Source: Brettanomyces bruxellensis (taxonomy: Eukaryota > Ascomycota > Pichiomycetes > Pichiales > Pichiaceae). Taken from it: DNA of 64,000 nucleotides. The stretch is from contig NC_054690.1 in assembly GCF_011074885.1 (NCBI RefSeq), forward strand, positions 2,795,001-2,859,000, given 5' to 3'. The notes below the pieces were generated by a model. That model did not search any database, was not told the origin of the DNA, and was given only the letters and a program-made list of their open reading frames with translations. The position numbers and the translations under genes were made by a program. This document shows positions 1 through 64,000 of the stretch, in pieces (the first letter of the stretch is position 1; each line of letters begins with the position of its first letter).

Positions 1-533
1 GACAAAATGCAGAAAACACGACGGAATTGATATAAAATAAAATTAAGTGACACAGATCTAGCAGTACCCGCAGCAAAAAGAACAAGAGAATAACTTCCAC
101 TAAAAAGGCAGGTGGCTGTTCTCTTGCTGTATGAATCAAACGAAGGTTCGGTGTTCTTTTGTCACGATCCCTATGACAAAGGTAAAAAGTCCAAATATAG
201 CTTTCTATGAGTCCGATAGCACATCTGAACTAATTATCAAAATTCATGGCTTGATTATCTTCTGACGCAACACTGTCGAACAAGAAAGCGAAATGATGCT
301 GCGTTTAAAAGCCTTTCCTCTTCTCGTAACCTTCTTCTTTTCTTTCTTGCTCAAAATATGAGTTCCTATAATAAAAGAGTTAGTCCACAACTTTGCAAGA
401 AACTGGAGAATAAGCTATGCCAGGGTATCAAATAAAATATTAGGATCCCATAAGTCAGAACAATGAACCATTGAAAACAAAATGAACAATAAAAACTAAA
501 AAAGACAAAAGGGCAAGAACTCAATCAAGACTA
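1..533. other. intergenic, left edge
   Basis: No ORF or RNA gene that I can support. The sequence is AT-rich and lies downstream of the minus-strand SUR7-family gene, so it probably holds that gene's 3' UTR and terminator plus flanking DNA of a gene outside the window. Confidence 0.5.
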
Positions 534-1466
534 TCAAAGTGATTCCTCATCTGTATTTCTTCTGTTTCTTTTGATTTTAAAGAACCTAATTCCACCCTCG
601 TTTGATGGAAGTGCACCCTGTGTGAATTCGTTTCCTGTATCACTTGCGGAGACAACTTTTTGAGATTGCTCTGCACTTAATGGAACATTAATCTGTGATT
701 GCTGGGCAGCCGTCTGTGGAAGAGATTCAAGGTCATCTTCTGGTCCGGGCTGCATTTGCTGCTGCTGATTCAATTCCATGGCCCTCTGATTTGCAATGGT
801 ATCTCTATGAATCACGTATGCTTTACGAAGTGCTCCACAACAGGTAAGGAAGAACACTATAAGAAGGCATGCAACTGCAGCCCAGCATAATCCCATCATG
901 GTAGGACCAATCTTTGCCGATCTCCCAGAGTCAGAAAACTTTTGTCTTGCAAGAACAGAAACTGCAGTTTGACATGCAGAACCTGCGAGAACAAAAATCA
1001 TGGCAAAAGTAACGAAAAACGTTGTAACCCGTCTCATAGATTTCCAGCATGGGGAAAAGATATAACAAATAAAAGAAACTCCTGAAAATATAAGTGCAAT
1101 TAGAAGGAAAGGAAAGGCAAACCTTGAAAGATAGTAGTACGTATCCCTGTTCACAACAAAGTCTTGTGGTAAGCTTGTACTGTTTCCAAAATTATCCAAT
1201 GGAGATAAAGGCGAGTCTGGTCCCTGAGATGTACAGTTCCCGTTTTTCGAGGATTCATAAGCAGTTGGATGACACAATCCCCAGAATGTCCATCTTGTGA
1301 CATCGCCACCAGCATCGTGAATTGTGGATGTATCAACCTGAAGCCAATAAAACTCGTTGAACGGGAAATTGCTGACTGAACCCGAAAACACGACAAACAA
1401 AAGGCACAACGTAGCACCTGCCACTAGTAAAAATGATAAAGCCTTGTTGATAAATGCAAGCAACAT
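534..1466 (-). CDS. SUR7/PalI-family plasma-membrane protein
   Basis: 310 aa. Four hydrophobic segments are visible, at roughly residues 8-29, 115-137, 148-170 and 188-212, with a long loop between the first and second. The loop carries the family-type motif W-x-F-W-G-L-C near residue 60 and further cysteines. The tail is cytosolic, hydrophilic and Gln-rich. This layout matches the Sur7/Fmp45/Pun1 family of eisosome-associated proteins, which act at plasma-membrane furrows and in cell-wall integrity. The start is the first ATG and directly precedes the first membrane segment, as is typical of the family. I cannot assign it to one paralogue, so no symbol is given. It diverges from MMS4 across a 1.4 kb region. 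Confidence 0.85.
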   Translation of the reverse strand: MLLAFINKALSFLLVAGATLCLLFVVFSGSVSNFPFNEFYWLQVDTSTIHDAGGDVTRWTFWGLCHPTAYESSKNGNCTSQGPDSPLSPLDNFGNSTSLPQDFVVNRDTYYYLSRFAFPFLLIALIFSGVSFICYIFSPCWKSMRRVTTFFVTFAMIFVLAGSACQTAVSVLARQKFSDSGRSAKIGPTMMGLCWAAVACLLIVFFLTCCGALRKAYVIHRDTIANQRAMELNQQQQMQPGPEDDLESLPQTAAQQSQINVPLSAEQSQKVVSASDTGNEFTQGALPSNEGGIRFFKIKRNRRNTDEESL

Positions 1467-2836
1467 TTCTGGATTCTTGTGGATATGAATACTTCAAAAA
1501 TATGATGACAATTAATTAGTCGAAGAATGTGGTCCAGACTTTGAATTCAAGTGAATAAATTGCGAAGCCTATGTCGTCGGAATGAAACGATATTTAAAGC
1601 CTAATGGTGCTTGTATCCAACTGAATAAAGGGTAAAATGTAGTGAGTACCGAGGTTATTTACTCAATATTCCAAGCTTGTTGTCTGCTAATGCTTCTTGA
1701 ATGAGATGAAACGTAAACTTTTCAAAGCCTCTTCCAGGTAAATTCTTATTGTGGGTAGTTCTTGATATGTATACAACGTCGTTAAAAATATCGATACAGA
1801 ACTGTAAAAAATTGATATTGACTTGTTTTGTGGGTTTAAGATACAAAAATTAGAACATAAACTCTAAAGACTGTTTATGTGAAGAAAATAAAGTTGAAAA
1901 TGAATGCAGGAGGCAGAGAATAAACATATTTACCTTTGTGCTGCTCCTAGTAAGGGAAAAGAAAAATATAGAAATAAATAAAGGAAGCAATTAAAAAGAA
2001 GAATTTTTTCTTTGCTCTTCTTCCTAAAAAGTCAACATGCAATAACCAAAAGCGTAAACAAATATCCTAACAAGGAAGACTGCTTTAATTAATTTCAATT
2101 TTTCTTTGTTTACTTGCCGAACACAGCAGAAATTGTAAAGCCGGGGAGAGGGATGGGGGTCTGACTGCTTTTAAAGTGCGGATGCATTTAGCAATGCATG
2201 CCTTCAAATGTCAACCTCAGAAAAAATAACTCGAGGATTTAGCAGTCGCTTATGCTTATCAAAACTTCTTGCAAACTCGTTATAGTGATCTCATTTTCTC
2301 CCAAACTAGTTAGTGGGGTTTTCTGCTGCTTTATTTGATAGAAATTTCTTACAGCCTTTTTCATGACCCATTTTTGGTTAACGCGAAAACAATCCCTTTC
2401 GATTAAAGTGATATTTGTCTTGCTACAATAATATAGAGCAGCATATAACACATAAGTTGCTTTAATACATATATATATATACAGGATTCGTTTCAAAACC
2501 GTGGACGAAATTTAAAGTAAAAGCATAAGCTATTTAATTTGTGTTGTGTTTCGAAGCTTTTGTCACAGTTCAAATTTGATTTTTGAATCAATTATTATTT
2601 TCTTGCCTCTCCTAAAACATTTTATTTTATTTTTTTCTGCCGCCCCCCTCACTCAGCTCTGTCGGACACTTTTTTTTCGTCTTTTTTTTTTAAAAAATTG
2701 AGGCCAATCCACGGCACCTCTTTGCATCATCTTAAGCCAATAGACGCGTAAATATAATATGTACTTATTTTATAATTCTTAGCCTCGTAACAGGATATGT
2801 ATTTATTATATTCATGTGTATAACAAGCAGTATGGA
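1467..2836. other. divergent intergenic region SUR7-like / MMS4
   Basis: About 1.4 kb between two divergently transcribed genes. The short ORFs inside it are AT-rich and resemble nothing known. It contains poly-T and pyrimidine tracts near 2630-2690 and an MCB-like ACGCGT close to MMS4 (listed separately). Confidence 0.55.
2744..2749. promoter_or_regulatory. MCB-like ACGCGT box upstream of MMS4
   Basis: A perfect ACGCGT lies 88 bp upstream of the inferred MMS4 ATG. In budding yeasts this MluI cell-cycle box binds MBF and drives G1/S expression of replication and repair genes, which suits a nuclease subunit. A single 6-mer could also occur by chance. Confidence 0.4.
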
Positions 2837-4755
2837 ATGTCCGAGAATATTGTTATAGATTTGAGTGACCCCGTCCTTAATTTGTAAGTTTCAAGCTTTT
2901 TGATTTCAATTGGGATGCTATCAATAGTCCTATATTGACATGTTACTAACCTTTTTCATTAAGTCATACGTCAACCAAGGCTCCTCAGGTCATAGAACTC
3001 GATGATTCAAGTGATGAACCGCCCTCTGATGGGTATGATGATCTCGATAAAATTTTCAACTTTGACAGTGTAAAAAACGTGAAGCAAGTTAGCACACATA
3101 GCCATCAGGATTCTTCCATCTTAAGCAGAAAGGGCATTGGCTCTGAGTTTCCATCATCCCCAGTAGCATCTTCTGAACCATTGAAAATTACGGTTCATAA
3201 AAAATCCAACGTTTGCCTTAGTTCGCAAGATGACCATACCAGAATTAATCGTCAGATGAATGCGATTGATAATATAGACAATCTGGATTTAAAGAGTGAC
3301 AATGATAATGATGATGATGATGATCTTTTAATAGTCGGTGAAAATGAGATTAAAAAGGATAATCCGATTTCGGATACAGAAAGTTCTGACATTTCTGAAA
3401 TCAGCCTGTCTGTTGCCACCTCATCACTAAATATAAGTCATAACCAACAATATGGCTCGAAAAAGCGAGATTCTTTGAATATGAATAGTTGTGATATTAG
3501 TTCGATCTCAAATATTACAAGTAGTGATGATATTGTCATTGAAGGTCTTATAGATCGACCTACAAAAGGTGAAATCAAATCAAACTCACCTTTACGATTT
3601 AATCACTCTTCTACGGCCGAGCTGAACCGTGATTACGACTCTACAAAAATTAGTTCACAATCAGTCGTTGAAAATGGAAAGCAATCATATAATGATGCTG
3701 AACTTCAGAACATGCTAAACATCGCTCGACAAAACAATCCTAAATTGTTGAAACAGGTAAATAAAATCAAAAAGACAAAAGAGGATCTTACTGCTGAAAT
3801 GATAGCGTCGTTTGACGCAAGCTTATTGTCCTCGTTAAAATGTGTGAATCCGAATTTTTCGAAGTTTCTCGAACCCGTTGGTATTACGACGCATTTAGAT
3901 CCCGATACTTATCCAACCATTAAGTTTCAGCGGAAGGTCAGTGCTGTCTACTTTTCTTCTGCCGGAGTTTTTGTTCCAGTGAAACCTCATATAGAGTATG
4001 AAGGAACATTGGCGCTATTTTATGATGCAAAAGAGCTACCAAGCTTGCTCGAGCACAATTCTTTGGACAAAACGCTAAGTTATGTGTCAAAGAAGTATAG
4101 GACGTCCAAAATTGTTATTTTCTTAAATGGTTACTCGTCCTACGTTCAATCCATAACTTCTAAATTGAATCGTCAATATGTGGACAAGGTGCGCAGAGAA
4201 ATTTTATTGCAGTCTCAATCAGAGCAGAACATGGATGATAATGCAAATATGAAGCCTTCTCAGCCCGAAAAAAAGAAAAGGAAAAAAAGTCGCCAGGCTA
4301 AGGCTGCTGAGCAGATTAACACACTTCAATTTACAGCAGAGCAAATTAAAGCCCAACTTCTTCATTATGAGTTTAATTACAATGTACATATGTTTCCTAT
4401 CAAAGGGCTTAAAGATTTGGTTACTTGGATTAAAAGCTTTGGATACACACTTTCTAGTCGTCATATTGACAACAGTGAACGAAACATCGAATTTGCAAAT
4501 ATTGGAACTGTGAAGTCGGGCAAGGATGCTGCATCATCGTTCCTTGAAATGATTCAGCAGTTTAAATTTATCACTCCTGCTACAGCCAAGCGCTTCATAA
4601 AAGAATCCAAAATTGATACAATCAAAAAGTTGTACAGGGCTGTAAATATCGACGAACCTATTATTGGAAACTCTGGACGACCCTTGCTTCGAAAAAATGC
4701 GTATGACCCCATTAGAAAGGTTTTACGTTCTGACAATGAGCACGACATAGTATAG
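2837..4755 (+). CDS. MMS4: Mms4/Eme1-type subunit of the Mus81 structure-specific endonuclease (one intron)
   Basis: Join 2837-2883 and 2964-4755, 612 aa. The long ORF has no usable ATG; reading upstream gives a 47-nt first exon, a donor GTAAGT at 2884, a branch point TACTAAC at 2944-2950 and an acceptor AG at 2962-2963. Phase is kept across the splice. The N-terminal third is acidic and disordered, starting with two hydrophobic-acidic patches (NIVIDLSD and QVIELDDSSDE) that resemble SUMO-interacting motifs. The C-terminal 330 residues have the non-catalytic ERCC4 fold typical of Mms4/Eme1: a basic KKKRKKSR segment, then helices ending in a helix-hairpin-helix-like region (ITPATAKRFI). As the Mus81 partner it would act in the nucleus on recombination intermediates and stalled forks. 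Family assignment comes from overall pattern, as Mms4 proteins diverge fast. Confidence 0.8.
2884..2963 (+). other. spliceosomal intron in MMS4
   Basis: 80-nt intron with donor GTAAGT, branch point TACTAAC at 2944-2950 and acceptor AG at 2962-2963. Splicing restores an ATG-initiated frame for the downstream ORF. Confidence 0.85.
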
Positions 4756-4955
4756 TGGATTGAAGTATGACCGTTGTGCCGCATTATGAAAATGATCTTA
4801 CTTTGCTACGTAAATGGCTAGTTGTTAGTAATCGCTTAATGACCTGCTCCAAGATTTTAAGTAATTCATCTTTGAAAATGTTCTATTAAAAAATATGCGT
4901 TAGTAAAGAAAGAACAAGAAGATCTTTTAAAAAAAACTAGTCAAATTCAAAAAGT

Positions 4956-5864
4956 TTATTTCCCAACTACTGTCCTTAAATTTTTGAAATCATCTTCGTT
5001 TAAACGATCTTTCATAGAGTCAAGTCCTTCGATTTTTGAAGAAAGCCCATTCTTCTGAATGTCAGTAAACTCGAAGCCATGATTTATGAGAGTTGACAAA
5101 ATAAAAATAGCCTTATCAAGGCAATTGATTCCTCTATCCTTGTCCAATATATTCAATATAGAATCAACGATCTTATCGTCCTTCAATCTGTTGATTTTCT
5201 CCTGGCCCTCTTTAGTATTGAAGTTCGCTGTTTCGACCTCCTCCGATATAAGAGATGACAACAAAGACAATGCACGGAATTTTAGCTTATCACTTGCTTT
5301 TTCGTCTGCTAATAGATGAGGTATTAACTGCCAACCATTCAAGTCTTCGAACTGTTCATAAGCCCGTTCACTGTGCCTTGTTATGTTGGACAATGCATAT
5401 AATGCTTTGGAACGCGAATACTCGTCTGTTGAATCACCGGCTAATTTAAGAATCTTCTTAAAAGCGCCGCTTCTCCCCGACTCTTCCAAAAAATCATTTC
5501 GGGATCTAGGATTATTCTGAACTGCCGATCCAATACATGAGCAGGCCAAAGCCTGTATTTCTTTGTCTTCATTGTTGAGTTGTTCCAAAATAGATGGCCA
5601 AAGTTTCATATTCTTAAGGTTGTTGGCGTTATCTAAATTTTCTATTAGCGCTTCCATACTTTTGAGTGCCATTAACTTTTCATTTGATGTAGATTTTTCA
5701 TTCTTAAGAACTGCACCATTCTCCTTCATCAATGTGGGATCATCTTTACCTTGTACCATTCCTAAAAGTTGTGCCAATGCCTTTGGATCTGGCCTTCCGA
5801 CCCTTTCTTTGGCCTCTTTATTATTTCCCTGCTGAGCAAGGGACCATTGTAAAAGTTTTTCCAT
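4956..5864 (-). CDS. FES1: Hsp70 nucleotide exchange factor Fes1 (HspBP1 family)
   Basis: 302 aa, close to the usual ~290 aa of yeast Fes1. The N-terminus (MEKLLQWSLAQQ) and the following region with P-D-P-K-A-L-A-Q-L-L-G are characteristic. The rest is a run of Armadillo-like helical repeats, with the core A-L-A-C-S-C-I-G-S-A-V-Q-N-N-P where the family has its best-conserved repeat. Fes1 releases nucleotide and substrate from cytosolic Hsp70 (Ssa) and helps route misfolded proteins to ubiquitin-dependent degradation. It is convergent with MMS4, 200 bp away, and divergent from TFB4. No clear heat-shock element is seen in the 450 bp upstream. Confidence 0.95.
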   Translation of the reverse strand: MEKLLQWSLAQQGNNKEAKERVGRPDPKALAQLLGMVQGKDDPTLMKENGAVLKNEKSTSNEKLMALKSMEALIENLDNANNLKNMKLWPSILEQLNNEDKEIQALACSCIGSAVQNNPRSRNDFLEESGRSGAFKKILKLAGDSTDEYSRSKALYALSNITRHSERAYEQFEDLNGWQLIPHLLADEKASDKLKFRALSLLSSLISEEVETANFNTKEGQEKINRLKDDKIVDSILNILDKDRGINCLDKAIFILSTLINHGFEFTDIQKNGLSSKIEGLDSMKDRLNEDDFKNLRTVVGK

Positions 5865-6311
5865 TGTTTTACTTTATATTCCTATTTCCTGTCTTTAACA
5901 ACCTTAAAGCAAGATTCTGTAGAAAAGCTATGGTTTGCACCTGTGATAACGTTTACGTGAGGCTGTTAAGTTACTGTGATTATATATCAAATTTACTTTT
6001 TTCAAGACTTTCTTACAATTTACATTAAAGAAGGTACCAGAAACCCTGAGATAATTCTAAAAGAAAAAAAATTAAAATTAAATATTAGCTTGTTTCGCTA
6101 ATTCGACGCGTCGTTTACGGACGAAATTGTTACGTGAAGGAATTGTTTAAGTTAGTAGCTGAATCTCCTAATCAAATTTCGATCCGTTCAACAAACGGTC
6201 CGTATTTTAAAAAACGTTCGTAATCTCAATAAGCGGGCTTTTTTTTTGCCTAGGTTTGTTTCTAAGTTACTTTGGATAACTGCTTTATTGGATAGTTAAT
6301 ATCATAGCATT
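5865..6311. other. divergent promoter FES1 / TFB4
   Basis: 447 bp shared upstream region. It contains one ACGCGT at 6106-6111 and a T-rich tract near 6239-6248. There is no in-frame ATG for TFB4 here, and no convincing 5' splice site with an upstream ATG. Confidence 0.5.
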
Positions 6312-7471
6312 ATGGTGCAATAGCGGACAGAGCATTCGTGGGATTAAAAGGCAATGCCAAAGATAAATATCATATTTTGGATGAAACGCCATCTTTACTA
6401 ACAGTAATATTAGATATTAATCCTTTGGAGTGGAAAAAATTAATGGATAGCAATAACTTGCGGTTTAAAGATGTCACGAGTGCCTTACTTGTGATGTTAA
6501 ATTCTCACATGGCTCTGAACAGCGGTAATAAAGTCTCGTTGTACATCGCAAATAGTTTTTATCATGGTGCAAAGTTAGTCTTTCCATCATTTGATGATGA
6601 TGATAATGATGATTCTCAAAGTCCTAATAGTAAAGAGAAAGTTGATGATAATTCATCTTTAGAAGAAGAGAAGGTTAATGAGATAGTAAAGAAAAAGCGA
6701 TCAAGGCAAAGAAAAGTGAATGCTAGCCGAATCTTAGAAACCACTGGAATTTATAGGCAATTTCGAATTATAGATGAGACTATTGTTGACTCTTTAGATA
6801 AGATTATTAAAAATGAACCTTCAAATCTCAAGTCACTAGTCGGGAAAGGTGAAACGCATATTAAAGGAACTTTATCCGGAGCACTTTCACAAGCTTTAAG
6901 TTATATTAACAGGTTTCAAAATTCAGATGAACATTCTGGTATGAAAGCGCGGATAGTGTGCATTAGCGTAAGTGGAGACAACACATTACCTTATGTGTCT
7001 ATAATGAACTCAATTTTTGCAGCACAAAAGCAGAAGGTGTCCGTTGATGTTTGTAAGTTAGGTCCAAATTCAACTTTTCTCCAGCAAGCATCGGATTCTA
7101 CAAATGGGGTATATATATATATTAAGCATCCGCTTGGTTTAATTCAGTATTTATCCACCGCATTGTTTATTGATCCGATGCTAAGGCCAATGGTTGTTCT
7201 CCCCACAAATACAAATATTGATTTTAGAGCATCTTGCTTTATAACCAACAAAGTCGTGGATATTGGTTACGTCTGCTCTGTTTGCTTATGCATTTTAAGT
7301 GTAATACCTGAGGACGAAATTTGTCCCACATGTCACTCAAAGCTAGATCATGACCTAATTGTTATGCTTAAGAGAAAGCCTAGAGTATTACCCTTACTCA
7401 AAAAGGCAAAAAGAAAAAGAAACTCTTCTACTCCGGATATAAACCCGGTTAAAAAATTCAGGGAGAATTAA
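6312..7471 (+). CDS. TFB4: TFIIH core subunit Tfb4 (p34); start codon one base out of frame
   Basis: The open frame runs from about 6308 to 7471. It encodes the TFIIH p34 subunit: an N-terminal von Willebrand A-like domain starting at DETPSLLTVILDINP, an acidic-basic insertion, the block FLQQASDSTNGVYIYI, and a C-terminal C4 zinc site (CSVC...CPTC) about 310-335 codons in. Tfb4 binds Ssl1 within TFIIH and acts in Pol II initiation and nucleotide excision repair. The oddity is the start. The frame has no ATG upstream of the conserved domain. The only nearby ATG (6312-6314) is followed by TGCAATAGCGGAC. One extra base after ATGG would give M-x-A-I-A-D-R-A-F, matching the family's N-terminus as I remember it. 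A base error, a real frameshift, or non-ATG initiation (GTG at 6338) are all possible. Confidence 0.88.
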
Positions 7472-7634
7472 AGAAAAATAGTTGGATTACATCCATATAT
7501 TATCACCCTATTGTATATTAATCATTCTATGTTACATACATATACGATCATTATATCGGCGCTGCTGGATACGTTCCAATAGCATAATTGCACTTTAAAT
7601 TCGCCTCGTTATCTTGCTAAATTTCGTTTGGAAA

Positions 7635-8107
7635 TCATTTCGCAGCCGAACTTATAGCAGTAGTGGTAACCGAAGATGCAACCGCAGTAACTGAAGATGC
7701 AACTGCTGTGACTGTTGAAGCAACTTTACTTGGAGGAGCCCGACCCATTTTTGGGAATATAATATCCAAATAACTGACAAGAACAGAAACGGTAGCAAAT
7801 ATTATTTTCATAATTGGTGGTTGTGACTGATCAGCTGGATCCGATATGAGAGGCTCATTTAAATACGATTGAAAAGCAATGAAAAATGCAGACCATGCAA
7901 TAGCTTTGTTTCTTAGAAACATCGCAACCATCGGCATGTTCGATGCTGCAAAGTCTGATGCTTGAGTTTTTGGTGCCAAAGGAGTGTGCACATACCTACT
8001 CGCATGTACTCGTGAACTGTTAGTATATGTTCATTTAACAAAAAAGTACGGATAATTAGTACAACATACCTTTTCACTAGTTCTTCTCTAATTGCTTCCT
8101 TACCCAT
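7635..8107 (-). CDS. Asterix-like PAT-complex subunit (UPF0139 family), one intron
   Basis: Complement of join 7635-7995 and 8070-8107, 132 aa. Exon 1 encodes MGKEAIREELVK; the donor is GTATGT, the branch point TACTAAC, and the acceptor gives continuation at RYVHTPLAP. An acceptor 3 nt upstream (adding one residue) would also keep frame. Two hydrophobic helices follow: RNKAIAWSAFFIAFQSYL and IMKIIFATVSVLVSYLDIIF, with a short polar loop between. Spacing and residues (K-x-x-A-W-x-A, V-S-Y-L) match Asterix/WDR83OS, an ER chaperone that with CCDC47 shelters membrane-protein helices during insertion. The C-terminus carries a small tandem repeat (VTAVASS). Identification comes from pattern memory. 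It is a small conserved two-TM protein in any case. Confidence 0.65.
7996..8069 (-). other. spliceosomal intron in Asterix-like gene
   Basis: 74-nt intron on the minus strand with donor GTATGT, branch point TACTAAC and acceptor TAG. The octamer AGGTATGT occurs at both splice junctions. Confidence 0.8.
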
Positions 8108-9810
8108 GTTTAACTTTGTTCTTTTTTGAAATACTTTTACACTCCAGAAAAGTCTCTTGTTATCGATACGGGATGATACGTGATAGTTTTTAATTTGAGT
8201 TTTCCTTGCGTTGATATTCTGAAAAAAATGTCCATTAAATTTTGAATACAAAAAATAAATAGCGACCCGACGAAAAATCGATGGAGATCAATATTTCGCA
8301 CTTACTTACTTACTTACTTTCATGGCTTAACTTACACTTCACCTCACTATTCACTTTTACTTTGTATATCACTCACTGCCTTATCATCATTATCATTTTT
8401 TTTTTTGTGAAATGATTAACTAAGTTATTCTAAATGATTATTCTAATCTGAAACAAACCATGAATAAATATTTAAATGTAAAATTCTTTTCTTGGAGTTT
8501 CATTAAGATTTCCAGTCTACTTGGTAAAAGTAATAAAGTTGGAATCAAATTGGAAGAAAAAAAAAAATAGTACTATTCTAGATTAAACATGAAAATTATT
8601 TGTTCTGATGACCTACTAATGGCATATAGTAAACAAAGTATGGTAAACTTTAAACCTCCGAATACTTTTATGGATTACAAAAAGAAAATCCCTTGTTCAT
8701 AAAGAAGTCGTTGCGCAATAAATCTTTGTATACATCCGTGCACGAAAGATTCTTCAATACCTAAATGGAATAACTCTTCTTATTGAAGAGCGTTCGAACT
8801 ATGATTATCTCCGTGTCAAGTCCGCAGTTTCGGTAAAAATAATACGAATGGCCCTATTAAAGATGGACTGTGCATTAATCAATTATCTTGACGTCATAGA
8901 TAAATTATTTCTTACATCCGGTTACAGCTTTGATAGCCTGATAAGGGGAAAATCAGGAGTATACAGCAGAGAACTGCAGTCAAGGTTGCCTCCGCTTTTT
9001 CTCCGCTTTTAAGTGGCAAAGCAAATAAAGTTAAACAAATCGGAAATACAAATTACAGAATTCACTCAGTGGGAGAACTAATGTCACAATCGTCATTCTG
9101 TAATGACATTAAAATCTATAGTATAGATTTTCAAATGCAGGGTATCTAGTAATGAAAATGCTCTTCCGATATGTAATTTGTTCTACTTTTCTATCCCTCA
9201 TCCCCCACCCCCAAAAAAAAAACGCTACAATTGGGAATTTAGGCGTCTCCGAAATCTGACTCCGAGACTTCAACTTTTCGGGTCGCTGACAATCAGAATG
9301 GTATCGTTTATGCTGGGTAAGAATTCTTCGCGTTTGCTGACCATAAAAGGTTTCGAGGGATGCTGCCCAAAAATTTTTTTTCGCTCAAAGTAGAAGCAAA
9401 AAAGGAGGAGGGAAACAAAAAAAAAAAAAAATGATAATAGACCATTAGAAAAAGGTTCTTTCACTTGGGACTTTGGTTAACTACTAACGCTGCTTTTGCC
9501 CTTCGTTTTATTATCTCAACTTTTGCCCAGTAAGATTTAGTATATTTCCACTTTCACAACAGATCTTGACCAGTAATAGTCATATTTGTTCTTCCTGAAA
9601 CTACTATTTCATCAGAGTTTGAGGAAGGCAGATTTTATCACTTGAGTACCATCACCTGGGACAGCTTTTCTTATTTATTTTCAGTGTGGTCTTTAAGTGT
9701 GTTGTTCGATTATTCCATTTCCAAGAATACAAAATCAAACTGCACCATTCTGTTACTGCAATTTTATAACAGCAGCTAAGTAAAGGATCACTCTTGTGTT
9801 GAAAGGAAGC
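8108..9810. other. long intergenic region upstream of HMG-CoA reductase
   Basis: 1.7 kb without a supportable gene. It holds the promoter of the Asterix-like gene, a CTTA/TTAC microsatellite at about 8302-8322, two adjacent palindromes at 9092-9131, A-tracts near 9210 and 9420, and the HMG1 promoter. A TCGTTTA at 9304-9310 resembles the Upc2/Ecm22 sterol or anaerobic response core, which would suit HMG-CoA reductase, but it is a single match. Confidence 0.5.
9092..9131. repeat. two adjacent palindromes
   Basis: GTCATT (9092-9097) and AATGAC (9102-9107) form a 6-bp stem with a 4-nt loop. Immediately after it, AAAATCTATA (9111-9120) and TATAGATTTT (9122-9131) form a perfect 10-bp inverted repeat around one central base. 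It lies about 680-720 bp upstream of the HMG1 ATG. No known element is recognised. Confidence 0.6.
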
Positions 9811-12800
9811 ATGATTTTCACTGAGGCTTCAGCGCATTTTGTTCGACTCTGTGCGAACAAGCCAATTCATTTCATTGTGAGTACTCTTATAGTTTCCTCT
9901 GTGTTCTATCTTACTATTTTTGATCATTACATTTCAAAAGTGAATAATGCCAGTTATAATTCGCTTACATTCTATCATGCTCCTGGTAACACAAATTCCT
10001 CTCAATGGAATATTGTCGCCAATGATACTGAGTTCAACTTCTTGAATGAGCCATCAAGTGACTCTCCTGTTTCGCATTATATTGTGACTCCCCTCATTTT
10101 CAGAGCACATTCAAAGAATGTCCCATTACCGGCAAACACTACATCACTTCTCTCAGGCTCTGATAGGCACGAAAGATTTTTCATTTCGAATATTTCTTCC
10201 GTTGCCGTTCCACCCGAAACCTTTGAAAATGTCGACGGCGATATTTTTAAGTTGAGACCAAGCAATAGACTTGGACGCTATTATGAATATTTCAAGAGTA
10301 TGGCTTCTATAATAAAAAATGCTGCTGCGGGTGCGGAACCTTTAGACCTTATTATGGTGGCTCTTGCATATGCTGCAATGTTGTTTTCAGTCATACAACT
10401 TTTCTATGAGATGCGTCGTGCTGGATCGAAGTTTTGGCTTGCCTTTGGATCCTTACTTTCAAGTGTGATAGCCTTCTTGTTTGCTATCATTATTTGTACA
10501 GAAATTTTTGGTATTGACCTCCCATTGGCATCGATGTCTGAAGGTATTCCATTTCTTGTGGCTGCCGTTGGCTTCCGTCACAAAATAGCATACACTGTTC
10601 CAATCATGAATGCAATTCGCAAAAATCCTAGAAGTAACATTGCCGATACGATGTCAAAAGTTGTCCTGACTACAACTGCTTCCCCATTAATCAAAGAGGA
10701 GGTTCTTGCTGCAATAATTGCAGGTACTGTTGCAATATTTTCTTCAAACCTCACGGGTTTGTATAATTTTTGCATACTTATTGCTGTCTTAATGATAACA
10801 GATCTATTTATTACTTTCACATTTTATTCTGCGATCATTTCACTGAAAGCTCAAATTAATACCGTGCACCGTCAAATTGAACTGAGGGAGGCTCTTGAAG
10901 AAGAAGGTGTTAGCACAGATGTTGCAACTTCTGTTGCTGTTGCCAACACAGATGGCAACCAAAAACAGCTTTTTGAGCATAATGGAAGCATTTGGGTATT
11001 CAAAATTGTTTTGATCTTGGGATTTTTGTGCTTACATTTGTTTGCGTTGGGTACTTCATGGCTTTATGATGATTTGAGTGACTTTAGTGCTTCCACGAGT
11101 TTATTCAGCTATAGTTCATCTGAGTATCTGACACACTCATTGGCTGACAAAGTTCCTATCGGAAACAATGGAACTTTAATCACAGTGATGCCAGCTAAAA
11201 TTTACAGAAGAATTACTTTAGTGACAAATTTGGAAGATCTTCTCTTCGATTTCATTAGTAGAATAAGTTTAGCTATTAGAGATCCATATGTCTCCAAATT
11301 CTTATTCATGGTTGCCGGAGTTTCCAGTGCAATTAATGTGTATTTGCTAAATGTTGCAAGAAATCACTTGTTCATTGAAGCGCAATCTAGTATGTCATCA
11401 AAGAAGGTTGAACAATCAGAGAATGTTTCTTCGACTAAGTCTGAGAACTCCAGGCCATTAAGCGTTGAGAAGAAAGCAACAAAGAATGAAAAGTCTACTA
11501 AACCGCATACATTTTCTCACTCAAAGAGTAGAAAAGTGGTCTCTGATTCGGTTGATTCTTCTACAAACTCTGCAGATAATGTTAAGGACCATGAAATTGT
11601 TGAGGATAGCTCAGAGGATGAGTCTGTCAGACCTTTGGATGAGCTTGTTGAAATTATGAAGGCTGGTAAGGTCAGTGAGGAGCTGAATGATGCCGAGGTT
11701 TGCGAACTTGCCACGCGTGGAAAGATGCCTCTGTATGCGTTGGAAAAGCATCTTGGTGACACTACACGTGCTGTTGTGGTTCGTAGAAAGGCAATTGCTA
11801 AACTGGCAAATGCTCCTGTGTTAACGAGTGGTCGTGTTCCTTGGAAAGATTACAACTATGATCGTGTCTTTGGTGCTTGTTGTGAAAATGTTATTGGTTA
11901 TATACCACTTCCGCTTGGAATTGCTGGGCCTTTGATTATTGATGGCGTTCCTTATCATATTCCTATGGCTACCGCTGAAGGATGTCTTGTTGCTTCTACC
12001 ATGCGTGGATGTAAAGCACTTAATGCTGGTGGGGGTGTTGAAACTGAATTGACATCCGATGGTATGACAAGAGGTCCTTGTGTTCGATTCCCCTCCCTTT
12101 CTAGAGCAGGTACCGCAAAAAGATGGTTAGATTCAGAAGAAGGTCAGAAGTCTGTTAAAGAGGCATTTAACTCGACTTCCCGTTTTGCCAGACTTCAGCA
12201 TGCACGTACTGCACTAGCTGGAACTCTTCTTTTCATTAGATTTAAGACGACTACTGGTGATGCCATGGGAATGAATATGATCTCTAAAGGTGTGGAATAT
12301 GCGCTCAAGTATATGCAAGAAAAATGCGGATTCGATGACATGGATGTTGTTTCTTTGTCAGGTAATTATTGTACGGATAAGAAGCCAGCTGCAATCAACT
12401 GGATAGAAGGAAGAGGAAAAAGTGTTGTTGCCGCTGCAACGGTTCCCGCTGATGTTGTCAAAAAGGTTCTGAAGTCAGATGTTGATGCTTTAGTTAAGCT
12501 GAATATTGATAAGAATCTTGTTGGTTCAGCGATGGCTGGGTCAATTGGTGGAAACAATGCACAGGCTGCCAACTTGGTCACTGCTGTTTATTTGGCAACG
12601 GGTCAAGATCCCGCTCAGAACGTTGAGAGTAGTAGTTGTATTACCTTGATGGAAAAGCTTCCTAATGGAGATTTAAGCATTTCTGTTTCAATGCCTTCTA
12701 TCGAAGTTGGTACAATCGGTGGTGGTACCATATTGGAAGCGCAAGCTGCGATGTTGGAGCTTTTAGGAGTTCGTGGACCAAATCAAAAACATCCAGGAGC

Positions 12801-13041
12801 CAACGCTAGACAATTGGCAAAGATTGTTGCATCTGCTGTTCTTGCCGCTGAGCTTTCTTTGTGCTCTGCTTTGGCTGCAGGTCATTTGGTTCGTGCTCAT
12901 ATGCAACATAACAGAAATAGCAACTTGAAAAGTGGGGCCGTCAAGAAAATTGCCCCTACACCAGCAACAGCTGATGGTGTAGTGAAAAAGGATGATGTTA
13001 AAAGATTGAAACAAGGATCAAAGATATGCATTAAGTCATGA
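9811..13041 (+). CDS. HMG1: HMG-CoA reductase
   Basis: 1076 aa from the ATG at 9811 (the frame opens a few codons earlier). An N-terminal membrane anchor is followed by a lumenal loop with several N-glycosylation sequons. A sterol-sensing-type membrane region covers roughly residues 180-345. A Ser/Lys-rich linker covers about 525-605. The catalytic domain starts near residue 610. It keeps ENVIGYIPLPLGIAGPL, TAEGC with the catalytic Glu, DAMGMNM (NADPH binding), DKKPAAINW with the catalytic Lys, GTIGGGT, and AGHLVRAHMQHNR with the catalytic His. The enzyme reduces HMG-CoA to mevalonate in the ER membrane, the committed step of sterol synthesis. HMG1 and HMG2 are S. cerevisiae duplicates, so the symbol denotes the family. 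Confidence 0.97.
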   Translation: MIFTEASAHFVRLCANKPIHFIVSTLIVSSVFYLTIFDHYISKVNNASYNSLTFYHAPGNTNSSQWNIVANDTEFNFLNEPSSDSPVSHYIVTPLIFRAHSKNVPLPANTTSLLSGSDRHERFFISNISSVAVPPETFENVDGDIFKLRPSNRLGRYYEYFKSMASIIKNAAAGAEPLDLIMVALAYAAMLFSVIQLFYEMRRAGSKFWLAFGSLLSSVIAFLFAIIICTEIFGIDLPLASMSEGIPFLVAAVGFRHKIAYTVPIMNAIRKNPRSNIADTMSKVVLTTTASPLIKEEVLAAIIAGTVAIFSSNLTGLYNFCILIAVLMITDLFITFTFYSAIISLKAQINTVHRQIELREALEEEGVSTDVATSVAVANTDGNQKQLFEHNGSIWVFKIVLILGFLCLHLFALGTSWLYDDLSDFSASTSLFSYSSSEYLTHSLADKVPIGNNGTLITVMPAKIYRRITLVTNLEDLLFDFISRISLAIRDPYVSKFLFMVAGVSSAINVYLLNVARNHLFIEAQSSMSSKKVEQSENVSSTKSENSRPLSVEKKATKNEKSTKPHTFSHSKSRKVVSDSVDSSTNSADNVKDHEIVEDSSEDESVRPLDELVEIMKAGKVSEELNDAEVCELATRGKMPLYALEKHLGDTTRAVVVRRKAIAKLANAPVLTSGRVPWKDYNYDRVFGACCENVIGYIPLPLGIAGPLIIDGVPYHIPMATAEGCLVASTMRGCKALNAGGGVETELTSDGMTRGPCVRFPSLSRAGTAKRWLDSEEGQKSVKEAFNSTSRFARLQHARTALAGTLLFIRFKTTTGDAMGMNMISKGVEYALKYMQEKCGFDDMDVVSLSGNYCTDKKPAAINWIEGRGKSVVAAATVPADVVKKVLKSDVDALVKLNIDKNLVGSAMAGSIGGNNAQAANLVTAVYLATGQDPAQNVESSSCITLMEKLPNGDLSISVSMPSIEVGTIGGGTILEAQAAMLELLGVRGPNQKHPGANARQLAKIVASAVLAAELSLCSALAAGHLVRAHMQHNRNSNLKSGAVKKIAPTPATADGVVKKDDVKRLKQGSKICIKS

Positions 13042-13883
13042 TGCTACGTATTTAAAAGGAGAATAAGCAGATAAAATCTCCTATTATATGGAGGAAATAA
13101 AAAAAAATATATATATATATATACATATATGTGTATATATATTGTTGCCTTTTGCACTAAATTATAATCTAATGTTGTAGATGTTGACCTGATAAATTAA
13201 TACTAAGAGTTGTATGTATATTGTGATGGATAAATAGATCGTGCTCGTAGTGAACGGCTGAAAACGGCAGAGTAAAAAAAGTGCAATTTCACGCAGAGTT
13301 CGCGTAACTTTCTTAATGTATTTAGTCAATCCGATTGAAAGCCTGCCTGTCTGTCTCCAATTTTTTTTTTTTTCTTCCTCCGTTTATATCTTCCTAATCA
13401 AAGCCAAATTTTCACACTAATTCGTCCTCTTCAGCTATATCTTTTGCCTGTTCAGAAATAGCGGAAGGTCACATCAGCATTCTTTACTTAGGTCAGCTGT
13501 CGAAATCATTGTTCTATCTCTTCAGCAGGGTTCAATTTTTTTGAACAGAGGAAAAGTATACATACCCTTATCTGTTCGGTTAACTTTTATTCGGTTGGAA
13601 TCAATCACATTGCACTACACCTCGCTTATTAAAAGTTTACTATCTATCTATTGGGTGTACATTCTTTCTTGTTGCAATATCTTTTTGCATTTGGAACGCA
13701 TTTAATCAATAATTAAGGGACATTGTCCTTCTTTCATTAGTTCCGTCTTTTCCGAGATTTTGAAGCTGCTTTATGGATTGCTTGTAAAAAACAACCAGCC
13801 TAGAACAGCTGATAGTCCAAGTGAAATTAGATTCACAGAATTTTACATTTCTCAAAATCACAGTGAGCAGCATTAATTGAAAG
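13042..13883. other. intergenic HMG1 / TPS2
   Basis: 842 bp. Just after the HMG1 stop there is a TA-dinucleotide tract (about 13107-13141), probably part of its 3' end signals. Further down are a pyrimidine-rich TPS2 promoter and a small hairpin, GTTCAA-(T)5-TTGAAC at 13530-13546. I see no AGGGG stress element here. Confidence 0.5.
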
Positions 13884-16670
13884 ATGATTACTCCAGATCA
13901 GTACAAGAAATCTGGGGTACCTGTTTCGGGCAGAATACTTAATTGTGTAACGCAATTACCGGGACAGATTTTTCGGACACACGACAAAAGATGGGATGTC
14001 AAGAGCCTGCGAGGTTCATCTGCATTGTACGCATCAAACAAGTACTTACAGACTCACACCGATTGGGAGACGCATCTAATTGGATGGACTGGAGAGCTCT
14101 ATGAAGAAAATGAGACGGTTCCAAGAAGCATTCCTGAAGCACAAAAGATCGAGAATGATCCTTTATATTTATCTAATGAGGATAAACAAAATGTTGAAGA
14201 TCAAATTAAGTCTAATGATTTATTGTACGGGAAAGCGTCGGCCGGTGAAGAAGGGCCAGCCAGAATTCATGCAGTTTGGCTTTTAAGAAAAGATCAAGAT
14301 CGTTGGAGACAATATGCTGAAAACGTGTTGTGGCCGGTCTTGCATTATCAACTTCCAGAGGCAACAGGCGGAAATGAACAGATTCAGTGGTGGACTGATT
14401 ATGTTAAATTCAATGAAGCATATGCAGCCAAGGTTCGATCTATTTACAAACCGGGAGATATAATTTGGGTGCATGATTATTACCTATTGCTCCTACCGCA
14501 AATCCTTAGAATGGAAATTCCAGATTCGTATATTGTGCATTTTTTGCACGTACCATTTCCTTCGTCGGAATATTTCCGATGTCTTTCAAAGCGCCAAATT
14601 CTACTCGATGGTCTTTTAGGTGCAAATCAGGTTGGTTTTCAAAGTTTCTCTTTTTGCAGGCATTTCTTGAGCTGCTGCACTCGACTTTTAGGGTATGATG
14701 TCAATCCTAAATGTGTTTTTGTTCACTCTGCGAAAGTTCTGGTAGATGCTTTTCCTTTGGGTGTGGATGTCGCAATGATGAGTAAGAACGCGTTTGTTCC
14801 AGAAGTCACAGCTAAAGTTTCTCAATTGAAAAAGCTCACATCAGGATGCAAGCTTATCGTTGGTAGAGATCGCTTGGATTCAGTTCATGGTGTGGTTCAG
14901 AAATTAGAGGCATTTAACCAATTCCTAGAATTGTTCCCTCGTTGGGTCGGACATGTTGTTCTGATTCAAGTATCCTACACACCTCCGACCCTTTTGCCAT
15001 TTCACACATCAACTCCAGCAAAAAAAGTAGCAGAACTAGTCACCAAGATTAATGGACGGTATGGTACTTTAGATTATACCCCGGTACTGCATTACCGTAT
15101 GCCAATACCAAGATCTGAGTATTTGGCTTTGCTACGTGCCGCTGATATTTGCCTTGTCACGTGTGTTCGTGATGGTATGAATACTACTGCCCTTGAATAC
15201 ATTGTTTGTCAGAAAGAGAATGCAGCTCCATTGGTTCTCTCTGAGTTTTCAGGAGCTGCCTCGCTTCTTCCGGATAGTTATCAAGTAAATCCTTGGGATA
15301 CGGTTGGTGTTGCACGTACACTGAATGACTGTCTTTTACTTCCTGAAGAACGTAGAAAGGTTGTCGAGAATCGTTGTCATGATTCTGTCTGCAAACACAG
15401 TGTCCAGCATTGGACAGAGGCTGTACTTAAGTCCTTACTAGAAAGTCTCATGCTCAAAGAGCATAATAATGAAGATGAATCCTTAAGCGATAACAATTTG
15501 AAAGTGGATATGAAGGATACATCTGAAATGAGCATCGATGGAATGCTGGATCCAAATGAGGCGTTGAGGAAAAAGGAAAGGGCTGAAGTAAAGGAGTCTC
15601 TCACGACTTCCCAGCCAAAAAGTGGCCTATTGAAGCCCACTCCGTATCTCAACAAACCTCTATTACTTCAGTGTTACAATAGTGCTGTACGCAAGCGTCT
15701 GTTTTTGTTTGATTACGATGGAACTCTTACACCGATCGTTAAGGATCCATCTGCTGCAATTCCTTCTGCTAGACTTTTGAGCTTACTCAGTGATCTTTTA
15801 AATGATCTGCAAAATGTTGTGTGGATAGTCAGTGGTCGTGATCAAAAGTTCTTAGAGAAATGGTTTGGAGCACGCTTTCCGGCATTAGGGCTTAGTGCGG
15901 AACACGGTTGCTTTGTGAAACCTCCAGGAAGTACAAATTGGACAAATCTTGTGGCAAAAATGGATCTGTCGTGGCAAAGGGTCGCAGAAGGAATCTTTGA
16001 GTATTTCACAGAAATTACACCAGGATCTTTCATAGAGAAGAAAAAGGTAGCCATAACTTGGCATTACAGAAAAGCTAGTCCTGATATAGCATTATTTCAC
16101 GAAGCAGAATGCTTTCAGAAACTGGAAGATGAATTATCCGCGAGAGATTACGATGTGACTGTTATTCGTGGTAAGGCTAACGTTGAGGTGAGACCTTTAT
16201 TTGCAAATAAGGGTGAGATAGCAAGACGACTTATATTATGTGAAGACCCTACAGTTCAAAGACCAAAAATGCGTGCTAGCTACATGGACTGCCCGGAATT
16301 TGTTCTATGTCTGGGCGATGATACCACAGATGAGGATATGTTCCGCGCTTTAAATGCAATCGCCGAAAAATGGCATGAGGAAAATGTTCCGCTTACTGAT
16401 AATCGTGCACTAGATAGTTATCCATATGGCTTGTTTCCAGTTACAGTTGGGCCTGCTAATAAATATACCGTTGCCAAGGCTTATCTCAGCGACCCCAAGC
16501 AGGTTTTAGATACACTTGGCATGCTCTTAGGTCAGGTTTCTATTTTCGACACTGCCGGTTCTGTCGAATTAGATGACCGTGGTCATGTGATCAATTCAGC
16601 AAGTGCCCGGAAAAGTCTTCAAAATAGAAGGGCATGGCAACAGAAAAGGCTTTCCGACTCCAAAAAATGA
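13884..16670 (+). CDS. TPS2: trehalose-6-phosphate phosphatase, trehalose synthase complex
   Basis: 928 aa, near the usual ~900 of Tps2. The N-terminal two-thirds is a GT20 glycosyltransferase-like domain (for example VHDYYLLLLPQILR and the FLHVPFPSSE block), non-catalytic in Tps2. The C-terminal domain is a HAD phosphatase with FDYDGTLTP at residues 609-617 (nucleophile D610, acid/base D612), VSGRD, GLSAEHGC, and CLGDDTTDEDMF near 809-820. An intact phosphatase motif separates it from the regulatory paralogues Tps3/Tsl1. The enzyme dephosphorylates trehalose-6-phosphate made by Tps1 in the cytosol. The Leu of CLGDD is encoded by CTG (16311-16313), supporting standard CUG decoding. The start is an ATG with no earlier in-frame Met. 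Confidence 0.96.
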   Translation: MITPDQYKKSGVPVSGRILNCVTQLPGQIFRTHDKRWDVKSLRGSSALYASNKYLQTHTDWETHLIGWTGELYEENETVPRSIPEAQKIENDPLYLSNEDKQNVEDQIKSNDLLYGKASAGEEGPARIHAVWLLRKDQDRWRQYAENVLWPVLHYQLPEATGGNEQIQWWTDYVKFNEAYAAKVRSIYKPGDIIWVHDYYLLLLPQILRMEIPDSYIVHFLHVPFPSSEYFRCLSKRQILLDGLLGANQVGFQSFSFCRHFLSCCTRLLGYDVNPKCVFVHSAKVLVDAFPLGVDVAMMSKNAFVPEVTAKVSQLKKLTSGCKLIVGRDRLDSVHGVVQKLEAFNQFLELFPRWVGHVVLIQVSYTPPTLLPFHTSTPAKKVAELVTKINGRYGTLDYTPVLHYRMPIPRSEYLALLRAADICLVTCVRDGMNTTALEYIVCQKENAAPLVLSEFSGAASLLPDSYQVNPWDTVGVARTLNDCLLLPEERRKVVENRCHDSVCKHSVQHWTEAVLKSLLESLMLKEHNNEDESLSDNNLKVDMKDTSEMSIDGMLDPNEALRKKERAEVKESLTTSQPKSGLLKPTPYLNKPLLLQCYNSAVRKRLFLFDYDGTLTPIVKDPSAAIPSARLLSLLSDLLNDLQNVVWIVSGRDQKFLEKWFGARFPALGLSAEHGCFVKPPGSTNWTNLVAKMDLSWQRVAEGIFEYFTEITPGSFIEKKKVAITWHYRKASPDIALFHEAECFQKLEDELSARDYDVTVIRGKANVEVRPLFANKGEIARRLILCEDPTVQRPKMRASYMDCPEFVLCLGDDTTDEDMFRALNAIAEKWHEENVPLTDNRALDSYPYGLFPVTVGPANKYTVAKAYLSDPKQVLDTLGMLLGQVSIFDTAGSVELDDRGHVINSASARKSLQNRRAWQQKRLSDSKK

Positions 16671-17087
16671 GGTAATTGTGTGACATTTTTGTTGTCTTTG
16701 TTATGGCGAGATTTAAATTGAATCTTTTTCTTTAAACGGTTGGTATTTGTTCTTATATCATGTATGAAAATGAACTAATAAATTATGACTTTACGAGGTA
16801 TTGGTGATGTTTAGTATATTATATACACTAGAAAAAAAAAATTAACATTAAAATAAAATAAATATTAAATACTGATAAATATTATCTTTCCGCTCCCGTA
16901 ATTGCACTGTTCTGCAACACGGGTTTTGGAAATGTTTACACCGAAACTCTTCTTTTTTAATCTCTATCACTTTAACTGTAATGTAAATCGGCACCCTAAA
17001 ATTAATCTAGCATTCAGTAAGCTGCTGTTGTTACATGGATATCTGATAGCAAAAAAGCACTATTGTTTGAGTATTACTCTTTTCTCT
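16671..17087. other. intergenic TPS2 / transferrin-receptor-like gene
   Basis: AT-rich spacer with the TPS2 terminator region. The downstream frame is open from 16902 and has an earlier ATG at 16932, but the translated stretch (many F, Y, H, N residues, no conserved look) reads like leader sequence. Confidence 0.4.
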
Positions 17088-19532
17088 ATGACATCAGATA
17101 GAGAATTTAGCTCCGCAGAGCCAACGCCCTTTCCTGGTAGTACTGGAGCCACTTCAATGGAAGGTGATGAGGAAGAGCCACTTATTTTTTCGTCAGGAAT
17201 TACAACTCATCGGAAAAGCGGCTCGAAACAAACCGATAATAGAGAAAGCATGGCACCTAATGTTGGATATTACGGAAGTTTTGGAGAGAGAAATACATTT
17301 TTATCCTCGAGATCGACATCAATTACCGAATCAATTGCGAATAGCGTCATTAGTATAACCCAAATGACACTTCAGCAAATGAGAAGGCGACGATTTCTTA
17401 CATTAGGGATATTTAGTTTCATTATTATTGTTCTTCTGAATGTTATATTTATGCCGCGTACTTCTCTTGACAGAGACCTCAGGAGGCTCCATGGAGAATT
17501 TCTTACCTTTGATGATTGCACAAGACTATTCCTTACACAACTAACCTTCAAGAATTCCGTTGAAAGGTGGTTACGATTTCAGGCCGATGAGCTCCATTCT
17601 GCAGGTGATGGACATGATCGCACTGCGGACTTATTCAAAAGTCTAGGATATAGTCCCAACATAGAAAAATATGAAACATGGCTCAATACCCCCACTGATG
17701 TTGCACTTGAATTGTTTGCATCAGACAATAAAAGTATGTTATACCAGGCTAACCTAAAAGAGACTGAGTTATTTTCATTTCTTCCTTATAGTGCGAACGG
17801 TGAGGTGCAGACATCCTATTTTTATGCCAACTATGGACTGGAAGAAGACTTTCAAGAATTGTACGATAAGGGTGTTCCAATTTCTGGAAAGATAGCTATA
17901 ATTCGAAATGGTAGACTTCATCCAAGCTTAAAATTACACAATGCCGAAAAGGCAGGAGTATCTGGTGTTATTTTATACTCAGATCCTAAAGCAGATCATA
18001 TGCAGGAGGGCAATAGTCCAAAGGGGTATTTCCGGAATCCTCATGCAGTCACTAAGGATACTTGCAACGGAATTATATGGCAACCTGGTGATCCGACCAC
18101 TCCGGGATGGTCTTCAACATTATTTTCCAGGCGTATCAAGCCGAATACTATTTCGAACATTCCTGCAATACCTATCAGTTGGAAGGCATTAGCACCCATT
18201 CTTTCTACTCTTCCCAAAATGTTTGAGAACCCAGATTCCAGTTTGGGAAATGATTCTTTCTCTGGTAATATCTTGCATTTAACAAATTCGGTCAGATTCA
18301 AAATAAAGCCCATTTATAATGTGATAGTGGAGATTAAAGGTGTTATAACTGATGAGGAAATCATTATCGGCGCTTCAGGTGATGTTATAGGTGGTGTTGG
18401 TGGAGCATCAAATGGTTTTGCATCGCTAATGGAGATGGCACGGGGATTTTCGGAATTAATCCGACGTGGTTGGAAACCTTTACGGACAATAAAATTGATA
18501 TGTTGGGACGGTAGTAGTTTTGGACAACTAGGGTCAACTGAATACGGTGAATTTTATGCCAAGAAGCTTATAAAACATGCTATTGTCTACATTAATCTAG
18601 ATGGAGTCAAAGGATCAACTCTTCGAATAGAAACATCTCCTCTCTATGAAAATTTTCTCAAATCGAAATTAAAGGATATACTTACAAATGATGAGGGAAC
18701 AACGTTATGGGACTACTATAAACAAATGCATAATTCGTCACAATTAGATCTTATTTCCCAAAGGATTGGTGATGAATCTGTGTTTCAATCGCATTTGGGT
18801 GTTCCATCCGTTAACATCGGATTTGCTAACAATCCTAAAAAGGATCCCGTGTCCTATACTAATTCGAAATACGATTCCGTGAATTGGATCACTTTGTTTG
18901 ATAAAAGCTTTAATTATCATAACTGGGAAGCACAATATGCAGGTTTGTTTGTACTACAACTTTCCGAGAAGGAGATACTTAATGCTGAAACTTATCCATA
19001 TATTTCTTTGATTAGAAGGAAATTTATGTTGCTTAATGACGTTCCAAATGCTTGGAAAAGTCGGCGTGTGATGCTTGATCCACGTCATAGTGATTATGAT
19101 AATCCAACGATTGAGCAAGAAATAGACAACATATCAGCAAAAATAGAAAAACTCTTATTATTAAGCAAGGAATTTGATGCTAAACTTAAGAACCTACAGG
19201 AATTAATTCTTGAGGATTACCCTTGGTTTAGGATATTTAAAAAAATCAAGATCGCGTTTGAGATTAAATTGAAGAATACAGAAGTGAAGACATTTGATAA
19301 GTTATTAGTATCAGGCCCTGAATTTTCTTCAGCTGATGGCGATGATGGTCTCATGAGAGGTCGAAAGTGGTTTCGACATCTTGTTTTTGCTCCTAATTCT
19401 ACAACTGGATACACTTTAGAGGTGCTTCCTGGATTGAGTGAAGCCCTCAGGAATAATGATTCCGCTTATTATGCCAAGAATCTCTCTGCTCTGCATCATG
19501 CTTTAGAGTTACTTTGCAAGAAATTGCATTAA
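17088..19532 (+). CDS. transferrin-receptor-like membrane protein with degenerate M28 peptidase site (Vps70/Tre1/Tre2 family)
   Basis: 814 aa from ATG 17088; ATG 16932 would add 52 residues. The cytosolic N-terminus of ~100 residues is acidic and Ser-rich. One signal anchor (FLTLGIFSFIIIVLLNVIF) lies at about 102-120. A protease-associated domain follows (GKIAIIRNG, NAEKAGVSGVILYSDP), then an M28-like domain and a C-terminal dimerisation domain. In the M28 core the zinc ligands are mostly lost. Where glutamate carboxypeptidase II has GHRD and the WDAEEFG motif, this protein has GASGD and WDGSSFG; the Asp of YINLD and a late Tyr-His remain. It is therefore probably not a peptidase. S. cerevisiae Tre1/Tre2 are Rsp5 adaptors with the same fold, but I see no PPxY here. 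Confidence 0.8.
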   Translation: MTSDREFSSAEPTPFPGSTGATSMEGDEEEPLIFSSGITTHRKSGSKQTDNRESMAPNVGYYGSFGERNTFLSSRSTSITESIANSVISITQMTLQQMRRRRFLTLGIFSFIIIVLLNVIFMPRTSLDRDLRRLHGEFLTFDDCTRLFLTQLTFKNSVERWLRFQADELHSAGDGHDRTADLFKSLGYSPNIEKYETWLNTPTDVALELFASDNKSMLYQANLKETELFSFLPYSANGEVQTSYFYANYGLEEDFQELYDKGVPISGKIAIIRNGRLHPSLKLHNAEKAGVSGVILYSDPKADHMQEGNSPKGYFRNPHAVTKDTCNGIIWQPGDPTTPGWSSTLFSRRIKPNTISNIPAIPISWKALAPILSTLPKMFENPDSSLGNDSFSGNILHLTNSVRFKIKPIYNVIVEIKGVITDEEIIIGASGDVIGGVGGASNGFASLMEMARGFSELIRRGWKPLRTIKLICWDGSSFGQLGSTEYGEFYAKKLIKHAIVYINLDGVKGSTLRIETSPLYENFLKSKLKDILTNDEGTTLWDYYKQMHNSSQLDLISQRIGDESVFQSHLGVPSVNIGFANNPKKDPVSYTNSKYDSVNWITLFDKSFNYHNWEAQYAGLFVLQLSEKEILNAETYPYISLIRRKFMLLNDVPNAWKSRRVMLDPRHSDYDNPTIEQEIDNISAKIEKLLLLSKEFDAKLKNLQELILEDYPWFRIFKKIKIAFEIKLKNTEVKTFDKLLVSGPEFSSADGDDGLMRGRKWFRHLVFAPNSTTGYTLEVLPGLSEALRNNDSAYYAKNLSALHHALELLCKKLH

Positions 19533-19849
19533 TAGGATTTATATTTTGCGAATTATCTAAAAATTGACTGTAGTCTGAATATATCCTCACTGAGGCATTG
19601 TGAATAATAACACAATAGATACATCAACCTTCCTAATTAGGGAGGTTAAGACGTTCTAGGGGGTCTCGAGACCTCCGAACTTTTTCTTTTTTTTCGTATC
19701 AAATTTTTTCCTGAAATTTTCAGTGTGGAGGAATATTTATGGATAATCGTATATAATTTTTGTCCTTTCCCTTCCGACTCAACTTGTTATCTTCTGGTAG
19801 TAAGTAAATTGAAGCAATCGACACGTTCTAAATTTTGTCTCTAATAAAG
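19533..19849. promoter_or_regulatory. CPR3 upstream region with palindrome and HSE-like site
   Basis: 317 bp. It contains GGTCTCGAGACC, a perfect 12-bp palindrome near 19660-19675 that overlaps an AGGGG stress-element core. A TTC-ct-GAA-at-TTT array at 19708-19720 is one base short of a three-unit heat-shock element. Both would suit a stress-induced mitochondrial cyclophilin. Confidence 0.4.
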
Positions 19850-20401
19850 ATGTTTCCTCGAATTTCCAGGAGAGCATTCTCTACTACATCATTCAACTTA
19901 ACCAAGTGTTTTTTTGATGTCACTATTGGTGGCCAAAAGCAGCCAAGAATTGTGTTCAACCTATTTGACAAAGATCTCCCAAAAACTGTCGAAAACTTTA
20001 GGGCATTATGTACGGGGGAAAAAGGTTTTGGCTATAAGGGCTCTATTTTTCATAGAGTTATTCCAAACTTCATGTGCCAAGGGGGTGATATAACCCATTT
20101 CAATGGTTATGGAGGAAAGTCCATTTATGGCGACAAATTCAATGATGAAGGTTTCATGCATCATCACGCCAAGCCAGGTATGCTTTCTATGGCCAATGCT
20201 GGTCCAAATACCAATGGTTCTCAGTTCTTTATCACAACTGTGCCATGCCCATGGTTGGATGGTCATCACGTTGTATTTGGTGAAGTTGTTGAGGGTTACG
20301 ATACCGTGAAGGCAATGGAGGGTGTTGGTTCACCATCTGGTAAGGTCAGTAAGGAAGTTAGAGTTGAAGATTCCGGTGAAATTAAAGATGACAAGCAATA
20401 A
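19850..20401 (+). CDS. CPR3: mitochondrial cyclophilin (peptidyl-prolyl cis-trans isomerase)
   Basis: 183 aa. The N-terminus ([19 protein letters not shown]) is basic, Ser/Thr-rich and free of acids, as a mitochondrial targeting sequence should be. The cyclophilin core then begins at CFFDVTIGG. Core motifs are all present: [31 protein letters not shown] with the catalytic Arg of [15 protein letters not shown], and [12 protein letters not shown]. It should assist protein folding in the matrix and be a cyclosporin A target. ATG 19850 gives the transit peptide directly; the frame opens five codons earlier without an ATG. It is convergent with MOCS2A, 245 bp away. Confidence 0.93.
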
Positions 20402-20646
20402 TTTTATTGATAGTGTCGTACCTGTACATACCGATATTAATATATATGATGGAGGAAATGATCTGATTAAGACATGAACAACTTCGAAAGTGGCATTACT
20501 ACGTTTAGAGAATGTTGATCTGTATATTTTTAATAGTCATGAACGTTTTATGTTAAAAGATAATACAAATTCCACATATATCTTTATATATCATCGTTTT
20601 TTTCGATTTTCCTCAGTGATTTGGTAGTTTCCAGTCGCTCCCACCA

Positions 20647-20946
20647 TTATCCGCTGGAAACGGGTGGAACAATAACAATGCCATCGTTGTTGTGTAGCGG
20701 AATATCTTTACCCACATCACAAAGTTCTATCTCTCTATTCACATTTAAGTATTCTTCATTTAGAGCTATACCACATGTCTCGATTATAAATTGGAAAAAT
20801 GCGTCCCCGTAAAGCTCACCAAGTTTGCATAGAACTTGTTGCAAAGATATTATCTGCGAAGAAGTGACAAACTTTAAATCATCATTCGATCGCCCATTAG
20901 TAAACCTTTTTGCGGGTCCGAAATATTCAATCGAAATAATAATCAT
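20647..20946 (-). CDS. molybdopterin synthase small subunit (MOCS2A/MoaD type), C-terminus Ser-Gly
   Basis: 99 aa, beta-grasp ubiquitin-like. The start MIIISIEYFGPAKRFTNG corresponds to the MoaD opening strand and YFA-x-A-R-E block. IALNEEYLNVN matches the V-N-x-E-Y-V segment, and GIVIVPPVSSG matches the terminal A-x-I-P-P-V-S-G-G. That ending, and the lack of the Urm1-type FLGGLE motif, favour MOCS2A over Urm1. MoaD carries a C-terminal thiocarboxylate that supplies sulfur for molybdopterin, after activation by a Uba4/MOCS3-like enzyme. The penultimate residue here is Ser (AGC) where the family has Gly (GGC would need one base change). A molybdenum cofactor gene in a budding yeast points to nitrate reductase elsewhere in the genome. 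Confidence 0.75.
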   Translation of the reverse strand: MIIISIEYFGPAKRFTNGRSNDDLKFVTSSQIISLQQVLCKLGELYGDAFFQFIIETCGIALNEEYLNVNREIELCDVGKDIPLHNNDGIVIVPPVSSG

Positions 20947-21372
20947 TGTTTCTCATTTGTTTGACATGTTCATCACAAAGTGATACGTTATTCTTGGAAT
21001 AAAACCCGTTGAAAAGAGAAGGCTAAAAAAAAAAAAAAAAAGATGGCCCGGTCTTTCCAAAAAAAAATTAAATAAAAAAAAAAGCACAAATCAAAGTAAT
21101 CGAAAAAGGCGCTAAATTACCCGCGCCTTTTCCTCCGTAAACAAAAGCATCCCACGTTGTCGGGATTTTAGATGAAAAAAGTCGAACAATTTATCAATGA
21201 TATGTGCGTGTACCGTTCGCCAATATATTCTCATCTCTATATGACATAAGCTAAATAGAGCTCAGAGGGTTGGGAGATATTAATTAAACCGAAAATAGTA
21301 TTAGCGATGGGTTCAGTAAATCAATCCTAATATTAACAACCCACGTTTCAAATCGTTTCAAATTTATGTTTA
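20947..21372. other. intergenic upstream of MOCS2A
   Basis: 426 bp with two long A-tracts (21024-21042 and 21057-21082 area), and AAAAAGGCGC ... GCGCCTTTT, an imperfect inverted repeat at about 21103-21129 that could be a GC-core binding site or hairpin. No gene seen. Confidence 0.45.
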
Positions 21373-21627
21373 TCACTTCGATGCTTTCCCCTGTATTTTC
21401 TCGAATAATCTATGTTGTTCATGTTCCTTATGCTCATTTATTTGCTGAAAAATGAAGTTTGCACTCATAAAGAAAGAAGCTTGTGAATGTAGAAATTTGT
21501 CCGTATCAGCAGCTAGCTCGGCTGTCCTAGATGAAAGTTCTGACATTTCATAAAGATTGTGTTGAAGTTCTTTGAGTTGAGAGTTCATTTGCAGTATAAG
21601 CTGCTGGCGTGCGGAATATGTAGGCAT
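21373..21627 (-). CDS. HSK3: small coiled-coil protein, likely DASH complex subunit Hsk3
   Basis: 84 aa. One helical block, QQLILQMNSQLKELQHNLYEMSELSSRTAELAADTDKFL, shows heptad-like hydrophobic spacing. It is followed by HSQASFFMSANFIFQQ, which resembles the conserved tail of Hsk3 (short helix, then a G/S-W/F-x-x-x-x-F/Y-I-F pattern). Yeast Hsk3 is about 70 aa. The DASH ring couples kinetochores to microtubule plus ends. Small DASH subunits are hard to tell apart by eye, so the assignment is tentative. The ORF starts at a proper ATG and shows coding character against an AT-rich background. Confidence 0.55.
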   Translation of the reverse strand: MPTYSARQQLILQMNSQLKELQHNLYEMSELSSRTAELAADTDKFLHSQASFFMSANFIFQQINEHKEHEQHRLFEKIQGKASK

Positions 21628-22161
21628 TACTGAGTAATGATGATGTGAATTCTATCGGCGATAAGATTTATTGAGCGTAAATATGTATAGACAAAGAGAA
21701 TGTTCCAGTATATTTCAAAATCGGTATTACAGTTTGACACGCGGGAAAGCAAAAGAGCTTAGTTTTTTTTCCATGCAGATAGTGCGTATATCCTCTTGAA
21801 TAGCGCGTGTGGGGTATTCAAATAACAAAATAAAGGAGGCGCTTGAGATGCTTTGTTCAGATAAGTTTTACTTTGTTAGCTAAGGTGGAAGAAAACAAAC
21901 CAGTGGCACGCCAAATGAGTCGCGCAGTTTCGGTTGGGATTTTTCCGGTCTGGGGTATAAGAAAAAAAAAGTATTTCACTATAAATAAGTAGCATCCGTG
22001 GTACGAAAATAAACTGTCCCCTACTTCTATACGAATACGAGCCCGTACCATATTTACGTAGCATAGTATTTGGCAACGGAACCTGATAGTTTTGAACACG
22101 AGAGGCGGTTACAGCTAGATATAGAGGAAGTTAGACGAATAACAGCAGTTAACTTACAAAA
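21628..22161. other. divergent intergenic HSK3-like / tilS-like
   Basis: 534 bp shared upstream region. Minus-strand ORFs of 60-80 codons lie here (21857-22099) but lack recognisable features. Confidence 0.45.
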
Positions 22162-23640
22162 ATGTCAACAGGTGTTTATACGAAGTTCTTGGCCAACTTG
22201 ACAAGGATCTTCGCTGCTGACCTACATGCCTTTCCCGCATGCATAGCAGTGGCATTATCGGGTGGTGCCGATTCTATGGCACTATTGAACATGCTTGTTA
22301 GACTTAAAGAAGAAAAGCTTCAAAACTTGCACATTCATGCCATAACCGTGAACCATAATGTTCGCCCTGAAAGTGCCGAGGAAGCTCAAGAAGTGGGAGA
22401 AGTTGTTTCTAAATTACCTGTTGAGCATCATATTCTTGATATCAATCAGAAGATAGGTCCAAAGCAGATGGAGAAGAATGCTAGAGAGCTAAGATACAAA
22501 CTTTTGCTAGGAGCTTGTGAGAAAGTTGGTGCGGGTGATATTTTTATGGGTCATCATCGAAGTGATCAGCTGGAGACGTTTCTACTTCGAATGTTGAATA
22601 ATTCCACTTTGTTTGGATTGAGATCTATGAAGCCGGTTAGTAATTATCCTATTGTATCACCAAATTTAGACTTAAAGGTGGTTAGGCCAATGCTGAATAT
22701 AGACAAAAGTGAGATTCTGAGCTATTGCAAGAGTGCGGGGCTCAAGTGGTTTGAGGATAGAACTAACTTCATTCCTGGTCTCACAAAACGGAATTACTTC
22801 CGTTCCCTACTCAAAGATGATAAGAATAAGTTGCCACCAGCCTTGCAGAAGTCAAAGATTCTTGACTCGTTGGCAAAGGTTGAAAGCTTCAACAAGATTG
22901 TGGATTTAAGAATGAACAATATTAGGAAAAGACTTCAGGAGGAGGGTGCGGATGTCATAGATCCAAAGACCATGTCTTTGAAACTTTTCTTCCCTGCAGA
23001 CATGATTGGTCCGCTTAATTATGTTGCTTTGGACAGATATCTCTTCTTGGACATGTACCAAGTTAGTGCAAGTGCAAACTATTTCCATGAATTCACTAAG
23101 GTGGATGATAAGTACTCGACTTTTATTCCAAAAGTTACTGGAAGGAAAGATAAATCCTCTTTGATTGAAGATATTTGGAACGGCAAGAAGCCAAGCAGAT
23201 TTACGCTTCTAAAGTGTCAATTTGACGTCAAGCGTTCTGATGATGGTATCGAGATGGAAATCAGTAGAGCAAATGAAGATCCTCGTAGGGGATTTCACGT
23301 GCTTCCATTTGATATCAAATCTGGAGAGCCAACGCAGTGGTTATTTTTCGATGAGAGACTCTTCCTGAAGTTTAGTTGTATCGATCCAAATATGAGTGGT
23401 CGGTATAGACTAGAGATTTTCAAAGATAAAGTTCACTTAGATATTTTGAAGAAGAGTTTTGCAAGATATTCAGGATTCAAGAAGTTGCTTAACAAGTATC
23501 ACGTTCCAGTCTTGATCCGCTCGGGTGAGTCCGGTGATTCTGATAAGATTGTTGGATTCCCTACTTTGTGGAAATATGCAGATGACGTCAAACCGGGTAG
23601 CATTGTTTGCGAGATGAAGATGAAGCGTGCGTTGCTTTGA
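22162..23640 (+). CDS. tRNA(Ile)-lysidine synthase-like PP-loop ATPase, probably mitochondrial
   Basis: 492 aa. The N-type ATP pyrophosphatase signature SGGADS is at residues 33-38, in ALSGGADSMALL. HAITVNHNVRPES, MGHHRSDQLETFLLRMLNNS (family H-H-x-D-D-Q-x-E-T motif, with S for the first D) and the KSEILSYCKSAGLKWFEDRTN block follow; all are TilS hallmarks. The protein is longer than bacterial TilS cores. TilS changes C34 of tRNA-Ile(CAU) to lysidine so that AUA is read as Ile. In fungi this serves the mitochondrial genome. The N-terminus is amphipathic and weakly basic but is not a classical presequence. I do not know a named yeast gene for it. Confidence 0.85.
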   Translation: MSTGVYTKFLANLTRIFAADLHAFPACIAVALSGGADSMALLNMLVRLKEEKLQNLHIHAITVNHNVRPESAEEAQEVGEVVSKLPVEHHILDINQKIGPKQMEKNARELRYKLLLGACEKVGAGDIFMGHHRSDQLETFLLRMLNNSTLFGLRSMKPVSNYPIVSPNLDLKVVRPMLNIDKSEILSYCKSAGLKWFEDRTNFIPGLTKRNYFRSLLKDDKNKLPPALQKSKILDSLAKVESFNKIVDLRMNNIRKRLQEEGADVIDPKTMSLKLFFPADMIGPLNYVALDRYLFLDMYQVSASANYFHEFTKVDDKYSTFIPKVTGRKDKSSLIEDIWNGKKPSRFTLLKCQFDVKRSDDGIEMEISRANEDPRRGFHVLPFDIKSGEPTQWLFFDERLFLKFSCIDPNMSGRYRLEIFKDKVHLDILKKSFARYSGFKKLLNKYHVPVLIRSGESGDSDKIVGFPTLWKYADDVKPGSIVCEMKMKRALL

Positions 23641-24807
23641 TACCTTCGCCAAGTTTGAGACTAAGCCGATCACAATATTTGATAAAAAAATAATAATAAA
23701 ATGAAAACAGCACGTATGACCTAATGGATCATTATCACTTTCCTAAGCAATTTGTGCATCGCTTCTGGTCATATGACTTTGGATTGAATATCTTTAGGTA
23801 TTATTATTAGCACAAACTATATTATTAACAGTTTTTCTTTGTCACCCTTTTCCCTTTGTTTTTTGTTTTGATTATTATTCATTATATAAAAAGGTATGCA
23901 TATAGAAATGGAATAAACCGGATTAGAAAAGCTGTAACATTAGGGTAGATCACATATATATGCGAGGCATTGTATCGGCTCATTTCCGGGATTGTTTTTT
24001 GTGAATAACCTTTGTTCTTTTTCTTTGTTCTCCACAATTTAACACGGAACCGGTTTTGAAGACAGAAGAATAGCATGCGACAAAATTTTTTTTAATATTT
24101 TGGTTTGCACTAATGCCGGCCGTTCTGATTAACCATCCTAAATTCACCTATAATAACTAGTATGTTGTTTTCATAAAGAGATACTATTATTTTGCAACTA
24201 ATCCAAACGACAGTTGAAATACCTGAATTTCCCCTATGCGAATTTAAATTTTCTTATTATATGTTTTCTTTGGACGATAAGCGTTTTTTATTATCTCTTT
24301 TTTTTTGTCTTGTTTTTCTGTTTGATTGTGATCCGTTTCCCCTCTGGTTAATTTGTGAGGGAAAGAGGAGTAACAATGCAATTTTTCGTGGAATCAGACA
24401 GTTTCTTTTTTTGTTTTGTAGGCAATATGTAATAATAATCGTCGAATTGGGTTGCTTGCTTTCTTTGAAAAATAAAATATACCCTTCATTATTGTGCAAA
24501 AACCCCGAGCTCCGCGAAACAATCCCTCGGTAGTAGGGCATTGGCAGATGGGAGAGGAAGACGCATGATAATCGAGGCATATGGAAATTTGAAGAAGGGG
24601 GTAATAATTTAGGGTCGTTTCTACCTTTTTATTGCCATGTGATAGTCATATGATCGTTGAGAGTACTTATATACATTTCTTTTCTTTTGAAAGACTTGTT
24701 GGAGGGTCGTATCCAATATAGCGCAAAGTTACTTTCTGCAGAAAATATTTGTCTTGTGATATTTGTATACTAAAACAAATTGATGTATACTAACACAGAA
24801 CACAGAC
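23641..24807. other. long intergenic region before PPxY protein gene
   Basis: 1.17 kb. Overlapping ORFs on both strands (24192-24580) are F/L-rich products of T-rich DNA and are not credible. A GC-richer patch at 24500-24560 has CCGAG ... CTCGG in inverted orientation, like a zinc-cluster factor site. A likely TATA (TATATA) lies at 24668. The length suggests a regulated promoter. Confidence 0.45.
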
Positions 24808-26070
24808 ATGCCTGCCACAGAACCTCCACTATACTTAGACATTTACTCTACAATGGGTAAGAGTCATTTGACGGAACCACATGTTTCAAATTCAGAGATG
24901 CAGCAAATTAGTCCTGGACAATCATCCTCTCCCTCAAGCTCTTTACCACCACCTTATTCACCATCAGTCAGGCACATTTCAATAGGATATTGTCTTGATG
25001 AGGGTGCTGAGATCAAAACCGGCCAACCCGGAAGCTTCTTCCCTGTCATAGTGTCAATAGAGTCTACAAAACTTATCATCAGGAGATTGCACGGAAAGAT
25101 TGCAAAATGTGTTTCAAAGCTTTTTGATGATCTCGATCCAAGCAGTATAGATCCAGATTTGAATATAAAGTCTAACAGGGTACGTAATATTATGAGAATA
25201 AGGAGTTATAGCATGTCACCACCACCGAGGCGCAATAGTTTTTCCCAAGTACTACATTTATTACCCTTTAGAAAAAGAAGCAGGTCTACTTCATGCGTGA
25301 CTCCAGTGAATAAGGTCTCTAGTAAGATGGTGCTGACAACGCAACTATTAACTTACAAACCCCTACTCACTGAAAGCAGAATTGTTGCTTTCTCTCCCAT
25401 TGAACACGCTATGGAATCATTACAAAAAGACTCGACTCTTTTTGGCAGCTGGTCGCTTCAAGAGCTCGTGAAGTATGGAAATGCGTGCGATTATTCCTCA
25501 AAGGCATTTGCTCTGCGTCTCATATTTCCATCTGATCAGTTATTAATTGCAAGCTATAATCCCTTCACATTCATTCAATTATTTTACAAGCTTAATATTG
25601 CACATGAGCTTTCGCTCGATTTAGATCTTCGTGTGGTTCTTCCAACAGATTATTGCACGCCGAGACGCCGCAGACAAAGTAATACAATCCGTTCCCAAGC
25701 ACTCAGTTCTGGAACAAGGCTTTCTTCAACTTCAATGGATTACTCCCATTCTGACTCGGTGTCATCTATTGTTTCATCCGAGGATGATTTTGTTGATCAT
25801 AGTCGCCCACATAGTAATTCGATTGAATCTTATCTTAGCTTGTCGACTCACTCGACGAATTTACCCACACCAGATTCTTGTTCGTTATTTTCCCAGGTTA
25901 ATAGAGAGAATTCTGACGTGACGGAGCAGCATGAAGGTACAGAAGCTACGGATATACCCAATATAAAGATTTCCTCCGATTTTGATGATCAGCCAAATGA
26001 TTTGCATGAAGAATTAATTTTTGCACTGAGATGTATGAAAAACTGCCGAAATCATACAACAATATTTTAG
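24808..26070 (+). CDS. unrecognised Ser-rich protein with PPPY motif
   Basis: 420 aa, function not recognised. The N-terminus has a SSSLPPPYSPS stretch (residues about 47-57) containing PPxY, the class of motif bound by WW domains of Rsp5-type ubiquitin ligases. The middle (about 65-285) looks folded, with beta-like segments (FFPVIVSIESTKLIIRRLHG, ALRLIFPSDQLLIASYNPFTFIQLFYKL, LDLRVVLPTDY). It is interrupted by basic Ser-rich loops (RSYSMSPPPRRNS, RKRSRSTS) that look like kinase sites. The last 135 residues are Ser/Asp-rich and disordered. An arrestin-like adaptor is conceivable from the beta content plus PPxY, but I cannot show it. The start is an ATG after a plausible TATA and leader. Confidence 0.6.
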   Translation: MPATEPPLYLDIYSTMGKSHLTEPHVSNSEMQQISPGQSSSPSSSLPPPYSPSVRHISIGYCLDEGAEIKTGQPGSFFPVIVSIESTKLIIRRLHGKIAKCVSKLFDDLDPSSIDPDLNIKSNRVRNIMRIRSYSMSPPPRRNSFSQVLHLLPFRKRSRSTSCVTPVNKVSSKMVLTTQLLTYKPLLTESRIVAFSPIEHAMESLQKDSTLFGSWSLQELVKYGNACDYSSKAFALRLIFPSDQLLIASYNPFTFIQLFYKLNIAHELSLDLDLRVVLPTDYCTPRRRRQSNTIRSQALSSGTRLSSTSMDYSHSDSVSSIVSSEDDFVDHSRPHSNSIESYLSLSTHSTNLPTPDSCSLFSQVNRENSDVTEQHEGTEATDIPNIKISSDFDDQPNDLHEELIFALRCMKNCRNHTTIF

Positions 26071-26368
26071 TGGTTTAACACTTATACTCTCGATTTCTTC
26101 AACTATTAGTGCCTGAGGCACTAACTAAAATGTTTGCATCCGGTATGCTATTCATATTCAATTCAATCCGTTTTATATCATTTTAATTTATCATCCTTTA
26201 TACATTTAAATATTCGTTATCTTTCGGGAATAGGAAAATAACTTTGTATTTTGGTAAACGCTTCCGAAATATTTAACTTTATTGGGATTGTTCACCCACT
26301 TAAAGGTCTAGCGTAAACTAAGCAACGCTAGCAACGCAAGCATTTTTATAATTTGTAAATTTATGATT

Positions 26369-27529
26369 TTAATCAGAGATACTTAGGTATTCTGCGTAAT
26401 TCTTGTCCAGCTTTTGAAGAGTGATACCCGGTCCTAGTTTTTCTAGCTGTTCAAACGTGTCCTTAAGAAGCCCTGTATGTCTATTTTGTGCACCTTCTTT
26501 GCGACTTATGAGAAACTCATAGCGGTCATCTTCACATTTCTGATTCTGGCGTTCTTCCCAATAAAGGCCATCTAACCCAAGATCAGACTCCAACAAAATA
26601 TTTTGGACACCAACATAATGAAGTTCAAATGCCTTACGTAACCTTTCCTTGTATCGCTCTAAATTTAGCACCTTGCTGATGCTAAACTTGATGTTTGGAA
26701 AAGATTTTGTATAAACTCTAATTTGTTCGATCGAGCCTGAATATGAGTGTAAGTCTATCCATTCGCTCGAATAGGTTTTGCCGTTTCCTCCTCCGAAGAT
26801 TTCTTTTAAAATGTTAAACAGCTTACCATCATTTCCAACACAATGTAAACTAATATGCCTATGTAGTTTCTTTGCCAATAAGAGAAATTGTTTCAAAATT
26901 TTGACCTGATGTTCCATGCTTGTTCTAAATGGGGATCGATCAGTACATTCAAAAACCTTACTTTTTAATTTTGGATTGTCGATCCATTCCTGGCACTCTT
27001 TAACCCCTAAATATCCACATTGAGGAACCCTGAACACTTTATCAATTCCAATTTCACCAATTCCACTCTTCGGATTTTCTAATAGAAGTTGCTCTATCCT
27101 CTTTATAAATTCAGGGAAGTATATTGGAACAGGTAAAGCCATGAGTAATTCGTCTGATATTTCCTTTGAGGGTTGAAAAATTGAACTGTAATGCTTTCTT
27201 TTTATTTCCATCGTTGTCAAGTATCCGTCTTCCTGATCAAAATTTTCAAACGTAAATAAATGTGAAAACCAAGGATGCACGCCGTAATTCGGATTTACGA
27301 AGCAGGGAAAGTTCTCCGAAAGATCGTGAATCAAACTATAGTCTATAAAGTTCGTCGACATCATATTTAAGCAATATCGTTTTTGAATATTGAAGCCTCG
27401 CTCAAAATCTATCTTTCTGCTCAATTGTAGTTTTAAGTTGTTGTACTTCGTGTGAGTTACCCCAGGAGAAAGATGGCAGTGTGCATCGAATAAGTATTCC
27501 TGTCCAGAAATTTGTGTGTAAGTCGTCAT
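26369..27529 (-). CDS. TatD-family metal-dependent hydrolase (YMR262W-like)
   Basis: 386 aa. TatD signatures appear in order: FDAHCHL at residues 14-20 (H17, H19 as metal ligands), NYGVHPWFSH, GIGEIGIDKV (metal-bridging Glu), ISLHCVG, DLHSYSG, and LLESDLGLDG (catalytic Asp). The family contains deoxyribonucleases/exonucleases with a TIM-barrel fold. S. cerevisiae YMR262W is a diverged relative of about 313 aa, and this protein has a longer first half with inserted loops. The exact substrate is unknown. It lies downstream of and in the same direction as the Artemis-like gene, with about 216 bp between, and convergent with the PPxY protein gene. Confidence 0.8.
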   Translation of the reverse strand: MTTYTQISGQEYLFDAHCHLSPGVTHTKYNNLKLQLSRKIDFERGFNIQKRYCLNMMSTNFIDYSLIHDLSENFPCFVNPNYGVHPWFSHLFTFENFDQEDGYLTTMEIKRKHYSSIFQPSKEISDELLMALPVPIYFPEFIKRIEQLLLENPKSGIGEIGIDKVFRVPQCGYLGVKECQEWIDNPKLKSKVFECTDRSPFRTSMEHQVKILKQFLLLAKKLHRHISLHCVGNDGKLFNILKEIFGGGNGKTYSSEWIDLHSYSGSIEQIRVYTKSFPNIKFSISKVLNLERYKERLRKAFELHYVGVQNILLESDLGLDGLYWEERQNQKCEDDRYEFLISRKEGAQNRHTGLLKDTFEQLEKLGPGITLQKLDKNYAEYLSISD

Positions 27530-27745
27530 GCTATCTTAGCTTGAATACAAGACAGTTCACCCTTTTATTTCTCAATCAATGTTGTTTGCTTTTGAAATAA
27601 AAGGCATATAATCTGTGATGCATAGAGTAGCTAGTTCATGAGCAAATTTGATATGATCGCGGCCTAGAAATTTTTCACCAAAGAGCGTTTCTCGCTTTCC
27701 CAAAAATCTTTTTACCCCATGAACCTAATTTTAATTTCACCTCCT

Positions 27746-29624
27746 TCATATTAAATGTGAAATCCTTTCCCTTATTTTAGTGATATTTCTTGCACGTAAC
27801 TTTCTTCTCTTTTTCTTTTGGGAGTTTTCGTTACACTCGATGAAGTCACAATTATAACGGTTTCGACTGTTCGTTGGTTTGACGTCAACCTCAAATTTAG
27901 TCCACCGGGAGTATTTCGCATATGACGCAGATGTAGACGAAGATGCGTCGCTAGCTGTTGCCGAAGAATTAAAAGAGCACGTTACGTGAAACGAAGTGGA
28001 ATTCTCGGATTTCAGTTTTTCATCAATTTCAATGTTCTTTGCAACCATCGCACCTTTAAGCTGTCCTGATGATTTTGAACTTTGAGAATCAGTTGAATTC
28101 GAATCACTTGGGCTTAGCGGTGTATTTCTACTGATACCTCTATTTATGGCATTGGAAAGGTCCTCTATAGCATTTTTACGATTTCGTGTCACAACAGCCC
28201 GGTCACACCCAGAGAGTACGTTCAGGCGTGATATTGCAAATTTCTCTGAAAATTGAGTTCTTTTGTATCCGCTGAACTGACCCATAAATTCGAGCTCATG
28301 TCGTTTATCTTCATTTTTTAACAAGCTATAGTCCCAATAATTAACTATTTCGATTTTTTCCTTATTATTAATGGGGGATTGTCCGTACTTGGAAATCATT
28401 TCATTATCATATCTGAAGTTTTGACAAAGGCAAGCAAATGAAAAGTATCTCTTCATAGTAAATCCTCTCATCCATGTTCGGACGTCACTTACTATAGGAT
28501 ATAATTCGCAAACATGTTGCTTGAATAATGATATAAATGTAAGGCATTCCCGACATGAACTGTGTCTAGAAAATATGAATCGAAGATCTAATGGCAGAAA
28601 TAATCCAGTCTCTTTATTTTGTATGTACGCCTTTGAGACTCTAGTCGTAGAATTTCCGGTGTTATAATTAAAATCGCATGAATAAAATGTATACTTCATA
28701 TTAGTCCGTTTTTCAACAGAATTAAATTCTTCCATTCTCTTCTCGCCGTACATATTGTCAAATTCAAATTTTGTCAGGTCTATTGATGCTGATATTGATA
28801 CCATACATTGGTCAAACTCTTTCCCAATAAAAAATTGGTATCTTGTATCTAAACAGGATGTGTTCCCTTCGCATTGCACCAGGAGACTATCTAAAGTGTC
28901 GACTGGGTTGACATACAACTGCGAATGATCTTTTGGATGATGAACGTAGCGAAATCTTCGTTTCATTTCCTCCCCAAAAGTAAAGCTCTGAACCCCAAAC
29001 GCATCTGCTAGCCGTATCCAAACCTCTTCAAATCCAAAAGTTGTGTTCAATAATCGGAATGTGGTTCCTTTTGGGTATTTCCGAATCATGTTAATTAGTT
29101 TCCTAATTCCGATGTATCTATCCATTATATCAATATTTTGAGTTCTGTACGCAAAAGTTGTATCAAGATATATGGCATCCAAGCATGCGGTGCCTCGCTG
29201 TGTATTTCATTAGTTTCTGGTTCATTTTTAAGGAAAAAATTGTTGGCATATCGAATCTTGCATCTCCTGTAAATAATACATTCTTATCATGCGTTTCAAA
29301 GAGAATCATGGCAGATCCCAAGCAATGGTATATTGGAATAAATGTGACTCTAATCTTTCCCTGACCCAAGGTTAATGTTTTGTTCATCGGACATGGCCGC
29401 AATTTGTCGAGGTTTTTATTATATTTTGATTTTTCCAATGAACAAATTAGTTTCTTTGTGATTTCTGTGCAGTATATTTGAAGGTTTCCAATGGAATTAG
29501 CAAGACCCGATAGATGATCAGAATGTGCATGAGAAATGAAACCATAATGCACCTGATCAGTCAATTTTATGAAATTGTCCACCCGTATGTAGGGAATTTC
29601 TGGAATTATGCCGCTAAACTGCAT
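27746..29624 (-). CDS. Artemis/SNM1-like metallo-beta-lactamase nuclease, interrupted by a +1 frameshift
   Basis: Two overlapping frames: 29624-29163 (153 codons) and 29182-27746 (478 codons). Dropping one base at 29180 joins RHRML to DAIYLDTTF and gives a 625-residue product. Motifs: ISHAHSDHLSG (residues 30-40, metal ligands H32, H34, D36, H37), HCLGSAMILF, FTGDARFD and YLDTTF, all core beta-CASP nuclease signatures. The metallo-beta-lactamase domain begins at the very N-terminus after F-S-G-I-I-P-E-I-P-Y-I-R-V-D-N-F, as in Artemis (DCLRE1C). S. cerevisiae Pso2 has a long N-terminal extension. The C-terminal third is Ser-rich and ends in a basic KKKRRKLR segment. Family role: DNA end processing or crosslink repair. 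The shift site reads ATG CTT GGA TGC. It may be a sequencing error, a pseudogene lesion or programmed +1 slippage on CUU. Confidence 0.8.
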
Positions 29625-30058
29625 ATCCTCTCTAATTACTCAAACACCTTTTTCAAATTTCAAAAGTGAGCATCACAAATGATCAGCAAAAGGCAGTGAT
29701 ACAACGACTGATAAGAAGGATGACTAGTTACAGGCATATGTAATAGCGAGAGCGCTTTGGCAGTGCTTTTTTTTTTTTTTTTATGATTAGACTTGGTGCT
29801 TACTACCTTCAAATTCTCCTTTCACTCTAAGTCTAACTTTCAGTCATTTTACCACCCATGAATAGCTTGATTTATATCCAGTTGAAAATAAATTCGGCTA
29901 CAACTAACTAAGGAAAACAAAATAACATAAGCGTGTTCTTTCCTAAGATCAAAAACTGCCAACAACTACCCTATTGGAATAGAAAGTCATCAAATCGTCT
30001 ATACAGTTCGTAATAACAGATAAAAGGAAAATAAAAATTTGGAGGCAAGAAGTTCTGA
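29625..30058. other. intergenic between Artemis-like gene and PDX1
   Basis: 434 bp. It contains a 17-18 bp T-tract at about 29767-29783 and no gene. It holds the promoter of the Artemis-like gene and the 3' region of PDX1. Confidence 0.5.
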
Positions 30059-31279
30059 TTAAGCAAACTTTCCCTCGATCTGACTAATGTAGCTACCAAA
30101 TCTAGAAATGAATGCCTCAGCCTTCTTTTTGGAGTCATAAACCTTGTCGTTGCAGGTTAATTCAACATTAACGGCAGTTGCCGGAGTGGATGATTTCTTG
30201 ACTGGCTTTTGCTCGTATGGCTCAAAATCGAAATCATCAATGATTTCATCTGTAGCCGTTGGTTTGGATGGAACCACACTGATGCTGTAGTTAACCTTGA
30301 ACCTTTCCGCATTTCTTGGAGGAGCAATCAAATCCTCAAATAGAGGATCAATGAGATCTGAAGAGGCATAGTTCTTTGTAGCGTATGCAGCAGTTTCTGC
30401 CTTTGCCACAGCACTTGCAATCAACTTAGAAAGAACCTTAGGGGGAATCTCCTTTGAAATGATGAATTCACCCTTAACCAATGTTGGTTGTTTGACTGGC
30501 TTCTTCGTCTCTGGTGCAGCCTTCTCCCCAGCAGCCTCCTTGGCTTCGTCCTTTGCTGGTTCCTCGACCTCTTTACTAGCTAATTCTATGTGAGAGAGAT
30601 CTAATTTCTCACTATCTGCTATGAAAGAAGCAATTCTGGTGTTTTCCTCTGCTGGTATTTTACCCAAATAAGCGAGCACATCACCCTTAAGAATTTTGCC
30701 GTTAGGACCTGTTGCGGTGATCTTACTAAGAGCATCTTCCCGTGAAATCCCTTCTCTGGCTAGCATAAATTCAACAGATGGGAAAAAGACTTGATCTGGA
30801 TTAGCCTTACCACCCGTAACACTATTCGAAGATGCCTTTGGAGCTGGTGTAGGTTCAGCAGCTGCAGGCTTGGAGGTATCAGCAGCAGCAGGCTCTGGTG
30901 CAGAAGCGGCATCAAGAGCGGGATACTTTAGAGTTGCTAAATCATCAGATTGGTCACAAATAAATGCAATTGGAGCTCCGACTTTAACATCATTTGTGCC
31001 CCCAGGAACTATGATTTTTGCAAGCTTACCGTCATCCCCAGCATCAACTGACATTGTGGCTTTATCTGTCTCAACATCTAAAAGCTCATCTCCAGCACTG
31101 AAATCATCACCCTCTTTGACTTTCCAGGCAACAACACCACCCACATCCATTGTAGGAGACATGGCTGGCATTTTGAAAATCGTTGCATCTAATTTCATCA
31201 ATGTTGTACTGAAAGTACGGCGACTCAATGAAATCTTCGCCAAACTTCTTGAAGCCTGTAGATTGATAATTCTGAACAT
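30059..31279 (-). CDS. PDX1: pyruvate dehydrogenase complex protein X (E3-binding protein)
   Basis: 406 aa. A mitochondrial presequence (MFRIINLQASRSLAKISLSRRTFSTTL) precedes a lipoyl domain at about 30-105, with the lipoylated Lys in DVETDKATMSVDA (K73). A Pro/Ala-rich linker follows. Then comes a peripheral subunit-binding domain (VFFPSVEFMLAREGISREDALSKI...GRILKGDVLAYLG type) at about 163-208. The C-terminal half lacks the HxxxDG catalytic motif of E2 acyltransferase, which identifies Pdx1 rather than Lat1. Pdx1 tethers E3 (Lpd1) to the E2 core in the matrix. It is divergent from NOC3. Confidence 0.93.
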   Translation of the reverse strand: MFRIINLQASRSLAKISLSRRTFSTTLMKLDATIFKMPAMSPTMDVGGVVAWKVKEGDDFSAGDELLDVETDKATMSVDAGDDGKLAKIIVPGGTNDVKVGAPIAFICDQSDDLATLKYPALDAASAPEPAAADTSKPAAAEPTPAPKASSNSVTGGKANPDQVFFPSVEFMLAREGISREDALSKITATGPNGKILKGDVLAYLGKIPAEENTRIASFIADSEKLDLSHIELASKEVEEPAKDEAKEAAGEKAAPETKKPVKQPTLVKGEFIISKEIPPKVLSKLIASAVAKAETAAYATKNYASSDLIDPLFEDLIAPPRNAERFKVNYSISVVPSKPTATDEIIDDFDFEPYEQKPVKKSSTPATAVNVELTCNDKVYDSKKKAEAFISRFGSYISQIEGKFA

Positions 31280-32050
31280 TTTTGTATAAAGAAAGCTTTT
31301 CTCCCGGATACAGCAGGGTTCACCAACAAATAGAGCGTTTGAAAATTGTAGCTGAATTCACGTCGGTACTTAAAATTACGCGCCTGTGAAATGTCAATTG
31401 CAATCAAATTGTAGAAATGATATATCAATCAGCATAAAACCATAGAAAATAAAGAAAAAAAATAGGGTAAGGAGAAAGAAAAGGAGTTTGCAAACAGAAC
31501 GGGTTACGAGATGCTATCAACTGTAGTAATGGCCATGTAACAAAATTTTAAGAGGGAGAAAAAATTAAAAAAATCAATGAAGAATGGAAGATCGGAGAAA
31601 GATAATAAAAGATCACAAAGACAAGTATTTCACACAATAAAATAAAGCACAGGCAGCCGATTTTCATACAATTCCCCGACAAATGTAATAAACTTAATGT
31701 AAATGATCGGGCTGTGTGGTGGGAAAATGCGGGTCACTGCGGTGTAGTCGGATATTCCTATTCACGGATTTGTATACTCCGTTGTGGGGAAATGCTGGGA
31801 AAATAGTGGGGATACTTTCATTTGTAAGGATGTGTATGGGACAAAAATTTTAGGGGAAAAAAAGCTGAAGGCATCCGTACATTGTTGATCTGAATTTTTT
31901 TCACTTAAAATTTTTCTCCTACTTTATACCGATTTGTAGTCTGAAGAATATATAATACGTATTATTAGATATAGATTGTACCTACCGAGGATTCATCCGA
32001 ATATCATTAGATATTTAATCATATACTCAGAAGGGATTTTATTATTTGTC
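31280..32050. other. divergent promoter PDX1 / NOC3
   Basis: 771 bp. A purine-rich stretch (31440-31600) is followed by a GC-richer segment (31700-31830). Two RRPE-like AAAAATTTT/AAAATTTTT motifs at 31843-31851 and 31907-31915 lie near NOC3 (listed separately). Confidence 0.5.
31843..31915. promoter_or_regulatory. pair of RRPE-like elements upstream of NOC3
   Basis: AAAAATTTT at 31843-31851 and AAAATTTTT at 31907-31915, about 135-210 bp before the NOC3 ATG. RRPE (AAAAATTTT) is the Stb3-bound element of ribosome-biogenesis genes in yeasts. AT-rich background makes chance matches possible. Confidence 0.4.
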
Positions 32051-34126
32051 ATGGGAAAAAGGTCTAGAAAAGAAACTTTCATAGCGGCGAAGCGTCCTAA
32101 GAATGGAAATGATCCTTTATCTGAGTCAAATGTATTCGCCGAGCTTGCGAATGATTCTCGTGGTGATGACGCACTATCTGTAGGATCAAGAAGACATCAT
32201 AATATGTATAAGGAGGATGCTAATAAGATTGAAGATTATGAGTTGACTCCTAGAAGTTTCAAGGGAGTTAGCAGTGATGCTACTGAAGGTTTACCTGTGA
32301 AGACAGCGGATGGTGGTTTAAAACGTATTGTTCTGAAAGACAGTGATTCAGAGAACGAAGCTAACGAAGTGGAGTCGGAAAAGAGTGATGAAGATAATGA
32401 TATTGCGCCATTTGATGGAAATGAAAATGTGCCAGATTATGATGAAGCAAATGATGAAGACTATAAAGAATTGTCCCCGGAAACTAGGGAAAAAAAGATT
32501 AAGGAGGATATCGCTCAAATGGCTGAGAGCTTGATGGAAAATCCAGAAGATAATGTTCTCCTCTTTGCAAAATTATTACGAATGATGTCCTCGCATGTGC
32601 CCTCCACCGCAAAGCTTTCCCTTCTATCGGTTGTTCCAGTTTTTAAGAGTATATGTCCCTCCTATAAAGTCAGGCCATTAACAGATGCCGAAAAGCACGA
32701 AAAGATGTCAAATGATGTTCAAAAAGTTCGCTTTTTTGAACAGAACCTTGTGCGTTACTATAGGAAATACTTGGATGTTCTCTCCTTACATTCATTAAAA
32801 TTCAGTACTTCGCCGAAAGCCACTGATTTGGACATCGTGCTTGGAATTTTGTCTACACGTGCTGCATGTCAATTGGCATCGCCTCTTAGGTTTTTCAATT
32901 TCAGGTCAGATCTTATGAGGATTTTAATTCGTAGGATTATGCACAAACCTGCGAGTGCTGCTGAATATGATGTTTTTAAAGAATGTGTAAAAACATTGGA
33001 GGCACTTTTAGTTGAGGATGTTGATTTGGGTAGTATATCTCTAGATATTTCGAGGATGTTGTCGAGATCAATCAGACGCCGAAATATGAAAGTGGATGAG
33101 AGTGTTGTTAATATATTTCTTTCGTTAACAGTTTTGAGAGATTATGATCCTCATGCTTCAGCTGAGGAGAAAGAAAAAAAGATCAAGCTGAAAAGAAAAG
33201 AGAAGGTATTCTTGACGAAAAAGCAAAGAAAGGAACTTAAAGAGAAGAAAAAGATTGAGAAGGAAATTAAAGATGCAGAGTTCAAAATAACTGCAGAAGA
33301 ACGAGAAAGATTTCAAGCAGAAATTCTAAGAACACTTCTTACCCTATATTTGGAAATACTCCGAAGTAGACCTGAAAAGCTTATGGCCCCTGTTTTAGAA
33401 GGTATTTCAAAATATGGTCGTCAAGTGAACCTTGATATGATTGGTGATTTCTTACAAGTTCTTCGAGAGATTTCACATGATTTACTTGATTCTTCGAATG
33501 ACAATATTATGTTTCTTAACGCTTCTCAAACTCGACAAGTATTGTTGTGTGTTATTACCTCATTTTCCCTTCTTTCATATCTTCCATCAAAAAGAGTTCA
33601 TCTGGACTTGAACAAATTTGTAGAATACCTTTATGGGTTGTTGCCCTTGCTTTCCGAAGATGCTGAAATTGAATTTTCATACAAAACCTTGAGACTCATG
33701 GATCCACTTGCTACAGACCTCAAAATGAAGCCATCGGTGAACATTTCCACTGAGGCAGAGCTTTTGCTCAAGGGGTTAAACGCTATTTTCTTTAAGTCGA
33801 GATCCGGATCACAAGCCCGTTCATTGGCTTTTACTAAAAGATTGTACACTGCAATGCTTCAGTTCCCTGATAAGAGTACCATCGCAGTAATGAAATTCAT
33901 TGGCAAATTGATATCGAGATATGATGATATTGTCAGTTTATATACAACAGAAGATAGGATTCAGAATGGTGTCTATCGACCATATGCGGAAACCATTGAA
34001 GGAGCTAATACTGAGGTTGCCGTTCTTTGGGAGAATTTGCTTTTAGAAAAGCATTATAATCCAACGATCGCAATGGGTGCCAGAGCCCTAATTAATAGAG
34101 CAAAAAAAGAGCCAGGTTTTATGTAA
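32051..34126 (+). CDS. NOC3: nucleolar complex protein Noc3
   Basis: 691 aa from ATG 32051 (MGKRSRKETF); the frame opens at 31976 without an ATG. The N-terminal ~170 residues are charged, with acidic runs (DSDSENEANEVESEKSDEDND). A NOC3-type domain begins at EDIAQMAESLMENPEDNVLLFAKLLRMM and includes VFKSICPSYKVRPLTDAEKHEKMS and LRFFEQ-like VRFFEQNLVRYYRKYL. A Lys-rich coiled coil (KEKKIKLKRKEKVFLTKKQRKELKEKKK) follows at about 380-415, then the CBF/Mak21-related C-terminal domain ending IAMGARALINRAKKEPGF. Noc3 works with Noc2 in nuclear export of pre-60S particles and is also linked to replication initiation. S. cerevisiae Noc3 is 663 aa, so the length fits. Confidence 0.93.
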   Translation: MGKRSRKETFIAAKRPKNGNDPLSESNVFAELANDSRGDDALSVGSRRHHNMYKEDANKIEDYELTPRSFKGVSSDATEGLPVKTADGGLKRIVLKDSDSENEANEVESEKSDEDNDIAPFDGNENVPDYDEANDEDYKELSPETREKKIKEDIAQMAESLMENPEDNVLLFAKLLRMMSSHVPSTAKLSLLSVVPVFKSICPSYKVRPLTDAEKHEKMSNDVQKVRFFEQNLVRYYRKYLDVLSLHSLKFSTSPKATDLDIVLGILSTRAACQLASPLRFFNFRSDLMRILIRRIMHKPASAAEYDVFKECVKTLEALLVEDVDLGSISLDISRMLSRSIRRRNMKVDESVVNIFLSLTVLRDYDPHASAEEKEKKIKLKRKEKVFLTKKQRKELKEKKKIEKEIKDAEFKITAEERERFQAEILRTLLTLYLEILRSRPEKLMAPVLEGISKYGRQVNLDMIGDFLQVLREISHDLLDSSNDNIMFLNASQTRQVLLCVITSFSLLSYLPSKRVHLDLNKFVEYLYGLLPLLSEDAEIEFSYKTLRLMDPLATDLKMKPSVNISTEAELLLKGLNAIFFKSRSGSQARSLAFTKRLYTAMLQFPDKSTIAVMKFIGKLISRYDDIVSLYTTEDRIQNGVYRPYAETIEGANTEVAVLWENLLLEKHYNPTIAMGARALINRAKKEPGFM

Positions 34127-34345
34127 CTTTTCTAATTTCAATTATAGATAAATATTTCACGCTTAACGGAAGCATGCAAATTACAGAGGCATATTTCAAA
34201 AATAGGCTTGTTACTTCAATTTATATATCCTTGTCTTCATAAGATTATGTCCCAGCCTGTTTATCTATAGAGTGAAAGGGGAAAAAGTTCATATGTATTT
34301 AAATGGTTTATTTGAATATGACGCCGTGTACATAATTAATGATAA

Positions 34346-36751
34346 TCACCGTACACGAGTATTGCTATTCAGCTGTCTTCTTTTAACTTCATCATCTTCC
34401 TCCAGATTTATGTACGACAACCCAAAGTCATTCGAAACCATCTTATCAGCCTCTCTCTTTCCTGAAATGAAAGAATTTGGCCTAGAACGTTGGCTATACG
34501 TATCATCAACACCAGTTCTTGGTCTACGACGACCAAAAGAAAAGCAAGGTTTCCTAATTGGTACTGAGGATGAAAGTGATTGTGTGTTTTGTTTACGGCC
34601 AAATGAGTCACGCCTTGCAAATTTGTGCTGAACAGGTGTATGGAAACTTTTTCTTTGATGAGGAGGTACGTATTTGTGAAGTACTGGGGAACCAAGTAAG
34701 TGACCATGTGTGTCCGAAGATTCAATGGCGCACTCATCAGAAAATTTCTGTGATAATTTGTCGATATCCGGTGAATCAAATTCTTCATCACACACAGAGT
34801 GATTAGTTTCGATTGCGTCGTTATTGTTTCTTCCCGCACCACCTTCCTCGAACATGAAGAGATCGTCATCATCAATAGCAAATTCTTCGGATTGTGGTAT
34901 GGGCTGAGACTCCTTGTGTGATTTCAAGATTGATGGAGGTGTAGGAGGCCGGCATCTCATGTTTGGAGGAATGTATTTTCCATTCGGACTACTGAAGTTC
35001 ATCACAGGTACCTTTATAGACCTGGACAATGATGAAGTTGGATATTGATGACTTGCCGGAATATTCCTTGGATTCAAATCTCCATCTAAGTCGTATTTTT
35101 TATTTCTGAACGAATATCGTGTCGAAGCAACCTTTTTTCTTCTTCCTTGGACTCTGTTTCCATTTCTATATCTATCCGAGTATTGTATATGTTTATTTCT
35201 TCTTTGTTTCCAGGCTCTGTTTCTATGAGTATCACCCGAGGTGTTGTTATAATATCTTCTTTCATACTCACGAGCACGATGATCGAATTTTCTATGCTGA
35301 TTTGTTTTCCGCATGTAGTGATCAAAAACAGAATGAGGAGTAAAGAAGTCTTCCCTGGCAAATGGTGATTGTTTATCAAATGTATTCTCTAATGGTTTCT
35401 TGATAACTCTACCATCACTGGAACGATCCCTGTGCCTAATTCCAGTAGGAATGTTAATTGGTTTTCTGTAATGTGGAAACCGACCCTTTGGAACCACATA
35501 TATATCCTTTTTCAAATTTTTTTTAGCTCTCTCTGTTGCTTCCACTTCCAGTATTGTATCTGGGATATTTCTTTCAATAGTCAAATGATCTTGTTTTGAG
35601 GCTGGATCATGCTTTTCAGAATTGAGATTCTTCAAGTGTGAGGTCAATAAGCTATGTTCAGGAGCGGACTTTGGAATAAACTGACCAAGTTCTAGTTCCC
35701 TTTCATTTCTTTTTTGATGCTCAGTTGGAAGTTCTAATGGAATAAATTGTTCCTTCCGTATAGAATTCTCTTCAAATGGTTTTGTAGCTTCTTTCATCTT
35801 TGCTTCCTCTTCTGCCTCTTCCTCTTCCTCGAATTCATAATCATACGTCAAAACTTCGATCTTTTTCAAAGCATCTTTCATCTGTTCTAAGCTCCTGTTC
35901 TCTGGGTCTATTGTAAGACTATGTCTCAGAATTCCAAAAAGATCATAACTCATTGTTGGAAATATGTCAAATAAAGTTTCTCTATTAGCCGCAAAATATA
36001 AGAATAGTTTGTCCTTTGAATCTGCAGCTCTAAATGGACTCTTTCCAAAAACAATGTTTAGAAGACATATTCCCATCGACCATAGATCGACTTTATCTGC
36101 TCTATATTCGTCGCTATCGTTGTGCTCTAAAAGCTCAGGTGCCATGTACCTTTCACTCCCAACGTCAAAATCCTTGCACCAAAGATGATCCGTTGCCAAT
36201 CCAAAATCGGTTAGCTTTATTGACCAGTCCTCGGCAATCAAAATATTTTCCGGCTTGATGTCCCTATGATATACACCCATTTTGTGGCAATGTTCCACGG
36301 CATTTACTAACTGCATAAAAACATCCACGACATCCCTGGTCGAAACAGGAGCAATTCCAAGTTGAATGGCATCATGCAAATCTCCCCTTAGAACGTATTC
36401 CATGACAATATAAGTATCAAAATTATCAATAAGACAGGTGATATTCGGATGTCTTCCGACCTTCTTTAACATTCTTACTTCTTCTTGTGTTTCCCTTAGA
36501 ATTAATTCTTTATCAAGTTTCGGATGTTCAATCGGAGCATTTGCATAGTTTGATTTCCCATCTGCCCCTTCAAATGCCTTAAAGTCTTCCATCGAGGATG
36601 TATTATATTTTAATGCCACTAACATATTTTTTTTTTTGGTATCTTTTGCCAGAGAGACAACGCCAAAAGAACCTTCATTGATTCCTTCAACCCTAAGATA
36701 CCGATCCTTAAGTAATTTCCCTTCTAGAAAGCTTTTATAGTCTAAATTCAT
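34346..36751 (-). CDS. KSP1: Ser/Thr protein kinase, Ksp1-like
   Basis: 801 aa. The kinase domain spans about residues 18-295: glycine loop INEGSFGVVSLAKD (24-37), Lys in VALKY (K48), catalytic loop YHRDIKPENILI (161-172), TDFGLA (181-186) and GSERYMAPE (198-206). The opening MNLDYKSFLEGKLLKDRYLRVEGI and the block KLFLYFAANRETLFDIFPTMSYDLFGILRHSLTIDPENR closely match Ksp1. An acidic EEEEEAEEEA run follows, then about 480 residues of disordered Arg/Ser/Asn-rich tail. Ksp1 is a PKA-linked kinase that promotes filamentous growth and restrains autophagy through TORC1. It is shorter than S. cerevisiae Ksp1 (about 1030 aa), mostly in the tail. It is convergent with NOC3. Confidence 0.9.
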   Translation of the reverse strand: MNLDYKSFLEGKLLKDRYLRVEGINEGSFGVVSLAKDTKKKNMLVALKYNTSSMEDFKAFEGADGKSNYANAPIEHPKLDKELILRETQEEVRMLKKVGRHPNITCLIDNFDTYIVMEYVLRGDLHDAIQLGIAPVSTRDVVDVFMQLVNAVEHCHKMGVYHRDIKPENILIAEDWSIKLTDFGLATDHLWCKDFDVGSERYMAPELLEHNDSDEYRADKVDLWSMGICLLNIVFGKSPFRAADSKDKLFLYFAANRETLFDIFPTMSYDLFGILRHSLTIDPENRSLEQMKDALKKIEVLTYDYEFEEEEEAEEEAKMKEATKPFEENSIRKEQFIPLELPTEHQKRNERELELGQFIPKSAPEHSLLTSHLKNLNSEKHDPASKQDHLTIERNIPDTILEVEATERAKKNLKKDIYVVPKGRFPHYRKPINIPTGIRHRDRSSDGRVIKKPLENTFDKQSPFAREDFFTPHSVFDHYMRKTNQHRKFDHRAREYERRYYNNTSGDTHRNRAWKQRRNKHIQYSDRYRNGNRVQGRRKKVASTRYSFRNKKYDLDGDLNPRNIPASHQYPTSSLSRSIKVPVMNFSSPNGKYIPPNMRCRPPTPPSILKSHKESQPIPQSEEFAIDDDDLFMFEEGGAGRNNNDAIETNHSVCDEEFDSPDIDKLSQKFSDECAIESSDTHGHLLGSPVLHKYVPPHQRKSFHTPVQHKFARRDSFGRKQNTQSLSSSVPIRKPCFSFGRRRPRTGVDDTYSQRSRPNSFISGKREADKMVSNDFGLSYINLEEDDEVKRRQLNSNTRVR

Positions 36752-37738
36752 GATGTTAGCTTTGATATATAGTGATGCTTTCTATTTTCAGTTGACTAAT
36801 ATAATTGATTATCCCTCGATGTAGCGGCTTGAGATCAGCTTGATGTATATTTATATTGTACAAGCGTGGGGATGGAAATTCTAGATCAGATTCCTTCACT
36901 TCGACTTCAAAAAGAAAGGTAAATACTGTTATAATCTTATTGGTTTTCAGAATTCATATATGTGTTTTTTACCTTAAGATTCCGGATGTCTTAATAGTTT
37001 CCCGCCAGCATGAAACAGAAGGGGATGATGGCCCAGCTAAAAGCAGATGTAATAGCCGACAAGTATTGCTGAGACTAATGATTCCAACTATTGATCTCGT
37101 TTTTAAAAAAAAAGTTTCCAAGCAGATATAACTTTTCCTTATATATTTACGGTGTGGCATATGTCATATGTTTCTAAGAGTTGTTGAGTTGAATATTGAA
37201 AAGACAAATCCAAATTGGAATAATTATCTCGAGGCCAAAAAAAAAATAAATAAATAAAAATAAAAATAAATCACAAAATAGTACCTACTATCTTTACCGG
37301 CAGATTCTAATATACTTTTACTTTATTTTCTGGTCTTAATTAATGCAAATGTCACCCGTTTTTGCACCATCACTTTCTCATATATTTTAGCCATGCTAAT
37401 ACCCTTACTTGTAATTTGGCAATATGTAAACAGTGTCAATATTTCATTTTAACATCGAAGTAGTATCACAAACACCTAAAACAAGGTACTTACTTTTTTC
37501 TTGTTAATACATAACACGGCAATCGACTAATAACAGGAAGATTGAACTTGCCGTCCAATTTCAAGCAGCTTGTTTCGAGTTCCACCGTCTTGCATAATAT
37601 ATATTTGTCCACAATATTATACATTTTTTTAATACGTCATGATCTTTGATAAATCGACTTGAAGGTTTTATGAATATCCTTTCCCAAAAAAAAAGTATGG
37701 AAATAAATTGCTTCAGTGCTTCCTCATCCGTCGCTATT
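36752..37738. other. intergenic KSP1 / STE12
   Basis: 987 bp upstream of KSP1 and downstream of STE12, both on the minus strand. It has A-rich tracts near 37238-37270. A plus-strand ORF at 36856-37131, or a short spliced variant from ATG 36872, is possible but unsupported. Nothing else is seen. Confidence 0.45.
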
Positions 37739-39634
37739 TTACGATTGGCGTTTATTTGACAATTCATCTGTCTTTGTTTCCCCAACATCCCTTGTTGTAC
37801 TCTCCAATTCTGCATTTTTGCCCAAGTCCAAATCCAAATCAAGGTGTCTTAGCGACGGGTTCAACAAATGGTTCTTTTTCGGCTTCTTAATACGGCCTCC
37901 CTCGACTGAATGTATCTTGTTTTGCGTTCTACTGCCAGTTACAGTGTTGATTGCTGGAGAGGTTGTGCTTCTTTTGCCCTCGTTAGAGCTTTTGATTGCA
38001 CTAAATGGTCGGCTGAACGGCAAAGTTGGAAAATCAGCAAAGTACGGAGAGGCTCCGTAGTAGTATCGTAAGTTGTCTCCAGCAGTATCAACCATAGGTG
38101 ACAAAACTGCAGAAAAAGTTGGCTCCCCACCAGCCGTCATTGTAGGCACTGTTAGGATCTGTTTTGTCTCGTTTTCGAAGTTTGCACTATCCTTGTCAAT
38201 ATTGCCTCTCAGACTCATGGCCGAGAGACCAGAGCTCGCAAGAGAAGACGCCCCAGGGACAAACGTGTACATGCATTGGGATTTTGTTTTGTCACTTCCT
38301 AGCTTTACTTCACTGTCCAGCTCCTCTGTGTGTTTTAAATCTGAAGAGTTTCGGCCTCTTTTCGTATCCATTTGGGACTGTGTAGTAAGCATTGCAAGTC
38401 CTGGAGAGCCCAAATGAGATGGCGAAGTGCCGGAATTCCACAAAGTACGTGGTGCATTTGGAGCAAAAGTTGACCATGGCAACCGTAAGTGTGCTGGAGT
38501 TGCAGTATTAAAAACAGGAACAACCGGGGTAGCCTGATCTAAAAGTAGATCATCCGATACACCCAAACCTTGTGGTGATATTAACCAAAGAGCTGGCTGA
38601 TCTGGCTGGAAAGCAGATGAAGGATTCTGTACATAAGTGAAATCATTACCCTCCGCCACTGAGCCAACTCCATCAACGTTGAATAGAAAAGGATCATTTT
38701 GAATATAATCCAATGGAAAATCTGGCGATGATTCGACCTCTGATTTTTCCTTTTCCAATTGTGTACTGTCCAGTTTAGAGGAAGACTCGGCCTTAACTTC
38801 AGAAGGTCGACCCTGCGTATCATTCGTCTTCAAATCATTCTCTAACTGCTTGTTATTCTCCACCGCTTCTGCCGCTGGATCTTCCTGAGTATCGCTAATA
38901 ATATAAATGAAGTCCTTTCCTGTTTGTGCAAGAATGTGTGAACGAAGTTGGGGAATAAGACCCTTGGAATGATCATAATGAAAACTTCTTGAAAACTTTG
39001 TATTTGAAACAGTAGCACCTGGAATTCCATTTAGCTCTCTTTCTAAATCACGAGCTAATGCATCCCGAAATAGTCTATCATGAGGTACACTAAACCAAAA
39101 AAATACTTTTTGCTTCTTCTGTGTACGAAGGCATTGGTTCCTATGTAAAAATCTGAGAAATTTTGATTTTGGCATTTCAAGAACAGCGGATGTTCCACAT
39201 TTCAGAGCCCTAAGATCACTAAAAATGCCCTCCTCAAGTTTCTTGCGATCGACAATCTTTCGTCCAAACAATTCAAGTTTGTACGCTACGGAACGAACTA
39301 TGTCTGTTCCTGTAATAAAGTAAAGATTGTTCCAATACACGCAAGAGACAAATCCCTCCTCTTTGTTCAAGTAATACCGTCTAATAACCTGATTTTCATG
39401 CCAGTTAACTGGCGCCGTTAGCAGAAAAAACTTAAGATCATGTATAATCTCAAGCAACTTTATTGTCTCTTCGGCTTCCATTCTCGTTAATTTTTCATCC
39501 GGCAAAAGCGTCGTGTTACTGTCGTCGACCTCGCAGTGAGTTATAACATCAGGATTAGATGTGACTTTGCGAGGTTTAACAGTTCCTTTCTTTGAATTAT
39601 CTGAATTTGTTGAGATCGAATGTTGGCTGATCAT
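37739..39634 (-). CDS. STE12: Ste12 transcription factor (STE-type homeodomain)
   Basis: 631 aa. The fungal STE DNA-binding domain covers about residues 55-205. It includes LKFFLLTAPVNWHENQVIRRYYLNKEEGFVSCVYWNNLYFITGTDIVR, the V-D-R-K-K-L-E-E-G-I-F-S-D-L-R block and LRTQKKQKVFFWFSVPHDRLF-DALARDLERE. The rest is Ser/Thr/Pro-rich and disordered, with many LSPM/SPG-type potential phosphosites. No C2H2 fingers follow, as in hemiascomycete Ste12. It activates mating and filamentation genes downstream of the MAP kinase cascade and binds TGAAACA pheromone response elements. Five such heptamers lie in the 2.2 kb upstream. Nearby KSP1 is also a filamentation gene in S. cerevisiae. Confidence 0.94.
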   Translation of the reverse strand: MISQHSISTNSDNSKKGTVKPRKVTSNPDVITHCEVDDSNTTLLPDEKLTRMEAEETIKLLEIIHDLKFFLLTAPVNWHENQVIRRYYLNKEEGFVSCVYWNNLYFITGTDIVRSVAYKLELFGRKIVDRKKLEEGIFSDLRALKCGTSAVLEMPKSKFLRFLHRNQCLRTQKKQKVFFWFSVPHDRLFRDALARDLERELNGIPGATVSNTKFSRSFHYDHSKGLIPQLRSHILAQTGKDFIYIISDTQEDPAAEAVENNKQLENDLKTNDTQGRPSEVKAESSSKLDSTQLEKEKSEVESSPDFPLDYIQNDPFLFNVDGVGSVAEGNDFTYVQNPSSAFQPDQPALWLISPQGLGVSDDLLLDQATPVVPVFNTATPAHLRLPWSTFAPNAPRTLWNSGTSPSHLGSPGLAMLTTQSQMDTKRGRNSSDLKHTEELDSEVKLGSDKTKSQCMYTFVPGASSLASSGLSAMSLRGNIDKDSANFENETKQILTVPTMTAGGEPTFSAVLSPMVDTAGDNLRYYYGASPYFADFPTLPFSRPFSAIKSSNEGKRSTTSPAINTVTGSRTQNKIHSVEGGRIKKPKKNHLLNPSLRHLDLDLDLGKNAELESTTRDVGETKTDELSNKRQS

Positions 39635-41861
39635 TTGTGGAAATTGCAGGCACTAGATGATAATGGTGTTTGGGGAATGGACGAATGAGTGAGTGAAACG
39701 AAAAAGGTACTTGATGGTAATATTGTAAACGTTGAAAAGAAAATGATCTGATTGTAGAGACCTTATCAAATGAATGACTGTAATTGACTGTCGGGAGCCT
39801 ATTTAATAGGAACTTAAAAACTCTGAAACTCGTAAAGTACGGTTAAAAATAAGAAGCGTTTGTTGTGCGTATGGTAAGAAAGAACTTGAGCTATAACTTA
39901 GAAAGCCTAATGTTTTCATCAACCAAGCAGAACCTCCTCTTTGCCTAAAATCTGCGCGATCGTCTAATTAAGAAATCTCACTTGCTTTAAAATCTTTCCC
40001 TATATTAAGGTGCAGTGCAGGAAGAAATAATCGTTGACAAAATAAAATAATAGGGAAGTCACTCCCACTTGGAACAATAGCGATTTTGTGTGTGGGAGAT
40101 CAAAAGAAATATGTAAAATAAAAAAGTATTGACAGGAAATGACAAATTATGCCTCCGCTAATAAATGAATAAACAGAAAATGGTTGATGTAATGGAATTT
40201 AAGAATCAACACCGGTCTTCAAATTTCCTCGCCGTTCGTTCGTGTGAAAAAAAAAAAAAAAGATTTGCGTCAAATACCGTGAATGTGCACGTGATGCAAA
40301 TCTAATGTCTACTAGTGTGTAACAGATGATTATGAGAATGGATTCAGAATGACATATGTAGCATTCTTATGTGCTGAAAAACCATTTGAATTTCATAAAA
40401 CTTTACCTACCAGAAACACTTTAAAATGAATAGACTTACGGATGAAAATTCAATTACATTTTATATTTGAAACACATTCTCTCTTTTCCACCATCTTTTA
40501 TTATCGCTTATTATTGTGCAGGCAATGGTAACCTGAAGTCACCGATCTTGGGCCGTTCAGTGCTGCATTGGTAGTTTCCTCTGAATGCACTAATGCATTT
40601 AAAGGAAGCTACATTGTTCAGCTAGTTTACCAAACAGAGCTGTCTTCATTTTTTTTTTTTTTTTTTTTGGCTTACGCCATAAAGAATATAATTGCATCTG
40701 AAACAGGAACAGACATTCTGAAACGCCCAATCTCTTCAAATCGATCAAAAATTACTATTAAATTGTTTCATGTCGAGCTGCGAGGTGTTTCAGTTTTGAT
40801 TTTTAAACAATAAATATTATTAACGTACAGGATTCTACTCTCGTTAGACTGTAAGCACGGATCGCATATTTCTTAAAACGTGAAGTGTAGGAAATAAAAG
40901 ATCTTTTAAAGCCTCAATGCTCTCCGCGTTGAGACGTTTAATTTAGCTCGTACCAAAACGAAAGATTTTATCAAGAACGCAAAAATTCTGAGGACTGCCC
41001 GACTTTCTTTACCATATTTTTTTAATCCCCACCCTTCCCTGCCAATATAATTGAACCTAAAAAAAGATACATATGCCCACAAAAGCATTCATTCTCTTAT
41101 TTGAAATTGGAGTTACTCAATCAAGGAAAAGAGAGAGCCTTATTAAATAAAGTCAATGCGACCTCGCCGGACATTAATAACAATGAAGGCGATTGTGCAC
41201 GAGGTTTATTTTGTCTTGGTAGATCGTCCAAATACACGTTGCTGACATTAAGATTATTAACTTGGTGACATAAAAAGACATTTCACACAGCATTGTGATG
41301 ATGTTACGAAGATCCACATTCTGTTTCAGTAGATTATAAAGTTTCTTCCCTAATCCTAGCTCTGCTTCTCAGGAAAAGTGTAATGGTCCTTTTGACAAAC
41401 TTCCGTTTTTTGGAATTGACAATTTTTATATTTTCCCATAAGAATTTTTGATCAAAAATTGTAGTGGAGGGAAAGTATTACCGTATCCTATATTATATGG
41501 TGAGAGTACTTAAATTTGGGGTACCCACCCATGATTACCATTCACTAAAACGCTATTTTAAAAGGTAGTTCGGATGTATACAGTTTTCTTAGATCAACAT
41601 CAATTGAATCATTTCAATTCACATTAGTTTTCAAGAGTAATTTTAAATTTTAAAATTAAATCTTGTCAGTGGAAACAGCATATTTTTATTTGGCCAGTAA
41701 TTTTACACATACACGAATCAAACTATCTGCGTAGCGTGGCTTTATCTACGTTTAAGCCATGTTTCAATTGCAGTTATGCATGAATTATTATTTTCTTACT
41801 CTATCAGTTACCATTTTGTTTATGTATTGGTTATCTGCCTCAGGTATTTTTTTTCGTTCCC
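39635..41861. promoter_or_regulatory. 2.2 kb upstream region of STE12 with TGAAACA cluster
   Basis: No supportable gene over 2.2 kb. TGAAACA/TGTTTCA heptamers occur at 40468-40474, 40764-40770, 40786-40792, 41322-41328 and 41760-41766. Also present are a near-perfect 12-bp inverted repeat at 40261-40303 with CACGTG overlapping its right arm, and an 18-bp T-tract at about 40650-40668. The right end is the 3' flank of NOP9. Confidence 0.45.
40261..40303. repeat. 12-bp inverted repeat (hairpin) with CACGTG site
   Basis: AGATTTGCGTCA (40261-40272) pairs with TGATGCAAATCT (40292-40303) at 11 of 12 positions, loop 19 nt. CACGTG at 40288-40293 overlaps the right arm and, read with flanks, fits the Cbf1 core ATCACGTG. 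A 16-bp A-tract precedes the left arm. Confidence 0.6.
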
Positions 41862-44069
41862 TCAATTAATTCTCCTCTTTTTAATTCCAGTAGAATGCTG
41901 GTACCCATTATCTCTATTACTATGGTTTAAATGGCTTCCATCTTCTCCTGCCTGATCAATTTCTTCTTGTTTGACCATTCTTTTCCAATCACCAAAATGT
42001 CTGGCATAAACATCCATCTTCCAATTTTTCCAAACTTTTTTCCCGTAGACAGTCCGCTTCACCAATTCCTCGTTATTTAAAAGCTTACTGGCGATTCTTT
42101 CTTTATACATATTCAAGAATATTGTAAAAGGAAAGAGTTTATCAACGATATGTGAACCTTGGGCATCGCAAGCTAATTCAACCACATGCGGAGTTAAAGC
42201 ATTTAATATCCTTCTTCTCTCAATTTTACTCACGCGTCTCTGATTTATTAAGCATTCTTCGACAATGTGAGAAAACACACCATGTTCGCACAGTTCTATC
42301 AACATATTAGAGTTGCTTTCCTGTGCATTTTCAATATCTTTTTCTTGCATCTTGATTGTTCCTTCCGTGTCCTTCCCTGATTCTTTATCATCATTCTTAT
42401 TGTATTTAGATCTTTCTCGAGCATGCGCATGTGAAACTGGTTTTGGTTCTTCTGCTAGCTGTAACATGGACTTTAAGCAATACTTGAGGATATGATCATC
42501 AAAATCAATCAACTCCTCTAAGAACATTGCCCTTCTTCTCTCCTCCGATGTTGGCCAGTCATCTTTTGTAGAATATAATGTGGATTTCCTTAATTGTAAA
42601 ATGTTCATCATGAACTGGTCATCGTCGGTCTTCACTCCATTGATGTCTTTGTTGAAAAAGTCAAACAATTTCTTGACGATTTCATCTTTTAAGTATCCGT
42701 TATTTCTTCTCGAACACTCTACTATACTGGATCCCATGCCAATGTTATTGACTATTAGTTCATTCAAAACAGGAACCAATTGGTCCATTATTTTTGTCTG
42801 ATCCTTGGCTCTTAATTTCTCCAAAAGAGTCTGTATCACGAACGAGCCCGTTGTCTCCCTTTTTGCAAGTTTGACAACTCTGTCTTCCATATAAAGATGA
42901 TATAACCTATTAATATTCCTCATTTTCTGATTTGATATAGCGGTCTGTAAAAAATGAGAGCCAACTGGATCTGAAAGAAGATATTCAACAAACGATTTCT
43001 CTTTCTCATTAGTTGGTTCATCAGCCCTCTCAAAAGTTAAAGTCCAGAATGGTCGATTTCTATTGGCCTTACCTTCAAGTTCAATTATTAGCTGAACAAC
43101 AGGAGATGCAATTGGATCGATTGCAGTTTCTCTTAAGGATTCTTTTGTTTCCGTCCTCACCATAATCTCTACTATTAATGATAGGGCTTGTTCAAATGAT
43201 GATGGTATTTGAAAGCTTCTTTTATAATCCTCTGTGTCCTCAAGTTCAACCATCTTTCTGGCAATTTTCGATTTCTTAGATCTTAAAAGCGAATTAGACT
43301 CTATGGAAGATGGAAGCTCCTTTCCCGCTAAAATAAGTAGTAGCAATCGGAAAACATGTGATCCATACTTATTTTTAGATAGTCGCTTCAGTTTAGGTTG
43401 GTTCTCCTTTACTATATTAAGTACGATCTCTTCCATCGAAATATTTTTTTCCTCATCTTCAAATTTTTCGTAATTCTCGTCATCCCTTTTTAGCATCTCC
43501 TTCTCTATGAAAGATGCTGCCCTAACAAGAAATGCTTCCATAACATGCGATGCATATTTATGAATGAACAGCTGATAAAAAAAGCCACGACATTCCATAT
43601 ATAGCTGCTTCATCTGATCTTCGTTACTTAGCATAATAATTCTTTCCATCAACTTCGAACAAATTTGGTTTGTAGCTAGCTTAAGCGAATTACCCTTTGC
43701 TTCATCAAATATACTTTGAATAAAAGTTAATTTTATGTCAGGAGTCTCAAATGTATCAAGATTTAAAGTTGATTCTGCTTGCCTGAAATAAGCTGCCTGC
43801 TCACTATTTAAAAGTCCAAAAAATGGCATCTGTTCCTCTTTCAAATCTATTTCAAAAAATGGACCCTCATCATTTAACAAGGAAAGATCAACTTGCTCAA
43901 CCTTGGAAAGAATTATACCATTATTATTATGTTCTTCTTCCGGCTTATTTTCGTGAACGGATTCTAACTCGTGATCCATGTGTTTCTCCTCGCTGCTGCT
44001 ATGCTTATGATGCGCATGCTTCGATTTCCTTTCCTTCTTAGCTTGTCTCCCTCTAACTTTATGACCCAT
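41862..44069 (-). CDS. NOP9: Pumilio-repeat pre-rRNA processing factor Nop9
   Basis: 735 aa. The N-terminus is basic (MGHKVRGRQAKKERKSK, nucleolar/nuclear type). Degenerate Puf repeats run from about residue 100 to 690. Recognisable repeats include NQICSKLMERII, FFYQLFIHKYASHVMEAFLVRAA, LSKNKYGSHVFRLLL, DPVGSHFLQTAI, TTGSFVIQTLLEKL, GMGSSIVECSRRN, and CDAQGSHIVDKLFPFTIF near the C-terminus. The segment FFGLLNSEQAAYFRQAESTLNLDTF before the repeats is typical of Nop9. Nop9 binds 20S pre-rRNA near the D-site in the nucleolus and is needed for 18S rRNA maturation. It is divergent from SSL1, and an AAAAATTTT motif at 44172-44180 sits in the shared promoter. Confidence 0.93.
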   Translation of the reverse strand: MGHKVRGRQAKKERKSKHAHHKHSSSEEKHMDHELESVHENKPEEEHNNNGIILSKVEQVDLSLLNDEGPFFEIDLKEEQMPFFGLLNSEQAAYFRQAESTLNLDTFETPDIKLTFIQSIFDEAKGNSLKLATNQICSKLMERIIMLSNEDQMKQLYMECRGFFYQLFIHKYASHVMEAFLVRAASFIEKEMLKRDDENYEKFEDEEKNISMEEIVLNIVKENQPKLKRLSKNKYGSHVFRLLLLILAGKELPSSIESNSLLRSKKSKIARKMVELEDTEDYKRSFQIPSSFEQALSLIVEIMVRTETKESLRETAIDPIASPVVQLIIELEGKANRNRPFWTLTFERADEPTNEKEKSFVEYLLSDPVGSHFLQTAISNQKMRNINRLYHLYMEDRVVKLAKRETTGSFVIQTLLEKLRAKDQTKIMDQLVPVLNELIVNNIGMGSSIVECSRRNNGYLKDEIVKKLFDFFNKDINGVKTDDDQFMMNILQLRKSTLYSTKDDWPTSEERRRAMFLEELIDFDDHILKYCLKSMLQLAEEPKPVSHAHARERSKYNKNDDKESGKDTEGTIKMQEKDIENAQESNSNMLIELCEHGVFSHIVEECLINQRRVSKIERRRILNALTPHVVELACDAQGSHIVDKLFPFTIFLNMYKERIASKLLNNEELVKRTVYGKKVWKNWKMDVYARHFGDWKRMVKQEEIDQAGEDGSHLNHSNRDNGYQHSTGIKKRRIN

Positions 44070-44411
44070 TTCTTAAAACAATGTTCTTAACCGTAAAATT
44101 ACTCCCAGTTGCGTCGTCATGCCAAAAGAATAAATCATACTCAATGTCTAGTAAATAATCAAAAGTAGTCTAAAAATTTTCAGTAGATCGATCCTACTAC
44201 CTAAGAATGAAAAAAAATATATATTATGAAGAAAAAAAAAGCTTGAAAAGATGTTTTATGAATATTTCTCTGCGCACGTATTCATTTGTTTAGATCTGGG
44301 GAACTATGTGAAACCATTTTTTTGCACTTTCAATTGCACACAATTGTTTCGTAATATTAATCAATAAAGATATACATATATTTATTTATCTTTGAATATA
44401 AGGCAGTGGAA
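44070..44411. promoter_or_regulatory. divergent promoter NOP9 / SSL1
   Basis: 342 bp. RRPE-like AAAAATTTT at 44172-44180, about 100 bp upstream of NOP9. A/T-rich tracts near 44208-44240 and 44340-44400 could serve SSL1. Confidence 0.4.
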
Positions 44412-45920
44412 ATGCCGTTAGATCCGGAAGAAGAGAATATTGTTACGCCAGCTGGAAGGCACAGAAGCAAGGAGCGTGCTTCCATTATCAATGATGACGA
44501 AAATGAGCAGGATTATTTGGATAGTACAGATAAGTATGATAATTCACAACACATAGAAACAAGCAGGAATTCAAATGAGGGTAATGATGATCACGATGCG
44601 CCTGAACAGCTGAAGGGAAATAACGGTGGATATTCTTGGGAAGATGAATATCGTAGATCGTGGGATATAGTGCAAGAGGATGAGAGTGGAAGTTTAGAAA
44701 CGATTGTTTCCGGACTTGTTGAGTCACAGAAGAAAAGATATTTGAAAGATACTACACCTTTTCAACGTGGAATTATCCGTGTAAATGTTCTTGTTTTAGA
44801 TTACTCTAAAGTCATGCGAGAAAAAGATTTACGCCCTAATAGAGCAGCGATGATGATATCATACGCCATTGATTTTGTTAATGAATTTTTTGATCAGAAC
44901 CCTATATCTCAGCTCAGTGTGGTGATCATGCGCAATGGATTAGCCCAGATCGTTTCTGAAGTCAGTGGAAATCCGCATGATCACATAGAGGCGCTAAAGA
45001 AATTAAAAAAGACAGATCCGGAGGGAGATCCATCGCTCCAAAATGCGTTGGAAATGTCACGAGGTCTTCTTCTTCATGTTCCGTCTCACTGCACCAGGGA
45101 AGTTTTGATTATATTTGGAGCATTATTTACGTCGGACCCTGGAAATATTCATTCAACCATTCAGGGATTGGTACAAGAGAAGATCAGCGTACGAGTCATT
45201 GGCTTGACTGCGAGAGTTGCTATTTGTGATGAACTTTGTAGACTGACAAATCATGGAGATTTGAAAAACTCATACAATGTTATATTAAATGAGCAACATT
45301 TTAAAGAGTTGTTCATGGATGCTGTCACTCCTTTGGCAATTACGAAAACCGAGTCACAAAATAAGCGAGGATTTTCATTAGTTAAGATGGGTTTTCCACA
45401 AAGAGTCAGTGAACAGAGCCCTAGTTTTTGCGCATGTCATTCAAGATTGGTATATGGAGGGTACATATGTCCAAACTGCAAAAGTAAAGTATGTGTCTTA
45501 CCTACAGTTTGTCCCTGTTGTAACCTAACGCTCATTCTTTCAACTCATCTCGCGCGTTCATATCATCATTTATTTCCTTTGACGCTTTTTGTCGAAGTAC
45601 CAATCTCCTCATCATATCCGACAAATACTTGTTTTGGTTGTCACGTCAGATTTCCGAAAGGTGTTGAACCGTCGTGGCGTGCGACTGACTCTCATAAACG
45701 CAAAAAGGAAATTCAATCAAGTTCCAGATACCGTTGTACCTTGTGTGGCTGTGATTTTTGTATTGATTGCGATGTTTTCATACATGAGGTTTTACATAAC
45801 TGTCCAGGCTGTGAATCCCGAAGTAGGAATCATAAACTAAGTGCGAGTAAACAATTAACGAGCAAAGATTTAATCGATTCTGAAAAGAATCGGATTCATA
45901 TTCATAATATAAATAGTTAA
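44412..45920 (+). CDS. SSL1: TFIIH core subunit Ssl1 (p44)
   Basis: 502 aa from ATG 44412. The N-terminal ~95 residues are acidic and disordered. A von Willebrand A-like Ssl1 domain runs from about 115 to 305 (RGIIRVNVLVLDYSKVMREKDLRPNR, FDQNPISQLSVVIMRNGLAQIVSEVSGN, DPEGDPSLQNALEMS, STREVLIIFGAL-like CTREVLIIFGAL). A zinc-binding region (CACHSRL...CPNCKSKVC..PTVCPCCNLTL) follows. The C-terminal C4/RING-like domain ends CTLCGCDFCIDCDVFIHEVLHNCPGCE. Ssl1 stimulates the Rad3/XPD helicase and pairs with Tfb4 inside TFIIH. The Tfb4 gene is 38 kb away in the same window. Confidence 0.96.
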   Translation: MPLDPEEENIVTPAGRHRSKERASIINDDENEQDYLDSTDKYDNSQHIETSRNSNEGNDDHDAPEQLKGNNGGYSWEDEYRRSWDIVQEDESGSLETIVSGLVESQKKRYLKDTTPFQRGIIRVNVLVLDYSKVMREKDLRPNRAAMMISYAIDFVNEFFDQNPISQLSVVIMRNGLAQIVSEVSGNPHDHIEALKKLKKTDPEGDPSLQNALEMSRGLLLHVPSHCTREVLIIFGALFTSDPGNIHSTIQGLVQEKISVRVIGLTARVAICDELCRLTNHGDLKNSYNVILNEQHFKELFMDAVTPLAITKTESQNKRGFSLVKMGFPQRVSEQSPSFCACHSRLVYGGYICPNCKSKVCVLPTVCPCCNLTLILSTHLARSYHHLFPLTLFVEVPISSSYPTNTCFGCHVRFPKGVEPSWRATDSHKRKKEIQSSSRYRCTLCGCDFCIDCDVFIHEVLHNCPGCESRSRNHKLSASKQLTSKDLIDSEKNRIHIHNINS

Positions 45921-46510
45921 AGTATTATGAGCAAGCATTTGATTTGTCGCTATTCATAGCCCGATAAAAGGTTTCTTGTTATAACGTGTATTTTTTGACA
46001 TAATATTAATGGAAGGTTATGTGCATAGTTTGATAAAATGAAATAATGCGCTATTAGGTAGGAACCAGTCCGTTGTGGGTATTTTTGTATTTTGTTTATT
46101 AGGGAAATTTTGAGAAAATGAGGACAACAGACATAAATAATGAATTTCCTACCGTATTTTTTTATTACTACTTTTTGTTATTTGTGAGTTCTGTGCGTCC
46201 ATCCCAAAAATTATGAAATCTAAAAATGTATATTTCGAGGTCCCCTCGCATTAGATAAGGCGGAGTTCACGTGGGTTTGTCTTTCGAAAGAATCTGGTTC
46301 CTTTCTAACACCGCAGTATTTGTTCCTTGTCCTTTTGCAAATAGTTTGTGTCCGCTGATTCTCTTGTCATTTGTTTTGTCTACAGTTTTCATACTTGCAA
46401 GTAAGAGGATAAGGTAGTACAATAATATTTTCTGAATCAAACACAGCATTCTGTCGAAAGAAACGAATTTTTTGCACTGAAATATATACATCCTTGTAAA
46501 TATTTTCATT
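45921..46510. other. intergenic SSL1 / epsin gene
   Basis: 590 bp, 3' flank of SSL1 then promoter of the epsin gene. No supportable gene; one 80-codon minus ORF (46267-46509) has no conserved look. Confidence 0.5.
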
Positions 46511-47944
46511 ATGACAACAACAAAATCCGTTTTAAGAAGTATAAAAAATGTTACTAATGGCTATACATCAGCGCAAGTGATGGTACGGAATGCCACCAGT
46601 AATGATCCATCAGGGCCGACCGTTTCTCAAATGGCAGATATAGCTAATCATACTTTTGATAGAGGTGAACTTCTTGAAATTATGGATATTGTTGATAGGA
46701 GACTTAACGACAAAGGTAAGAACTGGAGGCATGTTGCAAAATCACTTACTTTATTGGATTATTTAGTTAGGTATGGATCAGAAGATACCGTTATTTGGGC
46801 AAAAGATAACGTGTATGTTATTAAAACACTTCGTGAATTTCAGGCATCAGATTCTATGGGTAGGGACCAAGGGGCAATAGTGAGGGTTAAGGCAAAAGAA
46901 CTTTCAGATTTACTTTCGGATGATGACCGACTACGAGAAGAAAGACAAGTTGCACTCAGGAACAGAAACGTTCCACATGGCAGGGGACGAAGAGAAGATG
47001 TCAACAGCGCTCTTGGAGATAATGAAGATTATGATAGTGATTTGCAACAGGCTATAGAAGAAAGCAGACAGACTGCTGAGGAAGAAGAGCAGAAGAGACG
47101 TAAGAATAGTGACGCTAGTTTGAATAGAGCTATTCAATTGAGCTTGGAAGAGGAAGAGATGCGCAAGAAGAACACCAATTTATTGGATATCAATGAGCAC
47201 AATGGTGATGATGCTGCCCCTGCGGTTTTGGGATATTACTCAGCACAACCACAAGTTTCTACAGCACAGATCATTGGCTACGATATGTATGGAAATCCTG
47301 TCTATGCCAACCAGCCAATGGCTACTGGATATTTACAAAATGCTTACCAGTCTTCTGCCGCACAGCAGCAGCAGCTTTATCAGCAACAGCTTTATCAACA
47401 GCAACTTGAAGCAGCACAGCGACAACAGCAGCAGCAGCAGCAGCAGAATGTCGTAATTCAGCAGTCATTAAATGCTCAAGTGCCCGCACCTACGGGATCT
47501 AATAACCCTTTTGCTTTGTCCAACGTTCAATCGAACCCAACTTCTTCAATGGTGTCTGCTACCCAACAGCAACCACAACAATCGCAACTTCTGCAAGCAG
47601 GCCATAATACTCCACAACAAAGTATGTCTGCTGGTAATCAAAAGATAAATGACCAATATGCAGAGCTTAACAATCTTCTAGCTCAAGGTACAGGTATCGA
47701 TACGTTTGGTAATGAAGGAGATGCAAGAATACCAGCCCAACATACAAAAACAGGTGCTTTCTTCAATTCCTACGGTACAGGTTTCCGACAAGAGGGGGAA
47801 CGTCAAGATAATAGCCAATTCTCTGAAACCCAGTATGTGGGAATCCCAAGCACTATTGTTGCAGCACCTACAGGTTATGGTTTTGGAAATCAGCGACAGT
47901 CATCGGAACCAAAGCAACCTAAAGAAAGTTTGATCGACCTTTAG
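46511..47944 (+). CDS. epsin, Ent1/Ent2-type endocytic adaptor
   Basis: 477 aa. An ENTH domain covers about residues 8-140 (NATSNDPSGPTVSQMADIANHTFD, GKNWRHVAKSLTLLDYLVRYGSEDTV, LREFQASDSMGRDQGAIVRVKAKEL). Two ubiquitin-interacting motifs are at about 176-191 (DLQQAIEESR) and 202-217 (LNRAIQLSLEEEE). A poly-Gln region follows (about 285-320), encoded by mixed CAG/CAA. An NPF (SNNPFAL, EH-domain binding) and a C-terminal clathrin box LIDL complete the set. This order is the canonical yeast epsin layout. Epsins bind PI(4,5)P2, ubiquitinated cargo and clathrin at the plasma membrane. Ent1 and Ent2 are S. cerevisiae duplicates, so no single symbol is assigned. Confidence 0.95.
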   Translation: MTTTKSVLRSIKNVTNGYTSAQVMVRNATSNDPSGPTVSQMADIANHTFDRGELLEIMDIVDRRLNDKGKNWRHVAKSLTLLDYLVRYGSEDTVIWAKDNVYVIKTLREFQASDSMGRDQGAIVRVKAKELSDLLSDDDRLREERQVALRNRNVPHGRGRREDVNSALGDNEDYDSDLQQAIEESRQTAEEEEQKRRKNSDASLNRAIQLSLEEEEMRKKNTNLLDINEHNGDDAAPAVLGYYSAQPQVSTAQIIGYDMYGNPVYANQPMATGYLQNAYQSSAAQQQQLYQQQLYQQQLEAAQRQQQQQQQQNVVIQQSLNAQVPAPTGSNNPFALSNVQSNPTSSMVSATQQQPQQSQLLQAGHNTPQQSMSAGNQKINDQYAELNNLLAQGTGIDTFGNEGDARIPAQHTKTGAFFNSYGTGFRQEGERQDNSQFSETQYVGIPSTIVAAPTGYGFGNQRQSSEPKQPKESLIDL

Positions 47945-48532
47945 AAATAATGCTTTGGTAACTGGCATTTTTGAACTAACACCAGCAATTTATAACGTAC
48001 AATTTTTTAGGTTTTCTCTTTTTCCCTCATCGATCTTTTTATATCCAATTTACTTGTATTCTGTGCTTAAGTTGGTTCAATTTGTTTAGTGGAACCACTA
48101 CTAATATGATTCTACTTAGTATTGTCATTCTTTCATGCATATTGTACAGCGTTTCGATGTCCAATAGTTGCGAGTATGCACGAAAAACATGAAAAAGGCA
48201 CATGTTACGTGATACAGAAAAGTCCATATATATTCATATATATTTCCATCAAAAGCACAAAAATTTACCGAAAGAGTTCACCTAAAAGCAAAGTATATGC
48301 CCGAGATGGGCAAAAATGGTGTAGAAAGACTTTCCTTTCTTAGTTACAGAGCAGCCACTAACACTCTAGTAGAGACAAACCCATTTCAGTCTTAATTCAT
48401 CTCCCCCAATAACATTATCATATTTTAATTAAATACCCAGAAAACCACGTATGACCCAGAGAAGCTATGTCTCGTTGTGTACCGGTTACCATAGATAATA
48501 AATATAAAGCACAGAAAGAAAGAGTAAAAAAA
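47945..48532. other. intergenic epsin gene / tRNA-Tyr
   Basis: 588 bp with the epsin 3' region. Two overlapping short ORFs are not convincing. TATATA-containing stretch near 48227-48243. Confidence 0.45.
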
Positions 48533-48617
48533 TCTCGCCTCCAGGGATCGAACCAGGGACCCCAAGATGTCAATATTACATTACAGTCTTGTGCTCTTCC
48601 AACTGAGCTAAGGCGGG
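48533..48617 (-). tRNA. tRNA-Tyr(GUA) with 12-nt intron
   Basis: 85 nt, mature 73 nt. Minus strand: acceptor CCCGCCT, TA, D-arm GCTC/GAGC, anticodon stem CAAGA/TCTTG, anticodon GTA at 48584-48582, and a 12-nt intron (48580-48569) after A37, where eukaryotic tRNA-Tyr introns sit. The T-arm contains GGTTCGATCC (box B). C1:G72, the eukaryotic tyrosine identity pair, is present, and the discriminator is A. A run of seven T follows the 3' end as a Pol III terminator. Two stem mismatches are seen: C2-A71 in the acceptor and T51-T63 in the T-stem. It may be functional or a decaying copy. Confidence 0.85.
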
Positions 48618-49631
48618 AATAACAAAATTGTAAAAGGTCGGACTGAAGGTAACAAAATATTATTTTTTTAATAACCTGAAGTATAAGGATTCTTTAGATG
48701 ATTACCAAATCCGTCTAAAGATATATAATAGATTAATAAGATTGTTATCTGATACTTCTCGTATCCTTTCATATCTCTTATCTCATAGCTCTCTATGAAC
48801 TATTATATTTTTTTCATTCTTCTATCTAATCACTTATCTTTTCAATCTCCCTTTCTAGAAAAATAACTAAATCATAATCTAACCTTGCCTCTGTATCAAA
48901 GGAGGGCAAGGGCGCATATTTATATTTAAATGGAGAATGACACTTCTTCCATTTCTCTTCCAATTTCATACAATAACAAATTATATGCCAAAGAGGAATC
49001 CATCCTGTTTGGGAACATCACATTATGTGAATTCAGCATAACCCGCGATCATGCAAAAACCTGTTGTTTTGCATATGCAGTCGCCACACGAATATTAGTC
49101 AGCTTATTCCGATGTAGCTCTTTCTTATTGTCCTTCGGGTCACTATCCTTTCAGTACGCTTTATTTCTTATTCGCGCTTCTCATAAATTATTTCGGAAAC
49201 TATTTATATCTTTCCGTGTTACCTAATCAGGTAAATGAATTCATTAATATTTTATCTGGCTTTAAACCAATATGCGCTTGGTTTGACCCCTTACAAAAAT
49301 TGTTTGGGATCCACTTTTATTTGAACCTAAATTATTTTAGATTATGTAAGTGCAAAGTAATTGGTGTGTTTGTTTTGAAGTGTTGAGTCAAACCACTAAA
49401 GGATGAAGTATTGTATGTTGTGAAGTACTGGTTTTAGAATGTTATAATGTAATTTAAGTAGGTGCGGATGTCGGACATATGAGAATATTACCAAGTATTA
49501 GGTAATTAGGTAATCTATTATTATATGTCATTAGATTTATTCGTTTTGAGATCTGAACTTATTCTAAAATAACGAAGATTTAGAATAATATCTAATAGAG
49601 ACAATCCTGGATAAAATGCACTAACTGTGTA

Positions 49632-50010
49632 TGTTAGGGAATCAACAGAAAATTAATTATGCGTGATCATAATTCTGTTTCTGTCAGAGTATATAAATCC
49701 CGTGTGACATTTGTATCTGCTTAATTGCTCACATATCTCTGTGCCGTAGCACTACCGAGCGCGCAGATGCCCAAGGTTATGAACGGGATTGGCCATATAG
49801 TTCGGATATAGAAAAGACTTCTGTTGCATAGAATGACCCCCATAACAAAATAGGGTCCTTACGAACACGTTTGTAATCCAGCGAGAACCCGAAGGTTACT
49901 CTTGGTTTCAGCTGAAGGATCACTTCAAGATGGATTTCCTTATATGAATATGTATTGCAAATTACATAATAAAGTCGTCGTCCCTTCTAAGAGACACATA
50001 GTATATAAGG
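49632..50010 (+). mobile_element. possible solo LTR remnant
   Basis: Begins TGTTAGGGAATCAAC, resembling the TGTTGGAAT...ATCAAC start of Ty1-type deltas, and has a TATATAAAT at about 49690. About 1 kb from a tRNA gene, a typical Ty insertion zone. The right end is not determinable and no target-site duplication was established, so the end coordinate is a guess. Confidence 0.3.
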
Positions 50011-50880
50011 AAAAAGTAGTACATACATATAAGAGATATTTTTCCGCAGAAGTGGAATAGGTCATTCTCAGCCGAAAGTAGATTAGGGAGAAATTTATTT
50101 CACAGGAAAAATTTCCCCGCGAATTATTTCTTATATCTGTCTGAACATTAATTTGATCCACATATTATAAATCAAATACCAGTTGAACCTTTATGCGTTA
50201 TTAACATATAAAACATTATTATAACTCATAGGTTCCGACAGTTTCTAAGAATTAAATATTTTTTTTATATTATGTATGATTACCTCACTTTATTTTCCTT
50301 TTTATTTTTACTTTACTTTACCTCTTTTTATATAACTTATTTCTTCTACGAAGGGACGAGACCCGATAGCCTATTTTGCAATACAACTAGTTCGACTCCA
50401 CTTTGATGGTAACAGAGTAAAGAAAGTAAATTCATTTTCTTCTATGGTGACACATACACAATTGTTAGAATGTTAAAGGCATTAACATTATCACACAGAC
50501 CACTCGGTACATTTATTTCCACCCACTTAGGTAACCGACCTTACAATTGTCTGAATCTTCCCCGCTGCTAGGTTCTTATTAGTTCTATTAAAGAAGGAGT
50601 TTGATAGCTAAAGCCCGGGAGTAACTCATAAGGTCTCTCTTAACTCCGACAGCGGAAGTAATATATAATGAAAGAATCAACTAGTTTGTATTCACTAGGA
50701 TATATTTTTAAAAGCACCCCTTTGTATATGTTTATAATTTGAAGTAATGTTATATTTATTTTAATGACTTGTTTTTATTTGTTTTATTTGCTTTTTTCTT
50801 ATTTTTTATCTTCTTGTTATCTTTTCTCTTATTCTTATCTCTGATCTTCTTATTCTTTTCGTTTTCTTCTTCTGTAAGCT

Positions 50881-51074
50881 TGTCAAAACAATAGAGGGAT
50901 AGAACAATGAGGTTCCAAGAAGAACAATGTCTATTGCCTACATTGTTATATAAGAAGAAGAATGACAACTATATAGAGATGAGATATCTTCTTGTGTCTA
51001 TACTAAATTTTATGTACATGTTATATACTGTAATAAGTATCAAACTATGCTAATCTGGTAACACTAACTTTAAT
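50881..51074 (+). repeat. diverged repeat, copy A (LTR-like)
   Basis: About 195 bp aligning to copy B at 51298-51495 at roughly 75 percent by eye. Shared landmarks: CAAAACAATAGA, TATAGAACAAT, AACTATATA, CTTGTGTCTA, AATCTGGT and AACTTTAA. Same orientation, start-to-start spacing about 417 bp. The TATA-like centre and TG start suit an old LTR. Confidence 0.6.
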
Positions 51075-51297
51075 CCGGAGTCAAACTAGAAGTATTGAAA
51101 AATAAAATAACAGGTCTTGTCGCTTCGTAGAAGAAATAAGTCATGTAAAAAAATGCTCATTACTCTTTCGCAATTCCTTTTTATCTTTCTTACTTTACAA
51201 ACTTCTTTCCTTTATCATGAAAACAATCAATTGACTAAATGGGCTGCATTTTTTATATAGAGACTACTTTCACACATGAAACCAATCAACAATGATC

Positions 51298-51495
51298 TCT
51301 CAAAACAATAGAAGTATAGAACAATAATGTTCTAAGTAAAACATGCTATATTGTCTACGTTGTCGCATAAAAAAGAAGGATGAGAACTATATAAAGCTGA
51401 GATCCCCTCTTGTGTCTACACTAAAATTTACGTACAATTTACATACTACAATAAATATCGAAATAATATACCAATCTGGTTATACCAACTTTAAC
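51298..51495 (+). repeat. diverged repeat, copy B (LTR-like)
   Basis: Second copy of the repeat at 50881-51074. Its centre reads ACTATATAAAGCTGAG, then CTCTTGTGTCTACACTAAAA. The segment between the copies has no coding character, so this is more likely two solo remains or a small deletion derivative than an intact element. Confidence 0.6.
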
Positions 51496-52157
51496 ATGAT
51501 CATACCAATAAATAGTGATATGTTGTAGTGGACTAAACAATTCAACACTTCGGGTTTTACACAGTCTCGTTTCTTTTCTTTCAATATTTTTTGACCTATC
51601 CTTTAAGAATCTTAAAGAGAGGAAGATGTACGCTTACATAGAAACATATATCAGCTCTTCTGCTTATGTTGGCAATCATATTGAAATTGTGTTAGGCAAT
51701 TTCTGTGCTTAAAAGCTTCTTTTACATAGCATACACATCAACATAGTTTAAACCAGGAACATGCTATGTCAAATGATATAGGTATTGTATTGCAGATTTG
51801 ACACAACAAGTTAATATAAAGTCACCACTCCACAAAGCAGTTTACAATGAACAGTAATTCATAGGAATACTCAGACTGTCGCAGGATGAGCAGAGATGCT
51901 CAAAGTTGTCACTGATGCGCGCGACCAAAAAATTTCGCAATCAGTGATAATAATAATTTATTAAATTTAATAAATGATTTACGTAGTGAATATTTTTTTC
52001 GTTTACACAGTGTATTTGTGTGGGTGAGGTTGGGAAAAAAATCCTAGGGCATAAATACACAAAACCGTTACTATTCACGAATCTGCTATGCCTCACCGAA
52101 TGTTATTCTGCTTCTAGACTTGGATCATTAATTATTAAACATACGGATATTCAAAGT

Positions 52158-52937
52158 ATGCGTATAATAGGATGGAGAATTGCCGGCAGAGGCAGCCTAT
52201 TTCTTCCTCCGCAATTACCTTTCAGTACGCCACATCGTTTTCAATTTCGCATGTTCAGAACTACTCAAGGACTATATTATAAGATAAAGATGGGCGAGAA
52301 CCAACCAAAGTATAAAGTTCGTATGCCCGAAGAAGATCCAATAAATTATAGAACTCATGGTACCTCATTCTACAGCCTGAAACTTGAAAATAATTATAGA
52401 TTGGGAAATGAAGCGCTTTATCAAAACCCATTGATCAACTTTGTCATTGGTGCTAAACGATTATCCCTTGCTTTTGGAGTCATGGGCGTTCTATTTTCTT
52501 ATCTTATGGAAAGAACTGGATTAGTTTATCCGGAAATTTGTGAAGTATTAGCTACTCTCAGTGTGATTCCATTCCCCGTTATTTTGTATTTATATCACCC
52601 TTATGTTTCAAGGATATTTCGGATATACGATATTACCAAACCACAAACCATGCAAAACTTGTTGAAGAATGAACAAGTGCTGATAGAAAAGCTCAATTGG
52701 AATGGCTTTAAAACCTACAATGACCTTATTCGAGTAGACTCTTTTTGGGTTCCTTCGAATAATGACTACGAATCCAGGTTTGGGTACGTCAACTTAATCA
52801 GTAAGGATCCCACTACTGGACTTAAGAAAAGCTATTACATAAATGAAGGGTTTTGCAATGTTAAGATGAACAGGATAATGGCTCTTGCTGAAAGGAGAAG
52901 TCACATATCAACGGGAAGAGACTTTTTTGAAAAATAA
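52158..52937 (+). CDS. probable mitochondrial inner-membrane protein with two TM helices
   Basis: 259 aa from ATG 52158 (MRIIGWRIAGRG); the frame is open further upstream without an ATG. The first ~50 residues are basic, rich in R/S/F and poor in acids, suggesting a mitochondrial presequence. Two adjacent hydrophobic helices lie at about residues 125-145 (SLAFGVMGVLFSYLM) and 155-176 (VLATLSVIPFPVILYLYHP). A C-terminal soluble domain follows (FRIYDITKPQTMQNLL...). The hairpin-plus-tail layout resembles TMEM70/TMEM186/TMEM223-type proteins (yeast Mrx15 is about 256 aa), but I cannot decide between them. Confidence is for a real gene; the function is unassigned. Confidence 0.65.
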   Translation: MRIIGWRIAGRGSLFLPPQLPFSTPHRFQFRMFRTTQGLYYKIKMGENQPKYKVRMPEEDPINYRTHGTSFYSLKLENNYRLGNEALYQNPLINFVIGAKRLSLAFGVMGVLFSYLMERTGLVYPEICEVLATLSVIPFPVILYLYHPYVSRIFRIYDITKPQTMQNLLKNEQVLIEKLNWNGFKTYNDLIRVDSFWVPSNNDYESRFGYVNLISKDPTTGLKKSYYINEGFCNVKMNRIMALAERRSHISTGRDFFEK

Positions 52938-53210
52938 AGTAGCCGTAAAGAGTAAATGTGTTGCTATCTTATTTCTTTAGCATAAGAGACTAATTCTTAC
53001 AAATTATTGTACATAAATACATATTTATTTTTAATGTCGGTGAATCGAATAGTTATTTTATTTAGTTCTCGTATCATTTATTTTTATCCGCAATTTCTTA
53101 TCTTCTCATTTCAGCAGCTTCCTTCGGCTTCCTAGTCGACGGATCAACGGTAAATTTGTATAGTTCATTATCAGCCAACAAATACATAGATCAAGCGTTT
53201 AAAAATTAGG

Positions 53211-53705
53211 ATGAAAGTGGTGATCCAGAAGGTTAGAAATGCATCGGTTACAGTAGATAATAAAGTAATTTCACAGATCGGCCAAGGGCTACTGTTATTA
53301 ATTGGCATCGCTAGAACAGATACAGTTGACGATGTTTCAAAGTTAGTAAATAAAATTTTGAGATTACGAATCTTTGAAGACCGAACGAAGAATGCAGAAA
53401 CAGCTACAAAATGGGTTGGTCGGCCATGGGCAAAGTCTGTCTCGGATATTAATGCTGAGATTCTATGCGTTTCCCAATTTACTCTATATGGAAATATACA
53501 GAAAGGAACAAAGCCAGACTTCCATAGAGCAATGAAAGGAGATGAGGCAGAACTATTGTATTTGCGGCTCTTGGAAGAACTAAGAAGAGGAATCGGTGAA
53601 AGCAGCGTTCAATCAGGTAAATTCGGGGCAATGATGGATGTTTCCCTAGTTAATGATGGTCCTGTTACGATCATTTGGGATACAAAGGATAAAGCACATT
53701 CATAA
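53211..53705 (+). CDS. DTD1: D-aminoacyl-tRNA deacylase
   Basis: 164 aa, standard length. It starts MKVVIQKVRNASVTVD, the DTD opening. LLLIGIARTD, KILRLRIFED, the catalytic SQFTLYG block (VSQFTLYGNIQKGTKPDFHRAM) and the cross-subunit motif NDGPVT near the C-terminus are all present. The enzyme is a homodimer that hydrolyses D-amino acids from tRNA and also edits glycine misacylation on tRNA-Ala, mostly in the cytosol. It is co-oriented with the neighbouring genes and shows nothing unusual. Confidence 0.97.
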   Translation: MKVVIQKVRNASVTVDNKVISQIGQGLLLLIGIARTDTVDDVSKLVNKILRLRIFEDRTKNAETATKWVGRPWAKSVSDINAEILCVSQFTLYGNIQKGTKPDFHRAMKGDEAELLYLRLLEELRRGIGESSVQSGKFGAMMDVSLVNDGPVTIIWDTKDKAHS

Positions 53706-54058
53706 ACTTTGATTATTATCAATATTGTTATTCGGATCCGGAATTTATCCATGTGCGTTTACGCAGGGAAATGGCCACTACGTACCCCCCTAGACAGGGG
53801 TGAGCGTTATGGAACACAACCGTACACATGAATAATATTAGTCTTTAATCCGTTTTTTCTTCGACCTCCAAAAATTGTGGCGAGATGTTGTGGCGTGTAG
53901 ATAAAGTGTATTATAATTTCCTGTGGGATTCTTGTGGGATTCTTCTCTGGCATACATAATTCATTCTCTTGGCCGATATATATCGAGTTTACCAAGCATA
54001 ACTAAACTAAACTACAGTATAGAAAGGGGGGAGATTGAATCTGAACTTTAAGTTCATT
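53706..54058. other. intergenic DTD1 / DUG3
   Basis: 353 bp with the DTD1 terminator and DUG3 promoter. CGTACCCCCCTAGACAGGGGTGAGCG near 53780-53806 contains CCCCT and AGGGG, possible stress-response cores. TATATATCG near 53975 is a TATA candidate. Confidence 0.4.
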
Positions 54059-55129
54059 ATGTGTCGGTTTTTAATTTATAAGGGAAAGGAGCCGATGCTC
54101 TTGTCTAATCTTCTTACAAAACCTGCGCATTCCATTATTAACCAATCATTTGATTCAAGGCTACGCATAGACCATCAACCTATCAATGGCGATGGATTTG
54201 GTGTTGGCTATTACACTCTAGAGGATGAAAGAAATGAACTGGAATCAGGAAAAGTTTCCGGACCATGTGTTTACAAGGCGATCACTCCCGCTTGGAATAA
54301 TTTGAATTTACAAAGATTAGCAGAGAAAACTCGTTCAAGATTAATATTTGCTCATGTTCGTGCATCTTCTTATGGTGTGTTAAGTGAGACAAACTGTCAT
54401 CCATTCACATATCACAATATTATGTTTATGCACAATGGCGGAATTTCCAACTTCAAACGCATCAAGAGAAAGCTTATCAGTCATATAGAAGATGAGTTCT
54501 TTTTGACTTTACAGGGGTCGACCGATTCAGAGTGTAGCTTTGCTTTATTCCTTGATACATTATTCAAAATGGGATATGATCCTAAACTTGATCATGTTGT
54601 ACCTGCTGATGCTCTCCGCAAGGCACTTGTTAAAACAATACAATATATTAAAGACTGGGTTTCCGAATTAAATGTGAAAGATCCAGATCCATCTTTGATG
54701 AACTTTGCTGTGACTGATGGTGACTCAATTGTGGTTTCACGCTATGTGTCGTCAAAGGTAGATGAGGCGGCATCATTATATTTCTCTACTGGTTCTAAGT
54801 TTATCGAGGTGAGTCCAGGACAATTTAAAATGGAAAGGTTGAATAGATCACAAGATATTATTATGGTTGCTTCAGAGCCGCTTACCTTTGAACGTGGAGA
54901 CTGGATTTGTGTACCAACAAATTCCACAATCACAATAAAGAAACAGACTGTGATGTTGCACCCAATTATAGACGAATACTATCAGGCAAATCCAACATTT
55001 ATCAGATCGAGAGAATTTGCTGAAAGCAGAGGCCTCATGGGAACAATTCCAAAGGAACAGGGGACAGATAAAGAAGTTCCGCCGTTGGAAAGGGAAGGAA
55101 GGAGCCGCACTGTTCTTGGAGCTGCCTAA
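54059..55129 (+). CDS. DUG3: glutamine amidotransferase-like subunit Dug3 of glutathione degradation
   Basis: 356 aa, almost exactly the length of S. cerevisiae Dug3. ATG 54059 is chosen because it yields M-C-R-F, placing the nucleophilic Cys at position 2 as needed for an Ntn class II amidotransferase; the frame opens eight codons earlier. Motifs follow: NGDGFGVGYY, FAHVRASSYGVLSETNCHPF, MFMHNGGISNF and GSTDSECSFALF. Dug3 with Dug2 cleaves the gamma-glutamyl bond of glutathione in the cytosol, and Dug1 then splits Cys-Gly. Confidence 0.95.
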   Translation: MCRFLIYKGKEPMLLSNLLTKPAHSIINQSFDSRLRIDHQPINGDGFGVGYYTLEDERNELESGKVSGPCVYKAITPAWNNLNLQRLAEKTRSRLIFAHVRASSYGVLSETNCHPFTYHNIMFMHNGGISNFKRIKRKLISHIEDEFFLTLQGSTDSECSFALFLDTLFKMGYDPKLDHVVPADALRKALVKTIQYIKDWVSELNVKDPDPSLMNFAVTDGDSIVVSRYVSSKVDEAASLYFSTGSKFIEVSPGQFKMERLNRSQDIIMVASEPLTFERGDWICVPTNSTITIKKQTVMLHPIIDEYYQANPTFIRSREFAESRGLMGTIPKEQGTDKEVPPLEREGRSRTVLGAA

Positions 55130-55296
55130 GATTTACGGTAAATGGCATATAATTTATATAGAGAATAAAGGCAAACTAAGAAATATTGGGTCGTATATCA
55201 ATTACATATAAGTATTAAAATGTGAATTTACAGTTTTATAGACAGCGTAGCAAAGATTTCTACAATAAATGCGACATACTATTTACAGAGCTTAGG

Positions 55297-55836
55297 TCAA
55301 TCATTGTAATCATTTGCTGGGGGTGCACCATTCTCACTTCTCATATAAGCATCAACCGCCAATGAGAATGCAGCAAAACCAGCACAACCAGTAAACGCCG
55401 CAGTGGGACCGCTTTTAATTGCAAGACCTGCACCTGTAATACAACCAGCACTTGCTCCATTATATAAATCGTCTTTTGCTCTAAAAGACTGCAAGGCACA
55501 CTCAACTGCAGAGTAAATCATGCCAATATACCCAAAGTTTTTCGCACTGCTCGACATTTGTCTTCCCATATCTTTAAATTGAACCTTCATTTGTTGTTTG
55601 AAAGGAAGATCAGCTAATTTAGTCATATTGGTGCCGAATGGCTGATCATACTGCATGGAAGAGATAAACATCCCAAAAAATCCACCAAGGAAATAACCTG
55701 AAACTCCAGAAAGTATTGTCTTTCCAGGACAAGACGCTACAAACTCCATGATCTGTTTGGCACCATAATTAGCCTGCTCTTCCTGGGTCATCTCGGTATA
55801 TTCCTTCCTAGGGGAAGGAAGAAACGGGTTCTGCAT
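55297..55836 (-). CDS. TIM22: mitochondrial inner-membrane translocase Tim22
   Basis: 179 aa. Tim17/22/23-family signature: four hydrophobic helices. They include CPGKTILSGVSGYFLGGFFGMFISSM with a G-x-x-x-G motif, NFGYIGMIYSAVECALQSFRAKDDLYNGASAGCITGAGLAIKSGPTAAFTGCAGFAAFSLAVD. The Cys pair flanking the helices is present, and the acidic C-terminus follows. Tim22 is the channel of the carrier translocase that inserts metabolite carriers into the inner membrane. It is convergent with DUG3 and co-directional with the chitin synthase gene downstream. Confidence 0.95.
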   Translation of the reverse strand: MQNPFLPSPRKEYTEMTQEEQANYGAKQIMEFVASCPGKTILSGVSGYFLGGFFGMFISSMQYDQPFGTNMTKLADLPFKQQMKVQFKDMGRQMSSSAKNFGYIGMIYSAVECALQSFRAKDDLYNGASAGCITGAGLAIKSGPTAAFTGCAGFAAFSLAVDAYMRSENGAPPANDYND

Positions 55837-56160
55837 CTTTCCAAATGAATGAACTTGTATTCCAGATGACCACTTCTCTTATTCAGACAGAATTCGTTGT
55901 AAAAAGAATAAATACTACAAATAATATATTGGAAACAGACAATTCTCTCTGATCAAATCTGCGTATACTTTTTATTTTGATTTTTGCATTAAGTTGTTAA
56001 ATTTTTCGTTCTATTTTATTTAAGCCAAATATCATTCACTGCACTACGCGAGGGAGATATAGCTCAGGTAGCATTTTGACAAATGCTTTTACCTTAAAGT
56101 ACACACCAATAAAATGAAAAATAAAAATTATGTCTTCACATACAATTAAATGCAAATAGT
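55837..56160. other. intergenic TIM22 / chitin synthase
   Basis: 324 bp, TIM22 promoter and chitin synthase 3' region. AT-rich; no gene seen. Confidence 0.5.
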
Positions 56161-59100
56161 TTAGTCGTATTGTGCTCCCTTGAGTTCAAATTGCTTTCTA
56201 AACTTTCGAAGCCTAAAGGTATCAACGAGTTTCAGGATTAAATAACTTACGGAACCTATGAATCTGAACAAAGCCATAAATGCAACAAGCCATAGGATAA
56301 CGGTAAGGAATATAAACAGGCGATTCATTGGAATCCCACAAGTATCACTATCCGAAAATTGAGAGAGGCCTCCGGATTCGGTAACAACCGCCACTAAAAT
56401 GAAGTTAGTAAACATCCATACTAGGACGGTCATTGATCTCATATTTGCGTAGTAAAAAGCCGTACTCTCATCGACATTGATGCTTTGCTGTTTCTCCTCA
56501 ATCGGTGTAGTTAATTTGATCATGACTTTTCGGTAAGCCTCATCAATTTGCTGCTTTGTCGTGGGAATCACAATTTCTAGTTCACCGTCCAACGCATTCT
56601 TTGTTGTCTTAGCAACACCAAGATCATTATCATTATCTTCTCCTTTTGTACCCCAAGATATATCATGAATATTGCAGAAAGCATAAACATTGAATACATT
56701 TGTATAAGAAGGACTCAAAAGCATATACTGAATAAAGCTGTTAAACATATGCCACGGCTGCAAGTACAACACAAATCCGATAAGATAAAGAAGATAAGTA
56801 GAGGACGTTGCCACAATCAAATCTCTGATTCTTGTTTCGGTGAATATGTATATAAATTTGAAGTCCGTTGAATGCTCCTCCAAAATATCTTCAATGGCTT
56901 GAACAGCCATATAAACAGCGGCAAACATCATGTATACCATTAGAATGGCAAAAAACCAGACAATAATTAAGTAAAATTTCTTAGTTCCCTTCGGCCTGTT
57001 ACCTAAGGCAAGCACGAATGTTGTGACCAAGGAAGCAATATAAATCCACAAGAACAAGACTGATAAGACATTTCCGGGGGAAAAATTTGAATCCTTTTCA
57101 GCCAAATAGACAGTCAACGCCCTAAAAACAAGATAATATGAACCAAGGGAAAACCAAGAAACGAGCAAATTGAAAAACTGGTAAATAAATTCAATATGAA
57201 AAAGAATCTTCCTCCAAATGGAATGTGAAGTCCACCACGTACGGTAAAAATGAAAGAGAGAGTAAATTGCCGAGAAAAAGGAGCCATTCAACCATCTTCT
57301 CCTTTGACCTATAAGTTCATACAAATGAATGGGAACATCCGTATAAGCGCTTGCCGTATTAACATACTTCAAAATCCAAGCGCAGTTACGTTTTGCCACA
57401 AGTTCAAAACAAAGGATTCTATCCTCTGCAAGATACATGTTAGCGTTAAAAATACCATCGTCATTACTCTTTCGTAAATCCTGACCTTTGAGATATTTGT
57501 CTAGCGGGGCTCCGAGTAATGCCTGATATCTATATGCACTGAATGCGCCAGGCAAAACGGTAACAAATCCAAATACAGATTCCATAGGCTTATCTAAAAT
57601 ATTTGAGGTCTTGTATTCAAAATTTTGAGCAGCAACCAACGGATTTAAGAGATATTTATCGTGGGGTCCTAAACTTGCTTTTATTTCCCCACATGCACCA
57701 GCCACTCTAGGATCTTTAAATGATTTCCATAAGCGATATAAGGATTTCCCCTGAGGTTCAGTACCAACATCCACCAATGTAACAATATTAGGCTGAAGAA
57801 CTTCAGAAAACGCTTGAAATGCCCATGCATGAGAATTGATCTTTCTTTGGTTTTTCTCTTTCAAACAAAATATCATTTGTATGGGAATTTGATTTTCAGT
57901 GGTTAATGTAACATGTTCCTTATATACTTTTGATATTCCAACCATTGTGGTGTATTCATAGATATGGCTAACCACCTTATCATCATTAATTTTATTTTTG
58001 GCAAATCCTTCCTGGTAAACACCCATAGCCGCTAGAAGAGCTTTCGAGCGAGGATTAATCTTTCTTCGACCATCGCTGATGACACAAACAACAACTTTTT
58101 GCCAGGCATCGCGTCCCCACGTCGAAGAATGCCGTAATGAATATAAGTATTTGATATTTTTGAAGACTGCCTTTAACGTCTTAGCCAAGAGTACCTCTGA
58201 CTCATTATACATCGTAATAACAATAAGCATCTCTGTCTGTCTAGGTTGAGTGTAAAACTTTTGCCTTAAGGAAAAATTCCTCTGCACAAATTCATGTGGT
58301 TGTGCGGTACATGCTTGAAATCTCATAAATAAAAACTCACGATCCTTTTCGGTAAGAGGAATTTTATATTTACTCAATAAGACATCAGACACAGGACAAT
58401 CTAACACCAAATTGCCATTAACCATACGGACCTGCCGTGCGGCTAAGTCTTCCTTACTTCCTTTTTGATTTTCTTGATATAAATTCATGATCTGTCCAAC
58501 CCCAGACTTTTGGGAATCAAACATATCTCCATCATCTGAGTAAGCCCGCCCATCACCATCATAATAATCTTCAACTCCAAATGGATCATAAAAATCCTGG
58601 GGAGGATTAATGGGATAGTAAGAATTTTTAAATGACGGAAACGGCACAAAATCTTCTTGGTCGATCTCAACGTTATCCTGCTCATGGCCATTATTATCAT
58701 CATCATCATCAAAGTCATATCCACAGAATGGGTCACGATCCTTTGTTTCAACTGGAAAACTTTTTGAATAACGGAAATTAAGATCGGAATCCCCAGGACT
58801 TGTACCTGGAATATCAGGAATTTTCACTCCCCTGAAAGAGACTTTTACGCTATTTGGATCACTTTTTTCATTAAGAGACGGCACAATTTCAGGGTAATTT
58901 GAGCCACCATGGTCATTTTCATGAGAAGAGTGTGACGAAGTTTGCCTTTTTTGCAAAGAAGGATGTGTGGGCGAGACTGGAAACGGTTGATATTGATAAG
59001 ATGATGTACTCGCAACTGGACTCTGGCCAGGCTTGCTCAATAATGGCTTTCGTGTAGGGGAAACACTATTGCTATTTCGTGAACATATGCTATATCTTTC

Positions 59101-59406
59101 GGGCAAGTATGTCCTACTTGGAGAATGGAATATTGGTACATCATCAAGCTTGTCTGGAATGCGAGATGTACTTTCCTTATGAAAGCCTGCCATTTGGTAA
59201 GAATTCGAACTATAATCATGACCATTATTATTATTATCATCCTCATCACTAATATTGTTTAGATTTCGACTAGCAGTTTGTTGCAATGTTTCATCAGCTG
59301 TGTAAAAGCTTTCATCCCCTATATATGGTCGGGGAGGTTGAAGCCTCCGACTCGGGTCATTCCTATAACTGTCTTTAAAATTCTTCTCATCTTTTTTGTT
59401 CTTCAT
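56161..59406 (-). CDS. CHS1: chitin synthase, class I/II (Chs1-like)
   Basis: 1081 aa from ATG 59406 (MKNKKDEKNF). The frame extends to 59667 and a farther ATG lies at 59652, but that stretch lacks family character. The N-terminal ~380 residues are disordered, with Ser/Pro, Asn and Asp runs and many SP sites. The GT2 core keeps ITMYNESE, SDGRRKINPR, FCLKEKNQRKINSHAWAF, DVGTEPQGKSLYRLW, FEYKTSNILDKPMESVFGFVTVLPGAFSAYRY, the LAEDRILCFEL block, and QRRRWLNGSFF near residue 700. Multiple membrane helices and the class-typical FNVYAFCNIHDISWGTKGEDND end the core. SDGRRKINPR and SSTWG favour Chs1 over Chs2. It makes cell-wall or septum-repair chitin at the plasma membrane. Confidence 0.93.
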   Translation of the reverse strand: MKNKKDEKNFKDSYRNDPSRRLQPPRPYIGDESFYTADETLQQTASRNLNNISDEDDNNNNGHDYSSNSYQMAGFHKESTSRIPDKLDDVPIFHSPSRTYLPERYSICSRNSNSVSPTRKPLLSKPGQSPVASTSSYQYQPFPVSPTHPSLQKRQTSSHSSHENDHGGSNYPEIVPSLNEKSDPNSVKVSFRGVKIPDIPGTSPGDSDLNFRYSKSFPVETKDRDPFCGYDFDDDDDNNGHEQDNVEIDQEDFVPFPSFKNSYYPINPPQDFYDPFGVEDYYDGDGRAYSDDGDMFDSQKSGVGQIMNLYQENQKGSKEDLAARQVRMVNGNLVLDCPVSDVLLSKYKIPLTEKDREFLFMRFQACTAQPHEFVQRNFSLRQKFYTQPRQTEMLIVITMYNESEVLLAKTLKAVFKNIKYLYSLRHSSTWGRDAWQKVVVCVISDGRRKINPRSKALLAAMGVYQEGFAKNKINDDKVVSHIYEYTTMVGISKVYKEHVTLTTENQIPIQMIFCLKEKNQRKINSHAWAFQAFSEVLQPNIVTLVDVGTEPQGKSLYRLWKSFKDPRVAGACGEIKASLGPHDKYLLNPLVAAQNFEYKTSNILDKPMESVFGFVTVLPGAFSAYRYQALLGAPLDKYLKGQDLRKSNDDGIFNANMYLAEDRILCFELVAKRNCAWILKYVNTASAYTDVPIHLYELIGQRRRWLNGSFFSAIYSLFHFYRTWWTSHSIWRKILFHIEFIYQFFNLLVSWFSLGSYYLVFRALTVYLAEKDSNFSPGNVLSVLFLWIYIASLVTTFVLALGNRPKGTKKFYLIIVWFFAILMVYMMFAAVYMAVQAIEDILEEHSTDFKFIYIFTETRIRDLIVATSSTYLLYLIGFVLYLQPWHMFNSFIQYMLLSPSYTNVFNVYAFCNIHDISWGTKGEDNDNDLGVAKTTKNALDGELEIVIPTTKQQIDEAYRKVMIKLTTPIEEKQQSINVDESTAFYYANMRSMTVLVWMFTNFILVAVVTESGGLSQFSDSDTCGIPMNRLFIFLTVILWLVAFMALFRFIGSVSYLILKLVDTFRLRKFRKQFELKGAQYD

Positions 59407-60132
59407 TCCGACAATATGAACAAAATTTCGATTCTTTAATCTGCTGGATACTTTACCATTCGTGTTATACAAATAAAAAATGGTGTAAATGCGTTTTAAA
59501 AATTCATTCTTTTTGAGAGAAAGAATACTAGCGAGAGGGTTGCCAGAAAGAGTTGATTTTGCTGATTTGATATTTAAACGCTCTTTTCTGGTTTCGGATA
59601 AAAGTAAATACGCACTCACTTCTAACAAATATAAAATTATAACGTGGCTCATCAGGTGGCGCAGCAATTTTAAGTTCCGAATTTTCGGTTATAGTTTCTA
59701 ATTTCTTGCGGAAATTTTTAAAAAGCCGTTGAAACAGTTGAAGAAAAAAGATTTTCCTTTGATAATCAAAAGCCGCAGATTTTCAATACTTATCACTAGA
59801 CTGATACTGGCTGGCCTCGGTATTTTTTAAATTTTTTTTTTCACTTTTTTTCTTCGGTGAGTCAGGGGTCAGAGGTTTCTTCTCAGTATATTGCACACTT
59901 TTCCCCCGAATCCTTATGCTAGCTAGTTTTCTCTATATCTGTAGACTCTTTCCCTAAAGTGAAATATTTAACCTTCATTAAGATTTATTTTATTTCCTCT
60001 GAGATTTATTAATATATATAGAAATTTAGTTTCCTCTAAATCGAAGAAAGTTGGTATTCTAATTAATTTGAGATCTTTTGTTGAACATCCTTATTAGATT
60101 ATTGTGCTTCAAAGTAATTCAAACAAGTCACT
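59407..60132. other. divergent intergenic chitin synthase / FSF1
   Basis: 726 bp. It contains T-rich tracts near 59826-59850 and TATATATA near 60011. The first 260 bp on the chitin synthase side is an open frame that may be leader or an N-terminal extension. Confidence 0.45.
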
Positions 60133-61116
60133 ATGGCTTCATCAGTCCCAGGTCCAATACTGCTACCGGAGTCACACTACGATCTCTCCACGTATATGGG
60201 GAGAGTTAAACATTGTGCTGAGATATCTGATCCGAGAATGCTTTTTGTGACGAAGAAGGAAGTGCAAAGAGCGAAAGCTCTCATTTGGAATTATAAAAAC
60301 GGTGTTATAAAACACATGACACCAGAACTATGGCATGCTAAAAGAGTGTTGGATTCGACAATCCATCCAGACACAGGTGATACAGTTTTTCTTCCATTTA
60401 GAATGTCGTGTTGTGTTCTTTCAAATTTAGTCGTGACTGCTGGTATGTTAAAGCCAGGACTCGGAAATTGGGGTACCGTGTTTTGGCAGGTTGCAAATCA
60501 ATCAGTGAACGTCGCAATTAATACGTCAAACGCAAATAAGTCGCATCCACTTACGACAAAGCAACTAGTTACTAGTTATATGATGGCTGTCGGCTCTTCT
60601 TGTGGCGTAGCTTTGGGATTAAACTCCGTTATTCCAAAGTTAAAGCGCTTGAAGCCACAGACACGTCTAATATTGGGAAGACTAGTTCCATTTGCTGCTG
60701 TTGTTGCTGCAGGAATAGTCAATGTTTTTATGATGAGAGGAGAGGAAATAAGAAGAGGTATTTCAGTGTACGATGATGATGGCAGAGACTTAGGTTCATC
60801 CAAAAAGGCAGCTTTTGAAGCTGTTGGAGAGACGGCTGCTTCAAGAGTCATTAATGCTACCCCAATTATGGTTATTCCACCATTGCTTCTTGTCAGATTA
60901 CAGAGAGGATTTTTACGTGGTAGAGGCTTAATGGCGGAAACTGCAACCAATCTTGGGTTAATTGCATTGACATCATTTGCAGTGCTTCCATTTGCATTAG
61001 CAGTCTTTCCTCAAAAAAGGACAATATCTACTGATAGACTAGAGGATAAATTTCATGACTTGAAGGATAAAGATGGAAACTTGATCACCAAAGTGATATT
61101 CAATAGAGGTTTATGA
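60133..61116 (+). CDS. FSF1: sideroflexin (mitochondrial amino-acid transporter)
   Basis: 327 aa, the usual sideroflexin length. Opening LPESHYDLSTYMGRVKHCAEISDPRMLF, then WHAKRVLDSTIHPDTGDTVFLPFRMSC, matches the sideroflexin N-terminal signature. NQSVNVAINTSNAN (family N-Q-S-x-N-A-x-V-N-Y-x-N-R-N position), several membrane helices, VFMMRGEEI and the helix LIALTSFAVLPFALAVFPQ follow. Human sideroflexin-1 imports serine into mitochondria; S. cerevisiae Fsf1 is the single yeast member. It is divergent from the chitin synthase gene. Confidence 0.95.
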   Translation: MASSVPGPILLPESHYDLSTYMGRVKHCAEISDPRMLFVTKKEVQRAKALIWNYKNGVIKHMTPELWHAKRVLDSTIHPDTGDTVFLPFRMSCCVLSNLVVTAGMLKPGLGNWGTVFWQVANQSVNVAINTSNANKSHPLTTKQLVTSYMMAVGSSCGVALGLNSVIPKLKRLKPQTRLILGRLVPFAAVVAAGIVNVFMMRGEEIRRGISVYDDDGRDLGSSKKAAFEAVGETAASRVINATPIMVIPPLLLVRLQRGFLRGRGLMAETATNLGLIALTSFAVLPFALAVFPQKRTISTDRLEDKFHDLKDKDGNLITKVIFNRGL

Positions 61117-61479
61117 ATTGCTTTTAGATTCATTTACTTCACTACTGTAAAATGTGGCTGGCGGGCTATCCATAGATACAGATCAGAAAAGTAATTTTTT
61201 TTTTTTATCCTACAAATTTCTACCGTTTTTTTTTATAGTAAAATAGTAAATAAACAACTAGAGGAACGTTTACACTTATCAACAAATACAAAGGTATAGA
61301 CATATATATAATATATATTGCATGCTGATCAATATATTTTATGTTCAAGTTGTATGCCTAGAAGAAAAAAGTCACAAAAAAAGAGGGCGAACCTTTTTGT
61401 TCTAAAACTAGTCTGCTACCTACGTCTGAGCTCGTCTGAAATTGGTATCAAGCTTAGTGCTTTTGTCACACAATAAGTA
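61117..61479. other. intergenic FSF1 / WSS1
   Basis: 363 bp with T-tracts (61196-61206, 61229-61237) and an AT-dinucleotide stretch near 61303-61320. No gene seen. Confidence 0.5.
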
Positions 61480-62403
61480 ATGGTGGTCAGAGGCAGGGGT
61501 GAATTTCATTCAAATCACACGAAAAAGAATTCAGGTACGGAACATGATCCTCCATCGCCAACTCCTTTAATTGGGAATATTGCAGCTCTAAAAAGGATGG
61601 CGTCACGAAGTCAAGCACTAGAACTATTACACGACATTGCAAAAAAGGTAACTCCAATAATGAGCTTCTATGGGTTTAATGTTGGCACCTTGTGTGAAAT
61701 GTATCCAAAAAATCCTTGCTTACTTGGGTTAAACGTTAATGGCGGATCAAAAATTTGTATCCGACTTCGAAGTCCATCTAACAAGAATTGGTTTCTTCCC
61801 ACTCAAGATCTAATAGGGACCATGCTTCATGAGTTGGCACATAATAAATGTGGACCACACAATGCAGTATTTTATAAATTGCTTGATCAGTTGAAAGAGA
61901 AATACTATGAAGTGGAATCAAGAGGAAGCTATAAGGCAACTGGATATTTTATGGAATCTTGCAAACTTGGAAGTACATTATCTTTAAACTCAAATAAATC
62001 AGTTAGGACTCAACGGATCAAGAAATTAATCAAGACTAGGTACACAACAAAGAATTCGAAACTTGGAACTTCACTTATTTGCAAAGAGTCACCACGCTTA
62101 ACCAAGCCAACAAGAAAGTTACTAAGAGAAGCAGTAGAGAGGAGGTCCAAAGATGAAAAGTCGTGCTCTTCGCACTTATCAATTTTAGAGATGGAAAGTA
62201 TTATCCCTTCGGATTGCGATTTAAGCTTATCTTTTAGTGAGAAAAGAGGTGTCGATTGCAATGCAAAAGGGATAAATAGTAAGTTGAGAGTAAGCAGGAA
62301 TCAAACCTTCACCAATTTATTGAAGGTTCATAATAAAGCAAAGACAAATTTAGGAATTAAAAATTTTGTGGAGCAAGAATCAGACGTAATAATTATAGAT
62401 TGA
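61480..62403 (+). CDS. WSS1: DNA-protein crosslink protease Wss1 (WLM domain)
   Basis: 307 aa. A WLM-type metalloprotease domain covers about residues 38-160. It has zinc motif HELAHNKCGPH (H117, E118, H121, H127), followed by N-A-V-F-Y-K-L-L as the family expects. LCEMYPKNPCLLGLNVNGGSKICIRLR precedes it. The C-terminal half is basic and Ser-rich, ending in QESDVIIID, an acidic-hydrophobic stretch like a SUMO-interacting motif, as in Wss1. A VCP/Cdc48-binding motif is not obvious. Wss1 digests proteins crosslinked to DNA, such as trapped topoisomerase 1, in a SUMO- and Cdc48-linked way. Confidence 0.93.
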   Translation: MVVRGRGEFHSNHTKKNSGTEHDPPSPTPLIGNIAALKRMASRSQALELLHDIAKKVTPIMSFYGFNVGTLCEMYPKNPCLLGLNVNGGSKICIRLRSPSNKNWFLPTQDLIGTMLHELAHNKCGPHNAVFYKLLDQLKEKYYEVESRGSYKATGYFMESCKLGSTLSLNSNKSVRTQRIKKLIKTRYTTKNSKLGTSLICKESPRLTKPTRKLLREAVERRSKDEKSCSSHLSILEMESIIPSDCDLSLSFSEKRGVDCNAKGINSKLRVSRNQTFTNLLKVHNKAKTNLGIKNFVEQESDVIIID

Positions 62404-62480
62404 TAATGTGAATTATTTTATCTATTTTGACTTCTATAATTATTTAGCAAATGGTATAGAGATAATGGAGAACAGCCACC

Positions 62481-64000
62481 TTACACTAGCTTTCCAACAG
62501 ATTTTATATATTCATAAATGGGATCAGTCTTAATCGAATAAGATTGCATTGTTCTTATCATGCTGCTATCAGGAATGGCATCCCGAAGCGTTTTATCTTC
62601 TTTATACCAGCTCTTAATGAGATAACACATTTCATTGTCGAGAATTTTTAGATATCCCTTGAAGACTTCGAAAGTTGTAGCCTCAATAATATTCCTCAAG
62701 TTGTAGTACAGTTTATCGTAAGGGACTCCGGATCCAACAAAGCAATCAACAATGCTTCCTGCTGGTGTATTATACCTCTTCGAAAATTCATCACTATACA
62801 TATATTTTGCCAATAGCTCAAATATATCCATAATTGGGAACAGAACATCGGTGTTACTCAACTTTGATCCCACCAAAACAAAATTTCCAGACAAAATTTG
62901 ATAAAATGGTTCATTTTCAGCATCTTTCTTTTGAAGATGTAAATAATACCATTTCCCGAATAATGATTCCCATTTACTTCGAATATCTTCAGCATTTCTA
63001 TGATCAGAAATTTTAAATGTCAAAAGACCCAATTCATAATAACCTAATGGATCAATGTAATTATTGTAAAGATCGCTCACAGACAAAATTTTGGAGTTCA
63101 GAACCGAGATGGCATTTTTTTTGGCGAAATTGTTTATTCTAGTATCTTCCTTAATCGTCAAAACTAACTCATCTTGCAAGTTTGAAACGCTTATAAGGTC
63201 GGAAATATCAGATGCGAGAATGACAACATCCTTATGTAAGTCTTGTGCCGAGATACAGCGACAAAATCCATTTGCACGTGAAAGAAACTCGATTCTTGCT
63301 GGTAGATCAAGGTCAAAGTCCGACAACGCAAGTGATCTCAAAACTTTTGAAGCATCAAAGTACATATGTCTTCTTGAATAATAAACCCAAAGCAACTTAG
63401 CAATATTAAGGTCCCTCACTCCATAAGAAATGAGAAACTGAAGAATGAATGGTGTTTCAAGATCCAATAACCGCTCACCAACACCATTTGCTATGAACCA
63501 CTCATAAAACCTGTAGTGAAAGATTCTATCATCGTAGCTAACGCATACCTTGTAACAACGATCTCTAATTTCCGAATATTGTGTAATAAGTCTTCCATTT
63601 TCATCCATAAACGCTGCATTTGTTTGAAACTTGTTCAACTTTTTCTGCCCCGAAGTGCTATTCACACTAGAATATATCATATCCACCGTGGATGAGAGTG
63701 TGCTCTCTGAAGCTTTCTCTAAACTCAAAATCGCTTTCTTGTCAACATCAGCCAAAATTTGAAAAATAAGCTGATATATATTTAACCTCCGTTCATACGA
63801 ATTTTTCATAGTTGTATCTTTCAATATCTGACTTGAGATATCCTTTTCATAGTGTTCACTCAACTTGATTTGTTTCGATGTATTTGCCACATCTAAAAGA
63901 AATTTCACAGCACCATCATAGTACTCTAGATGAAGCATTATGTTCACACAATCAGTAATAATCTCTTCCGACAACGAGTCCGCGGTCTCAGTTAATAGTT
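62481..64000 (-). CDS. NUP170: nucleoporin Nup170/Nup157 (Nup155 family), C-terminal part
   Basis: Partial: the frame stays open to the window edge at 64000, so only about the last 505 residues are seen. The sequence is alpha-solenoid. The block FHYRFYEWFIANGVGERLLDLETPFILQFL, then LLWVYYSRRHMYFDASKVLRSLALSDFDLDLPARIEFLSRANG, is diagnostic of the Nup155 family C-terminal domain. The end is KLV after IYEYIKSVG. This scaffold nucleoporin belongs to the inner ring of the nuclear pore. Nup170 and Nup157 are S. cerevisiae duplicates, and I cannot choose between them. It is convergent with WSS1, only 77 bp apart. Confidence 0.88.
   Translation of the reverse strand, partial: LLTETADSLSEEIITDCVNIMLHLEYYDGAVKFLLDVANTSKQIKLSEHYEKDISSQILKDTTMKNSYERRLNIYQLIFQILADVDKKAILSLEKASESTLSSTVDMIYSSVNSTSGQKKLNKFQTNAAFMDENGRLITQYSEIRDRCYKVCVSYDDRIFHYRFYEWFIANGVGERLLDLETPFILQFLISYGVRDLNIAKLLWVYYSRRHMYFDASKVLRSLALSDFDLDLPARIEFLSRANGFCRCISAQDLHKDVVILASDISDLISVSNLQDELVLTIKEDTRINNFAKKNAISVLNSKILSVSDLYNNYIDPLGYYELGLLTFKISDHRNAEDIRSKWESLFGKWYYLHLQKKDAENEPFYQILSGNFVLVGSKLSNTDVLFPIMDIFELLAKYMYSDEFSKRYNTPAGSIVDCFVGSGVPYDKLYYNLRNIIEATTFEVFKGYLKILDNEMCYLIKSWYKEDKTLRDAIPDSSMIRTMQSYSIKTDPIYEYIKSVGKLV

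What the first reader, a model, noticed from the sequence alone, without database searches (positions are those of the whole stretch)
29163..29200. Artemis-like nuclease gene split by a single +1 frameshift at CTT-GGA-TGC
Seen: two overlapping frames each carry half of a beta-CASP nuclease, and skipping one G at 29179/29180 joins RHRML to DAIYLDTTF, exactly where the family has x-x-Y-L-D-T-T-F. Known: yeast +1 programmed sites (Ty1, ABP140, EST3) slip on CUU into UUN before a slow codon. Here CUU followed by GGA would slip to UUG. Inference: programmed frameshift, recent pseudogene or assembly indel.
Basis: partly seen in the sequence, partly recalled or inferred. Interest (0 to 1): 0.75.

Follow-up and report, generated by a model that had tools for sequence, protein, structure and literature searches.

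The report
Conserved frameshift in yeast nuclease gene
In a Brettanomyces-like yeast, a gene for a DNA-repair-type nuclease is written in two overlapping reading frames, and a second species keeps the same break at the same place, so the cell probably makes the protein by letting the ribosome skip one base, a rare trick known from only a handful of ordinary yeast genes.

Summary
On the minus strand, ORF1 (29624-29163, 153 codons) and ORF2 (open 29206-27749) each carry part of one Artemis/SNM1-like metallo-beta-lactamase/beta-CASP nuclease. A +1 step after CTT (29183-29181), skipping G29180, joins them without a gap against nine intact relatives. Assembly error and recent pseudogene are both unlikely. 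A second, unnamed species (76% identical in ORF1, 59% in ORF2) has an ORF1 of the same 153 codons and an ORF2 beginning at the same YLDTTF, and the two ends fit together only in the +1 frame. Neutral drift to that divergence would leave about 12 stops in ORF2 (0 of 400 simulations stop-free). The split rows form one clade beside intact Brettanomyces genes. Best reading: obligatory, conserved +1 ribosomal frameshifting. It differs from the S. cerevisiae CUU_A type: the next codon is GGA, a common codon, and CTT_GGA is not avoided in other genes. No upstream RNA hairpin was found, and the downstream fold is weak. Why the ribosome slips is therefore open. A tRNA-Leu census, which would help decide, could not be run because the genome search was unreachable. 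There is no ribosome or protein evidence here.

The parts
29163..29624 (-). ORF1, frame 0: metallo-beta-lactamase part with HxHxDH (H32, H34, D36, H37), H100 and D121; ends at TGA 29165-29163
27746..29206 (-). ORF2, +1 frame: beta-CASP part with YLDTTF (D154) and SRHSS (H354) and a divergent tail; 486 open codons and a stop, no ATG before codon 20 counted from the TTG at 29182
29163..29206 (-). 44-base overlap of the two frames, the stretch in which the shift must occur
29181..29183 (-). CTT, proposed P-site codon (re-pairs to TTG)
   Evidence: choice of codon inferred
29180..29180 (-). base read in neither productive frame (G here; A or C in the second species)
29178..29180 (-). GGA, frame-0 A-site codon (common, not rare)
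30059..31279 (-). neighbouring PDX1-like gene; adjoining locus tags in B. nanus and Pichia inconspicua show that the nuclease genes are orthologues in place

Best explanation
One gene for an Artemis/SNM1-like nuclease whose full-length 625-aa protein needs a conserved +1 ribosomal frameshift. Ribosomes start at the ATG at 29624-29622 and read ORF1 to CUU. Some move one base forward, skipping G29180, and continue in ORF2; the rest read five more codons to UGA and release a 153-aa fragment that lacks the beta-CASP part. Shown: two overlapping frames, conservation of both in two species, the +1 relation in both, and a split clade compatible with one origin. Inferred: that the ribosome makes the step, that it does so with tRNA-Leu slipping from CUU to UUG, and that the short product is a by-product. 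Unknown: efficiency, stimulator, regulation.
For: Same split at the same place in a second species at 76%/59% identity. Enumeration of the overlap in that species: 216 codings fit in the +1 frame, none in the +2 frame. 0 of 400 neutral simulations keep ORF2 stop-free (mean 12.1 stops). The product carries L|D like the relatives: L or I before the junction in 9 of 9, D after it in 8 of 9. The skipped base differs between the species while the +1 codons around it stay near the family. Split rows form one clade, support 100/99. ORF2 has no ATG near its start shared with the second species.
Against: No ribosome or protein data. GGA and CTT are common codons and CTT_GGA is not avoided: 15 seen, 10.6 expected. 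No upstream hairpin; the downstream fold is only z -1.73. The profile does not fix the shift codon: steps after GCG143 (490.0) and ACA142 (489.0) score above CTT148 (487.1). ORF1 alone could have stayed stop-free by drift (48 of 400). The DNA, the Leu codon and the name of the second species are unknown.
Confidence: 0.82

Rival explanations
1. A truly split gene: ORF1 and ORF2 are made as two proteins that assemble, ORF2 by internal or non-ATG initiation.
For: Both frames are conserved. ORF2 has a TTG at its family start in the window, and ATG at YLDTTF in the second species.
Against: The window has no ATG before codon 20 counted from that TTG, and the ATG of the second species is ATA in the window, so no start codon is shared. 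ORF2 stays in the family reading up to the exact junction and overlaps ORF1. Metal-site residues lie on both sides in the middle of a folded domain.
Confidence: 0.09
2. A pseudogene, or a gene dying in both species, inherited with one old frameshift.
For: The gene evolves fast: 59-76% identity, against 86% for a PDX1 relative that may or may not be from the same species.
Against: 0 of 400 neutral simulations leave ORF2 without a stop; catalytic motifs are kept in both halves.
Confidence: 0.04
3. The frame is mended before translation: a spliced intron, RNA editing or transcript slippage.
For: A branch-like AACTAATG and a following ACACAG lie just before the junction.
Against: No GTATGT, GTAAGT or GTACGT donor on this strand in 29000-29700; a splice from the weak GTATTA (29279) would remove the TGD motif. 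Relatives are collinear over the junction. +1-frame stops lie between the T6 and A5 runs and the overlap, so slippage there cannot join the frames.
Confidence: 0.03
4. Assembly or sequencing indel.
For: Single-base indels are common errors (general knowledge).
Against: The same split in separate database clusters of the same species and in a second species.
Confidence: 0.01

Closest known systems
S. cerevisiae +1 frameshift genes and elements at CUU: ABP140, EST3, YFS1 (YPL034W), LLP1, Ty1 (PMC12719033, PMC12661321, PMC5009743)
   Same: Two overlapping ORFs, ORF2 in the +1 frame without a shared start codon of its own, CUU at the step, conserved across species; Est3 is a telomerase subunit and Yfs1 resembles a GIY-YIG nuclease, so DNA-end proteins recur
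   Different: Their site is CUU_A (AGG or AGU; CUU_CGG in three species) with a slow A-site codon; here CUU_G.GA_U with a common one. The papers place these cases in Saccharomycetaceae; the present gene is in a Brettanomyces-like yeast (Pichiaceae)
OAZ1 antizyme (GCG_UGA_C in S. cerevisiae, per PMC12719033)
   Same: +1 direction, cellular gene
   Different: There the step is at a stop codon; a step at the UCU_UGA here scores 19 bits below the CTT step
Artemis / SNM1C (DCLRE1C) and relatives SNM1A and Apollo
   Same: Best solved relatives by sequence (6tt5, E 2.4e-17; SNM1A 3.8e-12; Apollo 7.7e-12) and, for intact P0006, by fold (6tt5, E 4.3e-19)
   Different: Written in two frames; own long C-terminal tail; activity untested

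Membership tests
Conserved +1 frameshift gene (general kind) | Two overlapping ORFs, the second in the +1 frame, together one protein | tested here: met
Conserved +1 frameshift gene (general kind) | Arrangement conserved in another species under selection on both halves | tested here: met
   One second species. The ORF1 half is not decisive alone
Conserved +1 frameshift gene (general kind) | Ribosomes change frame at the site | not testable with these tools
   no profiling or reporter data held
Ty1/ABP140/EST3/YFS1-type CUU_A site | CUU in the P site | tested here: inconclusive
   CTT in the window; the second species has a Leu, codon unknown
Ty1/ABP140/EST3/YFS1-type CUU_A site | A after CUU and a slow A-site codon | tested here: not met
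   G after CTT; GGA is the commonest Gly codon. Second species: [AC]GN
Ty1/ABP140/EST3/YFS1-type CUU_A site | tRNA-Leu(UAG) present and tRNA-Leu(IAG) absent | not tested
   genome search unreachable; the 50 tRNA loci in hand hold CAA and TAA Leu tRNAs only, from a capped list
Artemis/SNM1 beta-CASP nuclease | HxHxDH, further H and D of the metallo-beta-lactamase part, D of YLDTTF and H of SRHSS (motif roles recalled) | tested here: met
   H32, H34, D36, H37, H100, D121 in ORF1; D154, H354 in ORF2
Artemis/SNM1 beta-CASP nuclease | Fold | tested here: met
   for the intact relative P0006 only; sequence match for the joined protein:
Artemis/SNM1 beta-CASP nuclease | Nuclease activity | not testable with these tools
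   needs a bench assay

The most novel reading that the evidence does not exclude
A separately evolved +1 frameshift in the Brettanomyces lineage that does not rest on a slow A-site codon: an unknown element (nascent peptide, flanking sequence, or the state of tRNA-Leu) makes CUU_G.GA_U shift and so sets the amount of an Artemis-like nuclease, perhaps in response to DNA damage or starvation.
Probability: 0.3. Interest if true: 0.78.

Novelty: new variant of a known kind. Interest (0 to 1): 0.62.

Why it matters
The papers seen list only five S. cerevisiae chromosomal genes with +1 frameshifting (ABP140, EST3, OAZ1, YFS1, LLP1), and explain the CUU cases by the unusual tRNA-Leu set of Saccharomycetaceae. 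A conserved case in a Brettanomyces-like yeast, with another codon after CUU, would be an independent origin and a direct test of that explanation. It would add a further DNA-end protein (beside Est3 and perhaps Yfs1) made through a frameshift. Gene calls that split this gene in two, as in the database entries here, hide an Artemis-like nuclease.

Tried and rejected
Intron: none of GTATGT, GTAAGT or GTACGT on this strand in 29000-29700; relatives collinear. Transcript slippage at T6 or A5: +1-frame stops lie between those runs and the overlap. Step at the UCU_UGA stop, antizyme-like: 467.9 bits against 487.1 for the CTT step. Steps of -2: lower than +1 at 12 of the 14 codons where both were scored, higher at ATA152 and TCT153. 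Upstream stem-loop as reported for ABP140: none (z +1.77; 199 of 200 shuffles fold at least as well); two stretches across the site are also ordinary (z -0.20 and 0.35). Rfam in 28900-29400: no match up to E 1. The code tool with CTTG read as one word: not usable, since the word occurs in frame elsewhere. Avoidance of shift-like pairs in 52 ORFs: CTT_GGA 15 against 10.6 expected and CTT_AGG 6 against 6.4 are not avoided; CTT_AGA (6 against 12.6) and CTT_AGT (4 against 9.6) are low, CTT_CGA (8 against 3.6) high; numbers are small, and loci L014 and L032 overlap, so some ORFs may be counted twice.

Not done: the census of CUN tRNA-Leu genes. The pattern search was answered 'no whole genome is held'. 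A second pattern, sent in the same turn, met a machine that could not be reached; the same request was repeated 17 times without an answer.

Full report
What is there. The window is 64 kb of a 13.1-Mb genome in nine contigs. Among the named database hits the nearest are Brettanomyces: B. nanus for this gene, B. nanus and B. naardenensis for the neighbour. On the minus strand, ORF1 (29624-29163) holds a metallo-beta-lactamase part (Lactamase_B_2, E 8.4e-08). ORF2, in the +1 frame (29206-27746), holds the beta-CASP part. They overlap by 44 bases. Joined after CTT (29183-29181) with G29180 skipped they give 625 aa. Among solved structures the best sequence match is human Artemis (6tt5, E 2.4e-17, query residues 2-229); SNM1A (3.8e-12) and Apollo (7.7e-12) follow.

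Relatives in one frame. In the protein database 28 proteins match the joined query at E up to 0.001. P0003 (99%, 478 aa) and P0004 (59%, 477 aa) cover only the ORF2 part. Nine others that I aligned in A1 (P0005-P0008, P0010-P0014) run through the junction in one frame with no gap in 15 columns before and 14 after it; L or I stands before the junction in 9 of 9, D after it in 8 of 9 and N in P0007. The neighbour PDX1 has the adjoining locus tag in B. nanus (FOA43_000431 beside 000430) and in Pichia inconspicua (CANINC_000869 beside 000868), so these are orthologues in place.

The split is conserved. A search with ORF1 alone gave three proteins: P0031 (97%, 153 aa, ending ARHRMLGCHIS like the window), P0032 (76%, also 153 aa, ending ARHRMLRCYVS) and P0033, a distant protein without bearing here. 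P0032 and P0004 list the same longest contig (429613 bases), so I take them for the two halves in one genome. The end of P0032 and the start of P0004 (MYLDTTF) must overlap in the DNA. Enumeration of all codings shows this to be possible in the +1 frame (216 solutions) and not in the +2 frame; the pattern is [CT]TN [AC]GN TGY TAT GTA TCT TRR. That D follows MYL makes the stop TGA (my inference). Between the species the frame-0 residues before the step are kept (ARHRML in both). After it the frame-0 residues differ (GCHIS against RCYVS), while the +1 frame keeps YL and, at the place before, I against M. The skipped base is G in one and A or C in the other. This is what decoding with the step after the Leu predicts.

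Not a pseudogene, not an error. Neutral evolution of ORF2 to 40% amino-acid change gave 12.1 stops on average and no stop-free run in 400. ORF1 to 24% gave 2.0 stops and 48 stop-free runs in 400, so ORF1 alone proves little (substitutions only, no indels). In a tree of ORF2 parts (22 of 26 rows; four rows without the exact string YLDTT were dropped by the script) the three split rows form one clade (100/99) beside P0005 and P0006 (87/78), which are intact; one change of state suffices. Two of the three rows are near-copies, and the tree carries a long-branch warning for P0017, so it shows no more than that one origin is enough. The clusters with the split stand for 40, 13, 4 and 1 member sequences and 2, 1, 49 and 105 contigs (P0003, P0031, P0004, P0032).

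Where the step occurs. Only steps after codons 139-153 of ORF1 gave a long product; 29 such products scored 467.9 to 490.0 bits against a profile of 21 relatives. The +1 steps after codons 141-148 lie within four bits of one another, and two of them (GCG143 at 490.0, ACA142 at 489.0) stand above CTT148 (487.1), so the profile does not fix the codon. I prefer CTT because the product then has L|D as in the relatives (a +1 step at ATG147 would give the same protein), because frame-0 residues are kept up to that Leu in the second species, and because CUU can re-pair to UUG. A step at the UCU_UGA stop is 19 bits worse.

How it may work. PMC12719033 (section 2, part 1 of 2 of section 4, section 5 and the discussion read) and PMC12661321 (abstract and passages) describe CUU_A.GG_C and CUU_A.GU_U sites in S. 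cerevisiae: peptidyl-tRNA-Leu(UAG) slips while a slow codon waits. PMC12719033 links this with the absence of tRNA-Leu(IAG) and reports that species branching before Saccharomycetaceae do not need frameshifting for YFS1, and, citing Farabaugh et al. 2006 (not seen by me), the same for ABP140 and EST3. Here the next codon is GGA. In 23 window ORFs CTT is the commonest Leu codon (26.6 per 1000) and GGA the commonest Gly codon (19.4). In 52 ORFs, with this gene left out, GGA is again first for Gly and TTA passes CTT slightly (592 against 584); CTT_GGA is seen 15 times against 10.6 expected, twice before T. So neither a slow codon nor avoidance is seen, and the seven bases alone should not shift much. 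There is no upstream hairpin (z +1.77); 93 bases downstream fold a little better than shuffles (z -1.73, 14 of 200). Either a low yield is enough, or a stimulator is present that I did not see. The tRNA census that would help decide could not be run; the 50 tRNA loci in hand, taken from a capped list, hold Leu tRNAs with CAA and TAA only, which does not show that the others are absent.

Structure. An AlphaFold2 model of intact P0006 (mean pLDDT 75.8; residues 1-12 and 423-537 under 50) matches Artemis best in the PDB (6tt5, E 4.3e-19, TM 0.68 by target length). The junction falls at P0006 residue 156, just before strand 158-161. Presumed metal ligands lie on both sides (H32, H34, D36, H37, H100, D121 in ORF1; D154, H354 in ORF2; roles recalled), so neither half alone should cut DNA (inference).

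Print. Searches for frameshifting with Brettanomyces, Dekkera or Pichiaceae and for Artemis/SNM1/Pso2 in yeasts showed no title on this gene. I saw listings only, cut (15 of 21; 15 of 26; 8 of 347); most subscription journals are not held. PMC5009743 and PMC2876123 were read in passages only.

Noticed in passing
26369-27529 (-): The next gene downstream encodes a TatD-type DNase (PF01026, E 8.4e-19), so two nuclease-like genes lie side by side.
   Followed up: no
7635-8251 (-): Two overlapping ORFs; the lower one resembles Asterix (PF03669) weakly, below the curated cut-off, from profile position 37 on, so its start may lie in another exon or frame.
   Followed up: partly
L001 (G000:C8:1739343-1739747): The only DRMBL (PF07522) match that the search of the own genome returned lies here, not at this gene; probably the PSO2-type paralogue (name recalled).
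   Followed up: no
P0005 (B. nanus FOA43_000430): The B. nanus protein starts only at the place of the HxHxDH motif (MTHHLAGF), so its first part may be mis-annotated or lie in another exon or frame.
   Followed up: no
52 ORFs of window and loci: CTT_AGA, CTT_AGT and CTT_AGC are seen at about half the expected number (6 of 12.6, 4 of 9.6, 2 of 5.1), CTT_CGA at twice (8 of 3.6); small numbers.
   Followed up: no
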